From positions 1 to 50,008 of the forward strand of contig CANESI010000019.1 of the NCBI GenBank assembly GCA_947441065.1: a DNA stretch of 50,008 nt, in the 5' to 3' direction. Shown here one piece after another: positions 1-50,008 of the stretch. The notes beneath the pieces are model-generated. The model did no database searches and was not told the origin of the DNA. It saw only the letters and a program-made list of their open reading frames with translations. The position numbers and the translations under genes were made by a program. Source of the stretch: Caulobacteraceae bacterium. GTDB taxonomy: Bacteria; Pseudomonadota; Alphaproteobacteria; Caulobacterales; Caulobacteraceae. Each line of letters opens with the position of its first letter. The stretch's first letter is position 1.

Positions 1-372
1 GGGCTTTGGCAACATCATTGTGGACGCGTAAAAGACCATCAGGTCAATCGGCCCTGTAATGATCGCCACGATCAACAGGCCTTGAAGCCAAGGGCGTGTT
101 TCGAGAATTTCAAACCTTTGGATGAGGCTGATAGTGACCGCTCCCACTGCGCTGCCGCCGATCATCAGCCCCGCCCAATAGACGAGGCGAAGGGCAACGG
201 GGGTGCCGTCCGTGCCAAAGGCTCCGGAGAAGGAAAGAAAGAGGGCCGCAAGAACCCCGATTCCCAAGCCCCGCGCATTGCGCATCAACAGCCCGGCCGT
301 TGACAAAGCGCCAATGGTGGCGCCTTTTCTTTGGCGAAGGGGCGGTGGTGATTGGCGAAGATCGGGCTGCAC
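1..372 (-). CDS. Membrane part of a putative LytTR-family transcriptional regulator (partial)
   Basis: The reading frame is open from the left window edge to a GTG at 370-372; an in-frame ATG at 283-285 is an alternative start. The visible 124 residues hold about three hydrophobic segments (roughly 35-50, 62-85, 97-118). They include a GAFGT stretch followed by a LRLVYWAGLM segment, the layout I associate with the N-terminal membrane domain of alphaproteobacterial LytTR regulators. The DNA-binding domain would lie outside the window, so the family call is an inference. An AAGAGG lies about 12 bases before the GTG. It is divergently arranged with the DUF2306 gene with only 55 bases between the two starts, which suggests shared control. 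It could also be another small multi-spanning membrane protein. Confidence 0.55.
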   Translation of the reverse strand, partial: MQPDLRQSPPPLRQRKGATIGALSTAGLLMRNARGLGIGVLAALFLSFSGAFGTDGTPVALRLVYWAGLMIGGSAVGAVTISLIQRFEILETRPWLQGLLIVAIITGPIDLMVFYASTMMLPKP

Positions 373-427
373 CGGCGGGTCGGGCCTCTTAGTGTGGTGT
401 CGACAGTTTAATCCATGAGGACCTAAC

Positions 428-940
428 ATGATCGACGAAGCTGGCAAGCGCCGCATCCCACCCCTCGTCTTGAGCCTTGGCTTGCTCGCCTTATTTGTCG
501 TCGCTGCGGCCTTGATCGGCCTGCCTCAATCCATCGGACTGCATCCTCCAAGGCTGGATCTCTTGGCCGCGCAACCGCTCAAGGTTCAGGTCCATGTTGG
601 CGCCGCCCTTTTGGCCTTTTGCTTGGGGCTCGTGCTCTTTGCTGCGCCTAAGGGCACCTTGCCGCACCGGACCTTGGGTTGGATTTGGGTGATCTTCATG
701 ACGACCGTGGCGGTATCGTCCCTGTTCATCACCAGCCTTAATGGAAATGCCTATTCATGGATCCATCTGCTGTCTGGTTATACGCTCCTCACGCTCCCCC
801 TTGGGGTCTTTGCGGCGCGGCGCCATAAGGTTCTGGTGCACCAGCGCGCCATGACCGGCATGTTTCTCGGCGGCATGGTGATAGCCGGAGCCTTCACCTT
901 CCTCCCGGGTCGCTTAATGTGGCGCGTGGTCATGGGCTAG
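428..940 (+). CDS. DUF2306 family membrane protein
   Basis: A 170-residue integral membrane protein with five predicted hydrophobic helices (about 11-31, 53-73, 84-104, 110-130, 142-160). Histidines sit at helix borders (H56, H80, H113, H133, H138), as is usual in DUF2306 proteins, whose function is unknown. A GAGGA ribosome site at 416-420 stands 7 bases before the ATG. The gene is divergent from a putative membrane-bound LytTR regulator, and that pairing recurs in related genomes as far as I recall, so it may sense or modulate the regulator (inference). About 340 bases without a gene follow before sucC, so it is probably monocistronic. Confidence 0.8.
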   Translation: MIDEAGKRRIPPLVLSLGLLALFVVAAALIGLPQSIGLHPPRLDLLAAQPLKVQVHVGAALLAFCLGLVLFAAPKGTLPHRTLGWIWVIFMTTVAVSSLFITSLNGNAYSWIHLLSGYTLLTLPLGVFAARRHKVLVHQRAMTGMFLGGMVIAGAFTFLPGRLMWRVVMG

Positions 941-1283
941 GCCTGTCAACCCTATGGTCGATCGTCGAGCTGTTTGAGGGGCAGCGCTATAATCTCAGAT
1001 CAAGGTCGCGGGGGTTGAATTTCCTCTTTGGCTCCATTGATCTGGCCGGAAGCGGGCGTTCATGGCCTGATGCTGGGCGTCTGTTCTGGTGGTTGGCGCA
1101 ATGGCGCAAAATCCCACTGTCCGTGTCGGCTCGGATAAAGAACAAATTCGGCGCAAAGCGTGTTTTCCTTGGCCTGTTTGGTTGCGCCTGCGGATAGCCG
1201 TCTCTATAACGCGGTTCAAGATTGGTGCCGAACCTGTGTTCGGTGCTGTGTTTTCCGCGATCTTCTAGCCGCGACCGGACCTC
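941..1283. other. Intergenic region and sucC leader, no gene seen
   Basis: About 340 bases without a credible gene. The open frames crossing it have no homology that I recognise and mostly shadow the start of sucC. It holds a tandem octamer TGGCGCAA (1094-1101 and 1102-1109), a related CGGCGCAAA at 1149-1157 and an inverted copy TTGCGCC at 1182-1188. The last overlaps the -35 of the likely sucC promoter. No terminator with a T-run is visible after the DUF2306 gene. Confidence 0.6.
1182..1210 (+). promoter_or_regulatory. Likely sigma-70 promoter of sucC
   Basis: TTGCGC at 1182-1187 and TATAAC at 1205-1210 are separated by exactly 17 bases. The -10 element matches the consensus at five of six positions and the -35 at three. 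Transcription would start near 1217 and give a leader of about 67 bases before the sucC ATG. This is a pattern match only. Confidence 0.45.
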
Positions 1284-2453
1284 ATGAACATTCACGAGCA
1301 TCAAGCCAAGGCCGTCCTCAAAGAGTTCGGCGTTCCTGTTCCACGCGGCTTTGCCGCCTTTACGGTCGATGAGGCCGTCAAGGGGGCTGAGGCCCTCGGC
1401 GGTCCCGTCTGGGTCGTCAAGGCCCAGATCCATGCCGGTGGCCGGGGCAAGGGCGGCGGCGTTAAGGTCGTCAAGTCCATCGAGGCCGTTCGCGAAGAGG
1501 CGACCCGCATGTTGGGCATGACGCTGGTCACCCATCAGACCGGCCCCGCTGGCCGTTTGGTTCGCCGCCTCTATGTCGAAGAGGGCGCGGCCATTGCTCG
1601 CGAGCTTTATCTATCCTTGCTGGTTGACCGGGTCACGTCTCGCGTCTCCGTCGTCGCCTCGACTGAGGGCGGCATGGACATTGAGGAAGTGGCAGCCCAC
1701 ACGCCTGAAAAGATCATGGCCTTCTCGATTGACCCAGCGACCGGCGTCTTCCCGCACCATGCGCGGACCTTGGCATCGTCCTTGGGCCTGACCGGCGCGG
1801 CCGCCAAGCAGATCCAGACCCTCCTGCCTTCGCTCTATAAGGCCTTTGTCGAGCGCGACATGGAGATGCTAGAAATCAATCCTCTGATCGTCACCGCCGA
1901 CGACCAGCTTCGCGTCCTCGACGCCAAGATCTCCTTCGACAGCAATGCCCTCTATCGTCAGCCGGAAATGCGCGAGCTTCGCGACATGACCGAAGAGGAC
2001 GAAAAAGAGATCGAGGCCTCCAAGTACGACCTGTCCTACATCACGCTCGACGGCGAAATTGGCTGTATGGTCAATGGCGCGGGTCTGGCCATGGCGACGA
2101 TGGACATTATCAAGCTCTATGGGGCCGAGCCTGCCAACTTCCTCGATGTTGGCGGCGGTGCTTCCAAGGAAAAGGTTACGGCAGCCTTTAAGATCATCAC
2201 CTCCGATCCGGCGGTGAAGGGGATCTTGGTCAATATCTTCGGCGGCATCATGCGCTGTGACATCATCGCCGAAGGCGTGGTGGCTGCGGTCAAGGAAGTC
2301 GGCCTGAAGGTGCCTTTGGTGGTTCGTTTGGAGGGCACCAATGTCGCCCTCGGCAAGCAGATCATCAATGAGAGCGGCCTAAACGTCATCGCAGCGAACG
2401 ACCTGTCGGACGCCGCAGAAAAAATCGTCAAGGCCGTGCGGGCCGGAAACTGA
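1284..2453 (+). CDS. sucC: Succinate-CoA ligase (ADP-forming) beta subunit
   Basis: This is the nucleotide-binding beta subunit of succinyl-CoA synthetase, which makes succinate and ATP (or GTP) from succinyl-CoA in the TCA cycle in the cytoplasm. The 389 residues match the usual length. The N-terminal MNIHEHQAK start, the ATP-grasp glycine-rich GGRGKGGG loop, and the C-terminal GGIMRCD and VRLEGTN blocks of the CoA-ligase domain are all present. The ATG at 1284 gives the canonical N-terminus, though no strong ribosome site precedes it. It lies 53 bases before sucD and heads a five-gene TCA block. In Caulobacter relatives mdh usually lies just upstream, whereas here a DUF2306 gene does. Confidence 0.97.
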
Positions 2454-2506
2454 GCTAGATCCCACCGGGTCTGAAGATCGATTTCTAGAAAGCTGAAGCA
2501 GGGCGC

Positions 2507-3385
2507 ATGTCCATCCTGATCGACAAGAACACCAAGGTTATCTGCCAGGGAATCACCGGTTCTCAGGGCACTTTCCACACTGAGCAGGCCATGGCCTATG
2601 GCACGCAGATGGTTGCTGGGGTCACCCCCGGCAAGGGCGGCATGACCCATGTTGGTCTGCCCGTCTATGACACGGTCGCTGAAGCGCGCGAGCGCACGGG
2701 GGCTACGGCCTCTGCCATCTATGTGCCGCCACCGTTCGCCGCCGACTCGATCCTCGAGGCCATTGCCGCCGAGATCCCGCTCATCGTCTGCATCACCGAA
2801 GGCATCCCCGTGGCCGACATGGTCAAGGTTCGCCGCGCGCTCGACGGTTCTAAGTCGCGCCTGATCGGTCCAAACTGCCCTGGTGTCCTGACACCTGATC
2901 AGTGCAAGATCGGCATCATGCCGGGAAATATCTTCTCAAATGGCTCGGTGGGTGTTGTTTCACGCTCCGGAACCCTTACCTATGAGGCCGTGTTCCAGAC
3001 CACGAATGTGGGCTTGGGTCAGACCACCGCGGTCGGCATCGGCGGCGATCCGGTCAAGGGCACCGAGTTCATCGACATTCTGGAAATGTTCTTGGCCGAC
3101 GAAGCCACCAAGTCGATCATCATGATCGGTGAAATTGGCGGCTCTGCCGAAGAGGATGCTGCGGACTTCATTAAGCATTCTAAGATTAAAAAGCCTATGG
3201 TCGGGTTCATCGCCGGCCGCACAGCCCCTCCGGGGCGTCGGATGGGTCACGCGGGCGCGATCATCTCCGGCGGTAAGGGTGGCGCTGAAGACAAGATTGC
3301 AGCGATGGAGGCCGCGGGTATCCGCGTGTCACCGTCTCCCGCAGCACTGGGCCAGACCTTGGTCGAGTTGCTTAAGAGCCTGTGA
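2507..3385 (+). CDS. sucD: Succinate-CoA ligase alpha subunit
   Basis: The alpha subunit carries the CoA site and the phosphohistidine intermediate of succinyl-CoA synthetase and pairs with SucC. At 292 residues it has the expected length. The N-terminal [10 protein letters not shown] block is the CoA-binding Rossmann fold. The GHAGA motif near the C-terminus places the active-site histidine at about residue 248. The conserved GPNCPG stretch is also present. An AGCAGGG sequence lies shortly before the ATG. It is co-directional with sucC and is followed by sucA after 68 bases. Confidence 0.97.
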
Positions 3386-3453
3386 TCTACACACGCAAGG
3401 GAGCGATCCGCATCGGCTGATGTCCTGCGGCGGATCGCCTAGGAACGAAGACT

Positions 3454-6405
3454 ATGGCGGACGATACCGGGCGGCTGAATCAACTTCTTGAGCAGACCTC
3501 CTTCCTCTACGGCGGCAACAGTGCATTCGTGGAGGCGCTCTATGCGCGGTGGGCGAAAGACCCCGCCTCGGTAGAGCCGTCGTGGCAGGTCTTCTTTGCC
3601 GGTCTGCAAGAGCCGGCCAGCGATGCGGTTGACGCTGTGCGCAAGCCCGGTTGGGTCGGCGGCCAGACCCCTCAGGCCCGTCCTGACTGGCTATCGGCCC
3701 TTGATGGCCAGTGGCCAGCGGTCGAGGCCAAGATCGCTCAAAAGATCACCGATAAGGCTCCTGCGGCAACGCCAGAAGCGGTTCGCGCCGCCACGCTCGA
3801 CAGCCTGCGCGCCATTATGATGATACGCGCCTACCGGATGCGCGGCCATCTGGCGGCCAATCTCGATCCCTTGGGCCTGGATGAAAAGCCTGACACGTCA
3901 GAGCTCGATCCGGCCAGCTACGGTTTCTCTGAGGCCGACTATGACCGACCGATCTTCCTAGACTATGTTCTGGGCCTCGAGACCAGCACGCTGCGTGAGA
4001 TCGTCTCGATCCTGCGCCGGACCTACTGTGGCAATGTCGGCGTGCAATATATGCACATCTCCGATCCGGTCGAAAAGCAGTGGCTGCAAGAGCGGATTGA
4101 AGGCAAGGACAAGGAAATCACCTTCACGCCTCAGGGCAAGGTGGCAATCCTCAAGAAGCTGATTGAGGCCGAGGGCTTTGAGCGCTTCCTGCACAAGCGT
4201 TTCCCCGGCACCAAGCGTTTTGGTCTGGATGGCGGTGAGGCCACGGTCCCCGCGCTCGAACAGATCATCAAGCGCGGCGGCGCTCTGGGCGTCGACGATA
4301 TCGTCATTGGCATGCCGCACCGTGGCCGCCTGAACGTGCTGGCCGCTGTGATGGGCAAGCCCTATCGCGTCATCTTCCACGAGTTCCAAGGCGGCTCGTC
4401 CGTGCCCTCCGATATCGGCGGCTCGGGCGATGTGAAATATCACATGGGCGCTTCGTCGGACCGCAGCTTCGACGACAATAATGTCCACCTGTCCCTGACC
4501 GCCAACCCGTCTCACCTCGAGATCGTTAATCCGGTGGTGCTCGGTAAGGCCCGTGCCAAGCAGGCGGAAAAGCTTCGCCAAGACCCCGAGGGTGGGCGTG
4601 GTCATGTCCTGCCCCTGCTGCTTCACGGTGATGCGGCCTTTGCTGGTCAGGGCGTTGTGGCGGAATGTTTCGCGCTGATGGGTCTGAAGGGCTATCGCAC
4701 AGGCGGTACCATCCACTTCATCGTCAATAATCAGATCGGTTTCACCACCAGCCCCCGCTTTTCGCGCTCGTCCCCCTATCCCTCGGACGTGGCCTTGATG
4801 GTTGAGGCCCCGATCCTGCACGCCAATGGGGATGACCCAGAGGCCGTGGTCTTTGCCGCCAAGGTCGCTACCGAATATCGTCAGAAGTTCGGTAAGGACG
4901 TGGTCATCGATATGTTCTGTTATCGCCGGTTCGGCCATAATGAGGGCGACGATCCGACCATGACCCAGCCCTTGATGTACGCCAAGATCAAGGGCCACCC
5001 CTCGACCCGCGAAATCTATAGCCAGCGCCTTATTGAGCAGGGCGTGGTTACCGCTGCCGAGCTTGACGGTTGGTTGACCGGCTTTGAGTCCTTCCTTGAT
5101 GCCGAATTTGAGGCCGGTAAGGTCTATAAGGCCGACAAGGCCGACTGGCTGGACGGGGCTTGGAGCGGCCTTGCGCGCCCCGACGGCGATGATCGCAAGT
5201 TCGATACCGCCGTGCCGCTGCAAAAGCTCAAGTATATTGGCTCGCGCCTTACGACGGTTCCCAACCACATTGACGTGCACAAGACCGTCAAGCGCGTGGT
5301 CGAAGGCCGCCGGACCGCCATCGAAGCTGGCGAAGGTCTGGACTGGTCAACGGGCGAGCATCTGGCCTTCGCCACCCTGCTGGATGAGGGTTTCCCCGTT
5401 CGTCTGTCCGGTCAGGACAGTGTGCGCGGCACCTTCGTGCAACGCCATTCGGACCTGATCGATCAGACGACCGAAGAGCACTATACGCCGCTGAACAATA
5501 TCCGCCCCGGTCAGGCCCATTATGAGGTCATCGATTCGCTGCTCTCGGAAGAGGCGGTTTTGGGCTTTGAATATGGTTTCAGCCTTGCCGACCCCAACAC
5601 CTTGGTGATGTGGGAAGCGCAGTTTGGTGACTTTGCCAATGGCGCGCAGGTGGTGGTGGACCAGTTCATCAGCTCGGGTGAACGCAAATGGCTGCGGATG
5701 AGCGGTCTGGTGATGCTCCTGCCTCACGGCTATGAGGGGCAGGGTCCAGAGCACTCCTCGGCCCGTCTTGAGCGCTATCTGCAAAGCTGCGCCGAAGACA
5801 ATATGCAGGTGGTCAATGTCTCGACCCCTGCCAACTATTTCCACGCCCTGCGTCGCCAGATGCACCGTCCGTTCCGTAAGCCCTTGGTGGTGATGACGCC
5901 CAAGTCCTTGCTGCGTCACAAGAAGGCCGTGTCCAAGCTGACGGAAATGGCCGAGGGCTCGTCCTTCCACCGCGTTCTATGGGATGATGCCGAGATCAAC
6001 CCGGCCCTGACCTCGACCAAGCTGAAGTCGGATGATCAGATCCGCCGCGTGATCATGTGCTCGGGCAAGGTCTATTATGACCTGCTGGACGATCGCGAAA
6101 AGCGCGGCATTGATGATGTTTATCTGCTGCGCTTGGAACAGTTCTATCCCTGGCCCGTTAAGTCTGTGACCAAGGAGCTGGCGCGCTTCAAGAATGCAGA
6201 ACTGGTCTGGTGTCAGGAAGAGCCAAAGAACATGGGGGCATGGACCTTCGTGGATCCCTGGATCGAGCTGACCTTGGCTAAGATGAAGATCAAGGCCAAG
6301 CGCGCTCGTTATGTCGGACGTCCGGCCTCTGCCTCCACGGCGGCGGGCCTGATGAGCCGTCACGTGAAAGAACTTGAAACCTTCCTCGGTGAGGCCTTCG
6401 CCTAA
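3454..6405 (+). CDS. sucA: 2-oxoglutarate dehydrogenase E1 component
   Basis: This thiamine-diphosphate enzyme decarboxylates 2-oxoglutarate and passes the succinyl group to the lipoyl arm of SucB. The protein has 983 residues, somewhat longer than the E. coli enzyme (about 930). The N-terminal E2-interaction segment (LYGGNSAFVEALYARW) is present. The ThDP/Mg motif runs from GDAAFAGQG to NNQIGFTT. The transketolase-like central domain and the C-terminal domain (MSRHVKELE near the end) are intact. AGGA at 3441-3444 precedes the ATG. sucB follows after 60 bases, so the E1 and E2 subunits are co-expressed. Confidence 0.97.
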   Translation: MADDTGRLNQLLEQTSFLYGGNSAFVEALYARWAKDPASVEPSWQVFFAGLQEPASDAVDAVRKPGWVGGQTPQARPDWLSALDGQWPAVEAKIAQKITDKAPAATPEAVRAATLDSLRAIMMIRAYRMRGHLAANLDPLGLDEKPDTSELDPASYGFSEADYDRPIFLDYVLGLETSTLREIVSILRRTYCGNVGVQYMHISDPVEKQWLQERIEGKDKEITFTPQGKVAILKKLIEAEGFERFLHKRFPGTKRFGLDGGEATVPALEQIIKRGGALGVDDIVIGMPHRGRLNVLAAVMGKPYRVIFHEFQGGSSVPSDIGGSGDVKYHMGASSDRSFDDNNVHLSLTANPSHLEIVNPVVLGKARAKQAEKLRQDPEGGRGHVLPLLLHGDAAFAGQGVVAECFALMGLKGYRTGGTIHFIVNNQIGFTTSPRFSRSSPYPSDVALMVEAPILHANGDDPEAVVFAAKVATEYRQKFGKDVVIDMFCYRRFGHNEGDDPTMTQPLMYAKIKGHPSTREIYSQRLIEQGVVTAAELDGWLTGFESFLDAEFEAGKVYKADKADWLDGAWSGLARPDGDDRKFDTAVPLQKLKYIGSRLTTVPNHIDVHKTVKRVVEGRRTAIEAGEGLDWSTGEHLAFATLLDEGFPVRLSGQDSVRGTFVQRHSDLIDQTTEEHYTPLNNIRPGQAHYEVIDSLLSEEAVLGFEYGFSLADPNTLVMWEAQFGDFANGAQVVVDQFISSGERKWLRMSGLVMLLPHGYEGQGPEHSSARLERYLQSCAEDNMQVVNVSTPANYFHALRRQMHRPFRKPLVVMTPKSLLRHKKAVSKLTEMAEGSSFHRVLWDDAEINPALTSTKLKSDDQIRRVIMCSGKVYYDLLDDREKRGIDDVYLLRLEQFYPWPVKSVTKELARFKNAELVWCQEEPKNMGAWTFVDPWIELTLAKMKIKAKRARYVGRPASASTAAGLMSRHVKELETFLGEAFA

Positions 6406-6465
6406 GGCAAGCCCACCCTTGGGACGCGATCGCGTCCTGCCGTTTTGACTGGAGTAGATAGACCG

Positions 6466-7659
6466 ATGGCCGACATCATGACCCCCGCCCTTGGCGAGTC
6501 CGTTGCCGAAGCGACCGTGGCCCGCTGGACCAAAAAGGTTGGTGATGCGGTCAAGCGTGACGAGATGCTGATCGAGCTGGAAACCGATAAGGTCAGCCTC
6601 GAGGTCGTCTCTCCGGCTGACGGTGTCTTGACTGAGATTGTGGCCGCTGAGGGCGATACGGTCCTTCCCGGCGCTCTACTCGGCCGTGTCACCGCTGGCG
6701 CGGCGGCAAGCCCGTCGTCTCCTGCGCCTGCTCCGGTCGCAGCCCCTGCTCCAGTGCCAGCGCCCGCCCCTGTGGCCGCTGCGGCTCCTGTTGCCCCATC
6801 GGTCCGCCGCATTGCCGCTGAGACCGGTCTCGACACCAGCACCGTTGCCGGATCTGGCAAGGATGGCCGGGTGACCAAGGGCGACGCTCTGGCGGCCCTC
6901 GAAGCCCGCGCCGCTGCCCCAGCGGTCGCCGCCGCCCCCTCCGCGCCGCGTCCGGTTCATGAGCGTGAAGATCGGGTCAAGATGACCCGCCTGCGCCAGA
7001 CCATCGCCCGGCGCCTGAAGGAAGCTCAGAACACCGCCGCCATGCTGACGACCTTCAACGAGGTCGATATGACCGCGGTCATGGCCCTGCGGAACCAGTA
7101 CAAGGACGTTTTCGAAAAGCGTCATGGCGTCAAGCTCGGCTTCATGTCCTTCTTTGTGAAGGCCTGCGTCGAAGCCCTGAAGGACGTGCCCGACGTCAAT
7201 GCTGAGATCGACGGCACCGACCTGATCTATAAGAACCATTATGACATCGGCGTCGCGGTCGGCACCGAAAAGGGTCTGGTTGTTCCCGTGGTGCGCGATG
7301 CTGAGACCCTCAGCCTTGCCGGTATCGAAAAGGCCATTGGCGCTCTGGGCAAGAAGGCCCGCGACGGTCAACTGTCGATCGACGACATGCAGGGCGGTAC
7401 CTTCACCATCTCCAACGGCGGTGTCTATGGCTCGCTGATGTCGACCCCGATCCTCAATGCGCCCCAGTCGGGCATATTGGGCATGCACAAGATTCAGGAC
7501 CGTCCGATGGTGGTCGGCGGTCAGATTGTCGTGCGTCCGATGATGTATCTGGCCCTCAGCTATGACCACCGCGTGGTCGATGGCCAAGGCGCCGTGACCT
7601 TCCTGGTCAAGGTGAAGGACTATATCGAAGATCCACAGCGCCTGCTGCTGAACCTCTAG
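6466..7659 (+). CDS. sucB: Dihydrolipoyl succinyltransferase, E2 of 2-oxoglutarate dehydrogenase
   Basis: This is the core of the 2-oxoglutarate dehydrogenase complex, transferring succinyl from E1 to CoA. I chose the ATG at 6466 (397 residues) because it starts the typical [11 protein letters not shown] lipoyl domain and has GGAG 12 bases upstream; the frame extends seven codons further. The lipoyl lysine is K42 in ETDKVS. An Ala/Pro-rich linker (about 80-110) is followed by the peripheral subunit-binding domain (about 110-145) and the catalytic domain, with H368 and D372 in HRVVDG. Only one lipoyl domain is present, as expected for this E2 type. Confidence 0.97.
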
Positions 7660-7665
7660 TCGGCG

Positions 7666-7682
7666 GGCCGGAAACCCCGGCC
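7666..7682 (+). other. Hairpin between sucB and lpd
   Basis: GGCCGG (7666-7671) pairs perfectly with CCGGCC (7677-7682) around a five-base loop, just after the sucB stop codon. There is no T-run, so it is not a normal intrinsic terminator. It could be a processing or stability element within the suc-lpd transcript, or it could arise by chance. Confidence 0.3.
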
Positions 7683-7734
7683 TTAGCCACCCCATCTTTC
7701 TGACCATTCAACGACCCAAAGCGGATTTAAGCTC

Positions 7735-9132
7735 ATGGCCCAGTACGACGTCGTCATTATCGGGGGCGGCCCCGGCGGCTACAATGCGGCGATCCGCGCC
7801 GGTCAGCTTGGCCTGAAGGTCGCCTGTATCGAGGGGCGCGGCACCCTTGGCGGCACCTGCCTAAATGTCGGCTGCATCCCCTCCAAGGCGATGTTGCATG
7901 CTTCTGAGCTCTATGAACTGGCGAACAAGGATTTCGCCAAGATGGGCATCGACGGCAAGGTCACGGTCAATCTGCCGGTCATGCTGCAACAGAAGGCCGA
8001 TTCCGTTCTGGCCCTGACCAAGGGTATTGAGTTCCTGCTCAAGAAGAACAAGGTCGACTATATCAAGGGTTGGGGCAGCATTGCCGGTCCAGGCAAGGTC
8101 GCGGTTAAGGCCGAGGACGGCACTGAGACGGTTCTCGACACCCTCAATATCATTATTGCCACGGGCTCAGAGCCTACCCCCCTGCCGGGCGTGGATGTCG
8201 ATCAAAAGCGGATCATTGATTCGACCGGCGCTCTGGTCATTCCTGAAATCCCCAAGTCGATGGTCGTCATTGGCGCAGGCATTATCGGGCTTGAGCTCGG
8301 CTCGGTCTGGCGCCGCCTTGGCGCCGAGGTCACGGTCGTGGAATATCTCGACCGCATCACACCGGGCATGGACGCCGAAACCGCCAAGACCTTCCAGCGC
8401 ATCCTGACCAAGCAGGGCGTCAAGTTCAAGCTGGGCACCAAGGTCACGGGGGCCAAGGCCTCCAAGACCGGCGTCGCCCTGACGTTGGAGCCCGCCGCTG
8501 GCGGCGACGCTGAGACCTTGAATGCAGACTATGTTCTGGTCGCCATTGGTCGTCGTCCCTATACGGACGGTCTAGGGCTGGAAACGGTCGGGATCGTGCC
8601 GGATAAGCGCGGCTTCATCGCCAATGACCATTTCAAGACCTCGGCCCCGGGCGTCTGGGTCGTCGGTGACGCCACCTATGGCCCCATGCTGGCCCACAAG
8701 GCCGAGGATGACGGCGTGGCCTGTATCGAGCTGATCGCGGGCAAGGCCGGACACGTGAACTATGATCTGGTCCCCAGCGTCGTCTACACCTTCCCGGAGG
8801 TGGCTTGGGTCGGCAAGAATGAGGAAGAGCTGAAGGCTGCCGGCATCGCCTACAAGTCAGGCAAGTTCCCCTTCACCGCCAACAGCCGCGCCAAGGTCAA
8901 CCATGAGGGCGAGGGCTTTGTGAAGGTGCTGGCCGATGCCACCACCGACCAGATCCTCGGCGTCCATATGATCGGCCCACAGGTCGGCGAGATGATCGGC
9001 GAATATTGCGTGGCCATGGAGTTCTCGGCCTCGTCCGAAGATGTGGCCCGCACCAGCCACCCCCACCCGACCCGCTCCGAAGCCCTGCGCCAAGCGGCCA
9101 TGGGCGTCGAGGGCTGGACCATGCAGGCCTAA
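7735..9132 (+). CDS. lpd: Dihydrolipoyl dehydrogenase (E3)
   Basis: This FAD enzyme reoxidises the dihydrolipoyl arm of the E2 and reduces NAD. It has 465 residues. The N-terminal FAD-binding GGGPGG is present. The redox-active disulfide is C42/C47 in [13 protein letters not shown]. The NAD-binding glycine motif [10 protein letters not shown] sits mid-protein. The C-terminal His-Glu pair is H444 and E449 in the HPHPTRSE block. It lies downstream of sucB, so this is most likely the E3 dedicated to 2-oxoglutarate dehydrogenase. It converges with xerC, only 38 bases away, and I see no clear terminator between them. Confidence 0.97.
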
Positions 9133-9170
9133 ATCAGGCCGCAACCCATCAGACGATCTTGGGCGCATCC

Positions 9171-10118
9171 TCAGGCATGGGGGTGCGCCTTTTCGTAGGC
9201 GGCCATCAGGCCTGCGGCATCCACATCCGTATAGCGCTGGGTGGTGGAGAGGGACGCGTGGCCGAGCAGGTCTTGGATGGCGCGAAGGTCTGCCCCGGCC
9301 CCCAACAGATGGGTGGCGAAGGAGTGGCGAAGGGCGTGGGGTGTGGCGCTATCGGGCAGGCCCAATCGCCCGCGTAGATTTTGCATCAGGGCCTGAGCAT
9401 GGCGCGGACTATAGGCTCCGCCGCGTTTGGCCCGGAACAGGGCATCTTCGGGGGTCAGCTTGAACGGCACCTCGGCCAGATAGACCTCTACCGCCTCGGT
9501 GACCGCAGGCAGGACGGGCACGATGCGGGTCTTGCTGCCCTTGCCGGTAATGCGCACCGAGCCTTGCAAAGGCGCATCGGCGAAGGTCAGGGACAGGGCC
9601 TCGGAAATGCGCAGGCCGCAGCCATAGAGCAGGGTCAGCACGGCGCAGTCGCGCGCCACCTCCCACGGCTCGTGCTCCAGATCGCTGGCGGCCTCTTCGA
9701 TCAGACCGAAGGCCTGATCCTCGCTGACGGGACGGGGCACTCCGGCCTTGACCTTGGGGCCGCGCACGAGGCTCATGGCGGCATTGGGCATGCCCATGCG
9801 CCGGTCAAGCCAGCGATGGAATGAGCGGATGGCCGATAGGGCTTGGGATAGAGAGCGCGGCGACAGGGGTCTCTCGCACTGGACCCGACTGGACAGATAG
9901 GACCGCACCTCGGCGGCGGTGATCCCGCCCAGATCCCTGAAACGCAGGGCCTCGCCGCGATGGGTCTCGATGAAATAGAGATAGGGCCCGACACAGTCAC
10001 CGTAAGCTCGCAAGGTGCGCGGCGAGGAGCGACGTTCATGGTCCATATAGATCAGCCAAGCGCGCAGCCCGTCCTGGGCCGTGCTCAGATCGCTTGGCGA
10101 GCCTAGAGCACCGGCCAT
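9171..10118 (-). CDS. xerC: Tyrosine recombinase XerC
   Basis: This site-specific recombinase resolves chromosome dimers at dif together with XerD. It has 315 residues: an N-terminal SAM-like core-binding domain (about 15-110) and a catalytic domain. The catalytic set is complete: R170 in GCGLRISEAL, K193 in TGKGSK, H261 and R264 in HALRHSF, H287 in LLGH and the nucleophile Y296 in QRYT. The spacings between H261, R264, H287 and Y296 match XerD. Its ATG overlaps the end of the DUF484 gene by 16 bases. The DUF484-XerC order also occurs in gammaproteobacteria. It is not flanked by integrated elements, so it is a housekeeping recombinase rather than an integrase. Confidence 0.93.
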   Translation of the reverse strand: MAGALGSPSDLSTAQDGLRAWLIYMDHERRSSPRTLRAYGDCVGPYLYFIETHRGEALRFRDLGGITAAEVRSYLSSRVQCERPLSPRSLSQALSAIRSFHRWLDRRMGMPNAAMSLVRGPKVKAGVPRPVSEDQAFGLIEEAASDLEHEPWEVARDCAVLTLLYGCGLRISEALSLTFADAPLQGSVRITGKGSKTRIVPVLPAVTEAVEVYLAEVPFKLTPEDALFRAKRGGAYSPRHAQALMQNLRGRLGLPDSATPHALRHSFATHLLGAGADLRAIQDLLGHASLSTTQRYTDVDAAGLMAAYEKAHPHA

Positions 10119-10789
10119 CGTTCAGCCGTCCGTTCCACCACCCGCGCCAAGAAGGCGACCAGTTCAGCCCCCATATCGGGGGTAAAGCCCTCAGGGTCAG
10201 ACGAGCCAAAGGCTAAGACGCCTTGCCGGGCCGGGTTCCAAAGGACGATGCGCACCAGAGCGACGCTTTGGATCCGGTCGGCATCTTCGCCAAAGAGCAC
10301 ATCGGCGAGCCGGGGTTCACCCAGCCGGGACTGTCCCTCATGGCCAAGAACCGAATCGACCGTGCCAGGACCGAGCGCGCGCCACCCAGCAGGGGTCCGC
10401 TCTGGCCCCTCAAGGCCGATGACCCCGCAGGATAGGCCAAAGCGCAGTTGGGCCGCATCATTGAGCCGCCGCGCCAGATCCGAATGGTTGCGCGCTTCGA
10501 GCAGGTCGCAGACGGCGGCGTAGGACTGGGCCTGAGCGGCAAAATTGGCCTCTGCCGTATCTTCCAGCTCCTTACGGGCGCTGGATTCGCGGGACTTGGC
10601 GGCGCTGAGGCGGGCCAGAGCGGCGGGACCAAATTCCACGACATTGGCCGCATTGATCCGAAGACCAATCTCTTGCAATAGGGCCTCGTCCTCCCGGATC
10701 AGGCTGGGATGTTGGACGAGAAAATCCCGTACCTGACGCCAGTCGGCCTCTCGGTCCATGTCGCTCTGGGAAGGCGGTTGATCGCTCAC
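10103..10789 (-). CDS. DUF484 family protein (GAF-like)
   Basis: A 228-residue soluble protein of the DUF484 family, a GAF-like fold of unknown function found next to xerC in many proteobacteria. The DWRQVRDFLVQHPSLI segment near the N-terminus is the family hallmark. A helical stretch rich in Ala/Arg/Glu follows (about 65-110), then the GAF-like half. I chose the GTG at 10789 because an AGGA about 11 bases upstream overlaps the transaldolase stop. An ATG at 10759 is possible, and the frame is open further upstream. It lies 13 bases after the transaldolase stop and overlaps xerC, so the three genes form an operon. Confidence 0.85.
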   Translation of the reverse strand: MSDQPPSQSDMDREADWRQVRDFLVQHPSLIREDEALLQEIGLRINAANVVEFGPAALARLSAAKSRESSARKELEDTAEANFAAQAQSYAAVCDLLEARNHSDLARRLNDAAQLRFGLSCGVIGLEGPERTPAGWRALGPGTVDSVLGHEGQSRLGEPRLADVLFGEDADRIQSVALVRIVLWNPARQGVLAFGSSDPEGFTPDMGAELVAFLARVVERTAERWPVL

Positions 10790-10802
10790 AGTCTGACCGT
10801 TC

Positions 10803-11456
10803 CTAAAGGATCGACTGGCCAGTCTTGGCCCAGTCGGCATTGAACTGTTCAAGGCCCCGGTCGGTCAGGGGATGCTTATAGAGCTCCAAGAACACCGACG
10901 GTGGGATGGTCGCGCAGTCGGCCCCAGCCAAGGCGGCGGCTCTGACATGGGCGGCATTGCGCACCGAGGCCGCCAAGATCGCCGTGCTGAAATCATAATT
11001 GTCATAGATGGTCCGAATATCGTGGATCAGCTCCATGCCATCGGCACCATGATCATCGAGCCGTCCAATGAAGGGCGAGACAAAGGCCGCGCCAGCCTTG
11101 GCGGCCATCAGGGCTTGAGCGGCAGAGAAGCACAGGGTGACATTGACCATGATCCCTTCGATGGCCAGAGCCCGGGTCAACATCAGGCCTTCGCGGGTGA
11201 GAGGTGCCTTGACCACGACATTGTCAGCAATGGCGGCCAGCTTGCGGCCCTCGGCGATCATCGATTCCAGATCCGGTGCGACCACTTCGGCGCTCACTGG
11301 GCCCTCGACGAGCGCACAAATCTCAGCAATGACCTCCAACATGGGACGTCCAGACTTGGCAATCAGGGTAGGATTGGTGGTAACCCCATCCACAAGGCCA
11401 GTTTGCGCCAGATCCTTCAGGACCGCCGTGTCTGTCGTATCGAGAAAGAGCTGCAT
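10803..11456 (-). CDS. tal: Transaldolase, short (TalC/FSA-like) type
   Basis: A 217-residue class I aldolase of the small transaldolase/fructose-6-phosphate aldolase family. It interconverts sugar phosphates in the non-oxidative pentose phosphate pathway. The MQLFLDT start, [10 protein letters not shown] and the Schiff-base lysine K83 in VVVKAPLT are present. At the position where E. coli FSA has its active-site tyrosine there is a phenylalanine (F129, in SPFIGR). From what is known of the family this favours transaldolase over fructose-6-phosphate aldolase activity. The ATG at 11454-11456 has AGGA upstream; the frame is open far beyond it, but that extension lies antisense to priA and is not coding. 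Divergent from priA. Confidence 0.92.
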
Positions 11457-11531
11457 GTTCGAGGGTCCTATGTCGGTTGCGTTGACGCTTTTAAACTGCT
11501 TCGCGGCCCCCGGCCATGGCTGCCCGCAATC

Positions 11532-13691
11532 ATGAGCCGGATCGCCGAAATTCTCCTGCCCTTGCCGGTGCCGGAGGCCTTTGACTATGCTGAGCCTGAG
11601 GGCATGGACCTGTCGCCCGGCGCACTGGTCAGCGTGCCGCTCGGCAGTCGGACCCTGACCGGCGTGGTCGCCGCCTTGCGGGACGGGCAGGGCGGCAACC
11701 GGCCTCTCAAGCCGGTGTTGGAACATTTGACCGGGCTTTCCTTGCCGCCCACCACCTTGGCCTTCGTGCTCTGGGCCGCGCGCTATAGTGTTGATGTGCC
11801 GGGAGCTGCCCTGTCGATCGCCTTGCGGGGGGCAAGGGCGCCTCGGCCCCGGCAAGAACGGCGGCTTCAGGCCTCTGGTACGGTTCCGGCGCGGACCACC
11901 CCGGCTCGAAGCCGGGTTCTGGCCGCCGCTCAAGAGCCCATTTCCGGACCTGATCTGGCTATTGCCGCGCAGGTTTCGGCCGGGGTAATCAAGGGGCTGG
12001 TCGATGATGGGGCGCTCAATGTGATCCTCACCGACCCTGATCCCGGCTTTGGGGTTCCCGACCTGACCTTGACCGGCGCCCAGCTCAATCCAAGCCAAGC
12101 GGCATCAGCCAAGGTTTTGACCGGCCTTGTCCAGACCGGGGGTTTCTCAGCGGTGCTGCTCGATGGGGTGACCGGGTCAGGCAAGACCGAGGTCTATCTG
12201 GAGGCGGCTGCGGCGGCGCTGGCCCAAGACCCCACGGCGCAGGTTCTGGTCCTGTTGCCGGAAATTGCCCTGACCCAAGCGGTGCTCGCGCGGTTTGAAC
12301 AGCGTTTCGGAGCCCGCCCCGGAGAATGGCATTCGGCCATCGCCTTGCCGCGCCGCCGCCAGCTTTGGGAAGCGGTCGCAGAGGGTTCCTGCCGCATTGT
12401 GGTGGGTGCCCGCTCGGCCCTGTTCCTACCCTTCAACAATCTCAAACTGATCATTGTCGATGAGGAGCATGATGGCTCCTATAAGCAAGAAGAGGGCTTC
12501 ATCTATCAGGCCCGCGATCTGGCCGTGGTGCGGGCTAAGCTGGAAAATGCGCTTGTGGTTTTGGCCTCGGCCACGCCGTCGATGGAGACCCTGTGGAACG
12601 CCGAATCCGGCCGCTATCGCTGGCTAAAGCTATCGGCGCGGCATGGGGCGGCGGTCTTGCCGGACATTGATCTGATCGATTTGCGGTCAACGGCGCTGGA
12701 GGCGGGCCGATGGCTATCCTTGCCGCTGGTTCAGGCCATGGCCGAGACCTATGGCCGAGGCGAGCAGACCCTGCTGTTCCTCAACCGCCGAGGCTATGCG
12801 CCGCTGGTCCTGTGCAAGGCTTGCGGCGAGCGGATGACCGCGCCCGACACCGAGTCATGGCTGGTCGAGCATCGCTATACGGGGCGCTTGATCTGCCATC
12901 TGACCGGATTTTCGATGCCCAAGCCCAAGACCTGCCCCCATTGCGGCGCGGCCGACAGTCTCGTCTCCATCGGCCCCGGCGTCGAGCGGGTCGAGGAGGA
13001 GGTCAAGGAACGGTTCCCCGAGGCGCGGGTCGAGGTCTTTTCCTCCGACACGGTGGATAGCCCTGAGGCGGCGCGGGCTCTGGTCGAGCGCATGACGGCA
13101 GGCGAGATCGATATATTGGTCGCCACCCAGGCTGCGGCCAAGGGTCACAACTTCCCCAATCTGACGCTGGTCGGGGTGGTGGATGCCGATCTTGGCCTAA
13201 GGGGCGGCGATCTGCGGGCGGCGGAGCGGACCTTCCAGCTTCTGGTTCAGGCGAGCGGGCGGGCAGGGCGCCATGAGCGGGCGGGCCGCGCCCTTCTCCA
13301 GACCTATCTGCCCGAACATGAGGTGATGCAGGCGCTCAAGGCCCAAGACCGGGACGGGTTCATGGCCGCAGAGATGGCCGAACGGGAACTGGCCAAGCTG
13401 CCGCCCTTTGGCCGATTGGCGGCGGTCATTGCCTCAGGGCCCGATATTCCAGCGCTGGAGGCCTATGTTCAGGCCCTTGCCGCAGCCGTACCCAATGCGG
13501 AGGGGGTCGAGGTGTTCGGCCCGGCCGATGCCCCTCAGGCTCTGGTGCGAGGCCGTCGGCGCAAACGATTCCTCGTTCGCGCCGACCGTTCCGTCGATCT
13601 GCAGGGCTTTTTGTCCGCTTGGCGAGCACGGACCAAGGTCCCCAACTCGGTCCGCGTGGTCTTTGACGTCGACCCCTACAGTTTCCTGTAG
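11532..13691 (+). CDS. priA: Primosomal replication protein N' (PriA helicase)
   Basis: This superfamily 2 helicase reloads the replisome at stalled forks. The real start is the ATG at 11532 (719 residues, [20 protein letters not shown]); the frame is open further upstream over the transaldolase promoter. Walker A is GVTGSGKTE, Walker B is DEEHD, and helicase motifs such as [10 protein letters not shown] and QASGRAGRH follow. In the zinc-binding insert, C428, C431, C468 and C471 are present. The inner second zinc site has A437, T440, C455 and T458 where other PriA proteins have four cysteines, so only one zinc is likely to be bound. The gene's end forms a hairpin and it converges with terC. 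Confidence 0.95.
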
Positions 13692-13694
13692 GGG
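13673..13694. terminator. Perfect hairpin at the priA stop codon (possible bidirectional terminator)
   Basis: CCCCTACAG (13673-13681) pairs without mismatch with CTGTAGGGG (13686-13694) around a TTTC loop. The priA stop codon (13689-13691) lies in the 3' arm. It sits between the convergent priA and terC genes. No T-run follows on either strand, so termination would be weak or would need Rho. Confidence 0.4.
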
Positions 13695-13720
13695 CCAAGT
13701 CTTAAAGGCAGGGAGCGAGG

Positions 13721-14476
13721 CTAGTGCTCCGCTTTGGCCTTCTTCTTCGCTTCCGCACTTCGCGCCATCATGTTGAGACCTTCCACCAGGCCCGAGAAGG
13801 CCATGGCGGCATAGATGTAGCCCTTGGGCACATGGTGGCCGAGGCCATCAGCGATCAGGGTGGCACCTATCATCAGCAAGAAGCCGAGGGCCAGCATGAC
13901 GATGGTCGGATTATTGTGAATGAAATCGGCCAGAGGATCGGCTGCAACCATCATCACGATCACGGCAATGACGACGGCGATGACCATGATGGGCAGGTGC
14001 TCGGTCATGCCCACCGCGGTCAGGATCGAATCCACCGAGAAGACGATGTCGAGCAGGATGATCTGCACGATGGCTGCGGCGAAGTTGGTCGCGATCGGTG
14101 CCTTCTTGTCCATCATGTCGTGACTGGGGGTCACATCGACCGTGTAGTGAATTTCCTTGGTGGCTTTCCAAAGGAGGAACAGGCCGCCGACGATTAGGAT
14201 GATGTCGCGCCATGAAATCTCTTGGCCCAAAGCGGTAAAGACGGGGGCGGTCAGGCCAACGATCCAGGTGATGGCCGACAAAAGTCCCAAACGCATGATC
14301 AAGGCGAGGCTGATGCCGATCCGGCGCGCCTTTTGCCGATCCGCCTCAGGCAGTTTGTTCGACAGGATCGAGATAAAGACCAGATTATCGATGCCGAGCA
14401 CGACCTCCATGACGACGAGCGTCACAAGCGCTGCCCAAGCAGCGGGGTTGGCGGCTAGGGCGATTAAACTGTCCAT
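13721..14476 (-). CDS. TerC family integral membrane protein
   Basis: A 251-residue membrane protein of the TerC/YgdQ/YoaE family. Members are linked to tellurite resistance and, in better-studied cases, to Mn2+ export during membrane-protein metalation. There are about seven hydrophobic segments. The two family acidic motifs are visible: LGIDN with D30, preceded by E24, and [10 protein letters not shown] with D143 and D149. The C-terminal tail is Lys/Ala-rich. The substrate is not known here. The ATG has GAGG upstream, and a GCGCGT/ACGCGC inverted repeat (14502-14516) lies in its leader. It is divergent from the ATP synthase operon. Confidence 0.88.
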
Positions 14477-14814
14477 GGAGGTGTCCTCATTGTCGTTCGA
14501 GGCGCGTCAAACGCGCGCGGGGGCGGCAGTGTGACCCATCTTAAAGCGAGACTTCCCGGAAGAGAAAGCCCCAATACAATCGGGCCGCGTTTCAGATAGG
14601 CACTCGAACCGCAAATGGAAGTGTTTGCCTTGGTTGCAGCGATTTAGATCGCATGCTATGTCCCGCGCGGCTTTGGGTTAGGGGTCTTTTCGAAGGCTCT
14701 TTTTCCCTCGCAATTCTACAAGCGACGTCACGCCTTCAGGCAATGACAGGCCCCTACGCTCTGATGACGAACCCGTTCGTTGGCAGGGCATAATCGCATC
14801 GGACGGATGACTAA
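14477..14814. other. Divergent intergenic region between terC and atpH
   Basis: About 340 bases without a gene, which must hold the promoters of terC (minus) and the atp operon (plus). A weak candidate for the operon is TTGCAG (near 14634) with a 17-base spacer to TATGTC; each matches only three of six consensus positions, so I do not annotate it separately. A GCGCGT-CAA-ACGCGC inverted repeat lies at 14502-14516. I see no riboswitch of the yybP-ykoY type and no RNA gene. Confidence 0.5.
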
Positions 14815-15369
14815 GTGGCGGACGATTCCAAGACGACGGATGTGGGCGCGCGTTATGCGCAGGCCCTGTTTGATTTGGCCAAGGACAGTGATTCGATCAC
14901 TGCCATTGAGGCTGACCTAAAGACCTTGAAGGCCATGTTGGCAGAGAGCGCGGACCTGCGCCGCCTTCTGCCCTCACCGATCTTCAAGTCGGACGTTAAG
15001 GGTAAGGTGCTTTTGGCCCTCGCCGATGCTGGTGCCTTCAACGCCACCACCAAGAAATTCCTTGGCTTTTTGAGCCAGAATCAACGGGTCGCGGCGCTGC
15101 CGTCGATCATCACCTCCTTTGAGCAGCTGTCGGCTGCCCATCGCGGTGTGGTGACGGCGGACGTCGTTACAGCAGTGAAGATGACTGCGGCCCAGACCAA
15201 GGCTGTTGCTGCCGCCCTTCAAAAGGCACTTGGCAAGGCTCCTGAAATTGAAACTCGGATCGATCCTTCTATTTTGGGTGGGATTAAGGTTCGGGTTGGT
15301 TCGCGTCTGTTCGATGCTTCGCTTCGTTCGAAGCTCGACTCCCTCAAGTTCGCTCTGAAACGGGCATAG
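14815..15369 (+). CDS. atpH: F1F0 ATP synthase subunit delta
   Basis: The delta subunit links the F1 alpha3beta3 head to the peripheral stalk. It has 184 residues. The start is a GTG at 14815 with GGACGGA upstream, giving the normal N-terminus with [12 protein letters not shown]. The C-terminal [15 protein letters not shown] signature is clear. It is the first gene of atpHAGDC, 17 bases before atpA. The F0 genes are not in the window, the usual alphaproteobacterial arrangement. Confidence 0.95.
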
Positions 15370-15374
15370 GTTAA

Positions 15375-16922
<1,548 letters not shown>

Positions 16923-16951
16923 GCGCTGAAAGACGGGGAAAGCAACGCCGG

Positions 16952-19292
<2,341 letters not shown>

Positions 19293-19297
19293 AGCCG

Positions 19298-19573
19298 ATG
19301 GCCAAGCTGCACTTCTCTTTGGTCGCGCCTGAGCGGCAGCTCTTTTCGGGCGATGTTGATCAGGTTGACGCGCCAGGGGCCGAAGGCGACTTCGGCGTTC
19401 TGGCGGGCCATGCGCCGTTCATGACCACCCTGCGCGAAGGCATCGTGACCATCACGGACGGCACCACCCGCCGCGCCTTCTCGATCCAAGGCGGTTTTGC
19501 CGATGTCACCGGCGACGGCCTGACCATCTTGGCCGAACAGGCCGTCGAGGCTGAGGTTTCAGCGGTCCACTAA
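19298..19573 (+). CDS. atpC: F1F0 ATP synthase subunit epsilon, short form
   Basis: Epsilon couples F1 to the c-ring and in many bacteria also inhibits ATP hydrolysis through a C-terminal helical hairpin. This protein has only 91 residues: the N-terminal beta-sandwich (MAKLHFSLVAPERQLFSG, the PGAEGDFGVLAGHAP signature, and FSIQGGFADV) is complete, but the C-terminal helical domain is absent. The stop is followed by a proper terminator, so this is the natural end and not a frameshift. Inhibition is therefore likely done by something else, such as the alphaproteobacterial zeta subunit (inference). Confidence 0.95.
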   Translation: MAKLHFSLVAPERQLFSGDVDQVDAPGAEGDFGVLAGHAPFMTTLREGIVTITDGTTRRAFSIQGGFADVTGDGLTILAEQAVEAEVSAVH

Positions 19574-19598
19574 GGCCCCTGACCTATCGCGATTAACG

Positions 19599-19636
19599 AA
19601 ACCGCCGCTGGAGTGATCCGGCGGCGGTTTTTGTTT
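19599..19636 (+). terminator. Intrinsic terminator of the atp operon
   Basis: AAACCGCCGC (19599-19608) pairs perfectly with GCGGCGGTTT (19621-19630) around a 12-base loop. It is followed by a T-rich tail through 19636. It lies 26 bases after the atpC stop and is the clearest Rho-independent terminator in the window. Confidence 0.9.
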
Positions 19637-19748
19637 GGGGTGGGCTTTGCTCTAAGTGGTGGCTCGGAACATCTGTACAGACCTGACAAGATAATTGTCC
19701 CCCTGCGACAAAATCCTGCTTGCGTGCGGAACCAAAAAAGGCTCTATC

Positions 19749-19812
19749 GCCCTCGGGCCACGCCTCCCCAACGGGGCGCTGCTCATCTGTAAGGATGGGA
19801 AACACAGATATG
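19749..19812 (+). ncRNA. Probable serC leader RNA (serC motif)
   Basis: The last 60 bases before serC fold into small hairpins: GCC/GGC with a CTCG loop (19749-19758), CCCC/GGGG with an AAC loop (19766-19776), and ATCTGT (19785-19790) pairing perfectly with ACAGAT (19804-19809). The last hairpin encloses the AAGGATGGGA ribosome site and ends directly at the ATG. A conserved leader called the serC motif is known upstream of serC-serA in alphaproteobacteria. Position and ribosome-site occlusion fit, but I matched structure and context, not a covariance model. It would act on translation initiation. Confidence 0.5.
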
Positions 19813-20982
19813 ACAAACCTCGCTAAGCCAGCGATGCGCCCTGCGCGTCCTGAATTTTCTTCCGGACCCTGTGCCAAACGGCCGGGATGGAACCTTGACC
19901 AACTCTCGGGCGCCGTGCTCGGTCGGTCACACCGCTCAAAATTAGGTAAGGGTCGTCTCAAGGACGCTATTGATCGCACCCGTGCGGTTCTGGGCGTACC
20001 CGATGACTATCTGATCGGCATCATGCCGGCCTCGGACACGGGCGCGGTCGAAGCGGCCATGTGGTCGATGCTGGGCGCACGCCCCGTGCAGATGCTGGCC
20101 TTTGAAAGTTTCGGCAAGGACTGGGTGACCGATGTGGTCAAGCAGTTGAAGCTCAAGGACACTGAGGTCCTCGAGGCCGATTACGGCCTTCTGCCTGACC
20201 TGACCAAGGTCCGCGCCGATGCCGATCTGGTCTTTACCTGGAACGGCACGACCTCGGGCGTGCGGGTTCCAAATGCGGATTTTATCTCTGCGGACCGCGA
20301 AGGCATCACCATCTGTGACGCCACATCGGCCGCCTTTGCTCAGGACCTCGACTGGGCCAAGCTCGATGTGACCACCTTCTCTTGGCAAAAGGTGCTGGGC
20401 GGCGAGGGGGCTCACGGGATGCTGATCCTGTCGCCGCGCGCTGTCGCTCGCCTCGAAAGCTATAGCCCCGCTTGGCCGATGCCGAAGATCTTCCGCCTGA
20501 CCAAGGGCGGCAAGGTCAATGCCGAAATCTTTGAAGGCGCGACCATCAATACCCCTTCCATGCTCTGTGTTGAGGACTATCTCGACGCCCTGACCTGGTC
20601 GGAAAAGATTGGTGGCCTGACCGAGCTTCGCCGCCGCGCTGATGCCAATCTTGGCGTTATCGCCGACTGGGTGGCCAAGACCGATTGGGTTGACTTCTTG
20701 CCCGTCGATCCTGCGACCCGCTCCAACACCTCGGTCTGTCTCAAGGTGGTGGATGCTCGCGTCGCGGCCCTTGATGCCGCTGCTCAGGCTGATTTCGCCA
20801 AGAAACTGGCCAGTCTGCTGGAAAAGGAAGGCGTGGCTCTGGATATTGGGGCCTATCGCGACGCCCCTCCGGGTCTGCGTATCTGGTGCGGCGCTACGGT
20901 TGAGACGTCCGATCTGGACGCCCTGACCCCGTGGCTCGACTGGGCCTTTGCCAGCGTCGCAGCCGACTCCCTTTCCGCCTAA
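19810..20982 (+). CDS. serC: Phosphoserine aminotransferase
   Basis: This PLP enzyme converts 3-phosphohydroxypyruvate and glutamate to phosphoserine in serine synthesis, and also works in pyridoxine synthesis. The 390-residue reading starts at the ATG at 19810 ([20 protein letters not shown]). The frame extends upstream and an ATG at 19795 is less likely because the AAGGA lies on it. The PLP lysine is K194 in [20 protein letters not shown] and the C-terminal APPGLRIW-like segment fit the alphaproteobacterial SerC group. It precedes serA by 96 bases in a serine operon behind a structured leader. Confidence 0.95.
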
Positions 20983-21078
20983 TCATCCTCAAGGCCTCGC
21001 CCCGACCTGTCTGAGCGCGCAACGCGCCGAGGCGGGGCGAGGACCTATCCCCTTCATCCGACCCCCGGAGATAAAATC

Positions 21079-22656
21079 ATGGCCCCTCGCGTTCTCATTG
21101 CTGACCAACTGTCCCCCGCCGCCGTCAAGATTTTCGAAGCGCGCGGCGTTCAGGCCGATGTCATTACCGGCCTGACCAAGGATCAACTGCTCGAGATCAT
21201 TGACCAATATGATGGCCTCGCCGTCCGCTCCGCTACCAAGGCCGACAAGGACGTCATCGCCAAGGCCAAGAACCTAAAGGTGGTTGGCCGCGCTGGTATC
21301 GGTGTCGACAATGTCGATATCCCCGCCGCCACCGCCGCTGGTGTCGTGGTCATGAACACCCCGTTCGGCAACTCGATCACCACGGCCGAGCACGCCATCG
21401 CCATGATGTTTGCCCTGGCCCGCCAGCTTCCCGCCGCCGACCTGTCGACCCAAGCCGGTAAGTGGGAAAAGAACCGCTTCATGGGCATCGAGCTCTATAG
21501 CAAGACCCTCGGCCTGATCGGCTGCGGCAACATCGGCGGCATTGTCGCCGACCGCGCTAACGGCCTGAAAATGAAGGTCATTGCCTATGACCCGTTCCTG
21601 TCGCCTGAACGGGCCGTCGAGATCGGTGTCGAAAAGGTCGAGCTGGACGAGCTTTTGGCCCGCGCCGAGGTCATCACCCTGCACACCCCCCTGACCGACA
21701 AGACCCGCAACATCTTAAGCGCCGAGAACCTCGCCAAGACCCGTAAGGGCGTGTTCATCATCAACTGCGCGCGCGGCGGCCTCGTCGATGAAGCCGCGCT
21801 TCGGGCCGGTCTAGACAGCGGCCATATTGGCGGCGCGGCCTTTGACGTCTTTGTCGAAGAGCCTGCCAAGTCGAACGTTCTGTTTGGCCATCCCAACTTC
21901 ATCGCCACGCCCCATCTGGGGGCCTCGACGGCGGAGGCGCAGGAAAATGTCGCCCTGCAGGTCGCCGAACAGATGGCTGACTATCTGCTGACCGGCGCGG
22001 TCTCGAACGCCCTGAACAGCCCCTCGGTCAGTGCCGATGAGGCTCCAAAGCTGAAGCCCTTTATCGCCTTGGCGGAAAAGCTGGGGGCCTTTGCCGGACA
22101 GATGGTCGATTCGGGCCTCAAATCGATCGAGATCGCCTATGTCGGCGAGGTCTCCAAGCTGAACGTCAAACCCTTGACCGCCGCCGCTCTTGCCGGGGTT
22201 CTGCGTCCTATGCTGGCCGAGATCAACATGGTCTCCGCCCCCAGCGTGGCCAAAGAGCGCGGCATTACGGTTTCGGAAAGCCGTCAAGAACTGTCGCCCG
22301 TCTATGACAGCCTCATGCGCATCACGGTGACCTCGGCTTCGGGTGAGCGGGCCTTTGCAGGGACGGTCGTCGGCGGCATTCCCCGCGTCGTCGAGGTCAA
22401 GGGCATGGATCTGGACGCCCCCTTCTCGCCCGCCATGCTCTATGTGAACAATCTCGATAAGCCAGGCTTTATCGGCGCGGTTGGCGCACTTCTGGCCGAT
22501 GCTGGGATCAATATCGCGACCTTTAATCTCGGCCGCACTGCGGCTGGCGGCGACGCGATCTGCCTGGTGGGCGTTGACCACGCCCCGAGCGAGACCCTGT
22601 TGCAGGCCGTCAAGGCCTTGCCGCACGTCAAGGAAGCCCGCGCACTGGTGTTCTAA
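21079..22656 (+). CDS. serA: D-3-phosphoglycerate dehydrogenase
   Basis: This enzyme makes the first committed step of serine synthesis, oxidising 3-phosphoglycerate with NAD. It has 525 residues, the long form. The substrate domain and NAD domain (GLIGCGNIGG) come first, with CARGGLVDE and HLGASTAEAQ in the active site. An allosteric substrate-binding domain and a C-terminal ACT domain (starting about DKPGFIGAVG) follow, so serine feedback is plausible. A GGAG ribosome site precedes the ATG. It is followed by a hairpin terminator. Confidence 0.97.
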   Translation: MAPRVLIADQLSPAAVKIFEARGVQADVITGLTKDQLLEIIDQYDGLAVRSATKADKDVIAKAKNLKVVGRAGIGVDNVDIPAATAAGVVVMNTPFGNSITTAEHAIAMMFALARQLPAADLSTQAGKWEKNRFMGIELYSKTLGLIGCGNIGGIVADRANGLKMKVIAYDPFLSPERAVEIGVEKVELDELLARAEVITLHTPLTDKTRNILSAENLAKTRKGVFIINCARGGLVDEAALRAGLDSGHIGGAAFDVFVEEPAKSNVLFGHPNFIATPHLGASTAEAQENVALQVAEQMADYLLTGAVSNALNSPSVSADEAPKLKPFIALAEKLGAFAGQMVDSGLKSIEIAYVGEVSKLNVKPLTAAALAGVLRPMLAEINMVSAPSVAKERGITVSESRQELSPVYDSLMRITVTSASGERAFAGTVVGGIPRVVEVKGMDLDAPFSPAMLYVNNLDKPGFIGAVGALLADAGINIATFNLGRTAAGGDAICLVGVDHAPSETLLQAVKALPHVKEARALVF

Positions 22657-22664
22657 GATCAGAA

Positions 22665-22706
22665 GGCAACAGGCTGGGATGATCCGGCCTGTTGCTCCTC
22701 CTTTAT
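22665..22706 (+). terminator. Likely terminator of serC-serA
   Basis: GCAACAGGC (22666-22674) pairs perfectly with GCCTGTTGC (22687-22695) around a 12-base loop, starting nine bases after the serA stop. The tail is pyrimidine-rich (TCCTCCTTTAT) rather than a clean T-run, so it may be less efficient than the atp terminator. Confidence 0.7.
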
Positions 22707-22767
22707 AGTCCGCCTACAAATTGGTTTGGGCTGCGGGCCCAAAGGTGTTTTTTGGGTTGGTCCGATC

Positions 22768-23397
22768 GTGAGGATAAATAGGTCACTTGGCTTGATCTGG
22801 GCGGCGATGCTGTCGTTCAGCCTAGCGCCGCTTTCAAGTGCTCGTTGTGCGGAACTGTTGGTCGGGGCCTTTGCCCACGATGTGACCTTCATCGGTAATG
22901 CCATAGGCGTCGGCGCGGCGGGCCGTGAGCAGGGGACAGACCTTCACATCGGGATCCGGTCTGATCCTGTAGAGGCCTTGCGCCTGATTGGACGGCCACA
23001 AGCCCAGGGGTTTGTTTCGCTCAACTCTGATGGAACCAGTAATTTTGTGGCAGTAGGCCTGTCCTGGCCTGTGGACCTGCCGGGGCGGTTCTATGTTCGG
23101 CCGGGTTTGGGTCTGGCCTATACGGATGGCAAGGTTGATCTACCGCCCGTCAATGCGCCTGGCCTTGCCCCGTCAGAGATCCAGCGCCGCTTGAAACTCT
23201 ACAATTCCCGAATCGATTTTGGCTCGCACCTGCTGTTTCAGCCCGAGCTGTCGGTCGGAATAGGGCTCTCACCACGCTGGTCGGCCGAACTGACCTATGT
23301 CCATCTGAGTAATGGGCAGGTTTTTGCCCGCGGTAAGAACCAAGGGCTTGATGACGCGGGCCTTCGCTTGATCTACAAGCTGGGTTCAATCCGTTAG
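22768..23397 (+). CDS. PagL-like lipid A deacylase / acyloxyacyl hydrolase family outer membrane protein
   Basis: A protein of about 209 residues with a signal peptide (RINRS, a hydrophobic core, then SSARCAEL) and a beta-barrel-like body. I chose the GTG at 22768 because it gives the basic n-region; TTG at 22726 and ATG at 22807 are alternatives. Near the C-terminus H179 and S181 in VHLSNG match the catalytic His and Ser of PagL, which removes a 3-O-acyl chain from lipid A in the outer membrane. The following NQGLD appears to align with NDGIE of PagL, placing D195 where PagL has the catalytic Glu. It stands alone between serA and purA. Confidence 0.75.
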
Positions 23398-23449
23398 CGC
23401 CCCGGTTCGGCGGCGTGTCTCTACGACCTATCATCTAAGGAATAGTCTA

Positions 23450-24739
23450 TTGGCCAACGTCACCGTGGTCGGCGCCCAGTGGGGCGACGAGGGTAAGGGC
23501 AAGATTGTCGATTGGCTGTCCAATCGCGCGGATGTCGTGGTTCGCTTTCAGGGCGGTCATAATGCCGGCCATACGCTGGTCGTCGGTAATGTGACCTATA
23601 AACTCTCCTTGCTGCCCTCGGGCGTGGTGCAGGGTAAGAAATCGATCATTGGCAATGGCGTCGTGGTTGACCCTTGGGCCTTTTTGGATGAGATCGCCCG
23701 GATCGGCGGCCAAGGAATTGTCATTGGCCCTGATCTTTTGGCCCTAGCCGATAATGCGGTCCTGATCTTGCCCCTTCACCGCGACCTTGATCAGGCGCGC
23801 GAAATCCAGGCGGGTGCGGCCAAGATCGGCACGACGGGCCGGGGCATTGGCCCGGCCTATGAAGATAAGGTCGGCCGCCGCGCCATTCGGGTTGCAGACC
23901 TGGCTGAGCCAGATTCCCTGCCGACCAAGATCGCGCGATTGCTTGCCCACCACGGTGCCTTGCGCCGTGGGCTCGACCTGCCTGAAGCCGATGCGGAGGC
24001 CCTGCTTAAGGCCCTGCTAGAGGTCGCCCCCAAGATACTGCCCTTTGCCCAGCCCACTTGGCGCCTGCTCGACCAAGCGGTCAAGGAGGGTAAGCGCGTG
24101 CTGTTTGAGGGCGCGCAGGGAGCCTTGCTTGATGTCGATCATGGGACCTATCCCTATGTGACCTCGTCTAACACGGTGGCGGGTCAGGCGGCAGCGGGAT
24201 CGGGTCTGGGGCCACGTTCGCCCGGATTTGTGCTGGGTATCGTTAAGGCCTACACCACCCGTGTGGGTGAGGGACCGTTCCCCACGGAGCTGTTCGATGA
24301 GCAGGGCCGCCAGCTCGGCGAGCGGGGTCATGAGTTTGGCACCGTTACCGGGCGTCCGCGCCGCTGTGGCTGGTTCGATGCGGTTCTGGTTCGTCAGTCC
24401 ATCGCTATCAATGGCATTCACGGCATCGCCTTGACCAAGCTCGACGTGCTCGACGGCTTTGAGACCCTCAAGGTCTGCGTCGGCTATCAGATTGGCGACA
24501 AGCTCTATGATTATCTCCCTGCGGGTATGGCCGCTCAGGCTGCCGCTGTTCCCGTCTATGAGACTTTGGAGGGCTGGAGTGACAGCACACGTGGCGCGCG
24601 CAGTTGGAAGGACCTTCCAGCAAATGCCGTGAAATATGTCCGCCGAATAGAAGAATTGATCGAGGCCCCCGTCGCTCTGCTGTCAACCAGCCCTGAGCGC
24701 GAAGACACAATCCTGATGAGAGACCCATTCCAAGACTAA
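23450..24739 (+). CDS. purA: Adenylosuccinate synthetase
   Basis: This enzyme joins IMP and aspartate with GTP, the first step from IMP to AMP. It has 429 residues. The start is a TTG at 23450, with AAGGA nine bases upstream, giving [18 protein letters not shown]. The GDEGKGK P-loop-like motif with D13, the [20 protein letters not shown] block and the [11 protein letters not shown] stretch are intact. It sits 52 bases after the PagL-like gene. I see no terminator before the next gene, but an AT-rich gap of about 95 bases separates them. Confidence 0.97.
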
Positions 24740-24833
24740 TTTTGCCCGGAAAGATTGTTTAATAGTTCTTGGTATGTTACTACTCTAACTGGAAGATCGT
24801 TAATTCGCGCTCAGGCCGCGAACGGAGCGCCGG

Positions 24834-25712
24834 TTGGCTTACAAAGAACAGACTCCAGCACCTGCGCTCGCGAACCGCCTGAAGCGCGTATTGATCGTTG
24901 ATCCCAACCCCCTAGCGGTCAGCATCATGTCCGATCTCATTCAGCAGGTCGGTTCGGCCAGGGTTTTTAAGACGGATCGGACCGATTACGGCCTAGAAAT
25001 GGCGCGTGAGGTTAATCCTCATCTGGTCATTATCGAGTTCGCCGCACAGCAGTTCGAAGGCCTGAATTTCGTTCGGACAATCCGGCGAAGTACTATGCCC
25101 TGTCGTAAGGTGCCGATTGTTGTCACAACAGCAGCCTCCACACGTTTGGCAATTGACCATGCGCGTGATGCGGGGGTGCATGAATTCCTCGCCAAGCCCT
25201 TTACAGCGAATGACCTTTATCGACGTGTTGAGGCCGCCGTGCTTCAGGATCGCGATTGGGCGGAAAGTCCGGACTATGTGGGTCCTGACCGTCGGCGGTT
25301 TAATTCCGGTGCCTATCGCGGAAGATTGAAGCGCGAACATGACCAAGAGCCGCCGTCCATTCAGGAGCGGATGGGGGGCATCCTCAACCAGATGAAGACA
25401 ACGATTGAGCGGGTCGAGAGCGAGCCTGCGACCTCTGCGCGTGAACTTCTGCAGCTGGCCGAACAGCTCAGCGCCATCGGCCTTGAGATCCATGACTTTT
25501 CCATCGGTCAAGCGGCGTTTGAGCTGAAGACCTTCGTCCTGTCGTCCGTAAGGGCCGGTGGATTGACGAAGGCCAATATGCGCAAACATGCGGCCAATCT
25601 GATGACCGCGATGTCGGCCATGGCCAATGTCGGAACGTCGGTTAAGAACGCGGTCAGCAGCAGTTCTGGCCGAGAGAAGAGCCGGTCTGGTTCAATGGCT
25701 CATAGCCTTTAG
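24834..25712 (+). CDS. Degenerate response-regulator receiver protein with Arg-rich linker and helical C-terminal extension
   Basis: A 292-residue protein starting at TTG 24834, with GGAG seven bases upstream. Residues about 16-138 form a CheY-like receiver domain: VLIVDPN in place of the usual VDD, switch threonines T98/T99 and K121 in AKPFT. The phosphorylation position carries Glu (E68 in LVIIEFA) instead of Asp, so normal phosphorylation is not expected and a permanently active-like state is possible. Behind it comes an Arg-rich stretch with GPDRRR (150-155), then a mostly helical region rich in Leu/Ala (about 175-270) of unknown fold and a Ser/Arg tail. The GPDRR motif is shared with the third CheY of the chemotaxis operon. 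It converges on rpoH. Confidence 0.8.
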   Translation: MAYKEQTPAPALANRLKRVLIVDPNPLAVSIMSDLIQQVGSARVFKTDRTDYGLEMAREVNPHLVIIEFAAQQFEGLNFVRTIRRSTMPCRKVPIVVTTAASTRLAIDHARDAGVHEFLAKPFTANDLYRRVEAAVLQDRDWAESPDYVGPDRRRFNSGAYRGRLKREHDQEPPSIQERMGGILNQMKTTIERVESEPATSARELLQLAEQLSAIGLEIHDFSIGQAAFELKTFVLSSVRAGGLTKANMRKHAANLMTAMSAMANVGTSVKNAVSSSSGREKSRSGSMAHSL

Positions 25713-25723
25713 GCAAACCGCCG

Positions 25724-26617
25724 CTAATGGCTGTCGATCCGCTGTGCAGCAGCAGCGGCCATCATGGACTTTTGCAGCTTCTCAAAGGCGCGGACCTCGA
25801 TCTGGCGCACCCGTTCACGACTAACGCCATAGTGACTGGCCAGATCCTCAAGCGTCGTGGGATCGTCCTTGAGGCGGCGCTCGGTCAGGATGTGACGCTC
25901 ACGATCGGACAGTTCGGTCATGGCCGATTGCAGCAGGGTCGTGCGGATGCCGTGTTCTTCGCTATCGGCCAATTGAGTCTCTTGGCTCACCGCATTGTCG
26001 TCGGCCAGCCAGTCTTGCCACTCGCCATCACCATCGACCCGCAAGGGTGCGTTGAGGGACGCGTCTGGACCGGACATGCGCCGGTTCATCGAGATGACTT
26101 CCTCGTTTAGAACGCCCAGACGGGTGGCGATGTGGCTGACCTGTTCAGGGCGAAGGTCGCCCTCTTCAAAGGCGCTAATTTCCGACTTGGCCTTACGCAG
26201 GTTGAAGAACAGCTTCTTTTGCGCACCGGTCGTGCCCATCTTTACGAGCGACCAAGACCGCAGGATATATTCCTGGATCGAGGCGCGGATCCACCACATG
26301 GCATAGGTCGCCAAGCGAAAGCCGCGCTCAGGCTCGAACTTCTTGACCGCCTGCATCAGGCCGACATTGCCTTCGGAGATCACCTCGCCAATGGGCAGGC
26401 CATAGCCGCGATAGCCCATGGCGATCTTGGCCACGAGACGCAGATGTGACGTGACCAGACGATGGGCGGCATTGGGGTCTTCATGTTCGCGCCAACGCTT
26501 AGCCAGCATGAACTCTTCGTCCTTGGCCAACATAGGGAACTTGCGAATCTCAGTCAGATAGCGTGACAGGCCGCCATCGGGCGACATCACCGACAAGGAT
26601 TGAGCTGCAGTAGCCAT
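25724..26617 (-). CDS. rpoH: Heat-shock sigma factor RpoH (sigma-32)
   Basis: This sigma factor directs RNA polymerase to heat-shock promoters. It has 297 residues. Regions 1.2, 2 and 4 are all present. The RpoH box QKKLFFNLR lies at 133-141, which separates it from the other sigma-70 members. The region 2.4 stretch RLATYAMWWIRASIQEYILRS and the C-terminal helix-turn-helix (YGVSRERVRQIE) are intact. The ATG at 26617 has AGGGGA upstream. A long inverted repeat lies about 85-130 bases before the start, between rluD and rpoH. Confidence 0.97.
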   Translation of the reverse strand: MATAAQSLSVMSPDGGLSRYLTEIRKFPMLAKDEEFMLAKRWREHEDPNAAHRLVTSHLRLVAKIAMGYRGYGLPIGEVISEGNVGLMQAVKKFEPERGFRLATYAMWWIRASIQEYILRSWSLVKMGTTGAQKKLFFNLRKAKSEISAFEEGDLRPEQVSHIATRLGVLNEEVISMNRRMSGPDASLNAPLRVDGDGEWQDWLADDNAVSQETQLADSEEHGIRTTLLQSAMTELSDRERHILTERRLKDDPTTLEDLASHYGVSRERVRQIEVRAFEKLQKSMMAAAAAQRIDSH

Positions 26618-26700
26618 AGGTAGATCCCCTAATATCTTGGCGAGTGACGCATAGTGCTCCGTCGTCCTCCCCCTCGGGTGAACAGATAGGGAGTGTCTGT

Positions 26701-26748
26701 GGCCAGTTTAAGTCCCGCTGGACACAAACTTACCCTTTCAGACTGGCC
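26701..26748 (-). repeat. Two-part inverted repeat in the rpoH upstream region
   Basis: GGCCAGT (26701-26707) pairs with ACTGGCC (26742-26748), and inside it TAAGT (26709-26713) pairs with ACTTA (26728-26732). If transcribed into the rpoH mRNA this would make a two-stem leader hairpin ending about 85 bases before the start codon. If it lies upstream of the promoter it could be an operator. It could also help end rluD transcription. Confidence 0.5.
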
Positions 26749-26776
26749 ATCACATTACAAATTGGCGAGGCGGACG

Positions 26777-27778
26777 TTATAGCGCACCCAAGCGTGCTGC
26801 TAAACCGGCCATATCCGGCGGTAACGGGGTCTCAAACCTTAGATTATCGCCGGTTATGGGGTGAACAAAGCCCAAAACCGACGCATGCAAGGCTTGGCGC
26901 GATAGTCCGGCCTCGGCGATGGCTTCGCGCACGGCAAGGGCAGGCGGTCCGCCGCCATAGACGCTATCGGCCAAGCAGGGCGTGCCCTTGTGGGCCATGT
27001 GGACTCGGATCTGGTGCGTTCGCCCAGTCTCTAGGCGGCAACTGATCCGTGCCGCATAGGGCTTGGTCTCGGGCCCAAAGGTCTGTTCGACCGTGTAGCG
27101 GGTGATGGCCTCGCGCCCACCACTCTTGAGCACGGCCATCTTCTTGCGGTCGGTGGGGGATCGCCCGATCTGGGTGACGATGAGACCGGCTCGCGGCTCA
27201 GGCACACCCCGAACCAGCGCCGTATAGACCCGGTCAATATCGTGGGCGGCAAAGAGGGCCGAAAGTCCGGCATGGGCGGCATCGGACTTGGCCGCGACCA
27301 TGACGCCCGATGTGTCCTTGTCGAGCCGGTGAACAATGCCAGGCCGCGCCACCCCGCCAATGCCAGACAGGCTGCCCGCGCAATGGTGCAAAAGTGCATT
27401 GACCAGCGTGCCCGATGGCGTGCCCGGCGCCGGGTGAGCAGCCATGCCGGCAGGCTTATCAACAACGATCAGGTGGGCATCTTCGAAAAGGACGACGAGG
27501 TTTAGATCTTCTGGTGCCGGAAGTGCCGCCAGCGGTGCGGGCATCACCAGCACATAGGTCCCAGCCTTAGCCTTGACGGAGACGTCACTGACAACCTTGC
27601 CATCAAGAAACAGGGCCCCTTGCCCCATAAGGGCCTGAATCCGCGCCCGAGACAGATCCGGCAGATGTGCGGCCAAAACCCGATCCAACCGATCCCCCGC
27701 GGCCTCTGGCGAGATGACGATTTGGAGGGCCTCGTCCTCTAAGGCGTCACCCGGATCGGACTGTAGTAAATCTACCAT
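26777..27778 (-). CDS. rluD: RluA-family pseudouridine synthase (RluD-like)
   Basis: This enzyme makes pseudouridine in 23S rRNA (helix 69 if it is RluD itself). It has 333 residues. An N-terminal S4 RNA-binding domain (about 28-80: GDRLDRVLAAHLPDLSRARIQALM) is followed by the catalytic domain, with the catalytic D153 in HRLDKDTSG and the KPAGMAAHP motif before it. The GRTHQIRVHM motif is present. The ATG at 27778 is the first Met. RluD and RluC are hard to tell apart; the VVDKPAGM-HPAPG pattern favours RluD. rpoH follows 159 bases downstream on the same strand. Confidence 0.9.
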   Translation of the reverse strand: MVDLLQSDPGDALEDEALQIVISPEAAGDRLDRVLAAHLPDLSRARIQALMGQGALFLDGKVVSDVSVKAKAGTYVLVMPAPLAALPAPEDLNLVVLFEDAHLIVVDKPAGMAAHPAPGTPSGTLVNALLHHCAGSLSGIGGVARPGIVHRLDKDTSGVMVAAKSDAAHAGLSALFAAHDIDRVYTALVRGVPEPRAGLIVTQIGRSPTDRKKMAVLKSGGREAITRYTVEQTFGPETKPYAARISCRLETGRTHQIRVHMAHKGTPCLADSVYGGGPPALAVREAIAEAGLSRQALHASVLGFVHPITGDNLRFETPLPPDMAGLAARLGAL

Positions 27779-27804
27779 GGATTAATCATAATTCGGTTAC
27801 GGTC

Positions 27805-27822
27805 CTGTAGCGAAGCTGACAC
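27805..27822 (+). promoter_or_regulatory. Possible Pho box upstream of the TonB receptor gene
   Basis: CTGTAGC (27805-27811) and CTGACAC (27816-27822) form a direct repeat spaced like the PhoB box (two 7-mers separated by 4). The second half matches CTGTCAC at six of seven positions, the first half at four of seven. It would fit the phosphatase encoded downstream, but the match is imperfect. Confidence 0.3.
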
Positions 27823-27875
27823 CCGATTGATCTAGCCCCTAGTCCGAACGTTTCATTCTTGGGGTCGACACAATC

Positions 27876-30245
27876 ATGCTTTCCTTGCGTATCCGGTCAT
27901 TTTCAATGGCCAGCATTCTGGTGCTGAGCGCCGCTACGGCTGCCCATGCAGAGGTCGCAGCCAATTCTGGTCCCGCCGAAGAACTGGTCGTGACCGCGCA
28001 AAAGCGCGAGCAAAAAACCATTGATGTCCCCATTGCCCTGACCGCCTATTCGGGCAGTTTTCTTGATGAGATCGGCGTTCAAGAGTTTGAAGAACTTTCG
28101 GCCTTTGTACCCGGCTTCGAGGTGCAAAACCAGTCACCCAACAATCCCGGCTTTGTCATGCGCGGCGTTACCTCCGATGACGGCAGTGCCACGGTTGAGC
28201 CTCGTGTGTCGGTGTTCCAAGATGGGGTGTCCATCTCCAAGTCGCGCGGCTCCTATGTCGAGCTGTTTGATAATGCGCGGATCGAGATCAGTAAGGGTCC
28301 TCAATCGACCCTCTTTGGCCGCAGTGCTCTGATTGGTGCGGTCAATGTCATTCAGAACAAGGCCTCTACGCGGGGCGTAGCTGGATCAGCCAAGTTCGAA
28401 GTGGGCAATTTCAACTATCGGTCCTTGGATGCGATGGCCAATATTCCGCTGAGCGAGACCTTGGCCCTTCGCGTGGCTGGCCGCGTTAAGAAGCGCGACG
28501 GCTTTGTCGAGAACGCCTTGGGCGGCCAGGACTTCAACTCCACCGACACAGCGGCCTATCGCCTTGCCTTGCGTTGGACCCCGAGCGAAAGATTGACCAG
28601 CGATCTGATTTTCAATCATCAGACCGACAATCCGACCGGAACCTCGTTCAAGTCCTTGACCTATCTGCCGACCGAGCCTTTGACGGGCAAGGTTGTGGGC
28701 GATCTGGGCCGTAATTCTGGTGCGGCCCTTGGCGCTAGCGACGGGTTTATGGGTGGTCGTGACCTTGGTTTGGAGCGCACCGTCTGGGGCGTTACCGGCA
28801 TTGTGGCCTATGAAATCAACCAGACTCTGAACCTGACCTCGACCACAGCCTTCCGCCGGTTTGAGTCTTTGGAAATTTTCGATGCAGACGGCTTCTCCCT
28901 GCCCCTGTTCGTCTTCGCCGAAGATGCACGCGGCGACCAGTATAGCCAAGAGATCCGGGTCAATTACGATAGCGGCAAGCGCCTCAGTGCGTTCGCCGGT
29001 GTCGGCTATTTCTACGAAGACGGCTCGCAGGCGGTGCCACTGCAATATAATGAGCGCGTTTTCGCCTCGCGCTCAAACCCCGCCGTAAACAGCCTTCTAG
29101 GCTTCGTTGCCCCCAATGTGGGTTCGCTGGATGCGATCAATGCCTTCCCCGCCTTGAGCACGCTTAAGCTGGTTCACAGAGAAACCTTCCAGAACTTTGG
29201 TCGCACGACGTCTTACGATGTGTTCGCGGACGCGACCTATAAGGTTACCGACGCCTTAGAAATTTCGGCGGGTGTTCGTTATACGAGCGAAGATAAGCGT
29301 TCGGGCTATCGCGGAACCTTGGACAATGGCGGCTCAGTCTTTGCCAGCGGTTCGGCCGCTCGGGCTGCCGATCCCGCCACCGCCCGAGGCATTTTCTTGC
29401 AGACCACACCGGGTGGTAAGCCGCAATATAACTCCCTTAGCGATTCTGGCATGACCTACCGCGTGGTTGGTCGCTATGCCGTCTCGCAGGACTTTAGCGT
29501 CTTTGCTTCCTATGCTCGCGGTCGCCGACCAAAGGTCTTGTCTGTTGCCGCCCCCTTGGCGCCGCAAGGCAATGTACGGTTCGCACCCGTTGCCGCCGAG
29601 ATCGTTGACTCTTACGAACTGGGCATTAAGAGCCAGTGGTTCGATCGCCGCCTTGGTCTTGAAGGCTCGGTCTATCGCTATAGCTACACCAACTTCCAAA
29701 CCAGTATCCAGGTTGCGCCGGGCGTGTTCCAGACCATCAGCGCGGGCGATGCCTCCTCAACCGGCTTTGAGGGCCAGATCAATTGGCGGCCGGTCGACCA
29801 GCTGCGTGTTTTCGGCACCTATGCCCATGGCCCAGCCCGGTTTGACAATGGCCGTTTCAAGGGCAACCAGTGGCGTCTGTCGCCCGACAACAGCGTTTCA
29901 CTCGGGTTAAAATATGAAATGCCAGTGGCGGGAGGGGCCATTTCCCTAACGCCGACCTACACTTGGCAGTCCAAGCTGTTCTTTGATAATGACAACGATA
30001 TTCCGGCTCTGCAGAGCACCGGCGACCGGGTTCAAGACGAGTTCCAAGACCCCTATGGCCTGCTCAATCTGCGGGTGACCTTCAAGCCTACCGATGCCAA
30101 ATGGAAGCTTGAGGCCTTTGCCAGCAACCTGCTGGATCAAGACTATATCAAGGATGCGGGCAATACGGGCGGTGCCTTTGGCATTCCGACCTTCATCGCT
30201 GGCGAGCCCCGTTACTTTGGGGCATCCTTCTCCATAACCTACTAG
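27876..30245 (+). CDS. TonB-dependent outer membrane receptor
   Basis: A 789-residue outer membrane transporter powered by TonB-ExbBD. A signal peptide (to about residue 25, ending AAHAE) is followed by a TonB-box-like EELVVTAQKR and the plug domain, which includes FVMRGV, VFQDGVSIS and IEISKGPQSTLFGRS. The rest is a 22-strand barrel ending in an aromatic (SITY). The frame is uninterrupted. The next gene, 45 bases on, encodes a PhoD phosphatase, so the substrate may be an organic phosphate compound or its product (inference). Many such receptors occur in Caulobacterales, and the ligand cannot be read from sequence. Confidence 0.93.
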   Translation: MLSLRIRSFSMASILVLSAATAAHAEVAANSGPAEELVVTAQKREQKTIDVPIALTAYSGSFLDEIGVQEFEELSAFVPGFEVQNQSPNNPGFVMRGVTSDDGSATVEPRVSVFQDGVSISKSRGSYVELFDNARIEISKGPQSTLFGRSALIGAVNVIQNKASTRGVAGSAKFEVGNFNYRSLDAMANIPLSETLALRVAGRVKKRDGFVENALGGQDFNSTDTAAYRLALRWTPSERLTSDLIFNHQTDNPTGTSFKSLTYLPTEPLTGKVVGDLGRNSGAALGASDGFMGGRDLGLERTVWGVTGIVAYEINQTLNLTSTTAFRRFESLEIFDADGFSLPLFVFAEDARGDQYSQEIRVNYDSGKRLSAFAGVGYFYEDGSQAVPLQYNERVFASRSNPAVNSLLGFVAPNVGSLDAINAFPALSTLKLVHRETFQNFGRTTSYDVFADATYKVTDALEISAGVRYTSEDKRSGYRGTLDNGGSVFASGSAARAADPATARGIFLQTTPGGKPQYNSLSDSGMTYRVVGRYAVSQDFSVFASYARGRRPKVLSVAAPLAPQGNVRFAPVAAEIVDSYELGIKSQWFDRRLGLEGSVYRYSYTNFQTSIQVAPGVFQTISAGDASSTGFEGQINWRPVDQLRVFGTYAHGPARFDNGRFKGNQWRLSPDNSVSLGLKYEMPVAGGAISLTPTYTWQSKLFFDNDNDIPALQSTGDRVQDEFQDPYGLLNLRVTFKPTDAKWKLEAFASNLLDQDYIKDAGNTGGAFGIPTFIAGEPRYFGASFSITY

Positions 30246-30290
30246 GCCTACAACCGGCCACCAGAACACCAATCGGAACGGACACACGAC

Positions 30291-31979
30291 ATGACCCTTG
30301 ATCGTCGCCAGGCACTGGCCCTAATGAGCGCTGCTGCTGCGGGTACCCCCGCAGCGGTGGCCGCCAAGTCGAACAGCACACCAGCCTTCGCCCATGGCGT
30401 CGCCAGCGGCGATCCCTTGGCTGACCGTTTGGTGATCTGGAGCCGGGTGTCGGGCGTCGGGACGACGAGTGTGCCGGTTCAATGGCAGGTCGCTACCGAT
30501 GCTGAATTTACGCAATTGGTCGCCAAGGGCCAAACTGTGGCGGCGACAGCGCGCGACCATACGATCAAGATCGATGTTAGCGGACTTAAGCCAAACACGG
30601 ACTATCTCTATCGCTTCATCTGCCAAGGCGTGACCTCGCCGGTAGGCCGTGGGCGGACCTTGCCGACCGGTTCGGTGAAGGATGTGGTGCTGGCCGTAGC
30701 GAGCTGTTCGCTCTATCCGGCGGGCTTTTTCAATGCCTATCAGGCCATTGCCAAGCTCGAGCGCGTCGATGCCGTGCTACATCTGGGCGACTATATCTAT
30801 GAATATGGCGCGGCACCCGACGACTATGGCATGTCAATCGGCGCCAAGATTGGGCGCGTGACTGAGCCCGCCAAAGAGATTGTCAGCCTTTCGGACTATC
30901 GGACCCGTCACGCGCAATACAAAAGCGATCCGGACCTCCAGGCTGCCCATGCTCGCGCGCCTTGGATCGTGGTCTGGGATGACCATGAGACCACCAACGA
31001 CGGATGGCTCAATGGGGCTGAAAACCACCAGCCGGTGACCGAAGGCGATTGGGCCGCGCGCAAGGCGGTTGCCTTGCGGGCCTATCATGAGTGGATGCCG
31101 ATCCGCGATCCCGCACCGGGACAGTCCCTCTCGGCCATCAACCGGTCCTTCTCGTTCGGTGATATCGCGACCTTGATCATGACCGAAACCCGCCTGTCGG
31201 CACGTGATGAGCAACTGACCTATGAGGCAGACCTGCTCGTTAAGGGTCCGGATGGAAAGCCTGTGCCCGACCTGGCCGGTTTTAACGCCAAGCTCAATAG
31301 TCCTTCACGCCAGCTGATGGGTCCTGTCCAAGAGGCTTGGCTGGGTCAGGAACTGGACCGCTCGGTCAAGGCTGGCCAGACATGGCAGGTGCTTGGCAAT
31401 CAGGTGGTCATGGCCCGGGTCAAGGGTCCGCAATTACCGAAGGTTATGGGCCCAGAGGCTTGGGCGGCGATGTTGGCCAAGATACCCGAAACCTATCGCG
31501 CGCGCTTTGCCGAGGCTGCCGAACTGACGGCGCTGGAAATTCCCGGAAATCTTGATAGCTGGGACGGCTATCCGGCTGCCCGCGAGCGGGTCTATGACCT
31601 GTTCAAGGCCGCCAAGGCCCATCCGATTGTCCTGTCGGGCGACAGCCACGCCTTTTGGGTCAATGATCTGTTTGATGCGTCTGGCAAGAACCGTGTCGCG
31701 GCCGAGTTTGGCACAACGGCGATTACAAGTCCCGGCTACGGCGATGTCATGCCCGACGCGCCTCTGAGCGAGGCCTATGTCACCCGCAATCCAGAGGTTC
31801 TGTTCACTGACCAAGCGGCCAAGGGCTTTGTGCTCCTGACCCTGACCAAGGACAGTGCGCGCGGTGACCTAATGGCGGTCTCGACGGTGGTGCGTAAAGA
31901 GTTTGAAACCAAGACCTTGGCGACGTGGGTTGTAGCACCCGAACAGGGCGGCGGCGTGGGTCCGCTCAAGCGAGTCTGA
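30291..31979 (+). CDS. phoD: PhoD-type alkaline phosphatase
   Basis: A 562-residue phosphodiesterase/phosphomonoesterase that hydrolyses organic phosphates outside the cytoplasm using Fe/Ca. The N-terminus has a twin-arginine-like signal (LDRRQALALMSAAAAG). The N-terminal Ig-like PhoD domain (about 30-130) contains FAHGVASGDPLADRLVIWSRV. The metallophosphatase core has HLGDYIYEY, WDDHETTNDGW and VLSGDSHAFWV. All the metal-binding blocks look intact. It is probably co-transcribed with the TonB receptor. No terminator is visible before rarD, which converges on it four bases away. Confidence 0.92.
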   Translation: MTLDRRQALALMSAAAAGTPAAVAAKSNSTPAFAHGVASGDPLADRLVIWSRVSGVGTTSVPVQWQVATDAEFTQLVAKGQTVAATARDHTIKIDVSGLKPNTDYLYRFICQGVTSPVGRGRTLPTGSVKDVVLAVASCSLYPAGFFNAYQAIAKLERVDAVLHLGDYIYEYGAAPDDYGMSIGAKIGRVTEPAKEIVSLSDYRTRHAQYKSDPDLQAAHARAPWIVVWDDHETTNDGWLNGAENHQPVTEGDWAARKAVALRAYHEWMPIRDPAPGQSLSAINRSFSFGDIATLIMTETRLSARDEQLTYEADLLVKGPDGKPVPDLAGFNAKLNSPSRQLMGPVQEAWLGQELDRSVKAGQTWQVLGNQVVMARVKGPQLPKVMGPEAWAAMLAKIPETYRARFAEAAELTALEIPGNLDSWDGYPAARERVYDLFKAAKAHPIVLSGDSHAFWVNDLFDASGKNRVAAEFGTTAITSPGYGDVMPDAPLSEAYVTRNPEVLFTDQAAKGFVLLTLTKDSARGDLMAVSTVVRKEFETKTLATWVVAPEQGGGVGPLKRV

Positions 31980-31983
31980 ACCC

Positions 31984-32904
31984 TTAGGTCGCGGCTTGAT
32001 CTTGAGGCCGCGACCTTTGCCAAGCGCCCCAGGCAAAGACCGCCACGCCCGTCCAGATAAAGACGAAGGAAAGGGCGCGCAGGGGCGTGAAGGCCTCACC
32101 ATTGGCCAGTCCGATACCGAACTGCACCGTTGGGCCAATGAACTGCAAGAAGGACATGGTCGATAGCGGAATGCGCCGCGCCGCCCAGCCAAAGGCCGCC
32201 AAGGGGGCCACGGTCGCTGGGCCGAGCAGCAAAAGCAGGCTGGTGGCACTAAGACCCTGACCCAGATGGCCTTGGCCCTGCATCTGAAGCCAAACCACAT
32301 AGGCAAGGCCCGGCACGGTCAGGATCAGACATTCGATAAAGAGGCCGCTTTGCGCATCGGCGGCGATCTGTTTGCGCAAGATCCCATAGAGGCAAAAGGA
32401 CAGGGCCAAGGCCAGCGACATGAAGGGCGGATGGCCCAGTGCCGCGGTCTGGAACAGGACGCCGATGACCGCAAGGCCTATGGCCACCATGCCCACCCTG
32501 CTGATCTTCTCGCGAAAGAGCAGCGCTCCGGCCAGCATGTTCATCAAGGGATTGATATAGTAGCCGAGACTGGCCTCCAGCGTGTGGCCGCTATTGACCG
32601 TGATCAGGAACAAAAGCCAGTTCAAGCCGATCAATAGGGCCGAGAGGGTCAACCAGCCCATCAGCTTGGGATCGCGCAGGATGGCCATGACCTGACCGCC
32701 TTGCCGCGCGAGCAGCACCAGACCGCCCGCCCAAAAGACTGACCATAGGGCGCGGTGACCGGTAATCTCCCAAGGGGAAATGCCGCTGCGGCCCATGGCC
32801 TGGAACATCAGGGGCATCAGCCCCCACATCAGATAGCAAGAGATGGCCGCAGCGACCGCAGCGCGCTGTTCTTTCGCTGCGGCTTCTATGGCCTCTGGGC
32901 TCAC
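31984..32904 (-). CDS. rarD: RarD/EamA family transporter
   Basis: A 306-residue membrane protein with about ten hydrophobic segments in two EamA repeats. RarD proteins are related to chloramphenicol-sensitive transporters, and their physiological substrate is unclear. The AAISCYLMWGLMPLMFQAM and SPWEITGHRALWS segments are typical of RarD. The GTG start (32902-32904) overlaps the asd stop codon by four bases (GTGA), so its translation is coupled to asd. It converges with phoD. Confidence 0.9.
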   Translation of the reverse strand: MSPEAIEAAAKEQRAAVAAAISCYLMWGLMPLMFQAMGRSGISPWEITGHRALWSVFWAGGLVLLARQGGQVMAILRDPKLMGWLTLSALLIGLNWLLFLITVNSGHTLEASLGYYINPLMNMLAGALLFREKISRVGMVAIGLAVIGVLFQTAALGHPPFMSLALALSFCLYGILRKQIAADAQSGLFIECLILTVPGLAYVVWLQMQGQGHLGQGLSATSLLLLLGPATVAPLAAFGWAARRIPLSTMSFLQFIGPTVQFGIGLANGEAFTPLRALSFVFIWTGVAVFAWGAWQRSRPQDQAAT

Positions 32905-33929
32905 GAGCCTGAACGCTCCAGCAGGCCTCTACGATCGAGAAGCTGAGCGATCTGCACGGCATTGAGCGCCGCGCCCTTGCGCAGGTTATCGGACACGCAC
33001 CACAGGTTCAGACCGTTCTTAATGGTCGGGTCCTTGCGGATGCGGCTCACATAGACCGCATGCTCACCGACCGATTCGACGGGGGTGATATAGCCGCCCG
33101 CTTCGCGGCGATCCAAGACTACGACGCCGGGGGCTTCGCGCAGGATCTCGCGGGCCTCGTCCTCATCCATGGCGGTTTCAAACTCGATATTGACCGATTC
33201 TGAATGGCCGACAAAGACGGGAACCCGCACACAGGTGGCGGTGAGCTTGATCATCGGGTCGAGAATCTTCTGGGTCTCGACCGTCATCTTCCACTCTTCC
33301 TTGGTCGTACCGTCGTCCAAGAAGTCGTCACAGTGCGGAATGACGTTGAAGGCGATCTGCTTGGAGAACTTCTTCGGCGGTGGTGCACCGAGGACGAAGA
33401 CGCCCTTGGTCTGGTTCCAAAGCTCGTCCATCCCTTCCTTGCCCGCGCCAGAGACGGACTGGTAGGTGGAGACCACAACCCGCTTGATCCGAACCTCATC
33501 GTGTAAGGGCTTGAGGGCCACGACCAGTTGTATGGTCGAGCAGTTCGGATTGGCGATAATGTTTTTCTTGCGGAAGCCCTCAACAGCGTCGGGGTTCACT
33601 TCCGGCACGATCAGGGGAACGTCTGGGTGCATGCGCCAAGCCGACGAATTGTCGATGACCACAGGGCCAGCGGCACCGATCTTTTCAGACCATTCCTTAG
33701 ACACAGAGCCGCCAGCGGACATCAGCACAATGTCCACGGTCGAGAAATCGAAGCTGTCCAGCGCCACGCATTTCAAAGTTCGCTCGGCGTAGGAGACCTC
33801 CATGCCAACGGATTTTCGTGATGCCACGGCATGGATCTCATCAATGGGGAACTCCAGTTCCTCAAGGATGTTCATCATTTCACGGCCCACATTGCCGGTG
33901 GCGCCGACGACGGCCACACGGTACCCCAT
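32901..33929 (-). CDS. asd: Aspartate-semialdehyde dehydrogenase
   Basis: This enzyme makes aspartate semialdehyde for lysine, diaminopimelate, threonine and methionine synthesis. It has 342 residues. The NADP-binding VVGATGNVGREM motif is at the N-terminus. The catalytic cysteine is C130 in NPNCSTIQ. The active-site histidine lies in the C-terminal GEHAVYVSRIRKD region. The ATG at 33929 has GGAG upstream. It is the first gene of an asd-rarD pair. A CTCTT-AAAGAG palindrome lies just upstream. Confidence 0.97.
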   Translation of the reverse strand: MGYRVAVVGATGNVGREMMNILEELEFPIDEIHAVASRKSVGMEVSYAERTLKCVALDSFDFSTVDIVLMSAGGSVSKEWSEKIGAAGPVVIDNSSAWRMHPDVPLIVPEVNPDAVEGFRKKNIIANPNCSTIQLVVALKPLHDEVRIKRVVVSTYQSVSGAGKEGMDELWNQTKGVFVLGAPPPKKFSKQIAFNVIPHCDDFLDDGTTKEEWKMTVETQKILDPMIKLTATCVRVPVFVGHSESVNIEFETAMDEDEAREILREAPGVVVLDRREAGGYITPVESVGEHAVYVSRIRKDPTIKNGLNLWCVSDNLRKGAALNAVQIAQLLDRRGLLERSGS

Positions 33930-34358
33930 CGCATTACTCCTCTGTCTCTTTAAGAGAGGCCGGAGCGATACGCTTCAATTGCCTTGGGTGCAAGACAGTT
34001 GTGCCTGATTCGGACCTGCGAGCCCTCAGCCTGGCATAGGTGCCGCGCCCAACTGTCCGTGCGCCGCATTTTTCACGATGACAGCGTAATCATTGCCAGA
34101 CTCGCCCTTGGGGGGTTTGCCCCGGCGGTCTTGATCTTCTAAACGGATTTTTAACGTGAGCTTTTTGGCTTGGTATCTGTCCGCCTCTTGGGGTGGAAAC
34201 CAGCAGCTCACATTGTTCGATGATGGCGTAGATCGTCGAAATGATTGGGACCGGTAACGGATCGGGCGGCCCACTTAGCCGTTTGATTTTGTTATATTTG
34301 TTATCGATTACCGCCAGTTTAGCAGGGCGTAGTCGGATCGAATTTTGGAGACGACCCT
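33930..34358. other. Divergent intergenic region between asd and pckG
   Basis: About 430 bases without a gene I can support. It holds a GGGG-TTTG-CCCC hairpin (34112-34123), a long imperfect hairpin with perfect ends GTGAGCT/AGCTCAC (34156-34211), and an inverted repeat CGGTAA/TTACCG (34252-34257 and 34308-34313) around an AT-rich stretch. The AT-rich stretch probably holds the pckG promoter. I found no convincing -35/-10 pair and no RNA gene. Confidence 0.5.
34156..34211 (+). repeat. Long hairpin upstream of pckG
   Basis: GTGAGCT (34156-34162) pairs perfectly with AGCTCAC (34205-34211). A second helix inside it, GCTTGGT with ACCAGC, pairs with one bulged base. The whole structure spans 56 bases and ends about 147 bases before the pckG start codon. 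It may be a leader structure, an operator or the end of an unrecognised small RNA. Confidence 0.45.
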
Positions 34359-36227
34359 GTGACGAATACCTCTTCTGTTCCCGGACTTGATCCTGCGCCA
34401 ACCAAACATGCCAAACTGGTCGCTTGGGTCCGTGAGATCGCTGCCCTGACGACCCCGGATCGGGTCCATTGGTGCGATGGCTCCGATGCCGAGTGGGAAC
34501 AGTTGACCGCAGGGTTGGTCGCTTCGGGCACCATGGTGCGTCTTGATCCAGCTAAGAGGCCCAACTCCTTCGCTGCCAATTCTGATCCGCGCGATGTGGC
34601 CCGGGTGGAAAGCCGCACCTTCATCTGTTCGGAAAATGAGATCGACGCCGGTCCGACCAACAATTGGATGGCACCAGACCAGATGCGCGCCAAGCTTCAG
34701 GGCCTGTTTGCAGGCTGCATGAAGGGTCGCACCCTCTATGTCGTGCCCTTCAGCATGGGTCCAATCGGCTCGCGCATCAGTGCGCTGGGCGTTGAGATCA
34801 CCGACAGCGCCTATGTCGCCGTTTCCATGCGCGTCATGACCCGGATGGGCACAGCGGCGCTCGAGGCCATCGGTGAAGACGGGTTCTTTGTACCTGCGGT
34901 CCACAGCCTCGGAGCCCCCTTGACTGAGGGTCAGGCCGATGTGGCGTGGCCCTGCAATGACGATAAGTACATTGTTCACTATCCCGAGACCCGCGAGATC
35001 TGGTCCTATGGGTCCGGCTATGGCGGCAATGCCCTGCTGGGTAAGAAGTGCTACGCCCTGCGTATCGCCTCGGTCATGGCCCGCGATGAAGGCTGGCTGG
35101 CCGAGCACATGCTGATCCTCAAGCTGACCTCACCGCAAGGTGCGGTCCATTATGTGACGGCAGCCTTCCCCAGCGCCTGCGGCAAGACCAATCTGGCCAT
35201 GTTGCAACCGACCATCCCCGGTTGGAAGGCTGAGACCATCGGCGATGATATTAGCTGGATGCGCTTTGGCGACGACGGACGGCTCTATGCCATCAATCCA
35301 GAGGCGGGCTTCTTTGGCGTGGCTCCGGGGACCGGCAAGCACACCAATCGCAATGCTATCGAGACCCTTCACGCCAACACCATCTTCACCAATGTCGCGA
35401 CAACGGCTGATGGTGATGTCTGGTGGGAAGGCCTGACCGATACCCCGCCTGAGGGCCTAACCGACTGGAAGGGCCGCGCTTGGACCCCTGCCTTGGGCGA
35501 GCCTGCGGCTCATCCCAATGCCCGTTTCGCCGCCCCGGCTGGCCAATGCCCCACCGTCGCATCGGAATGGGAAGACCCCAAGGGCGTGCCAATCTCGGCC
35601 ATTCTGTTTGGCGGACGCCGGGCCTCGGCTGTGCCCTTGGTGACTGAAGCCTTCAATTGGCAGCATGGAGTGTTTTTGGCCTCGAACGTCGCCTCTGAAG
35701 GCACGGCTGCTGCCGAAAACAAGGTCGGTGAATTGCGCCGCGATCCCTTCGCCATGCTGCCCTTCTGCGGCTACAATATGGGCGACTATTTCAATCACTG
35801 GTTGTCCATTGGCCAAAAGGCCGACGCCGCCAAGCTGCCGCGCATCTATTTCGTCAACTGGTTCCGCAAGGATGAGGGCGGCAAGTTCGTCTGGCCCGGC
35901 TATGGCGAAAATAGCCGTGTCCTGAAGTGGATCGTCGAACGTCTCGAAGGCACGGCGCAGGCTGAGGCTACGCCGATTGGTAATCTGCCGGCCAAGGGGG
36001 CGATCGATACGTCTGGCCTGAACCTGTCTGAGGCTCAGATGGACCTGCTCCTATCGGTTGACCGTGATGTGTGGCGCGAAGAGGCGTCCCTCATCCCGGC
36101 TGCCTATGACCGATTTGCCGACCGCCTGCCCAAGGCCCTATGGCAGGAACTTGACGCCCTGATGGAGCGGCTTGAGGCCGACGATGCGCCGACACCAGCG
36201 CGTCATCTTCAGGGTGAACTGAACTAG
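34359..36227 (+). CDS. pckG: Phosphoenolpyruvate carboxykinase (GTP)
   Basis: This enzyme converts oxaloacetate and GTP to PEP and CO2 in gluconeogenesis. It has 622 residues, typical of the GTP-dependent family. The start is a GTG at 34359 with GGAG at 34347-34350. The nucleotide-binding [12 protein letters not shown] (270-281) contains the reactive Cys274 that marks the GTP-type enzyme; GPTNNWM, the [12 protein letters not shown] region and [11 protein letters not shown] are intact. Many alphaproteobacteria use the unrelated ATP-dependent PckA, so the GTP type is notable. It is followed by the chemotaxis operon after 213 bases. Confidence 0.96.
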
Positions 36228-36245
36228 CCAGCCGTCACGACCTGT

Positions 36246-36270
36246 GGGGCGGCGCTGCATCGCCGTCCCC
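36246..36270 (+). terminator. Possible terminator after pckG
   Basis: GGGGCGGCG (36246-36254) pairs with CGCCGTCCCC (36261-36270) around a CTGCAT loop, with one bulged T. It starts 19 bases after the pckG stop. A GC-rich tail rather than a T-run follows, so intrinsic termination is uncertain. Confidence 0.35.
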
Positions 36271-36440
36271 GCCCTTCTCGGTCCGGCAAAGGCTGCACCC
36301 GTCTTTTAGAACTTCATGATTAAATGAGTTGTTTACTGGCCTCTGTCATTTAGGTGGTTATAGCTATCGTTTTGTGGGTCCCACGCCCGCATTCGAATGC
36401 CCCACACTCGGTTTGGCGACTCCAAGCCCAGAGGACTGAA

Positions 36441-36731
36441 ATGACCGAACCTGCTTCCGCTTCGAGGCTGCAACTGACCGAAAATCTCGACCTCAAGGCT
36501 GCAGGCCCCCTGCGCTCTGAGCTCCTGACCCTTCGGCATACGCCTTTGGACCTCGATGCTTCGAATGTGCAGCGTCTCGGCGGGCTCTGTTTACAGGTCT
36601 TGATGTCCGCCCAAGCCACTTGGGCAGCAGATGCCATGCCCTTTGCCATTTCCTCACCCTCCCCAGCATTTCAAGAGGCCTTGAGCCTGTTTGGTGCCGA
36701 GGATCTTCAGCCGTTCGTTCAGCAGGGCTAG
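36441..36731 (+). CDS. Small STAS-domain protein at the head of the chemotaxis operon
   Basis: A 96-residue protein starting at the ATG at 36441, with AGAGGA upstream; the frame extends further but lacks a ribosome site. The LDLDASNVQRLGGLCLQVLMSA stretch is a STAS (anti-sigma antagonist-like) core, with Ser/Asn-Val around the position that is phosphorylated in SpoIIAA-type proteins. In Caulobacter the same position, just before cheY I, is held by a small gene named cheX, though it is unrelated to the CheX phosphatase of other bacteria as far as I can tell. The role in chemotaxis is unknown. The upstream gap probably contains the operon promoter, but no clear elements are visible. Confidence 0.78.
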   Translation: MTEPASASRLQLTENLDLKAAGPLRSELLTLRHTPLDLDASNVQRLGGLCLQVLMSAQATWAADAMPFAISSPSPAFQEALSLFGAEDLQPFVQQG

Positions 36732-36735
36732 TCCA

Positions 36736-37104
36736 TTGAGCAAGATCGTTTTGACCGTTGATGACTCCCGCACCATGCGCGACATGCTGATGCTGGCTCT
36801 GGGCGATGCTGGTTTCACCGTGGTGCAGGCTGTGGACGGGGTCCATGGTCTCGAGGTGCTGGAATCCATGGCCATGCCCGATGTGATCATCACCGATATC
36901 AATATGCCGCGTATGGATGGATTTGGCTTCATCGAAGGGGTGCGCAAGAGCGAACGCCATCGCGCAACCCCGATCTTGGTCCTGACCACCGAAAGCGACT
37001 CGGTAAAGAAAGAGCGCGCGCGCTCAGCCGGTGCCACTGGCTGGATCGTTAAGCCCTTTAACCCAGACAAGCTGATCGACGCCGTTCGCCGCGTCGCGGC
37101 CTGA
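36736..37104 (+). CDS. cheY: Chemotaxis response regulator CheY (first copy)
   Basis: A single receiver domain of 122 residues. The start is a TTG at 36736, four bases after the STAS gene, with AGGG upstream; the frame reads back into the STAS gene without a start. The full active site is present: D9/D10 in TVDDSR, phospho-acceptor D54 in ITDINMPRMDG, T84 in VLTTES and K106 in VKPFNP. As a canonical CheY directly before cheA it is the likely flagellar-motor or phosphate-sink regulator. Which of the three CheY copies acts on the motor cannot be told from the sequence. Confidence 0.94.
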   Translation: MSKIVLTVDDSRTMRDMLMLALGDAGFTVVQAVDGVHGLEVLESMAMPDVIITDINMPRMDGFGFIEGVRKSERHRATPILVLTTESDSVKKERARSAGATGWIVKPFNPDKLIDAVRRVAA

Positions 37105-37131
37105 CGCGCCCTGTAACCGGAGCAAACGCCC

Positions 37132-39399
37132 GTGGATCCGTTAGAAGCGATCAAGGTCACATTCTTCCAGGAATGCGAAGAACAGCTGTCCGAGCTCGAA
37201 TCGGGCCTCTTGGCCATGGAGCAGGGCGAGACCGACTCTGAGACGGTCAATGCCGTGTTCCGCGCCGTTCACTCGATCAAGGGCGGCGCTGGGGCCTTTA
37301 GTCTCGAGCCTCTGGTTCGCTTTGCTCATGTGTTTGAAACCACGCTGGACGATGTGAGGGCCGGTAAACTCGCACCGGATAATAATGTCGTTAAGGTCAT
37401 GCTGCGCGCCGCTGATGTGCTGGCCGACCATGTCCGCGCGGCCCGTGACGGCGGTGTGGTTGAAGAGGCGCGTTCGCAGGAACTGGCTGCGGCGCTCGAA
37501 GCCTTAAACGGTGCCGCAGCGCCGGCTTCAATCGTCAGCGAAGATTTTGACGATATGCCCGGCTTGGACTTTACCCCGCTGACCGTGTCGGATGATGACG
37601 GGTTTGGAGATGATTTCGGCTTTACGCCCTTGGCGGCGGGGATCATCGATCTTGAGCCCGAGGGCCCGGCCCTGCGCCGCTGGACGGTGCAACTGCGGCC
37701 CAAGAACGCGCTCTATGCCAAGGCCAATGAAACCGGCCTGCTGCTGCGGGAATTGAAGCGTCTTGGGGATATTGAGGTCTCGATCGACGGCTCCGAGCTT
37801 CCCGGCTTGGCCGAGTTGGAACCGGAGCACGCCTATCTGAGCTGGACGATTGTCCTGACCACGGATCGCAGCCAATCGGACATTCAAGAGGTCTTTGAGT
37901 TTGTCGATGGCGACTGCGACCTGACCATTACGGCAGATCAATTGACCAGTAGCCTCCCAATGATGGGTGAGGCGAGCATTGATGAGCCCTTTGATGTCAT
38001 GGCCCTGATTCAACAGGCCCGGGCCGATGTTCAGGCCGCGCCGGCAGCGGCTATCATGGCTGAGATCTTGGCCGCGCCAGCCCCGGCGCCGGTCTTTGCC
38101 GCCTCGGCACCGTCCGTTCCAGCGCCCGCAGCGGCGACGGCGACTGCTGCGGCAGGGGTGGCTCCGGACGCGGCCCATGGCGCAGCGGCCCAGCAGGCGA
38201 CCATTCGTGTGGATCTGGACCGGGTAGACCGACTGATCGATCTGGTCGGCGAGCTGGTCATCAATCAGGCCATGTTGGCCCAGCGCGTGACAGAGAGCGG
38301 CGTTCCGCGCTCTTCGAACATTGCCATGGGTCTTGATGATCTCGAACATCTGACCCGCGAGATCCAAGACAGTGTGATGGCCATCCGCGCCCAGCCGGTC
38401 AAATCGGTGTTCCAGCGCATGCCGCGTCTGGTCCGTGAAGTTGCGGCCATGACTGGCAAGCAGGTTCGCCTAGTGACGGAAGGCGAGGGCACCGAGGTTG
38501 ATAAGACCGTCATTGAGCGCCTGACCGACCCCATCACCCATATGATCCGCAATGCCATCGACCACGGGCTTGAGCGGCCTGAGGTTCGGGTAGCTGCGGG
38601 AAAGGGCCCTGAAGGCACAGTGCGTCTGTCGGCGGCCCATCGCAGCGGCCGGATCGTCATTGAAGTCTCCGATGACGGTAAGGGTATTGACCGGCCCCGC
38701 GTGCGCCAAATTGCCATTGATAAGGGCCTGATCGAGGTCGACTCCAACCTCAGTGATGAGGATGTCGACAACCTGATCTTCATGCCCGGCTTCTCGACCG
38801 CCTCTTCGGTGTCGGACATTTCAGGGCGCGGCGTCGGCATGGATGTGGTCAAGCGCTCCATTCAGGGGCTCGGCGGCCGGATCGCTATCACCTCGCGGCC
38901 CGGTCAAGGCTCGACCTTTACCTTGAGCCTACCCCTGACCCTTGCGGTCTTGGATGGCATGGTCGTGTCGGTTTGCGATCACACATTGGTTGCGCCCCTG
39001 ACCGCGATTATCGAAAGCCTGCAGCCTAAGGCTCAGGATGTGCGGGCCATAGGTCCGGACGCCTATGTCATTGCCATTCGCGACACCTATACCCCTCTGA
39101 TCGATGTCGGGGCGATGCTGGGCTATCGGACCACGCCGCTTGATCCGACCAAGGGTGTGGCCCTTTTGGTCGAAGGAGAGGGCGGCGCGCGGGCGGCCTT
39201 GATGGTCGACGCCATTCAGGGCCAGCGGCAGGTGGTGATCAAGTCACTCGAAGCCAATTACCGACAGGTCGAGGGCATTGCCGCCGCCACCATCCTTGGC
39301 GATGGACGCGTGGCCTTGATCTTGGATGTCGACAATGTGGTAGCCGCCCGGCGACGGGAAAAGGCCCGCAGTGACGCGAAGCTGGCAGCGGCAGGTTAG
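37132..39399 (+). CDS. cheA: Chemotaxis histidine kinase CheA
   Basis: This histidine kinase phosphorylates the CheY and CheB proteins in response to chemoreceptor signals. It has 755 residues. The GTG start at 37132 has CCGGAG upstream. The order is: HPt domain with the phosphorylated H47 in [11 protein letters not shown], a Val/Asp-rich P2-like region (about 180-290), an Ala/Pro linker (about 300-355), the dimerisation domain, the ATPase domain ([34 protein letters not shown]) and a CheW-like C-terminal domain. All catalytic boxes look intact. The cheA stop is directly followed by cheW. Confidence 0.97.
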
Positions 39400-39403
39400 G
39401 ACC

Positions 39404-39871
39404 ATGACCCCAATGACCACCTCCTCCAACAGTGCTGTTCGTGAGTTGATCTCGTTCCAGATCGGCGCGCAGGAATTTTGCGTCGACATCATGTCGGTGC
39501 GCGAGATCCGCGGCTGGACCCCGGCCACGCCCTTGCCCAGAACGCCCGTCTTTGTGCGCGGTGTGATCAATCTTCGCGGCGCGGTCCTGCCCATTGTTGA
39601 TCTGGGCTCGCGTCTGGGTCTGCAGATGACCGAACCGACTGAGCGGCACGTGATTATCGTGACCCGGATTGAAGAGCAGCTTGTTGGTCTCCTAGTCGAT
39701 GCGGTCTGCGACATCATCACGGTGCGCGACGACCAGATCCAGTCGACGCCAGATGTGGCCTCCGACCTCGTCCAACAGTTCGTCAAGGGCATCCTGTCGA
39801 TGGAAGGCCGGATGATCAGCCTGATCTATCTGGAGCGCGTCCTGCCCGACCGTGAAGCTGAAGCCGCATGA
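39404..39871 (+). CDS. cheW: Chemotaxis adaptor CheW
   Basis: This SH3-like adaptor links chemoreceptors to CheA. The protein has about 155 residues from the ATG at 39404; an ATG at 39413 is equally possible, and the frame reads back into cheA. The [24 protein letters not shown] start, the [14 protein letters not shown] core and the [12 protein letters not shown] end are typical. Its stop overlaps the cheR start by four bases (ATGA), so translation is coupled. Confidence 0.95.
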
Positions 39872-40764
39872 GTGATCAGGCAGACATTAAGCGGCCCGTC
39901 AGCGCTAGCAAAAACCTCGTAGAGGGGGAATATCCCTTTACCCAAGAGGATTTTCGCAACATCGCCGCCATGCTGCATGCCGATGCTGGGATTGCCCTGC
40001 CGGACTCCAAGGCGACCTTGGCCTATTCACGGCTTGCAAAACGTCTGCGCGCCTTGGGCCTGAAGACATTCAAAGACTATTGCGCGCTTGTCGCTAGCCA
40101 AGCCGGCGTGGAAGAGCGCCAAAAGATGCTGGCCTCGCTGACCACCAACGTCACAAGGTTCTTTCGTGAACCGCACCATTTCGAGCATCTGAAGACCAAG
40201 GTCTTGCCCGACCTGTTGGCGCAGGCCAAGCGCGGCGGACGGGTACGGATCTGGTCGGCGGGCTGTTCAGCCGGCCAAGAGCCCTATTCCATCGCCTTGA
40301 CCATCCTGTCGCTGCTGCCGGATGCCGGGCGCTATGACATCAAGATCTTGGCCTCGGACATCGATCCCAATGTGGTGGCAGAGGGCAAGGCGGGCTTCTA
40401 TGACGAGGAATCCTGCTCCGCTATTCCACGCGACCTGATGAAGCGCTGGTTCGTGCCCAATCCCGCTGACGCCTTCAAGCGTTGGGGCGTGGGCGACGCG
40501 GCGCGCGATCTGGTGACCTTCCGAGAGTTGAACCTGATGGGCCAGTGGCCAATGAAGGGTCCGTTCGACGTCATCTTCTGCCGCAATGTGGTGATCTATT
40601 TCGAAGAAGAGACCCAAGCTCGGATCTGGAGCCGCTATGCGCCGCTCTTGAGCCCTGGTGGGCGGCTCTATATCGGCCATTCTGAGCGGGTGTCTGGTCC
40701 TGCAACGACACTGTTTGAGACCGACGGTCTGACCACCTACCGGCTTGTGGGGGGTAAGGCTTGA
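39868..40764 (+). CDS. cheR: Chemoreceptor methyltransferase CheR
   Basis: This enzyme methylates glutamates of chemoreceptors using S-adenosylmethionine, opposing CheB. It has 298 residues. An N-terminal helical domain (about 30-95) with [14 protein letters not shown] leads into the SAM-binding [13 protein letters not shown] motif; [12 protein letters not shown] and [12 protein letters not shown] follow. The start overlaps the cheW stop (ATGA) and the stop overlaps the cheB TTG start (TTGA). Confidence 0.96.
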
Positions 40765-41801
40765 GCCCTGTCCGCGTCCTGATTGTCGACGATTCAGCCA
40801 CCATGCGGGGGCTGATCAAGGCTGTGCTGTCGCAAGACCCCGCCATCGAGGTGATCGGAACCGCGTCCGATCCGCTTGAGGCGCGCACCGCGATCAAGTC
40901 CCTCAATCCCGACGTCATTACCCTCGATATCGAAATGCCAAACATGAACGGTTTGGAATTTCTCGAAAAGATTATGCGCCTGCGCCCCATGCCGGTGATC
41001 ATGGTCTCGACCCTGACCCAACATGGCGCGGTAGCGACCCTCAAGGCCCTTGAAATTGGGGCCTTTGATTGTGTGGGCAAACCCATGAACGGGGTTGCGG
41101 CCAAGGAGGCCTTTGCCGAGCTGGCCGACAAGGTCAAGGCCGCCGCCCGCGCCAAGATGCGCGCCTTTAGTCAGGCGGTGGTCGCCAAGCCGCAGGCAGA
41201 CGCCTTCAAGTCCGATGGCCGGGTTTTGGCCATAGGGTCTTCGACCGGTGGTGTTGAGGCCCTGTTGGCGGTTCTGTCGCACTTTCCGGCCAATTGCCCA
41301 CCAACCGTGATCACCCAACATATGCCCGCTAGCTTTACGGCCAGCTTTGCCGAGCGGCTCAATCGCAGCTGCGCAGCCTCGGTCTGTGAAGCCAGCGAAG
41401 GCGCACCTCTCGAGATTGGCCAGATCTATCTGGCGCCTGGCGGGGCTCAGCATCTGGAGGTCAGCGGCCTTGGCCAACTGCGCTGCCGCCTCAAGCCTGC
41501 CGATCTGGTCAATGGCCACCGCCCATCGGTGGATGTGCTGTTTGAGTCTGTGGCGCGCACCGTCGGTGGTCAGTCGGTGGGTCTGATCTTGACCGGAATG
41601 GGCCGTGACGGCGCTAAGGGTCTTAAGATGATGCGCGACGCGGGGGCCTCCACCCTTGGTCAAGACGAATCGTCCAGCGTTGTCTACGGCATGCCGCGCG
41701 TGGCCTTTGAAATCGGTGCTGTAGAGCGTCAGGCGCCCTTGGAGCGCTTGGGTCCTATGGTGCTTAATCTTTGCAATCTAGACCGGCGGGAGAGGGCGTA
41801 A
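40761..41801 (+). CDS. cheB: Chemoreceptor methylesterase/deamidase CheB
   Basis: A receiver-controlled methylesterase that removes methyl groups from chemoreceptors. It has 346 residues and a TTG start overlapping the cheR stop. The receiver domain (1-120) has D10/D11, phospho-acceptor D56 in [12 protein letters not shown] and K108 in VGKPMN. The esterase domain has the catalytic S161 in IGSSTGG, H187 in ITQHMP and an Asp in TGMGRDGA. The S161-H187 spacing matches the enteric enzyme. The stop overlaps the start of the next cheY by one base (TAATG). Confidence 0.96.
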
Positions 41802-42190
41802 TGCCAGCGGCCTCGGGAATTTCTGTTCTCATCGTAGACGACCAAATGACCATGCGCGCCTTGGTGCGCAATGGCTTGCAGCAGCTTGGCTTCACCGAGT
41901 TTCGCGATGCGGTCGATGGTGAAGATGCCTTGCGGCAACTGATCTCACGCCCGAGTCAGCTCGTCATATCCGACTTCAACATGCCCAAGCTGGATGGACT
42001 GGCCCTGTTGCGCGCCATCCGTGGCCATCCACCGATTGCCAAGACCGCCTTCATCATGCTGACCGGCCGCGCAGACCGCGAGTTGGTGCAGCGCGCCGTG
42101 CAGTTCGGGGTCAATAACTATCTGGTTAAACCCTTCACGGTGACCATCCTGAAAGAAAAGATCGAAGCGGTCTTTGGGCCCCTCACATGA
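41801..42190 (+). CDS. cheY: Chemotaxis response regulator CheY (second copy)
   Basis: A 129-residue receiver domain. The ATG at 41801 overlaps the cheB stop (TAATG) and GGGAGAGGG lies upstream; the frame is open further back but only within cheB. The active site is complete: D23/D24 in IVDDQM, the phospho-Asp in ISDFNMPKLDG, T98 in MLTGRA and a Lys in VKPFT. It corresponds to cheY II of Caulobacter, between cheB and cheD. Confidence 0.94.
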   Translation: MPAASGISVLIVDDQMTMRALVRNGLQQLGFTEFRDAVDGEDALRQLISRPSQLVISDFNMPKLDGLALLRAIRGHPPIAKTAFIMLTGRADRELVQRAVQFGVNNYLVKPFTVTILKEKIEAVFGPLT

Positions 42191-42759
42191 GCCTTGTGTC
42201 ACGCGACCAGGAGCCCCTTGCACTGCCTGAACGACGTGTGCACGTGGTTCAGGGGGAGCACTATGTCACCGATGACCCCAGCGTCATGCTCACCACCATT
42301 CTCGGTTCCTGCGTTGCCGCCTGTATTCGTGATCCCTTGGCCGGTCTGGGCGGTATGAACCACTTCCTGCTGCCCGGTGGTGAGGGTGAAGATGTCACGA
42401 CTGACTCTGTGCGGTACGGGGCCTATGCCATGGAGGTCTTGGTCAATGGCCTGCTGCGGCAGGGCGCGCGGCGTGAGCGGCTTCAGGCCAAGCTCTTTGG
42501 CGGCGCCAGGGTCATCAGTGGCCTGACCGATATTGGCGATCAAAATGCCCGTTTTGCTGAGCGCTATCTGAAGCAGGAGGGAATCAGCTTTGCCGGCGGT
42601 AGCTTGGGCGGAGAGCGGGCCAGGCGGATTCAATATTGGCCCATTTCTGGGCGGGTTCGGCAGATGGCACTGGCCAAGGATGAGGCCAGTGTGTTTGAAA
42701 TCGAGCGGCGGACCAAGCCGTCTGCACCGGTCGAGTCCGGCGCGTTGGAGCTCTTTTGA
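42187..42759 (+). CDS. cheD: Chemoreceptor glutamine deamidase CheD
   Basis: This enzyme deamidates selected glutamines of chemoreceptors and may interact with CheC-type phosphatases. It has 190 residues. The catalytic cysteine C42 in LGSCVAACI and H59 in GGMNHFLLP are present. KLFGGARVISG follows, and a C-terminal extension to GALELF. The ATG overlaps the preceding cheY stop (ATGA), and the stop overlaps a TTG that could start cheU. Confidence 0.95.
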   Translation: MSLVSRDQEPLALPERRVHVVQGEHYVTDDPSVMLTTILGSCVAACIRDPLAGLGGMNHFLLPGGEGEDVTTDSVRYGAYAMEVLVNGLLRQGARRERLQAKLFGGARVISGLTDIGDQNARFAERYLKQEGISFAGGSLGGERARRIQYWPISGRVRQMALAKDEASVFEIERRTKPSAPVESGALELF

Positions 42760-42761
42760 TC

Positions 42762-43157
42762 ATGGAACCCTCAAGTCCAGTCCAGGCGCTCTGTTCCACG
42801 GATGGTCAGGTTCGCCTGTCTGAAGTGATCCAGACTGCGGCGCTTGAAGCCCGTGACCTTGCAGGCATGGGCAACCGGTTCCAAGGACTGGTGGCCGAAC
42901 TGATGGCGTCCTCCCAAGGTGCCCATAGTGCAGAGCGGATCGTTCAGGCCCAAGGCCTGGATTCCCTGATTCAGCGCCTATCGGCCCTTTCCTCCTTTCT
43001 CGAAGCCCTTGGTCCGGGCCTGCCGCCCGAATGGAAGGTCAATCCGGTCCAAGCCAGTCAACACCTAACCCTTGATCACTCCGTGCGCCGTTTTGGTCGC
43101 CGGGCTGAAGATCGTATTGCCGCGGCGATAAAGCCCGGCGATGTCGATCTTTTTTAG
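42762..43157 (+). CDS. cheU: CheU-like protein of unknown function
   Basis: A 131-residue acidic-to-neutral helical protein in the position of Caulobacter cheU, between cheD and the third cheY. I recognise it by position only; no motif gives a function. Predicted helices run through LSEVIQTAALEARDLAGMGNRFQGLVAELMA and the C-terminal segment, with a Pro-rich hinge (LGPGLPPEW). The ATG at 42762 lies 11 bases after a GGAG; the TTG at 42756, five bases after the same GGAG and overlapping the cheD stop (TTGA), is an equally good start. Confidence 0.7.
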   Translation: MEPSSPVQALCSTDGQVRLSEVIQTAALEARDLAGMGNRFQGLVAELMASSQGAHSAERIVQAQGLDSLIQRLSALSSFLEALGPGLPPEWKVNPVQASQHLTLDHSVRRFGRRAEDRIAAAIKPGDVDLF

Positions 43158-43166
43158 GGGTCAAAC

Positions 43167-43772
43167 ATGTCGCCTCCCCCCACCAACCCTAAGGCCAAGA
43201 TCAATCTCGAGCGGGCCACCGTTCTGTTGATGGAGGCCAGTCCCCAGGGCATGGATATTCTTGTCCAGGTGTTCAGTGGATTTGGCGTACGCACACCGCT
43301 TCGGGCCATGTCTGGGGCCTCTGCGATGGAGTTGGTCAAGAGCCATCTGCTAGACCTGATCATCGTCGACGCCCAGCTTTCAGACATGGAAGGCTATGAG
43401 TTCGTAAAGTGGCTGCGAACCTCGAAAATTGAACCAAACTGCGCCGCGCCGGTCATTTTCATGTCGGGCCACACCCAAGTGTCCAATGTGACCAAGGGGC
43501 GCGACTGCGGCGCAAGCTTCTTGGTTGCCAAGCCCATCGTGCCTCGCGTACTTTTGGATCGGGTGATCTGGGTGGCCCGCGAAAATCGGGTCTTTATCGA
43601 GTGCCCAACCTATTCTGGTCCTGACAGGCGTTTCAAATTTGTTGGTCCGCCTCCGGGCACCGAAGGGCGGCGCTCTGATGACCTTCCGTTAGAGGTGGGT
43701 ACGGCCAGCACGCCCAACATGTCGCAAGACGCCATCGACTCCTTGCTCCAGCCTCAGAAAGCACAGCTGTGA
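43167..43772 (+). CDS. CheY-like protein with Arg-rich C-terminal tail (third copy, Cle-like)
   Basis: A 201-residue protein from the ATG at 43167, with AGGGG upstream. The receiver domain (about 15-135) keeps phospho-acceptor D68 in IIVDAQLSDMEG, S100 and K122 in VAKPI. The metal-binding acidic pair is weak (E23 in LLMEAS instead of DD). After it comes an Arg-rich stretch: GPDRRF at 151-156 and GTEGRR at 164-169. In Caulobacter the third CheY of this cluster belongs to the Cle family, CheY-like proteins that bind c-di-GMP through an Arg-rich segment and act on the flagellar motor (from memory). A similar role here is an inference. The stop overlaps the cheE GTG. Confidence 0.82.
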   Translation: MSPPPTNPKAKINLERATVLLMEASPQGMDILVQVFSGFGVRTPLRAMSGASAMELVKSHLLDLIIVDAQLSDMEGYEFVKWLRTSKIEPNCAAPVIFMSGHTQVSNVTKGRDCGASFLVAKPIVPRVLLDRVIWVARENRVFIECPTYSGPDRRFKFVGPPPGTEGRRSDDLPLEVGTASTPNMSQDAIDSLLQPQKAQL

Positions 43773-44254
43773 CGGTAACAAGACGCCGATTTGAAAACCG
43801 GCTTTCCAAATTGATCAAGCTTCCCGGCGGCAAGACCGTTCAGGAGGCGATGGACGATGCCGACAGCAATATGGAATCCATCCGCGATAAGGTCCTCAGC
43901 GCGATGGACAAAAAGGTCCTCCAGCTTCTGGACAGTGCTGCCTCGGTCACGGCAGACCCCAATCGTGAGGCCCTGACCAATTGCTATAATGTCGCCAACG
44001 AAATCTTTGCCCTCGCCGGTGCCTTTGGTAAGGAGCAGATGGGCGACGCGGCCTACAGCCTGTGCGAACTGATCGATCGGTCGCTTGAGGCGGGCAAGTG
44101 GAGTGACCCTGCCTTTCAAGCCCATATGAACGCGCTTCGGCTGATGCGCCATGATGAGACTGAAGAGGGCCAAGAGGCCCGCAAGGTCGTCTTGACGGGG
44201 CTAAGAAGCGTTATTGATGCGGTGACCGGGCCTGCTGCGTCTAAGGCGCGTTAA
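43769..44254 (+). CDS. cheE: CheE-like protein of unknown function
   Basis: A 161-residue, mostly helical protein in the position of cheE, last in the chemotaxis operon. It starts at a GTG (43769) that overlaps the preceding stop codon (GTGA). The N-terminus is basic (RRRFENRLSKLIKLPGGK); helices follow, with AYSLCELIDRSLEAGKWSDPAFQAHMNALRLM in the second half. No catalytic motif is recognisable. Its conserved place in the operon suggests a role in chemotaxis adaptation or CheY turnover, unproven here. It converges with hisI, 15 bases away, and I see no terminator. Confidence 0.72.
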   Translation: MTVTRRRFENRLSKLIKLPGGKTVQEAMDDADSNMESIRDKVLSAMDKKVLQLLDSAASVTADPNREALTNCYNVANEIFALAGAFGKEQMGDAAYSLCELIDRSLEAGKWSDPAFQAHMNALRLMRHDETEEGQEARKVVLTGLRSVIDAVTGPAASKAR

Positions 44255-44269
44255 GGTTTCCCGATCGCC

Positions 44270-44662
44270 TCAATCGCGTTCGACGAGCTTGCCCTGATCC
44301 ATGACGCGGTAAAAGCAGGATCGAAAACCGACATGGCAGGCCCCGCCGTCGCCCTGGGGCAGGACCTTGATCCAGACGGCGTCCTGATCACAATCAACGC
44401 GAAGTTCTGTGACCCTTTGAACCTGACCGCTGGTCTCGCCCTTTTTCCAGAGGGCTTGGCGCGAGCGGCTGAAATAGTGGGCCTCGCCCGTCTCGATGGT
44501 GAGCTTTAAGGCCTCTGCATTCATCCAGGCCAGCATAAGCACCTCACCGGTCTCAGCATGGGTCGCCACCGCCGCGATCAGGCCCCTATCGTCAAAGCGA
44601 GGCGCCAGATCGACGCCGTGCTCTAGAGCCTCTTGATCGGCGGCGACGAGAAAGTCTGCCAT
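44270..44662 (-). CDS. hisI: Phosphoribosyl-AMP cyclohydrolase
   Basis: This zinc enzyme opens the adenine ring of PR-AMP in histidine synthesis. It has 130 residues from the ATG at 44662; the frame runs on into folE and is not coding there. The metal-binding region VDCDQDAVW and the [14 protein letters not shown] block with its cysteines are present. It is a single-domain HisI without the HisE part, as in most alphaproteobacteria. It starts four bases after the folE stop, a pairing that recurs in this class and mixes two ring-opening cyclohydrolases. Confidence 0.95.
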
Positions 44663-44666
44663 CCGA

Positions 44667-45299
44667 TCAGCGCGGATTGGCAAGAGCGAGGAAGCGGTCT
44701 TGCAGGGCCTGGTTGGTTTTGAATTGGCCCGAGAACCGTGTGGTGATGGTGCTGACATGGCGGTGGTGAACGCCGCGCGTCGACATGCACTGGTGCTCAG
44801 CATCGATCATGACCGCGACGCCCGCTGGATCTAGGCTTTCATTGATCGCATCGACGATCTGCTGGGTCATGGTCTCTTGCGTCTGTAGGCGCTTGGCATA
44901 GATCTCGACGACCCGCGCCAGCTTGGACAGACCCACGACCCGATTGGTCGGCATATAGGCGACATAGGCCTTGCCGATAAAGGGGGCCATGTGGTGTTCG
45001 CAGTGGCTCTCTACCTCTATACCGCGCAGCATGACCATATCGTCATAGCCCTGCACATCTTCGAAGGTCCGCGACAGTTCCACCGATGGATCCTGCTCAT
45101 AGCCTTGAAACCATTCACCAAAGGCTTCGACCACGCGCTTGGGGGTGTCGAGCAACCCTTCACGGCGCGGATCATCTCCGGCCCAAGCGAGCAGGGTGCG
45201 AACGGCAGCCATGGCCTCTTCGCGGGTTGGCTTGATCAGACCTTCTGAATCTGATCCAAAATTGCCAATAAGGGTCCGGTCTTTTGCCAGAGCATCCAT
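44667..45299 (-). CDS. folE: GTP cyclohydrolase I
   Basis: This zinc enzyme makes 7,8-dihydroneopterin triphosphate, the first step of folate synthesis. It has 210 residues. The zinc-binding [10 protein letters not shown] with the essential Cys and His, and the second cysteine in HQCMSTRGV, are intact; [11 protein letters not shown] is near the end. It is first in a folE-hisI pair. A perfect CCGGAAC-GAGG-GTTCCGG hairpin lies in its leader (45326-45343), about 27 bases before the start codon. Confidence 0.96.
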
Positions 45300-45325
45300 G
45301 GGAGAGTCCTTGGGGTTGAGTTGCG

Positions 45326-45343
45326 CCGGAACGAGGGTTCCGG
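45326..45343 (-). repeat. Perfect hairpin in the folE leader
   Basis: CCGGAAC (45326-45332) pairs without mismatch with GTTCCGG (45337-45343) around GAGG. It lies 27-44 bases upstream of the folE start codon on the minus strand. It does not resemble the tetrahydrofolate riboswitch. It could be an operator or a simple leader hairpin. Confidence 0.45.
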
Positions 45344-45424
45344 GATGACGCGTGACACCCAGTACCTCTACGACCAGAAAGCCCGATCGGATCAGTACGG
45401 TGGAAACCTGTGATGGCTAGTCGC

Positions 45425-45452
45425 AGGACAAATAGTTATATGGGCTTAAAAT
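45425..45452 (+). promoter_or_regulatory. Possible promoter of cysS
   Basis: AGGACA (45425-45430) and TAAAAT (45447-45452) lie 16 bases apart, matching the consensus at four and five of six positions. A TGGGCT/AGCCCA inverted repeat (45441-45446 and 45464-45469) overlaps and follows the -10 element. Transcription would start near 45459. Confidence 0.35.
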
Positions 45453-45501
45453 GGTCTTTGGCTAGCCCAACTGAGCCCCCACTTCGTATTGAATGATGTC
45501 C

Positions 45502-46911
45502 ATGACCCTGATGCTCCACGACACCTTGGCCCGCGACAAGCGTGCCTTTGAACCTGGCAACCGCAGGCGGGTGACGCTCTATGTCTGTGGGCCGACCGTC
45601 TATAACTATGCCCATGTCGGCAATGCCCGCCCGGTGGTGGCTTTTGATGTGCTCTATCGCCTGCTGCGCCGCCTCTATGGCAAGGATGCGGTGGTCTATG
45701 CGCGCAATTTCACCGATGTTGATGACAAGATAAACCTCAAGGCCGCCGAAGAAGGCGTTGAGATCGGCGTGATTACGGATCGCTATATCGCCGCCTACCA
45801 CGCGGACATGGATGCCCTGTTCGCCCTTCGGCCCAATCTGGAGCCGCGTGCGACGGAGCATATGGGCGATATTATCACCATGATCAGCGGTTTGCTGGCC
45901 AAGGGCGCGGCCTATGAGGCCGAGAGCCATGTTCTGTTCGACACTCAAAATTACGACGCCTACGGCCAGCTTTCGGGCCGCAATCTCGACGATATGATCG
46001 CGGGCGCACGGGTCGAGGTGGCGCCCTATAAGCGCCACGGGGCCGATTTTGTGCTGTGGAAGCCCTCAAAGCCTTCCGAACCGGTCTGGGACAGCCCCTT
46101 TGGTCCGGGCCGTCCGGGTTGGCATATTGAATGTTCGGCCATGGTCGAGGCGGCCCTTGGCTCTCCCATCGACATTCATGGCGGCGGTCACGATCTGATC
46201 TTCCCGCACCATGAGAACGAGATCGCCCAAAGCGTCTGCGCCAAGGCGGGTCCCGGTCATGAGCATCCGGTCTATGCCCGCTATTGGATGCATAATGGCT
46301 TCCTGACCATGGACTCCGAAAAGATGTCCAAGAGCCTTGGCAATGTGCTCTTGGTTCATGATCTGGTGCAGCAGGTGCCCGGAGAGGCGATCCGCTGGGC
46401 GCTTCTGTCGGGTCACTATCGCGCCCCGCTGGACTGGACCGCCAAGCTGCTCGAACAGTCGATCAAGGCGCTGGACCGGCTCTATGGCGTTTTGCAGCGG
46501 GCTAAGGCGGTCAATATGGACATTCTCGAAGATGACGAGGTCCTCGCCCCCCTGATGGATGATCTCAATACGCCCTTGGCCTTCAGCCGCCTCTTTGCCT
46601 ATGCCGACGATCTGGATCGCTCCATTCGCAATGGCACCGACGATGGGCCGGAACATAAGGGCAAGCTGATGACCCTCGCGGGCGTGATGGGCTTTCTACA
46701 GGCCGATCCGGATGCCTGGTTCAAGGGCGGCGCGGATGAAGACCTCAGCGCGCGGGTCGAGGTCCTGTTGCAAACGCGCAAAGAGGCGCGGGCCAATAAG
46801 GATTTTGCCGCCGCCGACCGCATCCGCGATGAGCTCAATGCCCTCAATGTGGTCGTTATGGATGGCCCGCAGGGCGCGACCTGGCGCTTTAGAGACGCTT
46901 CAAATGACTAG
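45502..46911 (+). CDS. cysS: Cysteinyl-tRNA synthetase
   Basis: A class I synthetase charging tRNA-Cys. It has 469 residues from the ATG at 45502, which gives the typical MTL..HDTLAR start; ATGs at 45493 and 45496 are possible because no ribosome site is clear. The HIGH-type motif is HVGNARP in CGPTVYNYAHVG. KMSKS is EKMSKSLGN. The zinc ligands include the HHENEIAQS region and C-terminal binding residues. It is followed by a small SRPBCC protein after 39 bases. Confidence 0.95.
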   Translation: MTLMLHDTLARDKRAFEPGNRRRVTLYVCGPTVYNYAHVGNARPVVAFDVLYRLLRRLYGKDAVVYARNFTDVDDKINLKAAEEGVEIGVITDRYIAAYHADMDALFALRPNLEPRATEHMGDIITMISGLLAKGAAYEAESHVLFDTQNYDAYGQLSGRNLDDMIAGARVEVAPYKRHGADFVLWKPSKPSEPVWDSPFGPGRPGWHIECSAMVEAALGSPIDIHGGGHDLIFPHHENEIAQSVCAKAGPGHEHPVYARYWMHNGFLTMDSEKMSKSLGNVLLVHDLVQQVPGEAIRWALLSGHYRAPLDWTAKLLEQSIKALDRLYGVLQRAKAVNMDILEDDEVLAPLMDDLNTPLAFSRLFAYADDLDRSIRNGTDDGPEHKGKLMTLAGVMGFLQADPDAWFKGGADEDLSARVEVLLQTRKEARANKDFAAADRIRDELNALNVVVMDGPQGATWRFRDASND

Positions 46912-46950
46912 CCTGTACACCATTCAATTCGCAAAGACCGGGAAGGGATA

Positions 46951-47421
46951 ATGACCAGCTTTTTTGAAAACCGCGCCGGTATTGCCGCGCCCGCTGCGAT
47001 CGTCTGGGAAGTTCTCTATGACGTCGAAAACTGGACCCAGTGGAACCCTCTCTATCCAGAGGTTCAAGGCAGCGTGCGGATTGGTGAGACCTTGACCCTA
47101 AAGCAGATCCTGCCCGGTGGTGAGGAAGAGGTCCTGCGGCCGCGCATTACCGAGTGGGTTCCGCAAAGCCACATCTATTGGCATATGGCCTGGTTGGGCG
47201 GTCTGGTCAGAGCTCAGCGTTATTTTGAGATCGAAGCGGTCAGTGAGACGGGCAGTATCTTTGCCAATGGTGAGGTCTTTCGCGGCATGCTCGGCCCCTA
47301 TGTCGGCAATCGGCTTCAGCGTCGCCTGAGGGCCGGATACAAGCTGATGGGTGACGCGATGAGAGATCGCGCTCAGGCCCTCTGGATTGAGCGGGGCGGT
47401 GACCCCATCTTAATTGAATGA
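46951..47421 (+). CDS. SRPBCC-family lipid/ligand-binding protein
   Basis: A 156-residue protein of the SRPBCC (START/Bet v1-like) fold, shown by the N-terminal IAAPAAIVWEVLYDVENWTQWNPLYP pattern and the following beta-strand register. The ligand is unknown. GGAAGG lies just before the ATG. Its stop overlaps the start of the IscU-like gene (ATGA), so the two are co-translated, and they may act together. It lies between cysS and an Fe-S-scaffold-like gene. Confidence 0.85.
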   Translation: MTSFFENRAGIAAPAAIVWEVLYDVENWTQWNPLYPEVQGSVRIGETLTLKQILPGGEEEVLRPRITEWVPQSHIYWHMAWLGGLVRAQRYFEIEAVSETGSIFANGEVFRGMLGPYVGNRLQRRLRAGYKLMGDAMRDRAQALWIERGGDPILIE

Positions 47422-47843
47422 TCGACGACCTCTATTCCAGCCGCATTCTCGCCTTGGCCGCCAATATGCCCCGAGCCGGGCGGCTGGCTGCGCCTCAAGC
47501 CTCGGCAGAAAAGGTCGCAAAGCTTTGCGGTAGCCGCATTATCGTTGATCTGGTCCTGACTGATGGTCTGGTCAGTGATTTTGCCCAAGAGGTTCAGGCC
47601 TGCGCCTTGGGTCAAGCCTCTGCAGCCATTTTGGGAGCCAATATCATCGGTGCGACCATCGACGAAATCCGGCAGGCCCGAGATGGCCTAAGGGCGATGC
47701 TGAAGGAAGCGGGCTCAGCCCCAGAGGGACGTTTTGCGGATTTGGGTGTCTTGGCACCGGTAAGAGATTATCCCGCTCGTCATGCCTCAACGCTCTTGGC
47801 CTTTGAGGCGGCTTTAGAGGCGGCGGCTGCGATTGATCAATGA
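47418..47843 (+). CDS. IscU/NifU-like protein lacking one ligand cysteine
   Basis: A 141-residue protein of the NifU-N/IscU fold, the type that builds Fe-S clusters. C37 (LCGSRI) and C62 (ACALGQAS) match the first two IscU cysteines. The third ligand position aligns with L109 (FADLGVL), and the Asp after the first cysteine is Ser39. It therefore may bind a metal in another way or serve a different purpose. The LDYPARH region is intact. The start overlaps the SRPBCC stop. Similar proteins sit near hisI, yidD and thrS in other alphaproteobacteria as far as I recall, so the variant is probably conserved. Confidence 0.82.
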   Translation: MIDDLYSSRILALAANMPRAGRLAAPQASAEKVAKLCGSRIIVDLVLTDGLVSDFAQEVQACALGQASAAILGANIIGATIDEIRQARDGLRAMLKEAGSAPEGRFADLGVLAPVRDYPARHASTLLAFEAALEAAAAIDQ

Positions 47844-47961
47844 AAAGTGCCTCTATTGCCGCTAAAGCACTGCCTTTTGCAGCCCATGCGGTTGGCGTGA
47901 TTATGTGGGGATGGTACGACGGACGCTCTATGGTTCCGCGTTGAATCGGTATGATAGCGAT

Positions 47962-48255
47962 ATGATTGGCCTCTATGACCGTATTATTGGCTTCGGGCTC
48001 AGGGCCTACAAGCTGATCCTCTCGCCCCTGATTGGGCGACAGTGCCGGTTTGAGCCAACCTGCTCGCAATATGCGGCAGCGGTCTTGATTGGCCATGGCC
48101 CCGTTCGCGGGGCCGGGTTGGCGTTCAAGCGTATCTGTCGCTGCCGTCCTGGCGTGCCGTGGGGTTATGATCCCCCTCCGCCGGGTGCGCGAGAGGCGAG
48201 GATCGCTTTAAGGGATGGCCCTAAGGCTTCTCCCGTTTGGAAGTGTGATGAATGA
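47962..48255 (+). CDS. yidD: Membrane protein insertion efficiency factor YidD
   Basis: A small basic protein that works with YidC in the insertion of inner membrane proteins. The [19 protein letters not shown] and [15 protein letters not shown] blocks are the family signature. I chose the ATG at 47962 (97 residues, [17 protein letters not shown]). In-frame GTG and ATG at 47905 and 47911 would add 17-19 residues. The stop overlaps the thrS ATG by four bases (ATGA). In many genomes yidD lies beside rnpA and yidC; here it is next to thrS. Confidence 0.9.
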
Positions 48256-50008
48256 TTGATCTTGTCTTTCCTGACGGTTCGGTACGGTCCTACCCCGTCG
48301 GGACCCGTGGCCGCGATGTGGCTGCGGGCCTGTCCAAGTCGCTTGAAAAGAAAGCGGTTCTGATCAAGCTGGACGGGACGCTACTCGATCTCGACCGGCC
48401 CTTGACCGCTGATCTGCTGACCGATGGCAAGATTGAGATTCTGACCCGTGACGCCGAGGACGCCCTTGAGGTCATTCGCCACGATACGGCCCACGTCTTG
48501 GCCCAAGCGGTTCAAGAACTGTTCCCCGGCACTCAGGTGACCATCGGTCCCAATGTCGAGAACGGCTTCTATTACGACTTTGCCCGCGATGAGCCCTTTA
48601 GCCTTGATGATCTGCCCAAGATCGAAGCGCGTATGCGTCAGATCGTCGAGCGTGATGAGCCCATCCGGCGTGAAGTGGTCGACCGCGACGCGGCCATTGC
48701 CGATTTCGAAGCCATGGGCGAGGCCTATAAGGCCGAGATCATTCGGGGGCTGCCCGACGGTGAGACGGTCACCGTCTATCATCAGGGCGCAGCTTGGAAG
48801 GATCTCTGCCGCGGCCCGCACCTGCCCTCGACCAAACATGTCGGTAAGGGCTTTAAGCTGACCAAGCTGGCCGGTGCCTATTGGCGCGGCGATCAGAACA
48901 ATGCCCAACTGCAGCGCATCTATGGCACGGCCTGGGCGTCCGAGGCGGACCTCGCCGAGCATCTGACCCGCATCGAAGAGGCCGAAAAGCGCGACCATCG
49001 CCGCATTGGCAAGATCATGAACCTGTTCCACCTTCAAGAAGAGGGCAAGGGCATGGTCTTCTGGCATCCCAAGGGCTGGGCCCTCTATCGCACGCTCGAG
49101 GCCTATATGCGCCGCCGTCTGGAGAAAGAGGGCTATCAAGAGGTCAAGACGCCTCAGGTCCTCGACCGGTCCCTATGGGAGAAATCGGGACACTGGGAAA
49201 AGTTCGGCAAGAATATGTTTGTCTGCGAAACCGACGAGGGCGATACGCTCGCGGTCAAGCCGATGAACTGTCCCGGCCATGTTCAGATCTTCAATGTCGG
49301 CCAGAAGTCCTATCGCGACCTGCCGCTGCGCATGGCCGAATTTGGCTCCTGCCACCGCTATGAGCCCTCAGGCGGACTGCATGGGATCATGCGGGTGCGG
49401 TCCTTCACGCAGGACGACGCCCACATCTTCTGCCGCGAAGAACAGATCGAGGAAGAGACGACCCGTTTCGTGGCCCTGCTCAATTCGGTCTATGACCAAC
49501 TGGGCGTCACCCTGCACAGTATCAAGCTGGCCCTGCGTCCCGATGTGCGGGCCGGTTCCGACGAGGTCTGGGATCAGGCCGAGGCCAAGCTGGAGCGCGC
49601 GGCGACGGCGGCCGGTGTCAGTGTTGAACTCATACCTAACGAAGGGGCCTTCTATGGTCCAAAGCTGGAATTCCACCTGCGCGACGCCATTGGCCGGACC
49701 TGGCAGTGCGGCACCTTGCAGTTGGATTTTGTAACACCTGAACGTCTGGATGCAGAATATATCGCTGAAAATGGTGCAAAAGTGCGACCGGTAATGTTGC
49801 ACCGCGCAATATTGGGCACATTTGAACGGTTTTTGGGAATTCTTATCGAGAATTATGGCGGTGCCTTCCCGCTTTGGCTTGCGCCGGTTCAGGTGGTTGT
49901 GGCAACCATAACCTCAGACGCTGATGATTATGCGCGCACCGTTGCGGCAACCTTGGCGGCAGCGGGACTGCGCGTGGAAACCGACCTTCGTAACGAAAAG
50001 ATCAACTA
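48252..50008 (+). CDS. thrS: Threonyl-tRNA synthetase (partial, runs off the window)
   Basis: A class II synthetase charging tRNA-Thr. About 585 of the usual 640 or so residues are in the window. It starts at the ATG at 48252, overlapping the yidD stop. A TGS domain (to about 62) is followed by the editing domain with [10 protein letters not shown] and CRGPHLPST. The catalytic core has motif 2 ([10 protein letters not shown]), the zinc ligands Cys and His in MNCPGHV and LHRAILG, and the C-terminal anticodon-binding domain beginning near PVQVVVAT. The frame is intact up to the edge. Confidence 0.96.

Follow-up and report, generated by a model that had tools for sequence, protein, structure and literature searches.

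We analysed a window of 50,008 nucleotides, the whole stretch of DNA under study, from Caulobacteraceae bacterium (assembly GCA_947441065.1, contig CANESI010000019.1, forward strand). It holds the gene of a receiver-domain protein with purA and rpoH as neighbours. The features of this locus are as follows, with the evidence in brackets.

23450..24739, + strand: purA, upstream neighbour in the conserved locus (NCBIfam, synteny)
24834..25712, + strand: cleD orthologue, 292 aa, TTG start (ORF call, Pfam, PDB match 6SFT, CleD clade)
24888..25229, + strand: CheY-like receiver domain, residues 19-132, with D23/P24, E68, T99, R111 and K121 (Pfam PF00072, AlphaFold2, Foldseek)
25035..25037, + strand: codon of E68, the position of CheY D57 and of E70 in C. 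crescentus CleD
25245..25346, + strand: putative c-di-GMP-binding Arg-rich module, residues 138-171, YVGPDRR at 148, YRGRLKR at 161, flanks R140/D170 (6SFT match, motif scan, conservation)
25359..25625, + strand: predicted C-terminal four-helix bundle spanning residues 176-264, perhaps HPt-like, without a conserved phospho-His (AlphaFold2, Foldseek, VIA-align, hhalign with CheE)
25626..25709, + strand: C-terminal end, predicted disordered, residues 265-292 (pLDDT <50)
25724..26617, - strand: rpoH, convergent downstream neighbour (NCBIfam, synteny)

Receiver domain, Arg-rich module and orthology

The one Pfam domain of the protein is PF00072 (Response_reg), which covers residues 19-132 with E 6e-16. 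Together with the top Foldseek matches, CheY3 and DivK, it indicates that the CheY receiver fold is present. The fold is shared with CheY of Vibrio cholerae and Escherichia coli, and CheY3 (4hns) was the top match with E 5.1e-8. CheY itself is phosphorylated on an Asp and is not known to have an Arg-rich module or a tail. We take D12, D13, D57, T87 and K109 of CheY to correspond to D23, P24, E68, T99 and K121 of the window protein. The alignment with CheY bore out an earlier reading made from the letters alone (the sequence-only reading), according to which the Lys (K121) and the switch Thr (T99) are kept and a Glu (E68) stands at the phosphorylation site. As that reading also stated, the metal pocket retains a single acidic residue (D23); the neighbouring position is P24.

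We studied the conservation of these positions in the best 80 of 342 orthologues, taken from titled genome records that were mostly Phenylobacterium, Caulobacter, Brevundimonas and unclassified Caulobacteraceae. Since the 80 loci were selected by the patterns Y[VI]GP[DE]RRRF and HEFL[RAV]KP[FY], residues 148-156 and 116-123, among them K121, owe part of their conservation to this choice. Neither pattern covers P24, E68, T99, R111, R140, W142, K166, R167 or D170. Among these best 80 of 342 the E68 position was Glu in 77 (S, C or D in the remaining three) and the P24 position Pro in 76, T99 was found in all 80 and K121, inside a selecting pattern, in 77. The helix-4 Arg, R111 in the window protein, was an Arg in 79/80, and R140, W142, K166, R167 and D170 were each present in 80/80. 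In an alignment of the window protein with 19 relatives that a search with its full length had returned, the phosphosite was Glu in 18 of the 20 rows and Asp in two. We had looked for a majority of Asp at this position and for loss of the Arg-rich tail in homologues; Glu prevailed in both sets and the Arg-rich stretch was kept. As the features named in the first reading are conserved across orthologues, they are no chance occurrence, and the Glu at the phosphosite is a trait common to CleD.

The GPDRRR Arg-rich stretch noted earlier behind the receiver is indeed there and runs from R140 to D170, with YVGPDRR at 148. The module reads R140...YVGPDRRRFNSGAYRGRLKREHD170. In a PDB sequence search with phmmer the part behind the receiver matched 6SFT, the CleD Arg-rich peptide, at E 5.8e-7 (whole protein: 7.2e-7). 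The first repeat is exact, and the second, YRGRLKR at 161, has R instead of P; a strict scan for the repeat pattern found the first repeat only. The flanks R140 and D170 are both present. Position 164 was P in 57 and R in 3 of the best 80 of 342 orthologues, and in the 20-row alignment the other rows with R at the second-repeat position (L009, L010 and L011) all belong to the window's genus. The R164 in place of Pro suggests that c-di-GMP binding may be weaker. The window peptide is identical to 6SFT at 19/31 positions, below most CleD rows. The AlphaFold2 confidence was low in the module, with pLDDT 61 and 55 for residues 151-170.

In a tree of receiver-plus-module sequences the window protein fell into a clade of 31 of the 68 rows with 100/100 support; matches with an internal stop, matches of <120 aa and duplicates were dropped from this tree, and the bootstrap was not settled. 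The clade includes two Caulobacter sp. loci (L101, L128) identical to the 6SFT peptide at 29/31 positions. Identities within the clade were 19-29/31, except for L012 (16), L022 (8) and L027 (7), where the stretches of L022 and L027 end before the module; outside the clade they were at most 16/31. The placement and the 6SFT-like members of the clade thus identify the window gene as a cleD orthologue of a diverged lineage. The protein shows the traits of the CleD subgroup, namely the Glu at the phosphosite, the purA/rpoH locus and the CleD clade. With CleD of C. crescentus (CC3100), compared via the 6SFT peptide and the published description, it shares the order of receiver, Arg-rich module and C-terminal region, the Glu and the helix-4 Arg. 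The two differ in the second repeat (YKGPRKR in CC3100, YRGRLKR in the window) and in length, with 269 aa in the constructs described in passages of PMC5677366 compared to 292 aa. The window protein is CleD, a described family, and neither the protein nor the CheY-like c-di-GMP switch is new. Apart from the idea on the tail set out below it is ordinary, one more CleD from a small-genome (2.9 Mb) Caulobacteraceae lineage.

The locus is conserved as well. Within flanks of at most 5 kb of the 80 titled loci we found purA upstream in 77, rpoH downstream in 55 and both in 53, at distances of up to ~3.5 and ~4.6 kb, respectively; several of the flanks end early. In the window both genes adjoin cleD, whereas in several Caulobacter sp. 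loci they lie 1.3-4.4 kb away. The rpoH gene (NCBIfam TIGR02392) is convergent with cleD, as reported before, with 11 bases separating both ORFs. We also observed loci (L020 and G014:C16:362300-364316) with CleA-like, CheE-like and CleD-like genes in a row; unlike the usual place of cleD, their 1.5 kb flanks gave no purA or rpoH match.

The helical tail, CheE and the C-terminal end of CleA

The first reading had described a helical tail of about 120 residues and proposed a structure prediction. The region comprises residues 171-292 (122 aa), and the prediction yielded a four-helix bundle. In the AlphaFold2 model of the whole protein (alignment n=81) the predicted helices span residues 176-192, 198-218, 222-241 and 246-264, with pLDDT 86-95 at residues 181-250 and 74 at 251-260. 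The whole-model pTM was 0.54, and the packing of receiver, module and bundle against each other is not fixed by the model. Modelled by itself (97 residues, 74 sequences), the tail reached a mean pLDDT of 87.8 and a pTM of 0.81. The tail alignment held 74 of 81 tails, L112, L124 and L140-L144 having been thinned out by hand, and the identity of the window tail to rows outside its genus was 14-28%.

Foldseek gave no match to the tail model at E 0.001; its best rows, with E of at least 0.27, included a number of HPt domains alongside designed four-helix bundles. Foldseek's 350 best chains were rescored with VIA-align, where the designed bundle 3u3b (Z 12.7) and 1tqg, CheA P1 of Thermotoga maritima (Z 12.4), came out on top and other designed bundles, HPt domains, FliS and p130Cas had Z values of ~10 to 12; according to the warning of the tool, helical bundles may reach Z ~13 by their common arrangement. 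The best natural match, 1tqg, superposed with an rmsd of 2.9 over 97 residues. Both 3u3b and 2lch are redesigned from a CheA P1 bundle. The profile search of the C-terminal domain that had also been proposed returned scattered weak matches from Pfam, and Hpt was not among the 25 of 40 Pfam families listed for the 74 CleD tails. The column matching the phospho-His held V in 21, E in 15, A in 11 and T in 10 of the 74 rows, besides other residues, with no His among those listed. Since no conserved His occurs there, the tail is not a usual phosphotransfer domain.

Several other comparisons of the tail were rejected. A direct profile comparison with CheA P1, made to test the tail as HPt, was not significant, with P 0.3 and 0.32 for the reversed control. 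BLASTP of the window tail against CheE gave E 1.3 in a different register. A PDB search with the tail profile returned repetitive designed proteins (7rdr, E 1.9e-8) by summing weak repeats, with no single significant stretch.

The sequence-only reading had placed the gene away from any kinase. This holds for the immediate neighbours but not for the window as a whole, in which cheA (37132-39399) lies ~11.4 kb off. The chemotaxis cluster with this cheA also encodes a second Cle protein:

36691-44254: che1-type chemotaxis cluster with receiver ORF, cheA, cheW, cheR, cheB, cheY, cheD, cheU-like ORF, cleA and cheE (by best NCBIfam match, in several cases short of the curated cut-off)
43167..43772, + strand: CleA-like protein, second Cle of the window
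43722..43748, + strand: SQDAIDSLL, a peptide like the FliM N-terminus, at the C-terminal end of the CleA-like protein
43769..44254, + strand: cheE-like gene for an HPt-like protein, proposed relative of the CleD tail

The names of the cheU-like ORF and of cheE (43769-44254) are our assumption from their positions in the cluster. Like CleD, both CleA (CC0440) and the window's CleA-like protein combine a receiver with an Arg-rich module. The latter differs from CleD in the Asp at its phosphosite, in a FliM-like peptide in place of the helical tail, in its location in the che cluster and in its separate clade. The phosphosite Asp of C. crescentus CleA is D67 (passages of PMC5677366).

The C-terminal end of the CleA-like protein reads PNMSQDAIDSLLQPQKAQL. 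FliM of the same genome has ILNQEEIDNLLG near its N-terminus, the CheY-docking motif, which passages of PMC5677366 quote as LSQxEIDxLL; the motif was found in five of six FliM loci, and the sixth (L043) was read in the wrong frame or from the wrong start. Judged by its letters, the CleA peptide clearly resembles this docking motif. Across the 24 of 25 loci listed, SQxx[IV]Dx[LMI][LMI] occurred in 7/15 CleA-type rows (L148-L162, window included) and a looser Q-x-x-I-D form in three more (L153, L154 and L156), while five of the 15 were without the peptide; it was found in none of the nine other Cle rows listed. The peptide might serve as a decoy or as an autoinhibitory plug. The searched main-text passages of PMC5677366 contain no mention of a FliM-like end of CleA.

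A CleA-type gene lies directly upstream in 22 of 24 cheE-like loci, the exceptions being L061 and L062. We aligned 19 of the 24 CheE matches, omitting the near-identical L046, L047 and L048 and the rowless L060 and L067. In the PDB the CheE profile matched 6ff6 best, a repeat protein made by design (E 4.5e-14, over two stretches), and CheA rows came next; of the CheA P1 structures, 1i5n was matched at E 5.1e-8. With hhalign, CheE and CheA P1 of relatives gave 96.3% and E 1.6e-9 (reversed control: P 0.25), and Pfam Hpt was matched weakly by five of the 19 CheE members (best E 3e-4). The matches to CheA P1 indicate that CheE is HPt-like. Its phospho-His column held N in 12/19 and H in 1/19, and the next column H in 1/19.

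For the CleD tail and CheE hhalign reported a probability of 20-23% and P 0.0009-0.0011 over 85-86 columns in register. The score was 25.6; none of 60 block shuffles went beyond 15.5, and the reversed profiles scored 12.9 and 11.3. When the window's genus was left out, the score was 20.6 (P 0.0076) on the CleD side and 25.4 on the CheE side. The tail, which has no conserved phospho-His, may weakly resemble CheE by profile and may resemble CheA P1 by its predicted model. We consider a distant relationship between the tail and CheE likely but unproven.

What is new here is a hypothesis on the CleD tail, CheE and the CleA end, and we put it forward tentatively, with more doubt than confidence. 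CleD might be a fusion of a c-di-GMP-gated CheY with a CheE-type pseudo-HPt, while the che1 operon encodes the corresponding pair, CleA and CheE, separately. The pseudo-HPt might bind receivers or CheA without phosphate, so that under high c-di-GMP CheY might be recruited to the motor, retained there or titrated by CleD and CleA-CheE, with the CleA peptide as a built-in decoy for CheY-type proteins or as an autoinhibitory plug that c-di-GMP releases. In the searched passages of PMC5677366, PMC7534056, PMC11481889 and PMC10579534 neither CheE nor the CleD tail is described as HPt-like, nor CleA as having a FliM-like end. In passages of the 2017 paper a role of the CleD C-terminal region is suggested and left open (PMC5677366), and in passages of a 2023 paper CheE is among the genes that 'have been hardly described' (PMC10579534). 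If the tail were a CheE-related pseudo-HPt, this would provide a structural hypothesis for both.

Cle genes and the flagellar motor

We surveyed genomes of at least 90% completeness with the window CleD as query and counted matches at E 1e-15 or better, so that the count stands for any Cle and not for CleD alone. Among the matches listed, Cle was found in 106 and FliM in 106 of the 119 Caulobacteraceae: 104 had both, 11 had neither, two had FliM without Cle (G005, G076) and two had Cle without FliM (G009, G057). Fisher's exact test of the co-occurrence gave p 5.6e-12, a value that ignores the relatedness of the genomes. Ten of the 11 double losses fell into genus g30 and the eleventh into g6, and this clustering suggests few independent events. 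We can see that Cle genes accompany the flagellar motor in the Caulobacteraceae. The window genome itself has one FliG match, seven flagellin matches and six GGDEF matches that pass the Pfam cut-off.

G005 belongs to the window's genus and is 97% complete; it has FliM and no Cle at E 1e-15 among the matches listed, which suggests that the protein is dispensable there. Judged from this genome, cleD seems to have been lost within the window's genus. G005 also keeps an adjacent CleA-CheE pair besides FliM. G009 and G057, of one genus, gave no FliM or FliG match and have kept Cle and flagellin matches, one flagellin match of this genus having an internal stop. In G009 the reading frame of cleD shifts inside the tail. 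This resembles decay following motor loss and fits a motor function; the G057 match, an open frame of 263 aa among the matches listed, argues against this. For this genus, with which L026 was noted, it looks like a motor loss in progress.

Proposed mechanism and competing explanations

Published experiments on CleD of C. crescentus answer the question of regulation raised by the sequence-only reading. According to passages of PMC5677366, this protein binds c-di-GMP via the Arg-rich stretch, where R156 and R169 matter and R113 of helix 4 helps, its E70A variant is fully functional, and the c-di-GMP-loaded form binds the N-terminal motif of FliM, and the C ring; further CleD experiments are described in passages of PMC7534056. 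With an offset of two residues, R156, R169, R113 and E70 correspond to R154, R167, R111 and E68 in the window, and all are kept. A phosphorylation-independent regulator responsive to a nucleotide messenger, as had been suggested, has thus been demonstrated for the C. crescentus orthologue (passages of PMC5677366), and the kept binding residues argue for the same in the window copy. From these residues and the genome's own FliM, FliG, flagellins and GGDEF proteins we infer that the window copy works like its C. crescentus counterpart. We are highly confident that it is CleD, probably acting as a c-di-GMP-gated regulator of the flagellar motor, with a tail that is perhaps HPt-like.

The receiver would then no longer be a phosphorylation switch. 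As c-di-GMP rises, a c-di-GMP dimer would settle on the Arg-rich module with R111 of helix 4 assisting, and binding would probably reshape the protein. The window CleD would then dock and act at the flagellar motor like C. crescentus CleD. The four-helix tail, which might be a degenerate HPt-like domain with kinship to CheE, may raise the affinity for c-di-GMP or bring a partner.

There are several other possible explanations. CleD of the window's genus might act without strong c-di-GMP binding, being constitutive or driven by its tail. The rarity of R164 (3/80 compared to P in 57/80, best of 342), its restriction among the other rows of the 20-row alignment to the same genus and the lack of a Cle match at E 1e-15 among those listed for G005 would fit such a change. 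However, the checked Arg and Lys positions and the flanking Arg and Asp are all kept in the window protein, and the second repeat of C. crescentus, YKGPRKR, is likewise without the consensus acidic residue, so that we regard this explanation as unlikely. Still less probable is a response regulator phosphorylated by an unlinked kinase, with the Glu or another residue in the role of the Asp. Its switch Thr and Lys would be in place (T99 80/80 and K121, part of a selecting pattern, 77/80, best of 342), but the acceptor Asp is missing and the second acid of the metal pocket is Pro in 76/80 (best of 342). Based on E68, P24 and the functional E70A variant of C. crescentus CleD (passages of PMC5677366) we rejected this kinase-coupled reading.

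The protein might also regulate a process other than motility, for example heat shock via the neighbouring rpoH. The purA/rpoH neighbourhood of cleD is stable and the genus of G009 and G057 keeps its Cle genes without FliM, which would suit such a role. On the other hand, rpoH is convergent with cleD, and the decay-like frame shift in the G009 tail is what a motor function would lead us to expect. We therefore consider a role outside the motor highly improbable and favour the c-di-GMP-gated motor regulator: Cle and FliM agree in 115 of the 119 Caulobacteraceae among the matches listed, and FliM is the published binding partner of C. crescentus CleD (passages of PMC5677366).
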